Below, one piece after another: positions 1 through 64,000 of a stretch of 64,000 nucleotides of DNA. Position 1 is the stretch's first letter; each line of letters starts with the position of its first letter. The notes under the pieces were generated by a model, which saw only the letters and a program-made list of their open reading frames with translations, did not search any database and was not told the DNA's origin. The translations under genes were made by a program, and so were the position numbers. Source of the DNA: Paramacrobiotus metropolitanus (taxonomy: Eukaryota; Tardigrada; Eutardigrada; Parachela; Macrobiotidae); NCBI RefSeq assembly GCF_019649055.1, contig NW_026570248.1, positions 186,001 to 250,000 of the forward strand, read 5' to 3'.

Positions 1-700
1 GCTGCGGGGTGTTACCAGTTGTCTTGTTTAAAGAAAGTTTAAAGAAAGGAGTAACAGTATTGTGAGTTGTTAATTTTTCTGTCTCGTTTAACGAAGGAAG
101 TAGCATTGCTGTGGGGTGTTACTAGTTCTGTCTCGTTTAAAGAAAGGAGTAGCACTGCTGTGGGTTGTTACTGGGTCTGTCTCGTTTAAAGAAAGGAGTA
201 ACATTGCTGTGAGTTGTTACTTCTTCTGTCCCGTTTAATGAAAGGAGTAACACTGCTGTGGGCTGTTACTAGTTCTGTCTCGTTTAAAGAAAGGAGTAAC
301 ATTGCTGTGAGTTGTTACTTCTTCTGTCCCGTTTAATGAAAGGAGTAACACTGCTGTGGGGTGTTAATTCTTCTGTCTCGTTTAACGAAGGAAGTAGCAT
401 TGCAGTGGGGTGTTACTAGTTCTGTCTGGTTTAAAGAAAGGAGTGACATTTCTTGGGGTGTTACTTCTGTTCCGCTTAAAGAAAGGAGTAACATTGGTTA
501 AAGATGCTACTTCTTGTTTTGTTTATAGAAAGGAGTAACACTGCTGTGGGGTGTTACTTTTTCTGTCTTGTTTAAAGAAAGGAGAAACATTACTGTGGGC
601 GGTAACCGGTTGATATCTCGTTTAAAAGAAGGGGTAAGTGCTGTTGGCTGTAACCAGCCCATATATCTCGATTAAAGAAGCGAATCACCTAGCTGTGAAG
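1..700. repeat. 49-bp minisatellite array
   Basis: About 14 imperfect tandem copies of a 49-base unit, spaced exactly 49 bases at 81, 130, 179 and 228 (measured from the GTCTCGTTTA/GTCCCGTTTA core). The array starts before the window and decays after about 600. Each unit has TGTTAC and GTAACA on either side of a pyrimidine-rich core, so one copy can fold into a small hairpin. No open reading frame runs through it. It looks like a satellite or minisatellite; function unknown. Confidence 0.9.
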
Positions 701-3700
701 TGTGAACAAAGAAACAGTTTGAGAAACCTAAAATATCTTGCGAGAAAATAGTTGGCTAAGTAATAGCATTACCGCGTAAGTAACTATAATTTAATTGTAA
801 CCATTTTCAGTATTTCAGTCAAGTGACCTTTGAGACCTAGCTTGACCTTTACGACTGAAAAAAATTTCTGAGTCGACCGTGTCATTTATGACTTATATAT
901 GACGTCATTAGCAGAAAAGAAGTATTAAACTCCTTAAATCCAGAAAATGATTGAATAAATCGATATTAAATTCAGAACTTAGTCACGTGATCTTGCATCC
1001 ACGCGATTCATATATCATTCGATTCAGAATTTTTTTCTGAACAAAATTAGCTATAAAACGTGTGCTTATCAAAGGTATTCCATACAAAAACTATAACAAA
1101 GCACCTAATAGGCAAATTAGCCCGTAGTCAGTCACGTGACTTCGGATCCGTTCCTGTCCCGGCTTATTCGATTCAGAAAAAAATTCTGAGTAAGAAACAG
1201 TCAAAATCAGTCCATTTTAGGCAAATCTGACCATATCCGTATATTGCGATATTGCCATAACGTTATATTTGTGTTAACTGCTAAAGATCTGACGTGAATA
1301 AGATCATAAAGTTTGATAAATTACGTTCACAAGCCACAGATTATTACCACAGAAGGAAACACAGCTAAATTCGATCACGAACCTTCACGCTGGACAACGG
1401 TCTATCCAAACCGCACGTGTCTTCACGAGTGCCACTAATGCTTCTACAAGTATCGTACTGCAGCTCCACAGATCAAAAAGTCACATCATGCTCCTGAGAA
1501 TTGTAGCGGACCGCGAGCACGAAGTGCCAAGCCTATTGGTAAAAGAACGGTATCGGTACTGTGTCCCACATCGGCTAGAACAATAACAAAATTCGCAACT
1601 ATTTTGTACTGCAGTTGTTCAGTTTCGGTACAGACTGTCGCTCTCACTTACTGTACATACGCGTGCCGGCTAGTTACGCGTATTAAACACACGTACTTAC
1701 CTTTTACAGTTATTGGTTTTGCATACCCCTAAATAATCCTACTCACCATAAGCTTAATTTTAATTTATTGCTACACGTACTTACAAAAGTTACAATGGAG
1801 TAGTGCATTGACACAGAGCACCAGTTCTAATAGAAAACCAGAAATTATTTAAACTGGTCTCCTATTAATTTTCTGATTTTCACAAAAACGGGAATTATGG
1901 GTTAAGCGCATTTATGTAGATTCGAGAATCATAGCATGTTGATTTTTGCTTAAGCGCTTGGGGCGAAGCGATTTTCAACTTTACGCGCACGGTACAGTAT
2001 CAATTGATGCGCGAATTTTTGGTAAAAATTAACAAGTGTTGTAAAACAACCTTGCCGCCTACCAGCCTAGACTTGACAGCTGTTTCAATAAGGATACAGA
2101 AGCTACTATCGATCCTTCAATTATCAGGCTTCGCACAAATTTTATGGTGGTTTAATGTTTTGATTGCGCAATAAAATCTGCACTAGCTCATAGCAATCGT
2201 AAAAAATTGATAAAACGCAGTACAAATTGTAGCGAGTCAACAGCTAGTTTTCTATATCTTGCGCGCTAATATAGACTCGTACTGTACTGTGTTCACTTTG
2301 AGCAGATCGAAAATGGTTTACTTTGAGCAGATCGAAAATGGTCTCAGTGAAAATTTTGTATTAAGCATGAAGTACCCCGAATAATCTGCGTATTATATTG
2401 AAAGTTTCATGAAAAATGAAAGCCTAGATTAGAAACAGCCACTTTTACATGCACCGGTAAATCGAAGCGCATCCAGTATTGGAGAACTTTCTTTTGTACT
2501 TGTAAAACTCCATTGGTCCATAAGTTCTTGGTAAATTTCACCTAACAAAACATGTAATTTTCCAATAACAAGAGCCAGCAAAATCATTATGGTGGACCTA
2601 AAAACTCGTACTGACCGCTGGATAGTAACTAACACCTGTCAATCCTAATTAAGGTGAAACGGGTTCTGAAAATCCTATTTTTCCGCTGCAAAAGTTCTGC
2701 AAACACTAGTCAACACCAGAATAAGTGCAACAATTATGTTTGTACGGTAGCTCCATCAAAAATTTTGAAACACATCAAAGGCGTCACAAACTGCTAATCT
2801 ATACGTAGCGTTATTGCATAATAAGTAACTATAATGTGTTCCTGCTAAAAGACGTCAGAATCTAAAGTTACAGGTGTAGAAATCTACTTTTGGTAACGGT
2901 TTCGATATAATTATGTACAATGTAGTACGTCCCAAATGTGGATAGCAGTTCGAGCTAATCGTAAATAGCTACGTACTGTATACCGCTTTTTATTCGGTAC
3001 GGACCCTCCACATAACGAGGCATACAGTCGTGGTACGTAAATTTGTATCTATACTTCTATAGGTATTCGTCAACTGTTTCTATATAGGTATTCGTCAACG
3101 CGGAACAACCACCAAGAAGTCCAGGTGGAGTGTGGACAGCCGCTTAGTCAGGAGACAGCTTAGCAGTTGCCGCAGGGTTCAGAAACAGATCACCACGCGG
3201 CACGCACCATAATAGCTGCGGACAAAGCCGATCGTTTTATTGTGAGGCGCATATGTGGATTGCAGAATGCGGATACATCTTCAGGTTGTATATCTATATA
3301 TGTAGTATTATGTACTACAAGTACTGGAAGAACAACATAAAGATGAACTTACTACGTAGATCACCACAATCAAACAATTTGGTGACCATAGCAGAAGTCG
3401 CTTTGCCTGCATAAAAAATTAACCGCTACGAAATAGTGCGTGCAATGGCAGGTAATTGAAAATCTGGGATATAAGAACTAGTTATCATATTTGATGTCAT
3501 AATTCCGCTCGAACCTCATCATTGATCCCAGTGATTCACACAGCATTGAGCTACAGCTAAAATGTTTAGAGTAGGCGGCCGAATCACATCCGAGAACGTA
3601 ATTCTGAAAAACAAATAGCTGAAATCGGTGTTGTTCTCATGATAGAAGCCGCGTTCCCATGTTGGATTTCTGTGCCGCTTCGCTGGTGTACAACTGCAGA

Positions 3701-4121
3701 CACTTCGTTGTACGTGTCTTTCCTGTTTTTTTGCCGTATCGTTTGCCTTCTTCGGTATTCTCAAGCAGAAATCTTCCAGTCCGAATCATTAGGCAGGATA
3801 ACTGAATAAGTCGTCTTGGCCCATGGGCAGGGCTCAGAATCCTCAGATATTTTGCTACCTACCCTAGACAAGCATTACCAATGTAAAGCGCGAACCAGTT
3901 GAAGTGCAACTTAGTTTCCTGGAGCAGAAACTGGGGTAGGTTATAAATTATACCAAAAACATAGTACCTACGTAAGTAATGAGTACGATAATAATTTTAA
4001 TTAAGCTTCTTGCTATAATCCGATAATGTTGTTTCATAGAAAGCACTTCGAAAGTTTGAATGAACTGACCAAAGAATCCCTGAATGAATGAGTGTAAGTA
4101 CTTACTTCGTTGTAGAGTGTC
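701..4121. other. Intergenic stretch, no supported gene
   Basis: AT-rich DNA without an ORF that looks coding; the few ORFs of 65-80 codons have no domain and no plausible splice context. It contains related segments around 850, 978-1040 and 1130-1190 (a CACGTGA element followed by GATTCAGAA...TTCTGA inverted repeats) and two 25-bp tandem duplications (2295-2344 and 3061-3099). Nothing else was recognised. Confidence 0.6.
2295..2344. repeat. 25-bp tandem duplication
   Basis: ACTTTGAGCAGATCGAAAAT occurs at 2295 and again at 2320, giving two head-to-tail copies with a 25-base period. A second such pair is at 3061/3086 (AGGTATTCGTCAAC), also with period 25. Confidence 0.85.
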
Positions 4122-4127
4122 CTGAAA
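4122..4127. repeat. Left target site duplication CTGAAA
   Basis: CTGAAA sits immediately outside the left inverted repeat and is repeated in the same orientation immediately outside the right one at 20657-20662. The exact match flush with both ends marks one insertion event with a 6-bp stagger. Confidence 0.8.
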
Positions 4128-4393
4128 TATGGCGTACCAAATACCTCACCCCCGTAAACCTTAAAACTTAAAACTCAGACCACTAAAACGTAAAACGTAA
4201 AACACAAAACCGTAAAACGTAAATCACAAAACCGTAAAACTCAAAACACAATACCGTAAAACTCAAAACTCAGAATCGTAAACCTCAGAACTCAGAATCG
4301 TAGAACTTGAAACTGTAAAGTGTAAACTGTAAACCATGAAACACGAAATCGTGGTTTTCGTGGACTTAAAAAAATTTTCACTTTTCAGAGTTC
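4128..4393 (+). repeat. Left terminal inverted repeat
   Basis: This segment matches the reverse complement of 20376-20656 almost end to end, from the outer TATGGCGTACC to CTTTTCAGAGTTC at the inner end. Its middle is low-complexity, built of variants of AAAACGT, AAAACAC and AAAACTCAGA; the inner 60 bases (around GAAATCGTGGTTTTCGTGGA) are non-repetitive and well matched. Similarity stops sharply at 4393. Confidence 0.9.
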
Positions 4394-4619
4394 AGTTATG
4401 ATCTGTTCGGCTCACCAAACACTGTTCGGCCCACCAAACAGCAGGATCAGTGTGTCAACGTTTACCAGCCATTCATTTTTTCGCGTTTCAGTTTTTTCTG
4501 AATTTGTAAACGTGTTTTTTTAAGAATGAATTTTCTGGAACTTTCTGGAATGAATTTTAGTTGTCTGGATAGTTTTCTAATCTGTTGGGAATTTTTTTCG
4601 TTTGGGAAGTAAAGAAATG

Positions 4620-6155
4620 GAAGGCATCGAGCGGCAGCAGTTGATGGAGTATTACAATATTCGCCAAAAATCCGACCGAAAGCATTTCGCACGCGGGAAA
4701 GCGTTTTCGTCGGCGCCTTATCGCGATCTCTTTGCTGTAAGGTGTTGCCAATTGCGCGCTTTTTGATTTGTTTTGCATTGAAACAATTTAAAATGCATCG
4801 GTTTAATTGTTGAAGCGCTTTTTTTTAAAGAATTTCCTAGAGCGTTTCTCAATCATCTCATCAAACTTGCATATTTTGCAATGTTGAAGTAATATACGTA
4901 CCCGTACAGTCCTTCTAATTAGCATTCCATAGATTTAAGTAATTTATAATAATCGCAAAATAACGATGCTTGTCATTACAGACGTACATCGCGCTCAGCG
5001 AGAAGCACCAAAAGGCCGGTCTGTTCAAGCGCGAATAGTGGTAAGCGGTTGTGGTTTTCTAGCCATACCATTAGTATCGCATTTTGTATTTGTGTCTTGG
5101 CAGAAGCTCATTTAGTGGTTTTCTGATAGGTAATTGAAACCGGCCTGGATAGTTCATCCCATTACATGCATTTTATCAATTCAATATTCACCGCACAGAA
5201 AATGATACGAGTCTAGAGTATTGCAAATTTGCGACTAATCTTTGTGTAATTTTGTGATCCCCTTGTTTCGAGATTTGTATTGATGATGTTTTGTACTCGT
5301 ATAGAATGTAAAGACTGATGCCTGCATACTTGGCGATGATTCGATACTTTTGCAACAAGCTGTGGATCTGACCGGTGGAATTTATTTCAAAGTGGAACAT
5401 CCCGGCGGCTTGGTGCAGCTTCTCAATATACGCCTTAATTATAATAATACATTCATGTTATGCAGGCATATTTTGCTACCCTTGTTTATTCTGATATTTT
5501 TCAAATCGATACTTATCGGGTCAGGGTAAAAGCCAATACAAAAAAGTTCGATATGTTGGTTGTTCTATCTGTGCTCGTACAGTTGCTGGCTCCGCGATCG
5601 GTACATAAATACAGTCGTAATTGTCGTACACAAATTAATACAGTCGTTTATATCGTAATCTTAATGTGGTGTGAACTGAAGTATTTAAACAGCATCTGGA
5701 TTTACCCTTACCATGCCAAAGTATTATGTGTTGCCCACTTAGTTTATTCGTCATTGATGCCAGCGAACGGAGTAAGATGATGATTCCCGAGAAAGTCCAA
5801 GTGGATTATCGTGCAGCGTGTTTCTGTCACCAGAAGCTTATTGAAGTTGGTTGGGTGTGTTCCGCTTGTCTTTCCGGTAAGTGGAAGTTATTGCGAAGAC
5901 GATTTAAATTTTATGAATGTGATTCATGTTAAGAATCATTTACTTCTGTCGTGATACTGTGAATATATATACGCTGTTTTGCTAATTTTTCTGTACTTTG
6001 TAGTTTTCTGTGCCTTCAGTCCGAGGTGCTCGACGTGTCAGACGACGTTCAAGTTCATAGCTGGTTTGAAAAAGCGGAAACCATTTGACTCTCCCTCGTC
6101 GTCGGTTCCTTCGCCGTCCCCTTCGTCATTAGCACGCGTTCGGACGCGGACATGA
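4620..6155 (+). pseudogene. GTF2H3/TFB4 fragment (TFIIH p34), 5' truncated
   Basis: TFB4 is a core subunit of TFIIH in transcription initiation and nucleotide excision repair. Six exons read in phase: up to 4736, 4982-5040, 5130-5210, 5314-about 5424, 5743-5876 and 6004-6155. They give SRSLCYVHR, VVIETGLDSSSHYMHF, DACILGDDSILLQQA, VDYRAACFCHQKLIEVGWVC and then VFCAFSPRCSTCQTTFKF, matching the von Willebrand-like middle and the C-terminal zinc-finger cysteines of human GTF2H3, with a new basic/serine tail. The first 110 or so residues of the family are absent, with only about 220 bp left before the inverted repeat. No GT donor sits at the end of the 5314 exon (near 5424), and the donor at 5211 is a poor GTCTAG. 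I therefore read it as a captured, decaying copy. It could still be expressed in part. Confidence 0.75.
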
Positions 6156-6775
6156 ATGGACGATCTTAATATGTTATTTCCCTTAATTTTTGTAACTTAT
6201 GATGTTTTTTGTATCTGCCGACGAATTCGATGTTAATAATTTTTTGTGATAGTTATTATTTTAGCTCCGTAGTATGAACGAAAGATGCTATAAACAGGAA
6301 AAGTTCAGGATGTACAATTCAACACAAGCCAGATAAGGGCAACAAAATTGGTTGAAAAAAGTTGAAAAAATGGTACGAAAAAAAAAAAAATCGTACAGTG
6401 ATCTCTGAATGAATGTAAAGTAATGTTACCATAAGCAGTCGCACTGCAGTTTCGCTGTGTGCGAAAGCGGTGATATTATGGCGTGTGTTTCATGTTCTTA
6501 TGAAGACAATTATGATAATTATGATAATTTTATTATGATAATAAAAACTACATTTCTTATGATAGTAAAATTAAAGAAGTTCGCAATATAAATACAATAC
6601 GTAAGTACTCTGTGTGCGCCAGAACTCATCGCGGCTTCGTTTTTTACCTTTGACCTTTCAGACTTTTGCCGTGTCGATCGGGCTTGAATACCGTTTTTTT
6701 CTTACTCGCGTATGTTCACGCGCCCTTCAAAATTGATGCCTACTTAGGCCGCAGCAAATCCAGTCGAGGGGTAGC
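6156..6775. other. Non-coding spacer inside the element
   Basis: AT-rich spacer between the GTF2H3 fragment and the thioredoxin exons. It holds an A13 run near 6380 and short ATGATAATT repeats around 6515-6540. A pyrimidine-rich tract and AG near 6750 may be the acceptor of the thioredoxin exon. No other gene seen. Confidence 0.55.
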
Positions 6776-7398
6776 ATGGAGCGTCTTCTAAGCACAGCGC
6801 GGAATGACCTCATCATTGCTGAATTCTACGTCAACTGGTGCGGCAACTGCACGAAGATCGCCCCTGCCTACGAGGAGATGGCTCAGAAGTACGGCAACAA
6901 TGCCCAGTTCGTCAAGGTGGACCTGGACAAGACGGGCGATATCCATCCTGAGTATGGCGTGACTTCCACTGTGAGTGTGCGATTGCCGTTTTAGGTCGAT
7001 GGTTTGTGTACCCTGTACAGTTTATTTAAAACGTAAGTACAATTTGTTCTGTTAGGACTAAATTCCTGTGATCAAGAATGGAATCGTGAATTGCGAATTA
7101 TTATTTACACGAAGAACACAATTTATAGGTTTAAATGCATGAAATGGCCGCAGTTGGTTCGAAGTTCAAACAGATTAAGTTTAAGTTTTTCGTAAACAGA
7201 TTAAGCTTCGGTTTTAGATTTTTATCAAGCTTTGCGTGTTGCTCCGGTCGCATTCCGTACTGTGCACTTTCCGTTATAGCGACCTTTGTTGTATATATGC
7301 AGCCCACCTTTGTCTTTATCAAGAATGGAGTGGCTATCGATCGGTTCCAAGGATCTAACGCCAGGATGCTGGAAGCCGCCATCCAGCGACACGTCTGA
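6776..7398 (+). CDS. Thioredoxin-like protein, CGNC active site
   Basis: Two exons, 6776-6970 and 7303-7398, join in phase 0 (donor GTGAGT, acceptor TGCAG) to give about 96 residues. The frame is open upstream to about 6749, so a further 5' exon or an upstream start is possible. Order of features: the beta strand before the active site (IIAEFYVNWCGNC), KIAPAYEEMAQKY, VKVDLDK, then PTFVFIKNGVAIDRFQG with the cis-proline and the final strand. This is a nearly complete thioredoxin fold, but the usual CGPC is CGNC, so redox potential may differ from classical thioredoxin. It lies inside the transposon, next to the GTF2H3 fragment on the same strand, and may be a captured host gene. The intron carries no other feature. 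Confidence 0.65.
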
Positions 7399-7968
7399 AG
7401 TGACCTTTGCCATAGGTGGATGATTCAAAATCTTTTTTCTGGTAGTGGTGAGTTTGTCGCGGTGTTACGGTGAGAATGTCGCAGTCCTTGTGTGTCAATC
7501 TCAGTTTAAATTTGACTGGAATCTGGATTTGTTTTGTCGCGGAAAGGGTGGATTTCCTATCGTGTGAAAAGTTACTAAATTGTGTAAGTTGGACTATTTT
7601 AGATGAATGACAACTGCATTGAGATGAGAACCATTCACAAAAATTTTATTGTTGAGACACCACAAAACGAAAGTTCATGCCACCAGTTCTACAATAAATC
7701 CGAAAACCATCGAGAAACAGGCTAAACAGAAAACATAACGTATAAATGATTGGGAAAAATTTTAAAAAATAATACTGAAAATATTTGGGAGAAGTAAACA
7801 TAGAAATGCGCATGAAAGATCAAAAGCATTCAGAAAAGCAAGCAAGCATTCATTCTAAAAGCACTCAAAATTTCAAAACTGCAACGCACACAACATACTC
7901 GTGCATGCATCCAAATCAGCCTGTCATCGCAACACGGCAGATAAGAAGGATCATCTCCCGCATAAATG

Positions 7969-9866
7969 CTAATGAGAGTGCGGATTAACAGCAGGGTTTC
8001 TTGCTGGTTGCTTGTCGACGCGGCAGCGCTGCCGTACTCCGACCAGCTCGTCCACGGGCCGGCGCGCCCCCCTACCACTTTGGGTGCCTCCCCGCCGGCT
8101 TCCCCCTGACGAATTGGATTTTCCTCCAGCGTTGATCCCGTGAATGACCATACGCCCTATATTCGACGACGCTCCCTGTCCCCGCGAGGCCGCTTCCTTG
8201 GACGCAACATCCGGTTCCATAATAGCCTTGTAGATAGAAAACATAAATATCAAAGGAGCTGCTGTGAGCAGCACGGCAATGATTACATGATTTATACTGT
8301 ACGATTCCGTTAATTTACAGAACAACAAAACGCTGCTAGTCTTTCAGCCTTTCGGACTCGAAAAATAACCAATAACGCAATTTCAATCTGAATAACGCAA
8401 CCCCACTTGCCTGATTTGCCGGTTTAGGATACTCGTTTCCGTTTGTGTTTACGGTTCCGGTATCATCATCGTTCTCGCCTTCGCGCCGGCCAATTAGTTC
8501 GTCTTGCCTGCAAGCAGAACATAAAACAACCATACAAATATTGGCGCAACTACTCTAGAATGACACCTCCAAATCTCCATTACGTACGTGTGCGGTTTCA
8601 CGCCTCCGCAACTTTTATGACAGGTCTGATGCGTTGGTCTGAAAAGTTTGAAACCCGTCGAAATACCCAACGAAGAAATATATGGAAAATCATAGCTACA
8701 GGTGAGCATTCGTTATTCATTTTTTAGCAGTTTTCTGTACAATTCACGGAGTATTTTATCATGCACGCTGGATTCTGGGTTCTGATTTTTCCCAGTTGTA
8801 CAGTACAGATTAACGCATGTTAAGTAATTCAACGTTCGCAAGCCAGATAGAACGCCAGCATTTACAGGCCAATTTTACCTTCTCTCCTCCACGACATCCA
8901 CATTATCAGTTTCACTGGACGTCGAAGAGGACAAACTGAAATCGCTGGCGCTCGGCTTTAACATACTCCTGCAAAAGTTTCCATATAACACGATCATAAC
9001 TACTGCCAGCTCACGCAATGCTTCACATCGGCAAACTTAATTTAAAAAAAGACTCATCACAGGGTACAATAGTTGCATACTTGCGTGGAAATATTCCAGC
9101 GGATTTGGGACATACGGGTTTTGTCGGCCTTAAAGGAAAAACGACAATTCAACCGAAAAAGCCATCAAAGCACGAAGAAAAGGAGTAAATACCAAGTGAG
9201 CTGCGGCTCTTGCTTCAGTGTTGCACGTTGAGCAGGACATGACTTACGCTTCAGCGGGGATGGCTTTTTCGGAGATGACTTCGATCGTCTTGGTCTAGAA
9301 CAGCGTTGCAATTAGATGTACAATATATACACGCGCATGCTGTCACGACGGAGGATCGTAACATAATGCCGAAAATTATGCATCCAAATACCGGTACTTC
9401 TATGCTGCTTGGCGCAGTTTTTTCAGTTGTTGTTTGGCGCAGTTTAGTACAAATGCAAAAGAATAATAAGGAATAAAGTTAATCCTCACCTGTGCGCCTT
9501 AGTTCTGCGTTTCTTCCAAACATTCACATTTCCTTTGTTCCTTCCGCGATATTTTTCATCCGCATCGGATTCTTGGCTACAACATAGCTAAACTCGCAGT
9601 GCTACACTGTTTTAACAACAGCTGTCGCTTACACTTCTTCTTCGTCGCTCATTTCCAAATCGGTATTGCAGCTACTGTGGTTAATCTACTACAAACTAGA
9701 AAAAAAGCAATCACTGCACTCAACCGATTAACGCATTCCTGACGCACTCATCTTACAAATTTCCCCGAGCGCCGACGCACTTGCTGCCACGTCCTGGGTG
9801 TCAGGGCCACCGTGTACACACCCACCGCCGGGATGAGCAGCGTAAAAGCTTTAAAGAACAAGCATA
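7969..9866 (-). CDS. Unrecognised multi-exon gene with membrane segment
   Basis: Several short exons on the minus strand have good splice signals but no family I recognise. Going 5' to 3': about 9760-9860 (hydrophobic ICLFFKAFTLLIPAVGVYTV in one frame), about 9617-9660 (acidic TDLEMSDEEE), 9490-9577 (basic WKKRRTKAH), 9249-9292 (KSSPKKPSPLK), 9105-9148, 8880-8966 (serine-rich, SDFSLSSSTSSETDNVDVVE), 8413-8520 (QDELIGRREGENDDD) and a last exon at 7969-8328 with a membrane segment (VIIAVLLTAAPLIFMFSIY) and a Gly/Arg/Ser-rich tail. The intron after 8413 has a GC donor, CAG|GCAAGT. Not all junction phases agree, so this may be two genes or a decaying captured one. The Gly/Arg-rich tail after a membrane segment vaguely recalls SELENOK; I do not claim it. 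Confidence 0.4.
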
Positions 9867-9887
9867 TGATGTAGCTATATTGGAGGC

Positions 9888-10618
9888 ATGACCTTATCGC
9901 ATTATTTCCCGGACGTCCAGGGTACGGGCATTATTTTTTTACTAGAGGACACCTTTTTCGTTTTAGGAAATGTGCAAGTATTAGCAATCTGCGACTGCAA
10001 TCGTAACGGTCGCTATACTGGCACTTTTGGCGGCGCTGTTTGCATTTCTGGTGGACAGATGCGCATCGATATTACATGCTTTCCCTTTATTTTGATCTTC
10101 AGTTGAGAGTGCGGGTGTGAGTAAATTTTTTAACGTAACCTTAGCGCTAGATGAGCATTAAACTGTTATGTTTTTATTGATAATGTAAATTCCGCCTTGC
10201 GGCACTTAAACATGAAAGTAGCAGTCAACCATACAGTAATCGCAAAAATATTGGTCGAATAACGGAAGGCATTTCATCAACACCATACGCAGAAAGTAAA
10301 ATGTCAGCAGCTCAGAAGCACTCAAAATGCTCATAAATACGGCTTCGAGTTCAAATTAACAAGAATAAGACATGAATTTTACAGTACCGTCTCATTTCAC
10401 TGCATCGCCTGTGCATAACTTCGCAAGAGTTTACTAATCATAGAAAATGTTGTCTCTAAGAAACTCATTACATAACCACCCATTTCGCGGCGTTATCGAA
10501 ACAGCTTGTACAGCATCCCAAGACGACTTATTCCAATTCAACATCTCCCATATCTGACGAGTATTCCGTTATTCCGCAACCTTCCGTCATATGGTTACAG
10601 ATTTAGCTGACCTCGAAT
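9888..10618. other. Spacer with one hydrophobic plus-strand frame
   Basis: At about 9992-10103 the plus strand encodes a hydrophobic stretch (ATAIVTVAILALLAALFAFL) in a frame without an ATG after a stop; it may be a leftover exon or chance. The rest, 10110-10618, is AT-rich and should include the 3' untranslated region of the HECT gene. Confidence 0.35.
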
Positions 10619-13600
10619 TCACTTCAACTGCATCAGTCCAGACATCGAACTGCCCATAGATGCGATGCACTCGCGCACCATTTCCAATAGTTTTTCCTTA
10701 GAAGGACAGCCAGTTGGCAGCGTCAATTTATTGCTGCAGGTTGATGCCACTGGGCGACGTCCTCCATTTCGGCGGTCCGTGAACACCACCTGGATTAAAG
10801 GATCAGCCGGGATAGAGTATGAAGCAGTGATAAAATGGAGAAATTCTCGACGCTCATTGAAACTAAGATCTTGCTTGATAATATCGTCCAGCCAGTTCAT
10901 CATCTCCACTTCCTCGTCAACTCGCGTAGGATCTGCACCTTCTTCGTCATAAGGCACAAATTGTTCCAGTAGATCGTCTTCTGGCGTCAAGTAGCGATAG
11001 ACACACAGTTCGATGAATTTCCATTCGGCTCTAACTTTCATAAATTCCTGTAATTAGAAACGTTATGAAAGAACGTTATGATTTAACAGTAGTTCCATAT
11101 CACACTACATTTAGCGTAAATCTAATAATTAAATTATGTAATAGTTAAAATGGAACAAACGTGCCTGCGCCATCGCACCGGCCAATAATCCATCCAAGAG
11201 ATGCTTCAAATTGAAAACTCTTTTGCCGATAAGTTCAAATTCCGCCATAAACTGACAAAATTTTTCTCGGCCTTGTGACAGTAAGGCAACTGTCTGCAAA
11301 ACGACACTTTTTCAAATGCGCAATGACCCTTTTAAGATTACTGCTGCCATGCTTTACCGGAAATTTCGGATTGTGCTCTGCCCAGTAACGCAGCGCCGCC
11401 TCATTTCCCCAAACAATTTCACCCGTGCCGTGTAGGATTCCTTGAATAATATCACGCACTCCCGGGCTGAACAGATACACATCGTTCACGTCGATTGGCA
11501 AGTCCAGTGCGTAACGAATGGCAGAATTATTGAACCAGTTTGGATACGGACAGCTGTGAATGATCGCCAACCGCAGCAGATACCCAAACGCTTTCAGAGC
11601 TGACTGTCCGTCTTTCGTAACAATGAAAACCGAAGTTATCAGGGTCACATTGCCTTCTTTCTCGAACATTGGTGTGCCAGGTGTGCCAGTATCCGGTAAA
11701 ACGTAGTGCCGAAAGGCTTCCAGCATCATTGTGATGCATTCTTTAAATGGCCCATCCCAGTCCGACGCCCTAAACAATAAACTTCTCTCAAAATCCGATG
11801 CGAGTGGCAAATCGCAATTAACAAAAAAATTAAGATCGGTCAGATCAATGTGAAAGAGAAGACGTATCTTACATGTTATTTAAAAGCCGCAAAACTAACA
11901 TGCCTTCGCCCATTTGCACTTACTCGCCCATTTGCACTTCAAATCTTCCGCTGACAGCCAGTCTGTCAGCATTGTCACAGTAAAACTTGATGAAATTCTC
12001 CACATTCTTTGCGTTTGTATTTGCCGAGATCCAGACGAAGACAATACCCGACTTATACATGGGAACGTTTTTTGTCACCTTGAAACAAAGGCTTGAGCGA
12101 ACGCCATCAATTGACAAAACTTCACCCTGTTCATGCGTAGGGAAATCATCAACTTTCATAAACTGCAATTACAAACATTTTGAATAATTTTGGGTTCATC
12201 TTTTGTGTAAATTAAAAGCGCATCACACCTTCAATGGCCTTTCTTCGCTGATGTCTTCGCCAAAAATATCAATCACTTCTGAGTCGGCATCGTTTGCTTT
12301 CAACGTTTCACTGGAATTATTGCTCATATCCTCCGGATCGCTATCAATGGTGTAGACGCGATTGGTTTCCCCGACACGGCAAACTGATGTATGCACACCA
12401 AAAGAATTTCGTACACGGCGAACCGGCGAGGATAATGGTGATTCATCCATCTCAATGGGAGGTAACTGGGCAGAACGCTGGCGTTCAGCCACCACTGGTA
12501 GCGACGGCTGTCGGCGGCCAGAAGTCGATGGCTGGCAATCATCGAATCCATCATCTAAACGGTAGCATGGTTAGGAATAAAAATACACAAAACCTCTTGC
12601 CGGTGCATTTTTTCATTTACCAGTTATTTCGCGCAATCCCAACTCACTGACAGTTTTGCCCAATGACTGCAAAAGACATTAATTTAAACAGCGACATACA
12701 GTTGCATATAGTTTTCAAAATTATTACATTTGCATATCCAACAATTGTTTCCCATGGAATGGTGATGGTGCCTTCCGCTGGCGCAATTAACATTCTCCGG
12801 CAGGCTTCGTGGACTGGTGGCTCTTCGGTAAACCTAGTAAAATACAAAAATTGCACGGAACACGATTATGTCATCATGTAAACCATTTTGCCCATTTTTT
12901 CAAATTCATGCTTCAACGGCTATTAGAGCAACAACGTTTATACACGTACATATCTGCAATCTTCCACGATGGCGACGTAACTGCTAAATAGGACGGATGC
13001 AGATGATGTCCATCAAACTTTCCGTTCACAAATACGCGGGTCAGTAACGTCCAATTACGGCCACGAAGTTCTGCGCAAAATTCTTGAGAAATCTTTGCCG
13101 CAATATGCACACCGCTAAGCTCTTCAAATACGACTTGCTTAATGAGCCCAGCATGTTTCATGAAATCAATCTCCGCTTGATCCTCTCTGAAATTTAACAG
13201 ATAAGTGGACACTAAAGAGACCGAAAAGGACATTAATTCTGATACTGTTTTTTCGATCTTACCGCATTCTTTTGTTTGGAATAACATTGCCTTCCAACAA
13301 GCGGAAGCAATACACTTTCACGTATAACTTCCAGTTCATCCGAGGTATTTCCATTATATCTCCCGATGCCAACTGTCCACCCATTGATGCCGACTGTCCG
13401 CCTGCCGGAGATCGAAAGCTATCCATGCACTGTCGCTTCGGTAAGCTACCGCGAGCACGCCCACCACGTGCCGGTCGTGGCATCGGCGGCGAAGACGCAG
13501 CATGCGGATAGCCGATTCCGCCTGGCCGATGTCCCGGCAGTCCTTGCACACCGCCGCTAAATCCGCCTGGCCGATGTCCCGGCAGTCCTTGCACACCGCC

Positions 13601-14065
13601 GCTGATTCCACCTGGTCGATTTCCCGGGAATCCTTGCACACCGCTGCTGATTTCCCCAATCGACAATCCTCGTTGGACTTGAGGTTGGTGGACCATTCCC
13701 GGTCGCTGCATTCCAGTTGTACCGAAACCGGGCTGCACAGTGCGGTATGGCCCTCCAGACAATGGTAGTGCAGCATTCCCGGATGGTATCACTGCTGCAG
13801 CAGTCGACAGCTGACCCACACTGCCGGTAACGTTCTGTATCCCTCCCGCTTCGCGCTGGTTGTCGGAACGTCCGGCAAGAGAAACGACCATCTGGTTGAC
13901 CTGTGGTTCCACATTGTTGATCAGGTGATGGATTCCAACGTAATGATCACACCTGCATTTTGTATTCCCTTGTGTCGCGAACGAAAGATCAATCTCATCC
14001 CGGGACGGGATGCTGCACGCACATCCCGCAGCTTTGCACTTATAATTATACGGCAGCTCGGCCAT
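10619..14065 (-). CDS. HECT-type E3 ubiquitin ligase-like protein of the transposon
   Basis: Nine exons: 13263-14065, 12950-13186, 12728-12833, 12621-12666, 12229-12554, 11924-12162, 11358-11769, 11165-11251, 10619-11047. All phases agree and the sum is 2,685 nt (894 aa). Start chosen at the ATG of MAELPYNYKC. The N-terminus (about 9-47) has a Cys/His cluster (CKAAGCAC ... KCRCDHYVGIHH), a likely zinc site. Residues 141-184 are three collagen-like 15-mers (GGVQGLPGHRPGG). A Ser/acidic region contains VIDIFGED, resembling a SUMO-interacting motif. The last 350 residues resemble a G2E3-type HECT domain, ending PVASTCSNKLTLP with the putative catalytic Cys near 856, 38 residues from the end, the normal place. 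The intron after 11165 seems to use a GC donor. HECT domains transfer ubiquitin through that Cys; substrates are unknown. The intact frame in an element carrying decayed fragments suggests selection for function. Confidence 0.8.
13521..13655 (-). repeat. 45-bp coding repeat, three copies
   Basis: CCTGGCCGATGTCCCGGCAG recurs at 13521 and 13566, with a diverged copy at 13611, so the period is 45 bases (15 codons). It encodes the Gly/Pro-rich collagen-like 15-mers of the HECT protein. In-frame copy number could vary between element copies. Confidence 0.9.
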
Positions 14066-14614
14066 AGTACGAAAAGTCTCGCAATAACCACAAAATTTTA
14101 CTCTACAAATCAGTCCTCACATCAGTTTTTGAAACTGAATTTAAAAAAGCGCAACTGATTCCGCCTGCACTAAAAGACTGCAAACCGGTTCGCTCTCACG
14201 GTTTTCATAGCAGGCGTGGCCAACGTGATGAACGGTGGTCAATGTTGGCCAATGAGCATGAGCATACAGCAAGTTCTGCCGGTATGCTGCGATAAAGTCT
14301 TTATCATAAAGACTTGCGGCCCGCGCTTTGGCGGTGACTCAGACCCTTATAAACCTTTAAATTTAATTGTTAATTACTGTTATACCGCTGTCCTTTGTAG
14401 TTTTTCGCCGATTTACTTCAGAATCATTTAGCCAAGATCGTTCAACAACTGCTCATGCTACACCCACAAAGTTAAGAAATCCACAAAAATCGATTAATTA
14501 CTACAATATTAATGTTCCCACACATTTCCCCAAAAGCTGAAACCATTCACCACGTTTGGTACCGATGCATATTTATATACCGGTAGTCTGTTCTCGTAAG
14601 TCCTTTTCACTTAC
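14066..14614. other. Spacer upstream of the HECT gene
   Basis: No coding signal was seen. The interval must hold the promoter and 5' UTR of the minus-strand HECT gene and whatever lies downstream of the fimbrin fragment. The next fimbrin exon expected by homology (after VRDWILL) is not present here. Confidence 0.5.
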
Positions 14615-15471
14615 AATAGCAATATCCAATCGCGAACACTGCTGTACAATCCGATCCCCTCCGCATCAATTGGTAGGATGTGCTTTAAATCTGGATCATT
14701 TGACAAATTTCTAAAACTTCATAAGGTTCGTAATCAGACAAACTTGGTTATTTAGCGCAACGAGTATATATATGTATCTACGCACCAGTCAATCCAGTCG
14801 GAAAAGGCCAACTGCTCTTCCACACGGATATGTAAAGTAACATACATTTCTCAAATTCAAGTCGCCTTTAACCGATTTCAAATTGCATAACCAAACTACC
14901 AGGATTGTAAAATAAATTTACTACATATTCATGAAGTAGAAAATTTTGTTTTGTGACCTCACTTTAATAACTCGAAGGAAAAAACAACAAGAGAACTTCC
15001 GCTATTTTTTCCGGTGGATGAAAACTGCTTTATCAGACAAAGTCAAACGTCTCCCGCTCAAACCTAATATGTGATGGTGCAAATTTTGCTTATAATCACT
15101 GCATGAATTATATACCGAGTGGGTTGTTCCTTCCACTGATGCCTGCGACATTCCCCCATGCGTTTTCAGGTTTTCCCTTTTATTGATCATCTTTTTAAAA
15201 GTTGTGGAAACTTCCATGGATTTCAGTTTTGAACATAACTGTTCAAAATAGCAAAGTAGGCAAAAGCATCGCCAAAATCTGCTGTAAGTTACGTTCATAC
15301 ATCTTGAAATTCTTGAACAGACAATTTTCCTTTTCCCACTGGCTGCTTGGAGTTTTTGTCAAAATCCTCAATCATCTTCCGCACTTCCCAATGTGGAATC
15401 TTGAAGCCGACAGCATCTAATGCATTTTTCATTTCAGCAGCTTCTAAGAAACCATTTCCGTTTTCATCAAC
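14615..15471 (-). pseudogene. Fimbrin/plastin fragment (EF-hands and start of CH1)
   Basis: Fimbrin bundles actin filaments through two EF-hands followed by four calponin-homology domains. Exons seen: 15301-15471 (EF-hand loops DENGNGFLEAAE and DKNSKQPVGKGKLSVQEF), 15116-15238 (linker KLKSMEVSTTFKKMINKREN and ending EGTTHS), 14786-about 14829 (RVEEQLAFSDWID) and 14615-14710 (NDPDLKHILPIDAEGIGLYS). The order and wording match the insect fimbrin N-terminus. Exon 14786-14829 lacks an AG acceptor; joining it to the next exon by the visible GT/AG pair creates a stop codon; and the conserved DG of the CH domain reads DW. The start exon and everything after the first third of CH1 are missing. It is best read as a captured, decayed gene piece inside the transposon. 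Confidence 0.75.
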
Positions 15472-15934
15472 CTGTAAAATAAATTGCAACGTTCATAAGG
15501 TTCCAGTACTCCAGTACATATTTCCGAAGGTTATTATGGTTTTATATCACTGCCGGTATGCCATTCCGCAAATACCTGTGCATGTACATGTTTAGTTAGA
15601 CTAGAGGAGCTCAGAATTTCAGTAGTTTTGATCGTATCCCAGAATAAATTTTAGAAAATAAACTATGATAATCGTTCAGTATATGTACAGTATGTTCCGT
15701 ACGCCGAAAAGCTCGTATAGTTGCCACAGGTCGTACAGTTACTTATTTCAGTTACAATAAATAAACTATAATAAGCGAGCCGTATTTGTTATATGTACTT
15801 CGTAAAGCTCGTACGGTTGCTAAAAAATTTATCAAGTGTAATTTCAGTCTCGTACTTTCAAAACGTTACTGCTTCCACTGCAGATAAAAAAAACTTACAA
15901 ATAAACAGAATTATGTTAAACAATCAACTAATCC
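15472..15934. other. Spacer
   Basis: AT-rich sequence between the fimbrin fragment and the 184-codon ORF, with no ORF or motif I can support. No first EF-hand-proximal exon of fimbrin was found here. Confidence 0.5.
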
Positions 15935-16489
15935 TTATTTAAACATGCTGTTTTCCAGTTCGCGGGCATACTTGTCGATACCGGCCCCTCGTCCGTAATA
16001 ATCCGTATCGCCGGTCTCATAACTGTTCCCCTTTCCCACGGTGCCTCCGCCCATAGAGGCCATCGGCTGCGCACCGGCGTCTGATTCGTAGAACGAATCA
16101 TCCACATTCGGTGTATACATGGGAAAGTTCACCGTGATATCCATGGAACCGAATGAATTAGGCGGCCGTGGTGGCAGCGGCATCTGCGGACCGCGGTGCG
16201 GATCGTTCTCGTACTGGGAGAAGTTGGGTTCGGATCGTTCTCGTACTGGGAGAAGTTCGGTGGGTGCCCGCGGGCACCCACCCGGGCCACCGCGGGCGGG
16301 TGCCCGCGGTGGCCCGCGTGGGTTGGGGAGGCTGATGGCCACTTTCTGGTGCGCTTGCTGATTGGCCATGGAGTTGTACATGGCGTCGCAATTGTCCGAG
16401 TACGGATCACGCACCTGACCACTTCCGGTGTTGGCGCTGTAACTCCGGGTAAACATGGCCGGATTCTCGAGGGCGGTGCCATCGGCCAC
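15935..16489 (-). CDS. Unrecognised Gly/Pro-rich ORF, about 184 codons
   Basis: One open frame on the minus strand, open further upstream to about 16570 without an ATG; the first in-frame ATG is internal (AMFTRSYSANTG). Composition is Pro/Gly/Arg-rich in the middle and polar at both ends (ending YARELENSMFK). No domain recognised and no membrane segment. The middle coincides with a GC-rich palindromic block (16261-16315) and a 32-bp direct duplication (16199 and 16231) that is out of frame, so the same DNA is read as VRERSEP in one copy and QYENDP in the other. That argues against long conservation of the middle. It may be a transposon gene, a captured piece, or spurious coding produced by GC-rich DNA. 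Confidence 0.4.
   Translation of the reverse strand: MADGTALENPAMFTRSYSANTGSGQVRDPYSDNCDAMYNSMANQQAHQKVAISLPNPRGPPRAPARGGPGGCPRAPTELLPVRERSEPNFSQYENDPHRGPQMPLPPRPPNSFGSMDITVNFPMYTPNVDDSFYESDAGAQPMASMGGGTVGKGNSYETGDTDYYGRGAGIDKYARELENSMFK
16261..16315. repeat. Nested GC-rich perfect palindromes
   Basis: TGGGTGCCCGCGGGCACCCA (16261-16280) is a perfect 20-bp palindrome. Next to it, 16284-16297 (GGGCCACCGCGGGC) pairs perfectly with 16302-16315 across a 4-base loop. The block is about 85% G+C inside an AT-rich element and should extrude strong hairpins. Confidence 0.95.
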
Positions 16490-17465
16490 AGGCGCGGCGG
16501 TGGTGGTATTTGTAATTATATTCGTAATTTCCGAATTGGATTTCCTTGATACTCTAGTGATATTTATACACTAAAACTAAAATATCAATAATTCTTGGTC
16601 TAGTTACCCCTCAAAACTTGCTGATATCAGTATACCTTGCTGATACCTATGTGATCGTAAATTTTTCACGACGTGCAATAATGAAGAGCGAAACCATCTA
16701 CCAAGCAAAGCGCATTTCGAAAACAGCAGTCTCCTTACTGACGCTATATTCTTTAGAAAAAAAGTTAACATGTTTTCTCCCTACTGCTATTGCAACGGTA
16801 GCAGTCAATAATCGAAAAATAATAAGCATTTTTTCACGCCAGAATTCACTACCACCTTTTGTTTGTAATGCAGTATTTGGATCGCAACTGCAAAAGTTTC
16901 GCATGATTAATTAGCACTGCGAAGGGATCGTCTATATCCTGCTGTACATACATACATTCACATTAATTTTGCGAAATAAACTCGAGAAAACCACGCCTGA
17001 CCCACATCGTCATTTCAATAATGTGCCAAAAAATGTCGCAAATTTGGTGTTTATATATTACCAGTGTCCCCCACCCATACCGGGGTAGACAATGAGTCAA
17101 CCTCTCTGACACAAGAAGGTAATCCAAATTCAAACCACCCAGAAATTTCAGCCAGGTAAATTTACTGAATTAAACAATCTACAGCAGCAATACCGACAAC
17201 ATGTTCGCACTTCTACGGTAAATGTTGGCGAACGAAGGAAAATTCGAATTGTTTCTCTCAAACAACAAACGAAAACGCATTACATACTATTTGGTTCTGT
17301 AATTACAGACAGACAGAATTAAGCTAAAAAATTACAACACTCGAAATATTAAACCTCTAATGCCTCTTTTCCGGTGCCAATTTTTATAAAGAAAGCTAAC
17401 AATCAGAAGACACAAAAAATAACCTCCTTATCTCCAACAATAAATTACCGACACACCTGCAAATC
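16490..17465. other. Spacer between the small ORF and the integrase gene
   Basis: AT-rich. The ORFs on both strands near 16618-16914 overlap each other and have no recognisable content. It should include the 3' UTR of the integrase gene just below 17466. Nothing else seen. Confidence 0.5.
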
Positions 17466-19297
17466 TCAACCAAAATGATGCTCAACCAGGTCCTTCGCAG
17501 CCTGAAATAACCGAATGCCATAAAACCCATCTTCTCCCATCGGATCAATATTTTCCAATATGAGCTGTGCCTCTGCCGGAAAACTGCTGATTATGTCGAA
17601 TACGGGAACAGAATCTCTAGAATGTGCAGCATAGTTCCGAATATACTGTGGAAAGTCTTCTGGCACGTCAACGTTTTCGTCTGGCAAAGGGTCATCAACC
17701 GCAAGGACTTGATCCAAAGGAAATCCTTTCAACCCTTTCTCCATGCAACCAAGGAGGAAAACTTGTCTAGGGGATTTCTCGTGCTCCGTGCGGAGTTTAT
17801 GATTATTGAACAGATTAATAAACTGGTCCACTTTATCTTGAATTCTGCGCTGATATACTAAATGCAAAATCATCATATCACGTGGGCTTGTAATGTTCAG
17901 AATCCCCATGTTCTCCATGTAAATAAAAACCGTCCGAAAAAGCTTAATCACCACACGCCCCAAATCTCTCCAGAGGCGTTCAATCCTTTGGTTATGAACA
18001 GATGGTCCCATTATGATGCTACCGCGATCCGGCCCCATGTAGTGTTCCATCCATCTCGCAACTCCGAAATTTTCGCCTAAAAAAATTAAATAATTTTAAC
18101 TTAACGCTAAAATTAAAGGAGAAATTGTTTCGTATTCTGATAACAAATATCAAGCAACAATTACCTCCACAATCACTCCTTACTCGCGAAGGAACGCCCC
18201 ACGCTTCCGCACCGTTCAGAAAGGCTTCCAGCACTGTAGAAGCACGATTATTCGTGGCGACACACAATGAGATTACCAATCTCGAAAATCCGTCAATGAT
18301 ACCATGAATAACAAAACCCCAGCGAACCAGTTTGTGGTTGCCATCAATGTGCCATAAAGCATTCGGCCCGGCGTTGGAGTATTTTCTTCGCGGCACAAAA
18401 AGAAAAAATCTGTTCGCTACGCCGTAAGGATCCAATCGACGTAACGAGGACAAAACTTTATGGCGTTGAATCATTAATCCGCCGGTTTTCAAATGACCAA
18501 TGACGAAACGAGATCCAACTCCTGGAAACGAGTCCATAATTTCTCGCACTAATACGTCCAGGTCGGCTTCACTGATTTCAGAATGCTACAATAATCAAAA
18601 AAAATGTTTTTTACCAAATAGTAATTAAAAACACTAATCACTGCTTTAAAGTTAAAGTTAGTTAAAGTTTAAGAAACTAATCACTGCTTTTAAGTTAAAC
18701 CTGTTTACGGTAATATAAAAATCACGAACTCACCTTATAATTCAGGCCAGCTTCGACCAGTCTCCTTTCGATCGTACATTTTGAAACCCGAAAAAATCCC
18801 GCGATCTGCGACAATGTAAATCCATCCGCACGGAATGCTGCTAAATCTTTTTCCGGTATACTAATTTTTCCGACAGAATTCGTCTCTGGGGCGAAATCAA
18901 ACATTAAGTCCATTCCATTTTCATCCTCCCGCAATAACAGCCGCAATCTATTCGTGCAGTCCATAAGAACGTCAAATAATTCTTCGGCTTCAAATATCAT
19001 TTCTTGGGGAAAGTTTTCACAGATGTCTCGCGTATACCTGAAAATAAACAGCAAACCAAAATTTTGGAAATCTAAAAATTCATAACAAATTACAGGTTCA
19101 ACGTACCCCATTAAATACTCTATCTGGGTCAGAGCTCCATCAATACCATCCTCATCAGCTTCATTTGAGTTAATCAACCGCTCAGCTCGCCTTACGACGC
19201 TGTTCGCAAAAATGTAAAACTGATCCATTTCATGCGAGTTACTGACGTTCAACAAAAGATCCGACGATTTTCTCCTCAAGTAATTGCAGCGTGACAA
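17466..19297 (-). CDS. DDE integrase of the transposon (rve-like core)
   Basis: Four exons, 19107-19297, 18734-19037, 18165-18585 and 17466-18076, join with matching phases to 1,527 nt (about 508 aa). The first exon follows an AG and starts in an open frame, so an upstream 5' exon probably supplies the ATG. Order: N-terminal helical region, a helix-turn-helix (LAAFRADGFTLSQIAGFFRV), then the catalytic core with WHIDGNHKLVRWGFVIHG (first Asp, about 246), VRSDCGGEN (second Asp, about 303) and HNQRIERLWRD (Glu, about 338). The 34-residue Asp-Glu spacing fits a DD35E-type integrase. This IDGNHK-type integrase is known to me as a stand-alone integrase-core protein in fungal and invertebrate genomes; it is not the Polinton type. 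It is the likely recombinase of the element. The intron at 18586-18733 carries a 43-bp direct repeat. Confidence 0.85.
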
Positions 19298-19900
19298 CTA
19301 AAAAATGCAGAATGCGTTACGAATCCGTTACATATATACACGCAAAAAAGTATAACAAAATTCGACGTGCGAGAAAAAAAGAATAAAAGCTACCAGCTCC
19401 AGCAACACCGCACTACATGGAAACTGTTAAGCCCATTATGGTACAACTGGGCAATAAATTTTCAGCCTACCAAATCCCAATCAAAAATTTTGTCGCACTC
19501 TCTGGTCAACACATGTCTATATGCACGGCGTAAACCACAAACTAGCCTGAATTAACTACATACTATAAAGCAAAAAGAAAAAAACACCGAACCACTCAGC
19601 GAGTCTGCGCCAGCTGCGCGAGGAAGCAATGTGATGCGTTCCAGCTCTTAAAATTCGTGCAAAGTTTAAACACAACAAAAAATTCCTTGTTCTATGATAG
19701 AAACACGCATTAAGATCAGTTGAACACTTCGGGTGTTGACCACTCTTATTCGTTTAAAAGTAAAGTCGTTTAAAAGTAAAGCTGATTGCAAAAAAAATGC
19801 CCATAAAAGAAAATTAGGCTTACCGTTGACGGTTGACGCTTACAACCCAGACGCTCACAATCCCATCCGACCTGACCCGTGAGATGTTTCCTCCAGCATA
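19298..19900. other. Spacer upstream of the integrase gene
   Basis: AT-rich with a short tandem repeat CGTTTAAAAGTAAAG at 19751 and 19767. It probably contains the 5' exon and promoter of the integrase gene, but no convincing first exon could be identified. Confidence 0.45.
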
Positions 19901-20326
19901 TCAACACAGATCCAGAATAATCGAGGCATCCCTTCTATCTGACAGTCTCCACTCTTCTATTATTCCATCAAGGACGGTCTGCTGCTTAAAATCCAATCCG
20001 ATTATGATGCCTTTGGAGCAGGCACAAGTGCGCTGAGACCCTGGAAACACTGCGCACTGGAAGGCTTCCGACGAGTCTGTTTTCTCCTCGACCATCACGC
20101 GCTGGTGCTCCAGCGGCGAGATCTCTGGATGGGCACAGAGTTCTGATCCGTATAGCAGATGAAACAACAAAATTAACAGCTCTCTCCTTTGGCTTGATAA
20201 AAGAAACGCTTCAGATAATAAGATTTGGAAGACACGCTGCAACAGCAAAATTTTGCATAGCAAAGCAAAAATAAACGGTAGTTCCACCAACGCCAAACCA
20301 ATTCCAAAGCCACCGCCAAATTCCAA
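19901..20326 (-). CDS. Unrecognised ORF near the right end of the element
   Basis: A 141-codon minus-strand frame. The first half is hydrophobic (LPFIFALLCKILLLQRVFQI); the second half reads like a folded domain (EISPLEHQRVMVEEKTD, FQCAVFPGSQRTCACSKG, LDGIIEEWRL). I do not recognise it. It could be the first part of the integrase gene, another captured fragment, or chance. Confidence 0.25.
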   Translation of the reverse strand: MEFGGGFGIGLALVELPFIFALLCKILLLQRVFQILLSEAFLLSSQRRELLILLFHLLYGSELCAHPEISPLEHQRVMVEEKTDSSEAFQCAVFPGSQRTCACSKGIIIGLDFKQQTVLDGIIEEWRLSDRRDASIILDLC

Positions 20327-20375
20327 TAATTAGATATAATTCCATTAATATTATTGGAATGGCATTGTGGAATTG

Positions 20376-20656
20376 GAACTCTGAAAAGTGAAAATTTTTT
20401 AAGTCCACGAAAACCACGATTTCATGTTTCATGGTTTACAGCTGCAAGTTCTATGATTCTGAGTTCTGAGGTTTACGACTCTGAGTTCTGGGTTTTACGG
20501 TATTGTGTTTTACGTTTTAGCTTTTTACGTTTTACGTTTTGGTGTTTTACGTTTTACGTTTTAGTGTTTTACGTTTTGTGTTTTACGTTTTACATTTTAG
20601 TGTTCTGAGTTTTACGTTTTAAGGTTCACGGGGGGTGAGGTATTTGGTACGCCATA
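20376..20656 (-). repeat. Right terminal inverted repeat
   Basis: The reverse complement of this segment matches 4128-4393, including the outer TATGGCGTACCAAATACC and the inner GTGGTTTTCGTGGACTT block. The low-complexity middle differs in the number of AAAACGT-like units, which accounts for the 15-bp length difference. Similarity ends at 20376, next to an AT-rich inner flank. Confidence 0.9.
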
Positions 20657-20662
20657 CTGAAA
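20657..20662. repeat. Right target site duplication CTGAAA
   Basis: Direct copy of 4122-4127 immediately after the right inverted repeat. Matching flanks on both sides indicate one 16.5-kb insertion rather than two independent short elements. Confidence 0.8.
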
Positions 20663-23600
20663 AAGCCCGACTCACTCACAAGTTCACAAACACTGCAGTT
20701 ATGACTGAACTGACGTGAACTTTTCAGAAGTTCACGTCAGTGTAACTTGTACGGTACGCACCGTATGCCGCTAAGCGCAGTATGCGGTAGCACAAAACAC
20801 ACACTACTGTCACACAGTGGGCAGACGCTGCTGGAAAGTCAGGAATGTTGCGCACATCATGCCATTGACCTACTTCGATCTGACAGCTACTACAGTAATT
20901 TGCCATGCAAAAGCGCACTATCTGTACTGCACACTAGCCTTGTAAACTTTTGCATAAAATTTGAGTGCCAAAGGCCCAAATTTGCCAAAAATTCTTTATT
21001 ATTGTACAAATTAACAGAAAATTGGGAACCTTTGCTTTTCACTTTGGAAGGCATTGCGTTTACATGCGATTGTGATTGTCTGAAAAGCTTTGTTGTTAGT
21101 TTTCGTCACTTATTTGCATACCTGTTAGATTGCCAATGTTATGATTGCTATCCACGATAAACCCCTGGAGTAACTACGATATCGAGGAGCAGTGAAACTC
21201 CAAAGCCAACTCCATTCTCCGTTGCAGCTTTGTTCGGTTTCTGCAACGAGTTTGTTGATTCCATGTGAATTGTGAGTTGTCTAAATTGCCAACTTGCCTC
21301 TCATGATATTTCCGTTGAATTTACAAAAGCTCTTGTAATAGATGCTGGTTGCAAGTGCAAACCATCTTCGTTTATGACTGGTTCTTCGATTCAGCAACAA
21401 CTGTAACATTGTTAGTACGTACTCAGTATCCATATTCTTATGGTATTCCCTGCCATTGTGCATTGCAAATTTTAACGGCTTTGAACTGTTAACCTATTAG
21501 ATTCTGACAAGATCATTGGACGATCCGCCTGCGAGTTGTAATTTTTGAGCTACTATACCAGCTTAGAAGATGCGAATTGTTTTTGCAGATCCCAGATCGT
21601 ACCGCGCACGGATTGCATCCTGCTGTACAGCACATTTTTTAGATTGCGAATCTGGAAATACTGGAGGATGGATGAGTGAAAGCAATTCAGGTTTGTTTCG
21701 AAAGAACTGACCGAATAAAACAATCACAAAGCACGGCTATCTTTTATGCTCTTATTTGTAGCGGATGGCGGAAAAACATGTAAATGTGAGCATTTACTGA
21801 TTTTAGTAAAATTTTACAGTTAAACAATAGATCTGATAGGCACAGCAATGTTACGTTGTAGATGATTGAACCTGAAGAGAGAAGATGAAATATTTTTCTC
21901 AGCGCGTTATTTGCAGGCTGTTTGGAGAGTTCTTTCTTTAAACTGCCGAGATGAAACATTTTTATGATAAATGCAACTGCGTATTGTGTAGGTTGAGTTT
22001 CGTTCGGTGGTACTACATTCACGTTCAGCAATAGTAAACTGATGCTCGCATAATTGGCATTTTTGAAAAAATTATCACGTGAACAAATACTAGAAATCTG
22101 GAACAACTGCTAGAAATCCTACTAATTTTGACATGTTTTGTTATCCAAAATTTGCGTAAGGTATCAGTTTTCGGCATTTTATAAATCTCTCTTAACTTGT
22201 CAGTGAAATAATCTTACCCTTGCCTCGCCGAATTCCTGTCACTGAGTGTGAATAGAATGGATGCCTCTCACTCACTAATACGTCACGTTTTTTTAAAAAA
22301 ATAATGCTTACATATCAGTCAGCTGGTACCTTGCAGGAAGCTGTTTGCTTTGTTTGTTTGGTGAAAACTCTTTCTGTGCGTGACAGCTTGCTCAGCAGAG
22401 GTTTGGTTTTATGTGCTTTAATAAGTTTTGAATTCTATCTTTTTATGATGCAAGGACAACAAACCTCCAAGATTGCGTCATACTGTTACGATATCGCCAT
22501 ATCGGGTATCTGCAGGATTGAATGATTGCATGACAACATATGGATGTATCTTTTTTAATGTTGTCACTGCTTGTGCTCAGTGTTTGCTACGTATTAAACG
22601 TTCTATCTTCTCGCACAAAAAGTGTTACTGTGAAGCATATTAATGACATTGCTGGATTTAGTATACCATGGTATTAAGTGGGTTTTTGTTTTAGTAAATT
22701 TTAGCATATATTTGGTTCAGAGTCCAGACAAATGAAACAAGGTAGTTATAGGGTTTTTACGCACAATTTAAGCGCTAAAAAGTAACCATTTTTCAGTCTT
22801 CACTTCGATTGTGTTACTATTTTCGATGTGGTGTGTCAATCACAGTCAAGAGTTTAATTATGATGTGTAAGGTTTGGTGCGTAAGGTGGCCAGCGTCTGA
22901 GTTTCTCGAACGTCATGATCGATAGTTATATCAGATTCAAATGATTTTACAGTTTACGTTTACACTTCATTGATTGGTTGCAAAATTGATTCCGAGAATC
23001 GGAATTCGTTACTTTAGAGTTTGAGTGGGAACAGTTGTCTCACAGCTTTTAGTGCTGCTAGTGAAATAAGTATACGAATATTATACAGGTTTGTTATCCT
23101 GTTACGTTTGGAAGATGGGCACAAGTACTCGTCAGCCGTCACTACTGTACTAGTTTTTGGAATTGGTTTTTTAATGTCAAAACGTGTTGGTACGGCTTTA
23201 ACTTAGTGAGCTTGTATGTATTGTGGGCGCAAAATTTGGGAATCGACTACTGTTTTCAGGCAACATTTTAATTTAGCGATTGCCAGCGATGTTTTCAGTA
23301 CTTCTACAAAGATATTTAGATTTATAGGGGTTTATCCCTATGTCTTGCTTCTGCCTTGCCGTTTAGGGTAGTCAGCATAACTCTTCGGATTTTTGTCGTT
23401 TTTTTAAGTTTAAGTTTAAATGAATGTGTAGTGTTACCACAGTCCGTAGTGTCACCGGTATGCTAGCACAGTATTGCTTTTGCTAATCGTATGTTCTTTT
23501 TTATAATAAAGTAATAATTTGCAACTTCCATCATGCTGTATAGCTTCATTTGCAAAACTCCTTCGCTAAGTGTAAAAATTAACTATTAAACGCTGCAGAA

Positions 23601-23758
23601 GACTGTATCCCGCAGGTATTCTTGTTCTTCGGTAGTACGTTATGTCACTTATGTGATACAAAATATTTACCTAATGATATAATGGATATGTGATTCACAG
23701 TGGTGTTATATCATGGCGTGTGGTGCCATAAGTTTTTGACCTTTCTGCCAGACTAACC
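20663..23758. other. Non-coding stretch upstream of ARNT
   Basis: No gene recognised. It includes a 14-bp perfect hairpin at 20709-20741 and a 137-codon plus-strand ORF at 20747-21160 without any domain. Much of it is probably promoter and 5' UTR or first intron of ARNT, because the first coding exon at 23759 follows T-rich sequence. Confidence 0.5.
20709..20741. repeat. 14-bp inverted repeat with TGACGT core
   Basis: ACTGACGTGAACTT (20709-20722) and AAGTTCACGTCAGT (20728-20741) are exact reverse complements separated by 5 bases. Each arm contains TGACGT, the CRE/ATF half motif. It lies 47 bp outside the transposon. Confidence 0.9.
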
Positions 23759-26700
23759 ATGAGCTCGTTCGTTATGCATTATAATCCCGAAACCTACAAT
23801 ACAAGCTCTGCAGCCTCGGACATGGTAAATGTTGCAACAACACAAGGTGCTGCCAACAGAGGATAGGAATTTTCTCATGATGACATGCATTGTCGTAATG
23901 CAGAGGTGATTTGCGCTTGTTTGCGCTGATGCTTGAAATGAGTTAATCAGTGCAGATTATACATGCGCAGTCACGGAACAGGATCTCTCAGGAAAATATA
24001 GGATATCTCCTGGGTAATAAAGCCAAAGGGAGGTTTGAACGATATGCTGGCAACCTGCGGTTTTTTCTCTCCTCTTAAGCTTCGCTGTTCCCATTTTGCG
24101 CCGTGATACCATTTATCGATTTTTCAACCTGTCTCCAGTGCCTCTTAAACACCGGAAACCATAAGAAAAGCAGGTTGTTTGCTGTTATTCTGTTTCTTAA
24201 CCGTTCTCATGAATAATATTGACGACGGCACAGGTTACCAGGTAGTAAATTCGCACTGCAGCTGGATATCCAATCGTTTCTCCAAAACCCGAAATTTTTT
24301 GAACAACGGTTTATGCTTATCCGTACTCAGAGTGTGGCGCCTTATTGCCAACGTTGCATAATTAAGCGGTACAGGTGTTGTTTTGGATGAAATTTAAATC
24401 ATATAACGCTCAAGTGGTGTCCACGTGTTAGCGTGGTGAAAGGTTTTTGGAGTATTCATCTTTTTGCCTCGTTTCCGGCAAAATCTACTGTATTATTACA
24501 CGTGAGACTCGTGCTCTGTCTTACGATTGATACCGTAGAAAATGGATTGGAGATCAAATATTGATCATGATCATCCGGCATTTTTTCAGCCTAATTTTTC
24601 GATGGACGCGCAGTGTCATTTAGAAGGATATTCGGCTGGGTGCGTCACGTACTGGTACACTGTTTACTAGACACATACCGTAGATGATGATGATAGCGCT
24701 TGTGCTCCCGGAACATTAAAATTTCATCCTGCCATGATATTTGTCAACGCGATCACTTTACAGTCTTCTGTTTTGGAACTGCTACGTGCAGATATCTGTT
24801 CCGATAATTTGTTACGTTTTGTACTCTCTGTTGTTGAAGGCGGCTTTGATATTATGTGAATAAATTCCAGTATCCTATGCTCAAAAGTGTCCGTTTATAC
24901 ATACAAACTTTGTCCGTGTGTGCCTCTGCGTGTGAGACTGCAGTACTTACAAGTTACAAGACTTAAAAAATTTGATATGCCCACATGAATCGCTTAGAGA
25001 TCTGCTTTTTTCGCCGTTTAGATAAGCGTCGAAGAATTTCTAATTAAATTTTATTGCACAGGTTCGGCAATGATGGAGTGAATGCCCACGCTAGTAATTC
25101 GACAAAGTACTCAAGAATGGAAGAAGTGGAAAGTATTCAGGATAAAGAGCGATATGCTCGTGAGAATCACAGCGAGATTGAACGCCGACGTAGGAATAAA
25201 ATGACAGCATACATCACCGAATTGTCCGACATGGTCCCTACCTGTTCTGCTTTGGCTCGCAAGCCGGATAAGCTGACCATTTTAAGAATGGCGGTGGCTC
25301 ACATGAAAACATTGCGAGGTACTGGTTTCCGTTAAATAATCTTATTACGTACTAACTTTTGCCCGTTTGTGTAGTACTGTATGTAGCAATGTAATTATTT
25401 TTGCTGTTTGCGTTTATTTTTTTATCGAAACTGATAGGGTATGTGGACTGTATAATAAACTTACATTTTGAAGAAAAAAGTTAACTATGTCTGCATTCAA
25501 TTTTTTCGTTAATGCGTCAATGTTTCTGGCAGTATTTCTATCGTGATCTGTCGGAGTTATTTAACAAACGTGTTGTATCACATCTCCATTATATCAATAC
25601 GATTGCATTGCAGTGAGTGCACAGATTTACAGCTTTTATTGGGGTGAATTTTAGGGACCGGAAATACAGACGGAAACAACTACAAACCGTCATTCTTGAC
25701 AGATCAGGAATTAAAACACCTCATTCTTGAAGCGGCAGATGGTTTTCTATTTATCGTGGCGTGCGATCCAGAAGCGCATATCATGTACTTGTCAGATTCC
25801 ACTACTGCCGTCCTGAATCAGCCTTACGCAGAATGGACGGGTGCCTCCTTCTTCGATCTGATACATCCCGAAGACCATGAAAAGGTCAGGGAGCAGCTCC
25901 AAAGCCAGGAATCTCAGACATCCGGCCGAATCTTGGATCTGAAAACTGGGACAATCAGAAAAGAAGGCCACCAGGTAATAACAGATTTCGAATAATAATT
26001 GGATGTTTTGCATTGTGCCAGGCTTATAATCTCGCTACGTGCGGTGAATCTGCGTATGATTGTCGTCATTGTCAGTTTGTAGTTAATTTGTATTTGTGCC
26101 ACTACGATGATATTATCTGACAATTATTTTTTAGTATTAATGTATTGGCTGACTGCTGTTGAAAGTGTAACTTGTTCATTCAGTTTATTCCTTACCTTTT
26201 GCTTTGATTTTCTGCAGTCATCCATGCGCGTTCAAATGGGATCCCGTCGCTCATTTATTTGCCGTATGTTAGTGGGTAATGCCACTCCGGATGCCATGTA
26301 CCTGAATTCCCGACACTATTACCGCATGCGTCATCGAGCCTCATTGGGGCCCAGCGCCGATGGACGGCATTACGTGGTTGTGCATTGTTCCGGCTATGTG
26401 AAAAATTGGTCTGGTCCGGGCGGCAACAGTCAGCGCGAAGCGGCTGCAGACATGGATGAACCGAGTACATCGAGCGGCCAGAACCAGTCCAGCGGAAATT
26501 GTGTCCTTGTTGCGATTGGCCGATTGCAGATGACCAGTATTCCGAATACATCAGATCTGGATGACAACACCATGCCTTACGAGTTTGTTACTCGTCATTC
26601 GGCCGATGGCAATACTCTTTTTGTCGATCCAAGGTATTTATTAGTATTACACTGCGTTTCATATCTTGGCTGAAACAACCTGATATCGCGGATCGGTTCG

Positions 26701-28164
26701 GTTTAGAATAACTCCGATTTTGCAATTTTTGCCTACCGATGTTTTGGGCAAGCCATTGCTGGACATGGTACATCCGGAAGACCAAAAGGAGCTTGCAGAA
26801 TGTTTCGATATGGGTAAGTAAACCAGAATTTTTTCCGTCTTTTGATATATAAATTTGTGTATTTAAGTACATCGGTTTCTTTTGTAGCACTGAAAGCGAA
26901 AGGTCAGCCGGCACAGAAGGTTATACGCTTCAAAACGAAAAACGGCGACTATGATTTGCTTCGGAGCGTTATGTATGCATTTTTAAACCCTTATTCCGAT
27001 GAACTGGAATTCGTTGTGGGCACTCATTCATCCGTGAAGTACGCCAGGTTGAATCAAAGCCGTTATAGCGGCGTGTGTAATTGTTTTTAACGCGGTGAAA
27101 ACATTTTATTCCAGGGCCCTTCAACAACAGGAAACAATGAACAATGCTGTTATGGCTGGCGTGGGCCCGACTATGGATCATTCGGTTCACACGGCTGATC
27201 ATTCCGGTTCCTACGCAGGGCACGACACATCAGCATCTTCGTCTATGATGCCCAGCACATCGGGATCTCGTGCAAAACCATATTGTTCTTCATCACCCTC
27301 AGTCCAGTCCGCTAACTCCAGTCTGCCACGGAGTGCCAACAACCACGGATCAATATACGGTCATTCCAGCACTCATGCGACTGCTGGTAAGTACAAATCT
27401 GATATGGGTGCTCAGCAGCATTACTTGCTGCTGAAACCAACGAGGGGAAATTTTATTTCCAGGTGTGGTGCCAGATTTCTTGAACGTATAAACAGAATGG
27501 TTCTAGACTCAGTAATTTTAGCCTTTGATTATGAGATTCTTCAGGCTGGTGGGCACTCATTATTACTACCACGTAAAATTGATAAGATACTTTGATTCGT
27601 TAATTGCTCGTTGCGTCTTGCATTCGGCCTTTGGAAAGGAAGGTAATTTTTATTTACCCCCTTTGACGCGTCTTGTACAATATTGTAGGCACTTCCCGCG
27701 CGAGCAACAGTGCTGTCTACATGCCATCCAGTAGCTACCAAGCCGACACGGCTTACCCTGCGTTGCCATTGGCATCGCAAGCCAACGTGGCACCAGCTGC
27801 ATGGCCCAGCGTACCACGGTACGACGGTACGGAGGCGGCCGGATTTTCCCAGCCAGGTCATTCCGCCTACTCCAACATGGTATCCTCCTCGCTGTACCCG
27901 TCTTCGGTGCCAGGACATGCCCCATTCGCCCAGGTATCCGGTCGGAGTTACACCGGGGTCTGGCCGCAGCAGCAGGCCTGGAATAGCCTCCCAACTGGTG
28001 ATGCGCATATCCAGCCCAGCAGCAGTGCCAGCACTAGTGGCAGCCATCCTCTGCAGACCGGCGAAGATATGGCCGACTACTATCGAAATATGCATGTGTA
28101 TGATCCTAGCAGTGTGCAGGATATGTCGACTGCATACAATCATTATCCCGATCAACATTTATAA
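23759..28164 (+). CDS. ARNT/tango, bHLH-PAS transcription factor
   Basis: ARNT is the common heterodimer partner of bHLH-PAS factors such as HIF, AHR, SIM and trachealess; it acts in the nucleus at E-box-like elements. Nine exons: 23759-23824, 24539-24639, 25062-25318, 25655-25974, 26218-26633, 26707-26813, 26888-27038, 27115-27386, 27689-28164. All phases agree, total 2,166 nt, 721 aa. The start is [14 protein letters not shown]. The basic helix-loop-helix ([34 protein letters not shown]) is at about 88-140, PAS-A begins near 155 ([19 protein letters not shown]) and PAS-B is at about 375-472 ([21 protein letters not shown]). The rest is a Ser/Gln/Tyr-rich C-terminus ending [11 protein letters not shown]. 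Wording such as [19 protein letters not shown] identifies ARNT rather than BMAL/cycle. The gene is complete, with large 5' introns and short later ones (73-76 nt). It converges on the gene at 28609. Confidence 0.95.
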
Positions 28165-28608
28165 CATGGTGAATCTCTCTCACGGCATTATCATGTATTA
28201 TGTACGTTGTAGCATTCCGTTTTTGTTGAATTTACTGTCCTTTATGCAGAACAGGCAGCGCTTATGTTAGCCTGTGTACAATACATTGTACAGTAAATGC
28301 GTTCTTCTCTTTTGTTAACAGATCTGCTCTTATTATGGTGTTTTTGTTGTGTGTACGTAAAGGGCAGTGTAATTTCGTACTCTACTAATTCTTTCATTTT
28401 GAATCTTTTTTTTATTGCGTTGTCTGTTTTCTGCGCTGCGTATTCGATGTTACTCTACGGGCTATTTGCAGTTTTGCTTCAAAAAAATACAATCATATCG
28501 TCGCAATGTTTGAATGGGGTAGCTGCACGCACTAGGGTAGAGCATGGCCAAAATAATCAGAACATTTAGGCGAATAATTATCATTTTTATTGTATATGCG
28601 TTGGTTTT
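28165..28608. other. Convergent 3' intergenic region
   Basis: 444 bp between the ARNT stop and the stop of the minus-strand coiled-coil gene. It should contain both 3' UTRs. No ORF or hairpin terminator of note. Confidence 0.6.
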
Positions 28609-30469
28609 TTACATACTCGAAAGCATAGATTGCGCTAGCAGGCGTATGTGAGCGTCTTCCTCTTCCTGGTTTTTCTTTTGAGTTTGGAAAAATTCAGTGG
28701 TACCATCTGCCAGAGCCTTTTCTCGTTCTTTTCTATCCTGGATTTGATAGCGCAAGATATCCGCATTCTCCAGGGCCTGTTGTCGGCGCAACGCTTCTAC
28801 TTCTTCTCGGCGTTTGAGAAACAGTGCTGCTTCAACGGCTTGTTGCTCCTTTTCCTGTTCTTTCTCCTTCCTGCGGTGCACTTTGTCAAGCCCTGTCGAA
28901 ATTTATTGTACGTAACTTTCAGTTTGACGACTGTTATGGTTGATTAGGTATGTTTTAAAAATCATTGAGTTGTAAATCATACAACTAAAACTTTCCAATC
29001 TGAAAACTTCACCTTTTGCCAACATAGCGCGGCGTTACGCTAACGGCAGCAGGTTAGCAACTTTAATATGCTCATTAGTCATTCATTACTCATTAGCTGA
29101 CATGAGCGTACTTTAATACCATGGTGAACTACAATTTCGTACTCGTATTATCCTAATAATATATCGTTTGTAATACGTAGTAACACTGCTATCGGGCACC
29201 TTTAATGTGAATTTGATTGTCTAGTTCTTTGTTTATCCGGTACTGTAATCCTTGTCTTGCTTTAAGATTGTTGAGAAACGTATATAACGCTTCATATTGT
29301 TGCTCTCTCTGCATTTCAGCAATATGTTTATCCAAGGCATCGTTGCCGGAAGCGGACATCAGTTGTTGGCTGTATTGCTGCTGTGCGAAATATTCTTGGC
29401 GTAACTGACTCTAAAAATTATGTTTAGGCTTAATTTTACTGAAACAACTGATGAGCTCTGGTTGTCTGTTTACCTTTGCTTTTTTCTCTGCTGCTAGCCT
29501 TTCTGTTTTTTCCTTTTCAAGGTATTTGATCGTCTCTTCTGCTTCTTTCTGCTCGCGCTGCAGTGCTTGCTGTCGTTCTTCATGAATCGAATTGTGTTCC
29601 TTTGTATGAATTTCACTTCTTTTGGTTTTTTCCTCCAGCCTACGCTGGAAATCTTCTCTGAAGCTGTCGAAGCGCAATTGCTCTGATTTAAACAATGTTT
29701 TATCTCTTTCCACCAGTCGCTGCATTTTGCGTTGCTTTTTGTTGTCGGCATTTTGTTGAATTTGTTCCTGTATACGCTGCTGCGCTTGCTGTTCTAATTT
29801 GTGTTTCTCTTCCGCTTCAGCTTGTAGCTGCGCTTGTTCTTTTGCTGCCGATTCCTTGGCAAGCGCGTGATAAAATTCATCTACTTGGCTGTCTTCCATT
29901 TCATCCAGAGCTTTATAAAGCATTTGCTCTCCGAGGTGTTTGACCGCATCGTATTTGTGTTTCACATATTCCAGATTTCGCAGTTTATCAGCACTCATAC
30001 CATTTCTAAAACATTTCGAACACGATTTACTACCTGCAAAAGCGCCTGCTGAAAATATTGCATAAATTTGTAGAAGAGACCATAAAATAATAATCTTACT
30101 TCCAGATTCTTTCGTATTGCTGATCAACGTAATTTCGCTCCTGTGCTTCATGTTTTGCCCTTAAATGCTCTGCTTTAACCCTCATTTCATCCAGTCGGGT
30201 GGGCTTATCGCTCTGGATTTTTGCGCCTTCCTGTTGCTCTTGGGCGTAGTCCTTATACAGCACGTTCTGCAACCTGTATGGCTATATATTTCATCGACAT
30301 TTTCTGGGAAATCTTAGTCGGCCATTAAAATGTACAGCCATACTCTTTCTGTCGATCAGAAAAGAACAGCCCACGCTGATGCCGCGCCCGTTCGGCAGCT
30401 GCATTTTCCCGCGCTTCTCAGTCGTTCGTTATTGCGGTTCTCGTATTTTGCCGGACGGTCGTGGCAGAT
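28609..30469 (-). CDS. CFAP53/CCDC11-like coiled-coil protein
   Basis: Exons 30100-30273, 29474-30005, 29200-29410 and 28609-28892 join in phase; an upstream exon lies at about 30338-30469. The protein is almost entirely helical and charged, rich in Glu, Lys, Gln and Arg (FREDFQRRLEEKTKRSEIHT, LEKEKTERLAAEKKAK), and ends HIRLLAQSMLSSM. The arrangement resembles the trichohyalin-plectin-homology region of CFAP53, a microtubule inner protein of cilia; other coiled-coil axonemal proteins (CFAP45, MNS1) are possible. In the 5' exon the two halves (KYENRNNERL and AAERARHQRGLFFSDRQKEY) are in different frames, offset by one base near 30417. The true N-terminus was not found. It converges with ARNT. 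Confidence 0.6.
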
Positions 30470-33400
30470 CTAAACTATTAGAAGGTGTACACTGTAGCGG
30501 ACTATTCCGCACGGATGTGAATGCAGTCAACATGTGACCTTTTCTTAAAGGTAGTTGCTCAGTTTACTATAAAACTGCATTACTTAACAATAATAAGCTT
30601 CCTACCGCTGCTTTTATGCGCCGTATTTTCTCCAACTTTGTTAGCTGCAAATCTTCTATCGCCTCCGGCATTTTTAGATGGAGTATATGAACTGCAGTTG
30701 TTCGTCACATACAGTGAAATTTTATAATCTCCCTTCGACAAATTATAAAGGTTACGCACTATTTTGGTCACACAGATATCATCGTGCCAAGCAAGCAGAT
30801 TCTGTTTGCTAAAAGAATAGTCTAAGGTATTCACGTCGTACGAGTAACATCACTTTAGAGCGTGCTGTAATCGGACCGATTACAGTGTTCGACGTGTACT
30901 GCACTTTCAAACATTATGAATTCCAGCCCTTGTCGATGTACAGAGTAGTTCCAAATCCAAACTTGATAAAACTTCACATTTTTTGGTTAACAGCATCAAA
31001 AAGTTGCAAATTCTGGCCAATGTAACAAAAACTTGTCAGAGCAAGTGCCACGACTATGGATAACGAGCGCTTTTAAAAGGTGATAAATAATAAATAATAG
31101 TTTACTGTATACTCATACCGTTAGGTCGCACAGTGTTTCTTAGAAACGGAGAACAAGCATTAGTAGTGCTATACTTTGTTTATTCATGCTTTAGCCGTTT
31201 GGCGTTGATGTGTTTTAAGATTACACAATTTGATAATTTGATAAAGGGTTTGACAGCCAGCTTAATAATATTAAACATTCATAACTGTATTATATTACGT
31301 ACACAGAAATGCTAAAACAACCGAAATCTAGTTTTAGTTTGCGATGACTTCTACCGTACGCGCACTGTTGCGTACTTTGTAGTTCTGTTTTGTTGTTTTG
31401 TTGCTCATATCAATTTCTTTTATAAATGTTTGATTTTTTAGCAATATTTGGAGGTTCAAGTATGGCATGCTTTACCTCGTACTTACTTTTGGTTTTGGAA
31501 TAGTTTTATTTAAACTTGATTTTTTTAGTTTATAATTATCGCTGCCTCGCAACCTGGTCTGAACGAGATACTAGACGAGGCATAATTTTGTGAGCGCTAC
31601 AAAACCCCCCGCTATTGTTTTAGCATTCCTGCTGAGAATGGCCCTCCCTTCTCATTAACTCGTCCAGACTAAGTGGCGAATAAGTAGTACTAACGTCAAA
31701 TATGCTAAACGTCAGCTGTCCATAATCTGCAAAAACTGTCAAATTGTTGTGAAAGTCTCATTAAATGTCATGTATGGATGGCCTTGTATGCATGGTCCGG
31801 TGAGGACATACTCAAACTGTGGCATTAAAACAGCAGAAAAGGTGGCTGCACCACTAGAACGCCCAGCTAACTGGATAACAATCATATGCCTCCCATGATC
31901 CGCACTTGATAACACCTCGCCCGATTTGTCCCGCATAATACACACGACTCTGCCCTTCCAACTGAACCTCACTGCAACCATTGGGAGGTCTACATGCAGG
32001 ACAAAAGGCGTTCGAGCGTCTGCTCGGGTCTGAATGAACTCTCATGACAACCTTGCAAAAACAATTACAAATACATGTATAGTTAATGAAGTGCCAAGTT
32101 TACATCATTGTTGCAATATCAGTATATTATCACTCAACAGCCGTTAGAATGCCCATTGTTTTAGATCATTCAAAATGGCTGAATACAAAGAAAACTCTAC
32201 AGCCTAAACAAATTTTGCCATACTCCAGTCGACAAATTTCTTTCTAAGTATAAGGATTATTTCGTTTTGGGGTGTGTGCATATGCTAAGATAAATAATCT
32301 GCATACGGAAATGCCATTGATCTGAGCCTCATTGTATTGTACAGTGTCTCTGTTCGAGCAATAACTGTACATATGATGTAGCAGTAATTTAAATGTACAT
32401 ACTTATTATTCCTGTTCAAATGTAATTCTACATCTTAAGTACTTCTATGGCATTTATTTAATACTTTCGTAATAGTGGTTGATATTCTTTACTACACAGT
32501 TGCTCATTGATCATTTTAATAATATGAATGCACATTTACACATAACGAAGCACGTAAAAACGCTCAGGTGGAAATATTGCTGGGTCGATGGTCATAATGA
32601 GTTGCCCTATTTCAAAATTACTGCAAAATGGTTGCATTATTACACTGGTGCGGTATCATCACCGCAAAATCGTGAAATCCGAAAAGCGCTTTGTGGGGAT
32701 ACCGTATAATCTTGCTGCTATAATTTGACTTGTTCCAAGGATGTAGCGATCTGTGACGAAACACACCTTATTAGGGCATGGAATCGTGAAGCCGAATATC
32801 AAGCTGACACACCTATATAGATATACGTAGAAGTACGATTGTATGTATGCTTCTGCTGCGTACATGCATATACATATACACAGGAAGTCCCATTAATCAC
32901 GCAGAGTTGTTGATCTCCAAGGGAGTTCGATTTGAAAGAACTATTCGGGAGCACTGCACGTTATTGCTGATACATATTGATATACACAGAAGCACAGTCA
33001 CAGTCTTTTGATCATTTCCTGTTATTTGCGTATGTTGAAATAATTGTTCAGGCATACAAAATGAGAGCTTACCGAAAGCAATCAGTTGTTTGAGACTAAT
33101 CGATAAAAACTTGACGATTGTTAGTAATAATACCCTTCGTGCACCGATAATGTATAGCGGAACTGGTCAGAGAAGGAGAACGGTTCGCCTGACTGAAGGA
33201 TGCAGTATTATTAGTAACCTTTTAAAGAATTTCATCGTTTCCTCTAATTAGCACTGTGTAGGCAGTACGCACAATTCCATTGACGTTAGGCTAAAATCAA
33301 TTATTGTCGTGCTGCCATTACATCAAGTGATTTTATCCCATGTTTATTGAATTACACGCTGGAACGGATAATGGGATCAAAATCCCAGATTGACGATTGA

Positions 33401-36400
33401 CTTCCATCATGCAACTTCTTTCGCAAGGCTTTTGCTTGCTTCGATGCTCACAACTAAAGTGCTGGCACGTATGTGCAGTTTTCACAAGCATGATAACTCG
33501 TATTAGCGACGAAGTCCACCTTGAATAAAACTGAGTTACGCTATATTATGGTATGCTACGTATTTCAGGCAAAATTATTTTGGTACAACATGGTTAGTTT
33601 TAATAGCTGTCTGTAACTGCTGCAGAAATATAATGCTCAAAGTTTGAATTGCTCCCATTTATTGCAAACTTTGGACGCTATAATATTGTTGCTGTACTCG
33701 TACAACATCAAACCTACCCTAACTACTTTGTTTTTCACCATAAAAAGTCAGTTAATGGACTTAACAAGTAATTAACTTTGTTTTTCTGGTTTTCTCATCT
33801 ACTACAAAGAACCAGTAAAGCAAATAAATGATAGCTGTCCGTAGAAAGTATGTACTTAACATGCAAAAAACTTTCCATGGCCATGTGTCTCAACTCCACC
33901 AACGCGAATACAATTTTTAGCAGATTAACGCTCTAATTTATTTCGTGTAAAGAGTCCCTGTCATGAACACAGCCGTACTTACACGTGCAGGTGTTACAAC
34001 TTTAATGGTTAAGTTAGTAAAGGGACTGTGGTACAAGAAATAACAAGAATGGATGGTTAAACTACGAGTAGGCAGTACGCATTATCTATAATGATCAAGG
34101 GCAGTAATACATTTGAAGTAATCGATAATTTTGTGAGCATTTCCACAAAAAAGCTGTTTTTTTCTGACACAATAGTTCTCAAGAAGTTTAGGTGTAACTG
34201 TTTTCGGCGCGCTATCGTGGAGGTCACTGCAGTAAGTACTAAGCAGTAAGCTATGTGGCGCTATTTCACTTGACACAGAAGTGTTGTCCAATGCCGCACG
34301 GCAGCCATAATATTTATAGTAGCCGTACGAGGCTATAACCCGCTTTGACAACTAACTTGACCAAATTATTAACAATATTTGAGAAACAAGTCCGTTCCGC
34401 TATGCGTGCAAGCTGTCATATTATTGTTGAACCACTCTTGAATGTGATAATGATTGGTTGATAAGACATCGTTAATAGTTCGAACAAAACCGCTGTGGCG
34501 GGTCTCGAGACCCATTCATCCGTGCAGCAGCACTTAGTGTGCTACCTGAGGTAAACTTCCCATTGCTTCGGTTTTCACAAAAGTGCAGAATAGCAAGCTG
34601 GAACTTATTAGCCAATGCAACCGCGTTTGCGACTGTTCGAGTTCGAACTAAAGTAACAACTTCGAATACTTAACACGAATTTCTATGGTACTTAATATAA
34701 CTTTTTTTAGTCGTTAGGAACATTTTCGAGACCATAGCGTAAACTTTCTTTCATTAATAGCTATAATTTATTTAAAACCAGCTCCAGTTGTGTTAGTCAT
34801 CGTACCAGTTGAAGTGGATTACTGAATTCTAAAACGTTCGGAAGGAAGTATCGGAACCATACCAAAGTTCAGGCTTATGACGCTGAACATGTATAAAGTA
34901 AAACGATAACCATCTTACTACTTAAAAACAAAATTTCCAAGTTCTGCACAAAAAATTCCGGACAAAAGGACAAAGTACGCTTTTCACGTACTGCAGATAT
35001 GATTTACATTAGCTAGCTATAACTACTAAATGCAAGGATTACTTGCTAATAAACATTTAAATAAGTAAGATACAGCTGCATCACTGTATCTAAGATAAAC
35101 AGCAGGAAATTGTGACAAAAAATTAACCTGTGAAGTATGCTGCAGGCTGCAGGTGTTACAACGCCTTATGCTTCCACAGATCGCAGGTGTTTTAAATTTT
35201 ACTTTAGGTCCGGCACCCTACGTCGTTCATTTTTAGATGCATAATATTATTCTTGTAATTTTCAAGAAGTCCTGGGTTATCATATCACAGTAGGCAGCTT
35301 TCACTTTCGAATCCTGCATTTTTTGTTTTAAGTAACACGATCTTCTATGCTAAACATTAGCTATTTTAAATTGTGTGATCAGTACTAGTGATCACATAAG
35401 ATATACTCTGGTTAGTATTAACTATTAATCTGACTGTGTAAGCGCATGTTGCTTTCATTAACTTTTCAATTATTCTGGAGTATAGGTATAGTGCAGTATA
35501 TATATTTTTGACCTCTGCAGCGTAATCATGTTTCTGCGCACATGTTGTTCAAATAAATTATATATGGTGGTTTTCAGGTTGTTTCGCACGTATGTAAACT
35601 TGACTAGTCTGGTTCACACTAAAAGACAGCTGGTGTCAACGACTGTTGTTATACGCGTTTTAAGAGCTTATAAGCTCAAATCTCTTTAATGCCGTGAGGG
35701 CATATAATATTTTCATACAAGTCTGCAAATCTAATGCAGTCTAGATCCACATCCCGCGGTGCCCGGGAGGCCGCAACAATACGAGATTCTTCTTGACGCG
35801 CCATATTTTGGCCGCGTCACAGCCATTTGGTGCTGATTGTTGTGGCTCAGACTCGATGAAACATGTAATTGATGTTAATTTGTTGTCACCTCCCCATCAC
35901 TAATAGACAATGACAGGCAGACAATTACTGACAATGCCAAGGAAACGCGCTGCGTCTCCTCTTAATGCATTTTATCCGCGGGCCTGACAGGGTGGCCTTA
36001 AAATGCTACTGTGCAAAATCAAAATGCCACTGGCTACCACTGAACGTACTTTCTGTAGATATGCAAACCGGCAACATCCGACACTACCTTACTTGTTAGT
36101 CGGACGCACAGTGGGAATAATCCATTAAATCTCTGATAACTAACTACACATGTAAGATAATTCGCTGCGGATGACACGGGTAGGGGCGGATACTTCGTGT
36201 GCCATTTAGCCACATTGACGACACTATAATTCCAGAGATTTACGGCCTGCTTCTCCTGATTAATCCTGACACGGCGTCCAGCATTAATTCGCTCTTGCAT
36301 GGTCCCGTGGTTAGTTGTAAGGGCAACATCAAATAATATGTTTTTGTATTTCCATGAAACTCTTACGACGCAAGCAAAGAAAGTATACCAGCGCTCCCGC

Positions 36401-38291
36401 TCTATATAAAGGGCAACGGTGCGAGTGAAAAATTTTGGTCTTTGGTTGGCAAAAAATTTTTTTAGCACCAGCTTAGCTTTTTGACAGCGTCTTGGAAAAC
36501 ATTATTTCTTGCTGCTTGGCTTCGGGCTTTATAAGAAATGAATTGTCTTTCTGGCTGTGGTTTGAATTTTTGACAGTGAACTTACGAGTTACTGGATTAG
36601 TATTTGCGGCAAGCATACGTTAATGTTAATAGTCAGTTAAAAAAATTGTTAATACTTTCAGTAAACAGTTATTTTGCGTAGGAATGTCGCTGCGGGAACG
36701 TTCACGCTATGCCGGCATTTTGCTAGCTAACTTATTATTACAGATTTAGAAATATTACTTCAAGTGACAACAAAACAATACAATTCACAACTGTATTTGT
36801 TATACATAATTACTTAGTCGTTACTTAAGTTATTTTGATGTATGGCACTATACTTTGTAGCATTTTTATTCGGTATGTTTCAAAAATTTTCAGACTGTAA
36901 TGGCACATAGTGGTCGAAAGTGGTTGTCGCAATACTGCTTTATTCAACCGAGGTAACAAGTGTTTTTCGGGTTAGTCAAAAAATGGCGTTCAAGCTGAAA
37001 CGTTATTAAACGACAGCAACAGAAAACTGACTGTACAATACAACGGTATTTATTGCTGGAGGTGATGTCAAACGGTTTGAAAGAGAATATATGAAAGACT
37101 CAGCAACTCACACGCTTATGTTGCAGCTGCCAGGCTTGCGGAAGGTGTTAAAGGTGTTTCATAAGCTTTTGTGGGTCGCAATGGAAATTATATTTATCAG
37201 AAACAAGCTACAACAGTTTGCCTACATTTGTACATGGAAGTATGGAAGTATCGACAACACGGACAAACACACCACCAAAACCAATCAAGTTAGGAAGCAC
37301 AAGTACTACTCCGTTCGTACCGGGTTACTAAAGTTGCGCCTGGCCGATTCGTATACCCGCAGCTCCCAGTCGGTCCATAACCCATATATCGCTTAGTTTT
37401 CGAATAATTTCAATACTGCATCTACGGCATTACGTGCGTAAAAATCGCTTTTCACAAGAATTAGTGGATTTTACCCCTTTTTTTGCTGCTGTTGCAAATT
37501 TATTGACTGAGTGATTTCACATTCTGAATCTCTGATGCAGTACTCCTACAACAGTGTTTGTTATTTCAGTTTGATAATTGCTACCAAATAACAAATACAG
37601 CTGCTCATAAATACTAATTACTACATAAAGTATTTGTAAGTATATATGTAGTTTAGCTTTTTCACTGATGGTAGTTTATTTATTTCACTTTTGCAGGCAA
37701 AATTGCAAATATACGCACGTTTTTTTTTCGAGTTTATCAAAAAGACTGAAAATCGTCTGCGCTGATCACTCTATTCTGCTTTATAAATTATCACGGATTG
37801 ACTTTTACAAAACCAGTACGGCCCATTAGCTAACAGAAACATTCATTTACAGTAAATCGATATTTTGCAGATACAGTACTTACACGCAAGTTTATCCAGT
37901 TTCGCGTAGTTAGTGCACAGGCGCGGAGCCGGCAGTCGTATCAGACCGGAGCCGCGTCGGAGTATTTGTCTACTGCCATCTGCTGTATGACAAGTTTGGG
38001 TTCGCCCTATCACCGACCAATAAGAATGTTTCTTTCAGTCGACACATCTATAGCCGCTTGTGTTTCTGTAAACGGATGATTTCCTCCACTGTGTTACAAA
38101 TTATATGACGACAAAACTTTCTAAATAAACCTCAAGAGTTTGTAAGCAGTATATCGTTAAATGATTGTGCGGACAGGAAGCAGTCAGTCAGTTACTCGTT
38201 AAACCTGCGCGACAAGTCCGGCTCCGCACTACATTTGGTTTTTTCTTTTACCCATAAAACATCCACAGTTTAACGCATTTATCACTTTAGC
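30470..38291. other. Gene-poor interval of 7.8 kb
   Basis: AT-rich DNA with no recognisable gene. Exceptions are a possible exon at 31739-32030 (listed separately), a TATA-like CTATATAAAGGGC near 36401 without a convincing gene after it, and a 144-codon ORF at 36034-36468 without domain content. As it lies upstream of a developmental regulator (foxQ2) it may hold its enhancers; that is inference only. Confidence 0.5.
31739..32030 (-). CDS. Possible orphan 3' exon
   Basis: An open minus-strand frame of about 97 codons begins after an AG near 32031 and ends at 31739. It reads VLHVDLPMVAVRFSWKGRVV ... MIVIQLAGRSSGAATF ... PYMTFNETFTTI, with alternating hydrophobic residues suggesting beta strands. 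G+C is higher than in the flanks. No family recognised, no upstream exon found, so it may be a gene remnant. Confidence 0.3.
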
Positions 38292-39554
38292 ATGGATTTA
38301 TCTAAAATGTCCCAGCCGTCCAGTGCTTTGGCGCACGGCTTTAATTTGCCGGCATCACAAAGCAGGTTTACCGGAAGCTCGCCAGTATTACCCACTGCGG
38401 CGCTGATTAGCATGCAGGATTACAGTCAACAGCTCCGTGTCCAGCAAATGTATGCCGCTGCTGAGATTGCACGATATCGCAACTTACAGCTACTCCCGTC
38501 TGCTCCATCAGGACTTCCAGGCGCTAGCCCAGCGTCTAACCTTCCGATCCATTTTCCTGCATTCCCGTACAACCCATTACCCGGTTATGGCACATTCCCA
38601 GCAGGTTATCCGCGCACCTTAATGAGCCGATTTATGCTGCGCGAAGAACAGCCCAAGCCAACCTACAGTTACATTGGATTAATTGGCATGGCAATCCTGA
38701 GCACACCCGAACGACGCATGATTTTGTCCGACATTTATCAATGGATACTGGATCACTATCCATATTTCCGCACGCGGGCACCCGGTTGGAAAAACAGCAT
38801 TCGACACAATCTGTCACTGAACGCGTGTTTTGTAAAGTGCGCGCGCTCGGCAACGGGCAAAGGTCACTATTGGGCCATCCACCCGGCCAACATTAAAGAC
38901 TTTGAGCGGGGGGATTTTCGCCGCCGTAAAGCCCAACAGAAAGTCCACCGCATGATGGGAATGGTTGTACCTGATGAAGACGACGAAGACGATAGCCCGT
39001 GTCCATCAATAACCGATGAGAAACCGGACGGGGACGCATCAAATCCCAGCCTATGTCAAACGCCTTACCGGTCGCTGACTATCGCCCCAGAAGAAACATC
39101 TCAAAAAGAACGCAGTTCGGCACCGCGCAACAGAAAATGTTTCGACGTGGAGAGTTTGTTGGCGCCCGATTGTGGACGCCATCAAAAATTAAAGATCATG
39201 GATTGTGAGAATTCGTACGTGGACGCTGAAACTTCAACCTCTGAAGAGAAGCCACAACATTGCCAGGAAACTAATACTGCGAAAGCCAACAGCCACAAGC
39301 ATCCTCAGCATGCTGTGCATACTAATGGCAAACTTTGCACGGAATCCAGATTTCCTCCTGCTGATCAATTTGTTTCGACTCCGGCTGAACACCATTTCCC
39401 GGATGCAATGCACCGACCAGAATGCCGCGAATTAAGTACCGCCGATACAACCTCACAAAAATGGAAGGAATCCTATGCGAGAATCATCGCGCGCTCATAT
39501 TGCAACACAAAGTCTGCCCCTTCTGCAGTGGTAATCAAGGAAGTGGCTGACTGA
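38292..39554 (+). CDS. FoxQ2 forkhead transcription factor
   Basis: Single exon, 420 aa, starting at MDLSKMSQPSS. FoxQ2 proteins are DNA-binding regulators of anterior/apical development in invertebrates. The forkhead domain spans about 121-222 (KPTYSYIGLIGMAILSTPER, SDIYQWILDHYPYFRTRAPG, WKNSIRHNLSLNACFVKCAR, GKGHYWAIHPANIKDFERGD) and continues RRRKAQQKV, the FoxQ2 signature with its basic tail. An acidic run (DEDDEDDS) follows. At 284-293 CFDVESLLAP resembles the eh1/Groucho-binding motif seen in FoxQ2 proteins. Residues that differ from most family members include NACF for NDCF. The gene is intact and lacks introns in its coding region. It stands alone, with about 7.8 kb before and 2 kb after without a confident gene. 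Confidence 0.93.
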   Translation: MDLSKMSQPSSALAHGFNLPASQSRFTGSSPVLPTAALISMQDYSQQLRVQQMYAAAEIARYRNLQLLPSAPSGLPGASPASNLPIHFPAFPYNPLPGYGTFPAGYPRTLMSRFMLREEQPKPTYSYIGLIGMAILSTPERRMILSDIYQWILDHYPYFRTRAPGWKNSIRHNLSLNACFVKCARSATGKGHYWAIHPANIKDFERGDFRRRKAQQKVHRMMGMVVPDEDDEDDSPCPSITDEKPDGDASNPSLCQTPYRSLTIAPEETSQKERSSAPRNRKCFDVESLLAPDCGRHQKLKIMDCENSYVDAETSTSEEKPQHCQETNTAKANSHKHPQHAVHTNGKLCTESRFPPADQFVSTPAEHHFPDAMHRPECRELSTADTTSQKWKESYARIIARSYCNTKSAPSAVVIKEVAD

Positions 39555-41576
39555 CGACGGGATTATAATGCAAACCCGGAACTGCGGAAATAATACGAAT
39601 CGCCTAGCCAGTTTTTGGTTTTTCGGTAGCTGTACATATTTTTTGTTTTAACTTGTGTGTCTATCAGTCCAGTTACAACCTTTACGGCGCACGCATGCAG
39701 CTCTATCGACAAAGCTCTTTAATTATTTTACCTCGGTTTACTGAAACAATCGATTGCAGTGGCCAGATGAACTGTCTAATGACCTGTAAAAAGCAGTGTA
39801 ATAATACAGGAAGATGCAGCATTAAAGTTGTACAAAGAAATCAACAATGTCGCAACGGGAAAATAAACCACGCTTGGGTAGCATGGACCACAGAAACAGT
39901 TTTGCTTGTGGTGATATAGCAAAAAAGGCAGTGATTTCGCAATAGTTAGGTTTTTTAATTGACAACACACAATGTACTGTGCCGCATCATGTACTATGCC
40001 TGGGATTGTCACGCGTACAGCTTAAGGAGCAAGAATTATTTTTGCTTTGTGCCCTACGATTATTTAAAAAAGGAACCAGTTCAGGTACGGACAGCACATA
40101 ATTTTGTAAACTTTTTTATCTTTCAAAGTTTTTGAATTGGTGCAAAAAGAAATCATTAAAATCTTCTTGGAAGTATAGTAAAATAGCGCGAGTTCGTTTA
40201 CCGGTACAACATCAGGCCGACCTTATAACCGGCATTCTGATTTTATTTGTCATTTATTTTTTAATTATATACGCTTACGATACCTAAACTAATCTGTGTC
40301 AATCCATGGCTAGCAAATTAATTTTGAGTTTATGGATGATTAATTTCGTCCATGCGGCGTAATCGACAAATAGTTTCCGCGCGCGACATTTGATAGGATT
40401 TTGGATAATGTTCCAACAAGCTGTAATGCGGAGATAAAACCACGTACACATGACATTGCAATACTGCATGGTTGATCTGGGACTAAAATTTTAATTGCTT
40501 TAGGTGCCAAAAACGCTGTAAAATGTAAGATCTAGCTTTAGCTTTAGTCGAACCAAAACTGCAGTGGCTGCAACTTACAACTTGCTAGATTTAAGTACCA
40601 TCTAACTACAAATCAGCCGAAGGAAATGGTAACAAATACTACGAATGAAATAATCAGCTAAGTATTTGCAGTAATTAAAATTGTATAAATTTGAATAGTT
40701 CCGGCTTAAAATTCCCTGGAACCATCAAGTACAGTGCTTTTTATACTGATAACTAAAAAAACGGTTATTATACATGTATGCCTATTGTGAGCTGCACAAA
40801 TAATTGCGGTTTTGTAAAATCAAACGCTGATCCAAAACAACAAGACAAAATTACTCTAAATCAGAACAAGCGATATAAGTATGTAGGATGCATACTGGCT
40901 CGCGTGTTTATGGATCCGCAAACGCAGTGTGAAAACACTATACACAGGAAAGACATCAATCCGTCATCCGTTTCGCTCCATACCGGACGTGTGTCGATTA
41001 ATCGCATGGGATCCATCGCCCACTTCACAACAGGAAGGAACAAATTGGGCGCAATTACACATAGCTTCTACACACGATCCATTAGCGGACTTATCGCCGG
41101 GACTGTGTGTGTTATTGTCAAAAGTTAAAAATTAGTGTCGTTATTAAATTACTGCCACAAAACGAAATGCGAATTGTTTCGACAAACTATGCGGCTGTAA
41201 TGTACCGGATGTCCGCCAAGTCGCTAACAAAGCTCAAATATCGATGTTTGAGAATTATCATTTTTCTTTTGAAGGCATCGTGTAACCATTTTTTTCTGAT
41301 TGGAAACTGGAAAGTAGTTCAAAGTACAGTAGTTACAGATGTTTATTTCGCATACTTGGTTGTTCCGAAGCATTCATTATACCGGTGTATGAATTTTATG
41401 ACAGTACGGTTTCTAAACTATATACTATGACAAGATTGTGCATCAGAATCACTTCTGACGATTGAGAAACTATCAGTACCATTCTTTGTTTTATTTTCTC
41501 AGAGCAAATTTCCATTACGTGCCAGAAGGTCATTACATAACCGACTAGCTAGCTGTCTAGATAACAAAGTCTTCAC
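39555..41576. other. Intergenic stretch
   Basis: 3' flank of foxQ2 followed by AT-rich DNA. ORFs at 39653-39919 and 40778-41128 have no recognisable domain and no splice context; the second is somewhat richer in G+C. Nothing else supported. Confidence 0.5.
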
Positions 41577-42960
41577 CTATCTCACAACATTGGCGCTAGT
41601 TTTCCAGCATCCAAAATTTCGGTTTTTGCCGTCCACAATCCTTATTTCGACATCATAGCTTCCCTAAAAAGACACAGCTGCAAGTTAGTACTGCTTTCAG
41701 AATTTTTAATTTAATTTATTTTGCTTTGGTTAACTTGTATGTACAGCTCGGCGTCGACCATGTTGAGCGGAGACATAGCAGCAGAATCAATACTGCAGTA
41801 CTGCATGTATGAGTAATTATTGAGTATACATATATGTATACTTGATTACCGCAAGTTTGAACTAATAAGTTATATATTTACGTGCACACTTTGGATCGAA
41901 GTCTTTGAATATCTTTTTGTGTTTTTAAGCGGTTTTTGAAAAAACTAATTGTAGAATGGATTCAAGACAGAATCATTGACGCTACACTCACCAGGGCTTC
42001 TGGTGGGAAATTCGGAACTTTTAACTTGTATCCGTTTGACCGGTGCATGCCTCGTTTGGTATTACAAATTGGAACTGAGCCATCCGCACACAGGTCATAA
42101 GTACTGAAAAGATGGATTTAAATTATACAAATACATATAATATGGAGGGTTATTTTGCAACGCAAATCAAGGGTTCGTATACTTGTGGAACAAACAGTAC
42201 GCTTGTTTATCAAAGAAACGTAGCCTAATTGTAAATAAAGCAAGTACAAAGGCTTGCAAAAACATCCATACTGACCACGATCCAATATTATTTTTGCAAG
42301 GAAGCTGTGCTTTGATAAATCCGATCTTTTTGAACAATTTAACCTCGGCTTTTAATGGTTTATCAATTTCTTGTACAACATTCCAAATAGCATCTATTCC
42401 TAATTCTTGATTAGAATGGATATCTGATGGATTGAGATCCACCTGATGCAGTCGGACGCGTGGATGGTCATCTATACGAACGCAACATTCAGTTTCACAA
42501 TCACAGTTGGTTATGTAAGTACTTACAGTATGAAACAACACACAATAATAGTTATTGTAAAAATATCGTTTTGTATTATAATCCATTCCTAAGTAAAAGC
42601 TGACCTAGTTTTAGTAAAAAAAACCATAAAGTTAAAAAATTTAAAGCTTTCCGAAAATACTCACTCAGAAACCTGTAGATAAATTTATTTTTGTGCATTT
42701 TTCTGTAGTATTTATTTTTGTTTTTATTCCTGTTTTTTGTGCACTAATTAGTAAGCGTTTAACTGGTACAATTATGCACAGTTCACGGATAAGCGCACAA
42801 TCTTTAAGCCATACCATATGCACCTCATCTAATCCGGTCTAATAATATTAAATTTGCCATCTTATCAGCGATTCATACCACAGCTTTGAAGTTGGAGACA
42901 GTCCACATGTGCAGCAATAATCCCAAGAGCAACGATAAACAGCGAAAATGTAAAATACAT
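41577..42960 (-). CDS. GM2-activator-like secreted lipid-binding protein
   Basis: GM2 activator proteins are secreted or lysosomal lipid-transfer proteins of the ML/MD-2-related type. Exons: 42879-42960 (start and signal peptide, MYFTFSLFIVALGIIAAHVD), about 42279-42530 (CDCETECCVRID, VDLNPSDIHSNQELG, KPLKAEVKLFKKIGF, QLPCKNNIGS), 41992-42103 (TYDLCADGSVPICN, YKLKVPNFPPEAL) and 41577-41663 (GSYDVEIRIVDGKNRNFGC), ending VVR. The order of strands and cysteines, GS(C)TY-like and G.Y.V.I...GK...GC, fits the GM2A fold. The last three exons join in phase; the junction between the signal exon (phase 1) and the next exon could not be made to fit, so a small exon may be missing. An NPC2-like protein is the alternative. 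Confidence 0.65.
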
Positions 42961-44281
42961 TTTTAAAAAACTGATTTTTAACAACAAATTAAATTTTAAA
43001 GCACCCAGGGCGCGATCGTAGAAAAGGTCAAATGCACTAAAAATAAGCGTTGTTTGGCTTCAGGGATCCATGCAAATTCAAAACACCGCAAACATAAATA
43101 TTTTACGACAAAGCAATTTAAATTAGTATTGTGCTTTAACAGCAAGGGTTACGGCGGTAATGCGAAAAGCAGTATTGCATGGTGCAGATGGGCGCTGTAC
43201 AAGGTGTAACTTCCAAAACCAGGTTGATTAAATGGCCGAAGGCTGTTCAAGCATCTTCGTATACTTTCGTAACAGCTGCACGTTTCTTCTGAATCTTCTA
43301 GTGCGAAATGTGAACACACCGGCATGCGTGTGAGCATTTTGCAAAAGTGGTTTTGTCATTGTTTGTATACAAATAAATTGCTTGTCGCGTAAAAAAATCG
43401 TACTTATTCAACACTGTTCCGCATATTATTCCCATGAGAAGTTGGGTTGTGTACACTAGATGCATAAGGCAGCTAAATGTTGTTTATTATGCATAATTTT
43501 TCAGGTGTCGAATATTTGCTTTAAACTACCCGATCATAGCTTCTTTCAAGGCCAAGAAATGGCATACTTCGGCATGGTATGATTGTATATAGGTGCTGTG
43601 GTATTTATGACAACAATAATAATTATTTACTTGCCTATGGTTATGCTTTTACCGTTTACGTCTGTTCGTTTTTCCAAGTGTGTGCTAAATATATAAACGG
43701 GTTCACCATGACACTTCTGCACTAATCAATAAAATGTTGTGCAAGTGTAGAGTATCAAACTCTTTAAGCCGTAACAATAATGCAACTTTATTTGGCAGAA
43801 GCCACCCAAATTACAGTAATTGCGAGCGCTCGTACACTAGTTAAACGCTAAAATTTAAAAATTGAAAAAACAACCGAAGTCTCTCTCTTCTCTCGGGTCA
43901 AAAGGTGATACAAATTACACGTATTCAAATAATAATATCATTCAAAACTGAGAGCAAGATAAATGGGACCTCCAATAGAAGGCGTGAAAATTTTTAGTAA
44001 TTCAAACAACAATTGCAGAAAAATTAAAGCAGATGGTTACTACTTATGTTCGTAGCATGCTTATTTATAACTTTCTGCATCAGCAAAGTATATGGCTTCG
44101 AGAATTTCAAATCACCAACACGCAATCAGTATTACTGGCCATTAGGTTACCGTAACTGAAAACAAGATTCGAAATCAATATTTAAAGTAATAACAAATTC
44201 TCTGCATTACTGTATTTTGCAGTTTCCATTTATACATTTTATGCAGGCGCATATACAGCAACTCGTTCCTTTGAAAAAACT
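42961..44281. other. Intergenic stretch
   Basis: Head-to-tail gap between two minus-strand genes. It should contain the promoter of the GM2-activator-like gene on its left side and the 3' UTR of the serine-rich gene on its right. A 62-codon ORF at 43149-43337 has no recognised content. Confidence 0.5.
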
Positions 44282-47200
44282 CTACAAAAGCAGACTTAAG
44301 GACGCTTCTTGTAGGATGCAGGCGGATGTGGCAGTACTGTCAGCGTTGGTGCTTGATGTCTCATTATTACATCCTGGCTGTGAGGGCTGCCAAAATTTAC
44401 TGCTGTTCTTGAGCAAATCAGAATACGACAGATGAACATTAGATCGCAATTGAGATGCGGAAGTGAAAGGATCGCTGATGAGTGCGGCGACGGCCAACGG
44501 AGGAGCTGCTTTATCGGTCACTTGTTCTGCAAATTTGCCGTGGTAAATGTCACAGACTGCTTCTTATGATTGATGACACGCTGGCTGGTAAATGCCACCG
44601 TGCATTACGATTAAAAACGCTTCTGCCAGAATAAGCAAATCTGGTCCACAACATTCCCATGCATAGCTCACGTGAAAACTATCAACTCTTATATTTAGAA
44701 CAATCTCAAAATGTTTACCATTTTTGATGCTTCAACGTATTTTAAATCCAGAACGAATGACCTACAGCTAAGATAAACCGCAAAACTATTTGTCATTTCG
44801 GTTAGCTTTTCCTTCTACAATAAAAAAATACCAGCAATATTGAAATCAGTCAGTAAAAAAATAAAAAAACATAAATCAGTATAAAAAAATCCAATAATAT
44901 CGAACTCAGTCAGTGAACTATTTTGCAATACAGGAAACGTCATTAAAATATATTAGCGAAACCGACTAAATCAATAATATTAAAAGAAATTAGCATGCAC
45001 AACAGATTATCAAGAAAAATTCGAAACTAAACAACTTCCGCGAAACATGTTTGGCAGTTACCTTTTTTGTAAGTGGCCAGGCCAATATCGTCCATACTCA
45101 AAGTCCGATTTCGACGAAGCTCGGGAATACTCTGTAACTGACAGTTCCCCACAGCCAGCACCGGAAAATCCTTCGCGGTACTGGCACTTAACAACGGAGA
45201 TATTGAATCGACACTACGAATGCGATGCTTCCGCCGTCCATTCCAGTGCCGTATCTGATCACTTAAGTCCAGTAATTTGCGCAACATAAAATTGTTTTGA
45301 TGGTTGAAGGAGTCCTGCAAATCCCAGAAATCTGTAATACACAGACGCACAAAGTAAACACTCGTCTATTGTAAAGACAAGCGTGTATCAGCAAACGCTA
45401 CCGTTCGATAAGAGTCAACCAGCCAGAACGAATGGTGGTCATCGTGTTTAAGCACTGACACTTCACAGCTGATTACATACAATCTCGTTCTGCACATTGG
45501 CAATCGTTCCCGACAAGACATCCACACAGTCATTTGCCGGCAAGGAGCTGCGAGAGGACAAATTATGTTTTAAATTCTCCATCTCCTTCTCCAGAGTCTC
45601 CTCTTCCGTGCTGATCCCCGAGGAGCTTTCATGAGACGCTTCCGATGATTTATGCACATCAGCAGTCGAATTGTCGGTTTCGCTTTCCGATTCCGCTACT
45701 GGTGGCGGCGGAGGCGACTTGCGAGATTTCATTCGTTGGACCGGTTTCGCGTGAGAAATTTTTACCGGCGTCGCAGGTACACTTTGAGCTGGCTGTGCAA
45801 TTGGCTGTCCATTTTCGGTGCCGTCTTCTTCCACAAAATACCGCGTATCGGTCAACGTCAGGTCGTCACCGAATTTCACCAGATGCACATGCTTCCGCGT
45901 ATCTCCGCAAGTACAGATTTTCTGCGGCACAACGGGCGAGACCAGCGGACTCAGCCAGACGTTTTCATCGTTGGACAAGGCCACATCCGGTCGCTTGACG
46001 GCTGCCAGCTCAGACGGTGTGGTGACGTGCCAAGAATTACGGAAGCTCTGGCTGCGTTTCAGCTGACGACCAGCAGGGGGCGCCCCTGGACAATGGGCGC
46101 GGTCTTTGGTTCACACAAATCACAGGAACTAGCGGAGGGTTTGATGGCCAATTGCTGGGTGGAGTGCGTGGGACTGTGGGAATTGGACATCCTGAAAGAG
46201 CGAGGCAAAGTGCCAAACTTGAAGATGCTTCGCGGTCGACCACCACGGTGATCTGTAATGCGGCGGCTCCCACTCGGTGAACCGGGATTAACTGCACTGC
46301 GTAAATCCGCACTTTTGGGACAAGCAGCAACAAATGACTGGGCTGCGGCGGAGCCAGCGTGGTGTTTCATATGACGGGCACAGACTGTCGGTAATGGTGA
46401 CACCGGTCGCGTGTCAATTGTTAGCTTGGGCTTCTGTAGCCGGGGTGGCCTTTTCGGGACTAGAACAAAAACACATTTTCTAACATGCGCAATTGTGGAC
46501 AACATTCTGAGAAAACAAGAGCATCATGGTAGGAAAAGATCTGTAACGACTCCACACCTGATCTTTTCCGTAGTAAGCACGTTAGAAACAATAATAAACT
46601 AACATAAGTACTAACTGAGCTTGCTAAATTACAAAGAACCGTGGCAGAAGAGAGAACCAAAACAGATGGAGCATATGATTTTAATCCATACTCGTACAGA
46701 TTTGTATTACGAAGTACAGTCCACATGTAACAACAACCGTAAAGCCAAAAGAACAACACATCCGCATCACAGCAATCCATAAAAAAATTTCATATTTTAA
46801 AAAAAAACACCTGACTGCTAGTATGAAATTGAAATATTGATAAAACCATAATTTTTGCTTATTGGATTAAATATTGTGCACTAAATTTATACCGTAATTG
46901 ATAAAACATCAAATTAAAAATGCAAAGATCTACAGTACTATACGAGGCTGGGATGGCTTAATACTGTAGCAGTTTCCATTACGTTTGTAACTTTGTACGC
47001 TGCTGAATACATAATCAACTGATTGCAGTCGAATGTGCATCGAAATGCATGCTCGATCTTGAAATTAATTGGCAGAAAGCGTCAATCTTACCAGTTTCAG
47101 TGTGCATTCCATCCGGTTCCTCTGGAATGGTGGGCGTGCTGGTGCTGTCAAGGGAATTAACCGCATCGATTCCGTCGTCCTTTGTTGGCGGCGATCTGCC

Positions 47201-47953
47201 CTTGGCCTCTTGCTCCATGACCCTGTGCTGCTGCTGTTTGGCCCGTAGCAGACGCGACGCAGCTGTTTCCCCGTGAAACGATCCCTGTCGGCGCAGTTTG
47301 GGAATGTTGGCCGGCGGAAACCAAGTGGGAACAATTCGTAAGGGCGCGTCGGTCTTGTTGAGTGCACTCGCTGCGGCGGTCAGAGAATTCCTGCGGGCTA
47401 ACACGGTGGCCGTTTTCTCCTGGATCAGTTTCACTGGCGGCTGGTATTCCTTGACAACGTGAACGGATGACGTGGTTACGCACTTGCTCGTGAAAGTATT
47501 CCACAGTTTCTTCGGTGTGGATAATTTACAAGTGATGCGATTTACATTGGCACTGCCGCTGGAAACATGATCGGGTTCGGGCTGTTTTCGTGGCGCTGGA
47601 TTAGTAGTTTTTGTCAACGGCGACGGCTGCTGCTGACGGAGTGATGCGACGGCCGGATCATCGTGGCGCCGTGGCAGTAAATTGGCTAATAAATCCGGGG
47701 GCACATTACTAGCGCCGGCCTGACGAGTCCGATTATTCATAGCTTCCCGTTTCGGGTTGCTACTAGAAGAGTCGAGCGTAGCAGCAGCAGCCAGCGAGCT
47801 GGATATTCCATTTGATGACGGACGAGCTGTCATAATTGACTGCGCTTGCACTTTTCCCGACACTACGCTGCCATTGGCGTTAGCGTTGGCAGTACGTTGC
47901 TGGCGCGCTGAATTACGCAGGGTCCGGATGAAAAAATCATTCAGTTCGGCCAT
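44282..47953 (-). CDS. Ser/Pro-rich disordered protein, 766 aa, unrecognised
   Basis: Five exons, 47092-47953, 46124-46459, 45481-46085, 45062-45314 and 44282-44526, agree in phase and total 2,301 nt. The start is MAELNDFFIRTLRNSARQQR. No enzymatic domain is visible. The protein is rich in Ser, Pro, Thr and Gln, with short conserved-looking motifs: LRRQGSFHGETAASRLLRAK, FKFGTLPRSFRMSNSHSP, KICTCGDTRKHVHLVKFGDD, RKSPPPPPV, EKEMENLKHNLSSRSS, MLRKLLDLSDQIRHW and RRNRTLSMDDIG. Several RxxS sites suggest basophilic kinase targets. It is probably a scaffold or cytoskeletal adaptor, but I do not recognise the family. The intron 46086-46123 would be only 38 nt; without it the frame is broken, so either a very short intron or a frameshift is present there. 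Confidence 0.7.
44820..44935. repeat. Degenerate intronic repeat
   Basis: CAATATTGAAATCAGTCAGT, AATCAGT and CAATAATATCGAACTCAGTC recur with poly-A runs between them, a degenerate tandem array of roughly 40-60 bases per unit in the last intron of the Ser/Pro-rich gene. Confidence 0.5.
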
Positions 47954-50730
47954 AATTCAACTGCAACGTGAAAAAAAGATACTCTATTTAAAGTTGCCGG
48001 ATTTATACAGTACAGTGCACCGTAATCTGAGCAAAAGTGCATGCTTTCCAGCGATAAAGCCCCTTTCACAAAGCTGGCAGACTGAATGGCGTGCATCCTC
48101 TTGTCCCCGCTATCAAGAGGAATTTTAACCGATCCCGATCGGCGCCACATTTGCGACAGGGATATTTACGGGATACGCCACGATATCAATCAATCTTTAC
48201 AACCGATTTCCGTACCAACTTGTTGAACGTCTGCCATAAAATACGATTTTTCATGAAAAAATAAACTATTTTGGAGTACATTTTCATGGCATACTCGTAC
48301 TGATGATGAGAAATATTATTCGTTTTGCAAGGACAGCTAAAACAAGTCTGATCAATCCATGTATTGTTAGTATTAATTTTATAATATACAATAGTCGATA
48401 AGCCGAGTTTTTCCGTCACTTTTTCGTAGCTTTTGGTGTTGAGAATTATGAACTACCCAAAAATCGTAAGAGGAATTTTTATTTTTCCTGACAGAAGTTC
48501 TTCGTTTTATAAATGTCCAAGTCAAAACAACCATCGCTTGCTGAACGCGGGTGAATGCAATAGTATTATGCATACATAAACCATTATGCTTAAAATATGC
48601 CCTTGCTTTTAACTGATCGTATCGCTGGTTCATTTAAAATGATCATGTTAATATCAAACCTGAAATAACTTGCATAAGTTGCAAGGTGCACGACAGTTGA
48701 TTGTGATGCATTTGTGCACGGGCGTGTCTAGATTTTGCAGGTGCCGGCATTCTCTGTTCTGGTTTATAAATGGGTGCCCGTTTAATTAGGCGGGAAAGTT
48801 ATAGATCCTAACAATAAGTTGCTTAATAATCGCAGTTGATCGCAAATCATCCCGCGCGAAAATTGTTTTTCGTGGCAACATCCTCAAATTGCAATGCAGC
48901 AAAAGTGAAATTGAAATTACACTGCACTGCATTGCATTACACTGCATTACTTATTATACAGCATTAATCTATCTTATCCAAGTCAGATTTAAAATTCTGC
49001 GTAGATCGCCGTGAATAACTTGTTTAACACGGAAAATGCGTCAACCGATTCTGAAACACCTTACGTGATTATGCATTTGCAGAGCTTTGAAAGTGGTACT
49101 GTAGAATACCAGGTACACTAAACAACACGAGGTTTTATAAGATGCGTACCATCGTTATTTAACTGTTGATGGAAAACGCTGCGCATTGACACTCTTCAAC
49201 GTCTAAAACCTCAACCTTCGCTAACTCTTTCGTAATTAATTACACACATATGAAATATAGCACATATAGCATAGTTATAAGTATAACACAAGTCGCATAA
49301 AACTATAATGCACAGTGCTATATAATCTAATATACAAAGTACCGGTATATACAGAACAAGTCACCGATATAATTTTATTGAGATGCCGGTATATAAGGAA
49401 AGTCAGAATTAAAATAATCAATTTTAAAATTAATCAAATAAATTACCCTTTAATTTTTAATAGAATTACTCATGTTATCACCGGCACCCCACAAGTCTTT
49501 TTTACTTATCTCTCGAGTACCTAAAAGGTACATAAATTACGGCTTCAACATCGCCGCAACGTTAACGACCGTAGTTTAGCTAACGTAGATCTTTACGGCC
49601 AGATATAAGTACACGTACAGTAGTAATTATAAGCTGACAAGAGCCCCAAAACCAGTGAAAAATATATGCGTTATATGTCCCGATTGTTTGAAAACTGTTA
49701 TAGAATCTTCTTTGCTAAACAATCGGTTTTACCAATACTGAAAATATGGGATCGGTTTTAGTGATCATTTCCTTAACCGATTTATAAATTAAACTACATC
49801 TACTACAACCATGTATAAATAAAATCAATGATCCGATTCAAAAAAGTTGTGAGAATGATAGCTTGACCATAACGTTTTTTGGTTTCGACTCGGCTAGGAT
49901 TTTTGGCAGGGGCCGGAAGCTATGTCGCGGCTGCAGTGACTTCGTTAAAAGACCGTAAACCTAATGGAAATTAATGAAGTGTTGTACAACACAGTTTTAC
50001 GCTTCTGTTGGAACTTCGCACCCCCAAAGCAATTATATTAATTTTTTACAACCACACAACTGAGAAAAGTAATAAAAGCTGAATTGTTTACACTGGAGTA
50101 CTGTACCTAACGGCAGTAGTATAGAATACACGTAAATATTTGCGTAAGTATTAAGAATAAAAATTATTTACATTTGCAGTGTCTTTTATTGGTCTTCTAT
50201 CAACTAGGGTAGGGTATCAGTCTACATTGAGCATTGTTGTCAGGCATTCCTGTTGGACGTATAGTGAGAAATCGTACGGTTTCTTTACTTCAAAAGTTTG
50301 AGGCAGTACATAAAATTTTACTGATTTACGAAAACGTCAAGATTCTTAAGGTGTGCAATTTATGAATCTCTACTAACAATAAGGTGTTTGATTTAGAGGT
50401 AGCTTCACTTCAAATGCATTACTACGAGTATATTTAATCATGTCTTTTCAGCACGAAAATTCGTAAGAACAATAAGACCAGTTCTTTTTTTTTCGAGCTG
50501 TGACACCCGCAATGGTTAAAAACGTAATTATAATTTACATACTTTTGGAAATCAGGGAAGTCCTCTTGATAAGAGTTTGCAGTGGAAAGTCAGTATCGTT
50601 TGCATCCCATACCTCCTTTCGAACATCATGCCGCAATGCATTTGTATCCGCTCCCAGAGTGTGCATTCGTGCACCTACTTAAGCAAACTATGTATTTCAT
50701 ACGTTCTGAGTGTCACAATCCCATTAGTCC
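47954..50730. other. Intergenic stretch
   Basis: AT-rich. It begins with the upstream region of the Ser/Pro-rich gene. A short repeat of CACTGCATT/CATTACACTGCATTAC lies at about 48917-48960. ORFs at 48379-48633 and 49315-49524 carry no domain. No gene supported. Confidence 0.5.
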
Positions 50731-51450
50731 TTAATTATGGTCACGGCCGGCGAAATCCACAATGATGCACAGTGATTTTCCTCCAGAATCACATGGCAAA
50801 TATAAATAATTAACAAATGTGAAAGTGTCGGCAAACGGCCCCACTACGCCGTAATCACGAAGCTCATAACATATTTTGTTGTACGTGGGCGCTTGGCACG
50901 CAAGTGGATTATAACGCTTTAAACCACGGGTCACTTTTACCGCTTTTAACAGTATTGGGAGGTTTATTGCACGATCAAGATAAGTTTTTAATGCCGTATT
51001 TGTGGAACATTTCATCTGCGATGAAATAGCTGGAAACCCATCAAAAAGTTGCAACTGTAGCATCTCTACCGGCGGCGATTGTTCTTGGTAAAAACGCCTT
51101 TTTAATTTAATCTACTAGCTATCAATTATGTCACGCAGCACGAGAGCAGACTGTTCAAGTGTTTACAGAACAGCACTACAGGTCAGTTCATAACTAAATA
51201 CTCTCTTTTCAAGCCCAATCGTACTTCGAAAACGCATTGCGCATTGCCCGTCATATAACGATGTGGGCAGTTCTGATTTGCGAAAATTATGTTGGTCATA
51301 AATTTCTAATACCCCATTCAGCTGGTAAAGCCATAAAAACATGTGCAAACAGGTAGACGTGCTTGTGGCTGGACTTTCCGGCAGAATTACTGCACCATCA
51401 GTGCACACTAATACATCTGTAAATGCCGCACAGCAAAGGCGCACATACAA
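50731..51450 (-). CDS. Possible two-exon orphan gene
   Basis: Two open minus-strand frames, about 51170-51450 (LRLCCAAFTDV-like start, ILPESPATSTSTCLHMFLWL, DGQCAMRFRSTIGLEKRVFS) and 50731-51100 (QEQSPPVEMLQLQLFDGFP, KCSTNTALKTYLDRAINLPI, YGVVGPFADTFTFVNYLYLP), end with a stop at 50731. Balanced composition, several cysteines and higher G+C than the flanks suggest coding. A junction with matching phases could not be found, and no family is recognised. It may be secreted or a decayed gene. Confidence 0.35.
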
Positions 51451-54054
51451 ATATGTAGTTTTAGACTATGTATACTACAAGTATACACCATAATTATTAT
51501 TATATACAATATCTATATGCTGTATATTAAATGTAGATGCATCATAAAGCCCGTATACATAGGTAAATACGTATCTGCAGCTTACGTTCTTACAGTGGAA
51601 AGAAGATGATCGACAAGTCGGCGCCATGACTGCCTGCACCTTATTACGCACTATAATCCTTGACTATTATTAAGAAAAAACTCTATTACTAAAATAATTA
51701 TTGTCACATTAAATGCACGTATACACAAATGCTGTTCCGATCACTGGCTCCCCGTCGCATTGATGCAACAGAGCAATATGTGATTTGGTAACATTTGCCT
51801 AGTTTTGTCCCAGCGATCGTAAGTACTTTATAGTCCCTATATATGGTAAATAATCTGCGTAAAATGCGCGTTTAAGCGGCAAAACACGCGGCTTTCAGCT
51901 GTTTTCCTGTCTTCTACGATCCTATGTGTTAATAGGCGGTAATTCACGTCAGAAAAGCGTGAGTGTCTTTAGCGTGTTAATTAGCTGCAGATTTGTTAAG
52001 AATTTGAAAGCATTACTTTTAGCCAAATAGGCACATTCGATCATTTAACACGGACATGTACAGTAAGGTTACCTCAAGTAAAATGCTGATGAGTGGATTT
52101 AAGGAACTTCTACCGTATTCATTTTTTAGAACTAGTATTAATATTATCGTTTACTACAAATACAGTACTTTACTGTCGGTACAATATATTATATATACAG
52201 TGGTAAATGGTCGTCATAATATTATAGCGGTATTAACATTAATTTGGTGTTAAAGGCGGTATAAAGCGGATTCGGATGCACACAAACTATTGTAGATAGC
52301 ATTGGCATTTAATTTTGTATAAGGGTTATAAATTAATACATATATAGATATAGTTGTGAAGTTGCAATTTACATTTCGTAAATACCTTTGAAAACCGGAA
52401 CTTCTAGACCAGTAAGCTGAAGGTTCACTTTGCTAAAGCAATTGTGATGCGTCCTTTAGCACCATGAAGGCAGAAACCGAGCCCGACGAGAGAACGCAGC
52501 TATCCATACTTCTAGCCTTTCCGTTCATGAGATAGATAATTCTAAAATACGGTGAACGCACCACATTGGCGACGAAAAAAAATCTCCAGAAACACGATTC
52601 CACAGCCGTCTAATAATGGAAGTAACAATACCAGCATTCACCATTCAGCATCGGTTAAGTTGCGGCAAAGCAGCCGGAAGTCATACAAGTGGCATCTTTC
52701 GTCGGAAAAGTGTTGATCACTGTTTCTCCTGAGGTTCACAGATATCAGAATTCGGGAGTATATTATAACTTGGAATACGAGTATTTTATAACAGCGCCTA
52801 AAAGCATGTCATTTCTATATGTTGTACATGAAAAGTGCAATAGACGCACTTGCAGACAGAGCGCGACAAGCTTGCCATTTCAGAAATCATCCTGGAAAAG
52901 TAGCCGAACGTTACAGGATAAACAGTGTATACTACTAATTTACATTTGCTGAGACTTCGACTTCTTGTGGCAACAGTCTTTTTCAAGTTTCGTTATTAGG
53001 TTCGTCAGAAGGTGCCTGCAGTGCGATCATCGTACAGTTAGGAGGTCACAGCAATCGTACTTAATATCACATGCAAAGAACACAGTTATGCTAGCAGTCT
53101 GATACTTCGTATGATCGTTAATCCAAATACGATTTTTCGATAATTGAGCTCATTACATTTTTTGCAAAAGCAACGGTACAGGTAAACTACAGCCTGTTAA
53201 ATGGTTTCTCTGACCGGTTGCCGGCGAAATTACCACAAGTAGGCACAGTGCAGTATACTGCACGCACCAGTTCATAGCTACTATACAAGCACCAGTTCAT
53301 AGCTACGTACTGCAGTAGATCGACCATTACCAAAACAATGAAAACATTTATAAAAAACACGCGGCCTGTAGCATATATATTGACTAATGTTTCAGCAGTA
53401 AGAATGTTTTAGTTATTGCATCAAATGCGCCCATGCAAATTCAACGAAAAAAATATGGAAAACAAACGTTAACTATGCTCTTCATACCTAATCAAGCAGG
53501 TAGCAAGCGTCGTGTGCACTAGATTTCGGCATGGCGAATCGACAGTCCCAAATTTCTCCATACACAAACTTTTCCTAGATCATCGCTTTCAATTTCAACG
53601 AGGCATTTATTTGGCAATAAGATACAAAGAGCGCAAGTGTCGCTATGTGACTAAATGGATCAGTGTGTTCATAATGCTTCATTCAGCATCAACAATCCCT
53701 TCTTTAGCTAGCCATAAATGACGAATTTCAACTAGTCAACCACAACGAAGCCAAAATGCGGATCAACTCGGAAATGTAATCGTACAGCGGTAATCGTCGA
53801 CACACGAAAGTTGTAACAGCGCTACTTGCTCTCTTTCGTTCGTCGACGCTCAGTTTATCATAAACAATACAACAAATCAGTGCAAACGTGCCGTCCACCT
53901 GATCATTTAATACACTCATCAAGCATCAAGTAACTTGACGTAACAATCGTTTTGCCGGCTTCCCTGTCCAATATGGATGGATGAAATTCCAATCTAATAA
54001 TTACCATGGTCCAAACGGAATGAGATCAGCGAAAGTGCTGAAGTAGTGAAATAT
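51451..54054. other. Intergenic stretch
   Basis: AT-rich, with TATA- and TAC-rich runs near 51480-51550 and a 25-bp tandem duplication at 53264/53289. A 64-codon minus-strand ORF at 53728-53922 (DGTFALICCIVYDKLSVDER) reads plausibly but stands alone. No gene supported. Confidence 0.5.
53264..53313. repeat. 25-bp tandem duplication
   Basis: GCACCAGTTCATAGCTAC occurs at 53264 and 53289, a head-to-tail duplication with a 25-base period, the same period as the pairs at 2295 and 3061. Confidence 0.85.
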
Positions 54055-55614
54055 TCACAGTTGTCCACATTGCGCAATGACCACCGGCACTAAAAGTACA
54101 GGCGAACTACCTTTTCGATTTTCATCGTAGTGTATATGAAGGAAACTATACATATGCTACTCATATGCACTACGGTTTTATAAAATACTGATCTTGAATA
54201 ACCAAACTTACGCTTCGGTCTATTGTTCGGTCCAGTGGGAACGTTTTCGATCTTCCTCAGTACCAGCATACCATCTAAAACTCGGCCAAACACCACATGC
54301 TTCCCATCAAGAAAATCACACTTATTACATGTGATAAAAAACTGGCATCCATTGGTGTTCGGGCCCGCATTGGCCTGAAATGGACAATAACAACGTTAAA
54401 TAACGATTTCCATAAGGAGACCAACAGGAATTTCAAATCGCTGAAAAGCTCACGTGTCAGCAGTAAGCGATACAGGCTTACCAGAGAAAGTAATCCCGGT
54501 GCGTCATGTTTCAAGTAGAAGTTCTCGTCCGCAAAGGTGTCGCCCTCTCCTCCATAAATGGTGGCCACACCTGTTCCGTCACCCTGCCATAGGAATAAAC
54601 AAAATTATAATCTTCACTTATTACAAAATTAACCATCTAACCTAGCACTAAAAAACATGAAAAATTAGGAAGAAAATTTCACTGGCAAATTTAATTACTG
54701 CGGAAGCCAGTTATTCAATGGTTAAAAATAGCAGTAGTGCGCTCTACACAAAACGAGTCTAACAGCCGAATCATAACAACAGTAACAACTAATAGGTAAG
54801 TAATACAGGATCAATTTCACATTTCACATTTATTCAAGCGATTATTTATTCCATACTGCCCAATATACACGAAGGACACTTTTAGCCATAATGTGCAGCG
54901 CACAAGACATTCGGGAAATGTGGAAGCGATTTTAGAAAATAAAGAAATTCCCTAAGCAATTTAGTCGTAGTAATTATAAAAATATGCGGCTTACTTCACA
55001 AATTACGAATACAGTGGAACCATGACTTACATTAACGAAGTCGCCACCTTGAACCATGAAATCCTTTATCACCCTAAAAAGTTACACGCTACAAGAATTA
55101 AATCAACTGTATGCGGTTTCTTCCAGTATCTTACTTTTAACAAGAAGGTACTGTAACCAAATTTACCTGTGGAAAAAGCAGCCTTTGTATCCAAGGGGTA
55201 CGCCGTCCTTGCGATATTCTCCAGTACAAAACTGTCTGATAAAATTTAAAGACCACAGCATTACAAATACAATCCAAGCTGTAGCATAATATACGGTAAG
55301 TGGATTGAGCACTTGGCTGTCTACCTGAAATTCTCCGCACTTCGCGGCACAACATCATTGAAAAGTTCCATTTTCAGCCTTCCCGCTTCCTGTGAAATTC
55401 TACCAGTTATAACGCATTCAAGTATGGCAGACGTACAATACTGGGACAAAATATTAATGCAAACCCCCTTCGATCCACATTTAAACCTAATGTGAAATGT
55501 CTAATACGAAATTAACGTGACAGTTCTGCTTACCGTACTACCAATTGTGATGTCGAAGAAGACAATAGGGTTCTCAGGATGGCGAAGTTGTGCAGATAGC
55601 TGTTGGAAAGTCAT
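54055..55614 (-). CDS. Peptidyl-prolyl isomerase H (cyclophilin of U4/U6 snRNP)
   Basis: PPIH is a cyclophilin that binds PRPF4 in the U4/U6.U5 tri-snRNP and helps splicing in the nucleus. Seven exons: 55534-55614, 55325-55389, 55167-55235, 55031-55073, 54482-54583, 54212-54374, 54055-54089; phases agree, 558 nt, 185 aa (human 177). The start is [20 protein letters not shown]. Diagnostic stretches are [32 protein letters not shown] (catalytic Arg and Phe), [27 protein letters not shown] and [20 protein letters not shown] at the C-terminus, which separate PPIH from cyclophilin A. The active-site Trp of CypA and human PPIH (CDWLDG) is Phe here (CDFLDG), which usually lowers cyclosporin binding. 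Divergent from the hnRNP gene, 0.8 kb away. Confidence 0.95.
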
Positions 55615-56418
55615 CGTTACAAAATTATTTTCTGAATTCGGAATTCGTAATAAAATTTACAATTATCCAGCACTCAGAACGGGAACTGACAAGTCACTTC
55701 GATTTTTTATCAGAATTTACAAGTGTATTTATGGTAAACTACGATCTCCACAAAAAAGCACAAAATTAAACAAAAGCGAAAAGATTCTGTTGTTTATTTT
55801 CGTCGTTTTGTTCGCTTTGACGGCCTTTGAAAGTCGTGCGGTACAACCATATCAAAATTTTGAGGCGGGGAGAGCCGATCATCATTGAAGGGGTAGCGTC
55901 TGCGTGACAATGGGCTACCGATGCAACAACCTGGTTAAAAGTGAGCACTAGGGTTTCGGCTCTGCACACCACTCCTGTGTAGTGTGCGCCATACACTACA
56001 CAGGAGCCATACTGCCATACATACCTGCCTGGTCTGTCGTTTTTATTCTGCCACGAAGTTTTCTGAAATTTTTGACTTTTTAGAAAATAATTGAATTCGT
56101 ATTAGTCATTTCAGTTGCTGTGCATAGTTTCCGTAAGTACTATTGCTGACACTTTATACAATACTCCTTTTATGTCAAGTATTCTTTATATATAATAGAA
56201 TTCTGGATTCTGGAACCGTTTGCGTGCGACGTGGTAAGCAATGTTGCTGAGATGCCTGACATGAGATTTGATCTGCTTATGATCTTATCCTGTGATCGTC
56301 TTAAAGCTCCTCATCCTCGGTTTACCGCTTGTTTTATTTAAATGCTTCCTAACATGGCTGAAAGCTAACTATTGTCAGCAAGAGTGTCTTGTTCATCCTT
56401 AGAGTCTGGTTTTGAGTG
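55615..56418. promoter_or_regulatory. Divergent promoter region ppih / squid-like hnRNP
   Basis: 804 bp separate the start codon of ppih (minus) and the first coding exon of the hnRNP gene (plus). It therefore holds both 5' UTRs and probably both promoters. No TATA box is clear. An inverted repeat, CTCCTGTGTAGTGT/ACACTACACAGGAG (55970-55983 and 55993-56006), lies in it and could form a hairpin. Confidence 0.55.
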
Positions 56419-59400
56419 ATGTCCCTGAAAGGTGGCCGCGGTAACGACATGGACGATCTCAGCAACATGGAACCGATTGATAAACGGTAAGGACTTGGGC
56501 GCATGTACTTCTTCTTTGGTAGAGTTGTTATCTTGTTTTCAGTTATTCATAATATTTTATCCTTTCTTCTCTCCACTTTCTAGAGTATAGGCTTGCAGTA
56601 TCCCTGTTACAATACACGTGAATTGAGCTTGAACACTGTTTGTAACTTTGGACTGTATAAGTCTTTAAAATAATTTTGTGGATCTGGTTAGGTTGTTATT
56701 CGGTTATCAGTTATGTAGCAACAAAATTTATCGGGTTATGTTATTTAAAATTAATGACTCATCAGCCAATTTAAATATCCGATTTAAAAACAACACCAGT
56801 GGCTAAGTGTTGGTGTGAAGTGCAGGGTTCGCTGAGGATTCATCTGAAAGCGTTTCAGTTTACCGTTGCGTTGCTCCTAATTTTGTCAATGGCGTATTTA
56901 GCAGCCACACAGGTCCTTGAGGTCCTTTCGATAAATAGCGAGTTATGTAGTCGTACATGAAATCATATGCTTAACCTTTCAACCGGCCACCCTTCAGCTG
57001 ATAGTGATTGATAAGTATTAATGAATTCAACTTTGGATAGAAACAAATCCAAATGTTATGGATTTCAGTTTTTTTACCACATCAAACATCGAATCACACA
57101 ATGCAAATTAAGTAATTTTGTTGTACGGTCTACATTACCTTTACGAGGGGGTAATGGATTAAATTCAACAGCAGTTTCCTGGCACTGACAGCACGCGCTT
57201 GCGGAATCGAAATATAATCGTACAATAATTATGCCACATCAGAGTGTGCGTAACGAAACTTGTTTTTTTGTAGCTCACCGTGCATATGCATATGAGATAG
57301 TACATTTTGATATTTCGCTGCTGTAGTATTTTGCTCCAGTGTTGGTTATAATATGGTCTTCGGTTTTTGATGTTTATATTTACTGTGGAGCATTAAATTG
57401 TCCTGTGGAGCAGAAAATCTGATTTTATTCTTGATTGTCTAAATAACGCATCTCCATAGATGTTTTTCACGTACCGCGGAAGTTAGCTCGGTGTTGCGTG
57501 ATATTTTAGTTTTGATTTGCACTCTCTCTATCTCTCACTCGATGTTAAATTGTCCTGTCATGCGGTTGGATAGAGCAACAATCTGGGTTTAATTACTTTC
57601 ATGGATCTTGTGCAATTTTGTTAAAAATACTCCACAAGTAAAGGATTGACGGAGCATGGGGGTTAGTGAAAACACTACACGGGCAACCATGAGGAGTCAG
57701 GTCTTGCTGGACTTGTACGAAATATATGGATCGTGTCTGGGCCCCGTTGTACTCTTGCCGCGCATCCGGTGGGAGCGTTACCGACTTCCTTTTACCACTG
57801 GTGACCTGCTAAGAAATAGCGTGGGTAACCTGTCTAGCTGTATAAAGAAATGTGCTAAGAAACTTATTCTCCCAGCACATCCTAATCTGACATCTTGAGC
57901 TAGACTGCATCTTCTAGAAATGTGAATCCCGTCTTCTCGCTTTCCATCGATATTTGTTCTGAAATGGATTAGTTGTGATTTAGTATGATAATGTATGATA
58001 CTAGTTGATAATTTGCTGGTATAATGTTTTTAGAAAAATGTTCGTTGGAGGCCTTTCTTTGGATACGGATGAGGAAGACATGAAGAGCTACTTTCAGCAA
58101 TATGGAACAGTGGTTCATGCTGTTGTCAAGCGAGATCCCAATAGCGGTCGATCCCGATGTTTCGGTTTCGTCACCTTTGCCAACTCGGCATCGCTGAGAA
58201 AGGTATATCTATATTTAAATACGTACCCCGTGAAATGTACGTTTTCTACAAAACCATTCCATAGGTCGGTGAAACCAAGGAGCATATCCTCAAAGGTCGC
58301 CGAATTGATCCCAAAACAGCCGAACCGAGAACTGGAGATGAGGGAATTTTGAAAATTTTTGTTGGGGGTATTGATCCCAACATGAGCGACGAAGACTTCA
58401 GAGCGTATTTTGAGAAGTTTGGAATGGTAAGTTGCATGGGTGATGATGGTACTGTTGGCCTTCTCAGCTGCACCATTCTTTTGTTAGCCGTCATCTTGGC
58501 TGCGAAAGCTTAACAAAATTTTTCCAGATTAAAAACATCGAATGGCCAAGGGATCGCATGAAGAACCAAAAGAAAAACTTCGCCTTTGTTGAATTCGACG
58601 AGGAACGAGTTGTTAACGAAATCGTCAGAAACGCCAAGCAAGAAATCGGCGGGAAAATGGTGAGATCCGATCCACGGATGGTGATTTTTGTGTTCGTGTG
58701 GTAATAAATTCGTGGTGGTATTTTAGTGCGATGTTAGAAAGGCTATACCTCCTGCGCAGAAAGCTATGCAGAATCAGCAACACGGTAATATGGGAAATAT
58801 GGGTATGGGTCGTGGTGGCGATATGGGATGGGGCGACTTTTCGGGCGGTGGGGGTTATGGAGGAGGAGGTGGTGGTGGATACGGCGGATACGACGCATAT
58901 GCGGCCGCCTACGGATTGACTCCGGAACAGTATGCGGCATACATGGGCCAATTTGATCCAAGTTTCTACGATCCTAGTATGATGGCAGCATATTATGGGA
59001 GTTATGGATTTGATGCTTCGGGATCGTCCGCTTTTGATTATGCCGCAGCAGCGGCTGGATATGGATCGTCAGGCGGCTTCGGTGGTGGTGGCGGTAGTGG
59101 AGGTTTCGGAGGTAGACAATTTTGATAACTTCCTGGTGGTTTGACACATGTTAGCAAACTTGTGGTCTGTCATGTGATACCATGATTTCATTCTTTATTA
59201 GAGTTATTTTTTTAAAATGTTTACGACCGAAATATCATATAGTTATGAATAGTCCTATGCCGTCTTTTAGTTATATCACAGATTTTTTCGTGTATTCATG
59301 AATGGATCTTGTGAAACGCATCACGAAAGCACAAATAGGAAGAGCGGCAATAAAATTATTAATTCTGGGTTGAGGGAAGTTTGTTGGTTTGTTTGTTGTG

Positions 59401-59801
59401 GCGCTTTTAATGTAACAGCACTCAGATCAAATTTTGCTTATCTACTAAGCCCGACAGCGATTGTTATACAAAGACAGACCGGCGAAACGAAAGTCTGAAA
59501 AGTTGTCGGAACCATGGAAAACTGTTTGTTTGTGTCTATCACAACGGTAGCAATTACCCTGAGCTTATTTTTGCTTTCGTTGATTTGTTTTCGCGTACAC
59601 GTGTTTTTCGTTGTACGAACTTTGGCTTTTGCAGATGGGTTTAAAAACATGGGAGGCATGCGTGGTGGAAATATGCGAAGTGGCGGCGGTGGAGGCACAT
59701 CGCCGAGGGGCGGTGGATTCAACAAACCTGGAGGAGGGATGAATGGATCGGGCGGCAGTCGCGGAGGCCGGGGTAGTACATTCCATCCATACCGTCGTTG
59801 A
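56419..59801 (+). CDS. Squid/hnRNP D-like RNA-binding protein, two C-termini
   Basis: Squid-type hnRNPs bind mRNA in the nucleus and direct splicing, export and localisation. Exons: 56419-56486, 58034-58202, 58265-58426, 58528-58659, then 58727-59125 (stop, 309 aa) or 58727-59111 spliced to 59635-59801 (360 aa); both totals are multiples of three. RRM1 has RNP2 MFVGGL and RNP1 RCFGFVTF; RRM2 has IFVGGI and NFAFVEF. The Gly-rich tail holds GGGGYGGGGGGGYGGYDAYA and a Tyr/Ala region. The alternative last exon adds GGMRGGNMRSGGGGG and ends STFHPYRR, like the RGG tail of Drosophila Sqd. The alternative donor GTAGAC overlaps the codons just before the stop. Intron 1 is 1.5 kb. The start is MSLKGGRGNDMDDLSNMEP. 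Confidence 0.9.
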
Positions 59802-61867
59802 ACGTTGCCCGTCGCACATGTATCATAATGTTGTCCACAATTAGCTCCGGATTTTGCGCTAGTTTACTTATATCTTCTTTGTTATTTTGCAATGTTTTCC
59901 TGGCATATTGCCGTGAAAGGGTAACTCTCCACGGTATTGTTGTAAACGAAGGTATACTATACGGGATTCCGATTTTGCATGATTAAATTCATTGTGGGGA
60001 TTGGCGTCGATCCGGGTTTAATTCAGTGGTAATACTCAAAGATAATCGACCGTATCACTGGAACCAGTTTTGTTATCGGCTTTGTTGTTACTATTTTGGA
60101 TTTAAAATGTTGTGAAATAAAAATGCTGGCTGACACGCGGTACTCTTTATGACAATTCCTAGTTAGCGTTTTGTTAGCATTTTGTAAATCCGATGCATAT
60201 TACTGTACGAAGTACGAGTACTGATTCCTAGAAGTGCGTCACCAGCATTATAGCCGCCTTCCATCCCAGTTCCTCTGCTTACAAATGTACAATCGGCACC
60301 CACTTCGAAGGCTTCAGTGTATCGCTGATTACTACTTGAATCGTGTGTACAACGTATTGTACTACGCATCGATCGCGAATTATTTTCAATACTGGTTTTC
60401 CAGCACAGACATTGACAGTGGCACAAATTACAACAATTTCTGTATGGGACCAGAAACCTTTCGACTGACACTACACCTTGTCTGAACGTAACGAAAAATT
60501 GAAATCACCGACGAAATGCTCTTATTCACGGCCGGCTACTATTGTAAATTTGTCGAAAGCTATAAAATCAGGCAAGAAAAAAAGCTATTATCTTGTTTGT
60601 TGCACGGGATTTCGACCTGAATTAAGGACTGTACGTTAGAGCATTCCTCGATCGAATATGAAAAGAAAGGAAAAAGGTAGAATACAGTATATAAGTTTAA
60701 GAATAGGTTTACATATTAGCTCCGCTGATTTTATTGTTAGCTAGGTGCTCTTACCATGGTTAGTGTATGCATAGATATTTGGCAGCTGTCATTGCGCAGG
60801 TTCTTGAACCTGGTTGCATTGGTACGTAGGAACTGCGGTACTGCAGTACTCTACTACTCGTAGTAGGTATTGGGAAATCTTATCGCGCTGCTTATCTTGA
60901 TTATTCGGCCCATACATGCACGGTCGGCCCGCTTTTTGTTTTCGACCCGGCCCGCTACAACCTTTTGTAACGAACTTTTTTTTTTGCAATCGCCTAAATT
61001 AATGTAAGGCAAATTGGTGGGATACTTTCCAAATTGTGGACCTAGTGCAAAATGCAATGATGTGTTGAATGTGTTCTACATCTTATGTACATATAGTTAT
61101 TGTTTCGTACAAGTAAACTACATTAATTTTTATGATTAAGAACACGGTTAGGTGCCGTACGTAGTTGTTGCCTGTTGGTAATATACAGTAATCATTTTAC
61201 TCATATATCCAATGTACCGGTTAGTTATCAATATCTTCTAAGAGCAACGGTACGAGTTTAAACTGCATAATTATCGCAATGACATATACTATATAGTCCA
61301 TTCTTTACAGACACCACTATAAGGATTTCACAACCTTGCTGTTTCGGCAGTCTATAATAAAATGCGTTTGAAGTCGTTTTCGCATTAAACAACAATTATA
61401 ACATGACTCGAATTTTCCTTGCAATATGTACGTAGGCGAGCGTCGCTCAGTAAATACGTTCATTCAGTGACTGCAGTTAAATGTCTTCATCCTATGTACT
61501 GTAGTACCATCTCTAATGTCCGTGATTCCGCACTATGAAACTATTCCATATAATTCTCTGTGTTAGAACGAAAACCAGGTGCCGAAAAAGATTTCCAAGT
61601 GCAAACAATGACTTAAAAAATATATATCGGTGCTTTTACAGCAGTACATACTCGAACTCTTACAGCAGATCGCGATCTGATGCAGCTGATTCAACAAAAA
61701 TGCAATCACCTAAACCAAAAAATAAATTATCTAGAAGGATGGAATGTCGTATAACTTTACGGTCATAACTCAAAAGAAAGCGGCGAATCAAAGCAACTAT
61801 AAGAAAAAATCAAAATCCATATATTTTTACAACTCTCTTGTGCATAAAGTGTGCAACTGTTTAAAAT
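59802..61867. other. Intergenic stretch
   Basis: 3' flank of the hnRNP gene and AT-rich DNA. ORFs at 60163-60471, 60234-60485 and 60789-60989 overlap on opposite strands and have no domain. It should include the 3' UTR of the DUF3504 gene next to 61868. Confidence 0.5.
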
Positions 61868-64000
61868 TTATAATGCAGGTGAATTTTGTTGTGGGACGGA
61901 CAGAGAAGATGAACGTCTTCTGATCAGTTTTGACGGTGCAATTAGTTTGCGATCGGTTTTCGTGGATGCCGCTGGTGAATTGCAGCAGACATCCTGATAC
62001 ACTTCCTCCATCATTTCTTTCGATAATTGTCCCATAAACTCTTCCGATTCCATTGCTGCTACAAAATCACCAGATGAACATACATACAAATTTTCCGCAA
62101 TATTGGACACAGAATAAGTCATCAATCTTCATGCTGTATGGTAATCATGTGATGAGTGTACAAATAGCATCGCAAAAAAAGGCAGCAATGAAAGTAGAAA
62201 TGTGACATACCTGGACTGCGGGAATTCGAGTTTTCTGTTTTTGGGAGAGTAATACCACGAGATTCCGATTGATGTGCAGGGTTGCGATTTCCGTTTTCAA
62301 ACACCGGCTTGGAAAGCTGAGATCCTAAAAGACAAGCGTAAAGCTGTTAAGATTTCATTCATCGTCACTCTGCAATTATTTCCCGTAGTACTTCATGATA
62401 CTGGCTAAACGGCAACATAAATGTAAAATGTTTTGCACGTTTTAAAAGCAAAAGTCTTACTAGCAGTGCGAATCGCATGGTCGACGGCAGCGTTCCAGTC
62501 GACGTTCTGGATTGCCTTTTCCACTTCCGATTTGATCCGTCGGTCAAAAGCCGCTTGATACTCGATGTCGGCCAAAGCACCAACATTATCGATAATACTG
62601 ATCTGTGGGCGCACGATAACCATGATATCCGAATTTGTTTCCGTCCGATATGTCGGTGAACTGTGCTGCGGCGAGTTCATATTATCCGAACTACTGCTGT
62701 GGGAGATGTCGCTCGGTATCATCCAAATGTCTACTGGCTCCGTTTTAATGATCACCGGACTTTTCTTGTGATTCTCCATCATTTTCACTTCCGCCTCTGC
62801 GCGAGTTCTGTCTTGCAAGAGCGTTTGCAGCAATGCAAACGTTTTCACCGGCCAACATTGCGCGGACATGCCATCGACATTCCTGTTGCCGGATGCTTTA
62901 GACAGGAGAGAAGACAGTCTAGAGCGGAAATCGACGACTTCGTTGCGATCGTTAAAGCATCCCTCTCCGATTTTTTTGACAAGGTTGTTGTATATCAGCG
63001 AATCCAGCTCGTTGCGGTTATGTTCCAACATGTGTTGGAAGTCTCTCTCGCTACACCATTTTCCAAGAAATTCTCTGACACATTCGGCCGAACTCTCTGA
63101 ATATCCATCGTGCACGGACACCTCGTCGATCGCCTCGGTCTTTTTTGCTTCCTCAACATACCGCAACAGTTTCGTTTTCTTGTTCCACACTTCCTCGGTG
63201 CTGTGGTTGGAACGGTTATCGCGTTCGCCCGACGAGCACGTACTACGATCGGACGCCAGCGGACTATTCGATCGCGGCGATGCAGAGAAAGCGGCATCCG
63301 ACACGCAACTGGACATCTGACTGAATTTGCGAGCCGACTGAATGACCGACTGGCGCGGACTGCTGACGCCCACTTCACCTGCCACACTATTGCGTACGAA
63401 TGGACTGACTGCCTCCTCCGGGCTGGCGGACGGCATTTCGGTCGCACACGTCACCTCCAGCTCCACGGCGGTTACCGCCCTCAGCCAAGCCAAGTGGTCA
63501 GTTGCGGCCACGCTCGGATTGCTAAACCGAAACGGTATGCGTCCAGCAGTCGCAATGTTTGCCATCATCTCCGACAGGATTTCGCTGGTGAGAGACCTTT
63601 TGCCGTACAAGATGCTGTTGCGCGCCACCGTCGGCGTTGGTTTGACATCCGCGTTGGATGGCGCGGTGTTGAGAAGGACCGGAGGAAAGAGACACTCATT
63701 GCACGGATCCAGGCAGGACAGATACAATTCAAATGACGCGACCGGACATAAAGGTGACCCCTTGCGCTCCACCATGATGCGACCGTCCTGGCCCCGCCTT
63801 TCCATGGCATTCCCGTAGCGGCTGTACATTTCCGGATTCAGTTCAATGTACTTCACACTGTGCTCGCCGATGGCCACTTTGAAAGTGTTTTTCGTCCAAA
63901 AGATCTGATCAGGGCAGCAAGGTATACTGCGAAAGAACATGGTCAGCTCGAACCAGACTTTGCGCTGCAGAGCCACGGCACTGCTGGTCGACAGAGTACC
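61868..64000 (-). CDS. DUF3504 (QRICH1/ZMYM-like) protein, 3' part
   Basis: Partial at the right edge of the window. Exons 62461->64000, 62211-62324 and 61868-62058 join in phase. The first listed exon is open to the window edge and starts with ALQRKVWFELTMFF, then YIELNPEMYSRYGNAM, RKGSPLCPVASFELYLSCLD and ECLFPPVL, the pattern of DUF3504, a domain derived from Crypton tyrosine recombinases and found in QRICH1, ZMYM2-4 and KCTD1-like proteins, where it no longer recombines DNA. Behind it lies a long Ser-rich region with two sumoylation-type sites (IIKTEPVD, RIKSEVE) and a basic tail (KLIRRRSSSLS) that may be a nuclear signal. By inference it is a nuclear regulator. The N-terminal part lies outside the window. 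Confidence 0.75.

Follow-up and report, generated by a model that had tools for sequence, protein, structure and literature searches.

The window, that is, the whole stretch of 64,000 nucleotides analysed here (C28:186001-250000 of a 170-Mb tardigrade genome), contains an element of 16,529 bp at positions 4128-20656. The terminal sequences of this element are TATGGCGTACC..GGTACGCCATA. Its terminal inverted repeats (TIRs) have arms of 267 and 281 bp that are 79% identical, and a degenerate tandem repeat of about 22 bp makes up the bulk of both. Because the arms are only 79% alike, the window copy is not young. The inverted ends of about 270 bp with a flush CTGAAA on both sides, which the first-pass annotation had described, were recovered to the exact coordinate. 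A search of the same genome for the joined flanks with a single CTGAAA returned the occupied locus as the sole match and no empty site. The ends and the two genes of the element are as follows.

4122-4127, unstranded: left target-site duplication (TSD) CTGAAA, flush with the element
4128-4393, plus strand: left TIR, with degenerate ~22-bp tandem units inside
10619-14065, minus strand: HECT ubiquitin ligase gene, 913 aa, catalytic Cys875 (PF00632, E 7e-15); 9 exons at 13263-14065, 12950-13186, 12728-12833, 12621-12666, 12229-12554, 11924-12162, 11358-11784, 11165-11293 and 10619-11047
17466-19228, minus strand: transposase gene, 485 aa, open frame with rva_4 core; 4 exons at 19107-19228, 18734-19037, 18165-18585 and 17466-18076
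20376-20656, minus strand: right TIR, from the comparison of the arms
20657-20662, unstranded: right TSD CTGAAA, flush with the element

Relatives in the same genome

The first-pass annotation had proposed searching the genome with the left end, and this search finds other copies with the same ends and different 6-bp flanks, including about a dozen short ones. Ten short copies are two-armed, nearly identical in their terminal 24 bp, and flanked flush by exact 6-bp duplications (TAAGGG, CCGGTA, TTATCT, CCGTTG, GGCATA, GATTCA, AAGATT, ATTTTT, AGGCTA, and CCGGTG). The prospect that the terminal sequence occurs mainly as isolated repeats, also raised in that annotation, was checked: the ends do lie mostly in copies of 0.5-0.8 kb, yet these are two-armed with TSDs of their own and are not solo repeats. 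A detailed comparison of one short copy places it against the right-hand 398 bp of the window element, past the TIR. Since the short copies have two arms and their own TSDs, and one of them shows this subterminal alignment, they are non-autonomous derivatives of internal deletion.

About 20 loci in the genome are related to the transposase. The large elements range from 11 to 24 kb and have TIRs of 170-700 bp, partly composed of tandem units, and the termini TATGG..CCATA are common to the window element and its large relatives. Four of these relatives measure 16,728 bp (TSD GACTGA), 11,424 bp (CAGTGC), 14,480 bp (ATGAGC), and 18,937 bp (CGGCAC), and the copies on C121, C85, and C64 have the TSDs GAAAGA, GTGCAG, and TGGTGC and lengths by coordinates of about 24.3, 16.2, and 15.3 kb, respectively. 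An exact 6-bp TSD is present in 18 of 21 copies (the window element, seven large relatives, and ten short copies), and all 18 are different. The other three are near misses, with five of six positions in C4 and L011 and a 5-bp TATAG in C8. The pieces of the C421 and C45 copies that were covered did not fix their ends. The first-pass annotation considered an exact flush 6-mer unlikely by chance and took it to argue for a single insertion of a TIR transposon. The 18 exact flush duplications within one genome confirm the former point, and relatives with the same organisation and other TSDs support the latter.

The copies named C2A, C4, C121, C85, and C64 belong to one subfamily of at least six copies, whose interiors mostly reach 99-100% identity over the stretches that were aligned. 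C2A and C4 are 99.59% and 99.96% identical in two long blocks and 97% in the TIRs, and their alignment ends exactly at the element ends. Judged by these identities, the C2A/C4-type subfamily moved recently.

Several family members have features of their own. The 24.3-kb member at C121:206497-230768, with GAAAGA on both sides, apparently has two transposase regions, possibly from an internal duplication or a nested insertion. The member at C8:2384186-2398471 has flanks that share only the 5-bp TATAG, and its end recurs in more than 30 short repeats elsewhere. A compact relative of 4,573 bp at C86:256388-260960 has TATGCC ends, the TSD CGTACG, and a transposase that is 44% identical.

The transposase and the HECT gene

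The best Pfam match of the transposase is the rva_4 integrase core (E 2e-74), which is far better than rve. The catalytic triad is D223-D280-E315 (DD34E), and an HHCC pattern, sought in residues 1-222, is absent. All eight elements examined retain the D-D-E residues. The first-pass annotation had reported an integrase and no polymerase B; the rva_4 match and six-frame Pfam scans free of polymerase B agree with both statements. A 118-aa stretch of the transposase found no relative among IMG/VR viral contigs, and a PDB sequence search with the transposase and the HECT protein found none at the cut-offs used. Splicing in both gene models was set by eye; one of the HECT introns would be of the GC-AG type.

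The HECT domain is nearly complete, covering positions 13-299 of the 306 in PF00632. Its catalytic cysteine lies in the C-lobe within TC(S/T/N/F)N, which 8/8 elements examined retain; six of the eight also retain an N-terminus rich in Cys and His. The transposase and the HECT gene are common to the five relatives compared, and both frames are open in the window copy. A HECT gene is found in all eight large elements examined (window included), even though their transposases are only about 70-76% identical. Moreover, nearly all of the roughly 20 transposase loci of the clade have a HECT match 3-9 kb away. The placement of the HECT gene varies by subfamily (same, opposite, or upstream), and the pairing with the transposase is thus older than these rearrangements. 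No HECT match was found in the compact 4,573-bp relative on C86, which suggests that HECT was either gained in this clade or lost outside it. Where silent changes are not saturated, pairwise dN/dS comes to 0.10 and 0.11 (transposase) and to 0.34 and 0.10 (HECT); saturated pairs were left out, and the C2A-C4 pair is too similar to judge. These values are signs of purifying selection on both genes. A search of the literature, limited to open-access papers while Repbase or Dfam may catalogue the pairing, found no paper joining IS3EU with HECT.

Host DNA inside the element

Six captured blocks comprise 7,890 bp, or 48% of the window element, and come from at least five host loci. They are collinear with these loci at 83-91% identity, and their ends are abrupt inside the element.

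4689-9681, unstranded: captured block, introns included, with pieces of Tfb4 and thioredoxin-domain genes; 84% identical to host C1:1999056-2003997 (reverse)
5305-5440, plus strand: captured Tfb4 (TFIIH subunit) exon fragment, limits approximate (PF03850, E 8.6e-8)
5738-5876, plus strand: captured Tfb4 exon fragment, limits approximate (PF03850, E 6.8e-15)
6800-6968, plus strand: captured thioredoxin exon fragment, limits approximate (PF00085, E 2.5e-13)
9683-9844, unstranded: captured SLC6 (SNF) transporter gene fragment; 91% to host C101:219376-219536
9954-10063, unstranded: captured fragment, donor transporter-like by eye; 83% to host C42:945347-945462
14490-15810, unstranded: captured fragment with an EF-hand exon at ~15301-15471 (minus strand); 91% to host C15:1640412-1641726
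15917-16505, unstranded: captured host exon; 85% to C3:2075398-2075938 (reverse)
16517-17231, unstranded: captured fragment, same donor region as 14490-15810 in opposite orientation; 89% to C15:1642797-1643508

As a control, 6.2 kb of neighbouring window sequence outside the element has duplicates elsewhere in the genome only as 50-bp scraps. The C1 region that donated the 5-kb block also exists as a segmental duplicate on C1 (about 79-89% identical), and these two host copies remain homologous past the break of the element's copy. A Pfam scan of the whole plus strand of the C1 donor gave no match; the thioredoxin exon sits on the other strand. Element-type ends were sought at the six window donors, and none were found.

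Other subfamilies have other cargo. The C4 subfamily has 7.6 kb in total, including a large part of NDUFS2 (E 1e-38), DNA overlapping the start of a PAZ/ArgoL1 exon of an Argonaute-type gene (donor C20:353300-355300), and a block that is 93-95% like C8:2198558-2201208. The best PDB matches of the NDUFS2 copy are animal-type complex I, and the donor genes look animal. A repeat of about 265 bp, with dozens of genomic copies, lies inside a captured block of this subfamily and is missing from the host donor; it looks like a nested short transposable element. The C3 element holds further host DNA besides a partial eIF3b-like gene (Pfam eIF2A, E 2e-4). The NDUFS2, eIF3b-like, and thioredoxin copies are interrupted by frameshifts or stops. 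The captured cargo decays and is not shared between subfamilies. A literature search for IS3EU with gene capture returned a general Repbase paper only.

Interpretation and comparison with known systems

The interval is, with high probability, one autonomous giant cut-and-paste transposon of the IS3EU/GingerRoot type, a Pack-type carrier of host DNA with a conserved HECT gene. Two other readings concern its identity as a single element of this type. A Polinton/Maverick element has a 6-bp TSD, an integrase, long TIRs, and a length of 15-20 kb, so that the size range, the TSD, and the rve-like integrase of the window element would all fit a decayed copy with its polymerase and capsid genes lost. 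However, six-frame Pfam scans of the whole element detect no polymerase B, packaging ATPase, protease, or capsid, and rva_4 far outscores rve. Polintons begin with AG, whereas the termini here are TAT..ATA, and the same two-gene core recurs in the relatives, which leaves a decayed Polinton very improbable. Still less credence is due to two separate MITEs (short inverted-repeat copies) flanking a host region by chance, even though two-armed MITEs of 0.5-0.8 kb are the commonest setting of these ends. Each end of the window element has one arm only, and both ends have one flush TSD in common. In addition, relatives of 11-19 kb are built alike, with the same two genes between their ends and other TSDs, and one MITE can be aligned to subterminal DNA of the window element.

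The origin of the internal DNA may also be read differently. Copying from element to host, or ordinary segmental duplication, could produce shared blocks without any capture, and the host duplicate of the C1 donor region is in line with this. Nevertheless, ordinary host genes (NDUFS2, eIF3b-like, SLC6, and thioredoxin) are the donors or contain them, no element-type ends were found at the six donor loci of the window element, and the homology of the two C1 host copies continues beyond the point where the element copy stops. The concentration of six blocks from at least five places inside one element, the change of cargo with subfamily, and the control stretch free of such duplicates also make an explanation without capture highly improbable. 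HECT genes are ordinary in eukaryotes and the element clearly takes up host DNA, and the HECT gene could therefore be a mere captured fragment with no role in the element. Its presence in 8/8 large elements in several gene orders and orientations, the kept catalytic cysteine, and the signs of purifying selection make this unlikely; the cargo, unlike HECT, decays and differs between subfamilies.

For the preferred reading of one IS3EU/GingerRoot transposon, a mechanism can be proposed. The transposase would bind the tandem units of the long TIRs and, by analogy with the superfamily, excise the element and join it to a staggered 6-bp target. The HECT ligase may ubiquitinate a host or transpososome protein, leading to escape from silencing or to completed repair. 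That it acts against factors of host silencing or repair is a guess, modelled on the TET/JBP genes of fungal IS3EU. Template switching, either in gap repair or in replication of the repetitive element ends, could bring in host fragments, which would then ride along and decay.

More tentatively, and with somewhat more doubt than confidence, the elements may represent an animal IS3EU clade in which HECT is an obligatory second gene, transposition proceeds via the host ubiquitin system, and host genes are captured at a high rate. If true, they would be without known precedent both as autonomous Pack-type IS3EU elements and as DNA transposons that rely on a HECT E3 ligase of their own. The family shows that IS3EU, usually seen as a minor superfamily, can reach 11-24 kb with a conserved ubiquitin ligase and big blocks of host genes. 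The questions opened are how a transposon benefits from carrying an E3 ligase and by what route animal TIR elements acquire host genes. Both are testable in one genome because near-identical copies with precise ends are available.

The first-pass annotation had left the superfamily unassigned and had noted neither the HECT gene nor the host-gene cargo. Described traits of termini, TSD, and transposase place the window element in IS3EU/GingerRoot, since it combines TAYGG..CCRTA ends, a 6-bp TSD, and a DD34E rva_4 integrase without HHCC. Known IS3EU/GingerRoot elements have TA..TA ends, usually 6-bp duplications, and no HHCC motif (PMC10045372). The TATGG..CCATA termini, the 6-bp TSD, and the DD34E integrase-type transposase without the HHCC zinc motif match this description (PMC10045372). 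In contrast, the tardigrade elements reach 11-24 kb with TIRs of 170-700 bp, a HECT gene, and heavy host cargo. Ginger1 and Ginger2 are ruled out by TSD length, which is 4-5 bp in those groups and 6 bp here (PMC10045372).

Fungal IS3EU elements have TAYGG..CCRTA ends and carry TET/JBP and alpha-kinase genes beside the transposase, and a role against silencing has been proposed for the TET/JBP genes (PMC12730594). The window element resembles them in its ends and in an accessory enzyme gene conserved alongside the transposase (PMC12730594). The accessory here is a HECT ligase, and a TET or kinase domain was not found. With Polinton/Maverick elements it shares the size class, the rve-like integrase, and the 6-bp TSD, which is not diagnostic; it differs in the termini and the transposase family and lacks polymerase B, ATPase, protease, and capsid. 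Reported animal Pack-TIRs are mostly hAT and Tc/Mariner, with IS3EU unmentioned; stalling of replication by the repetitive TIR of FB4 and template switching have been proposed for animal Pack-TIRs (PMC8277862). Like them, the window element holds non-TE host DNA copied between the TIRs of one TSD-flanked element, and its TIRs are repetitive as in FB4. In contrast to them, it is probably an autonomous carrier, with six blocks from several loci.
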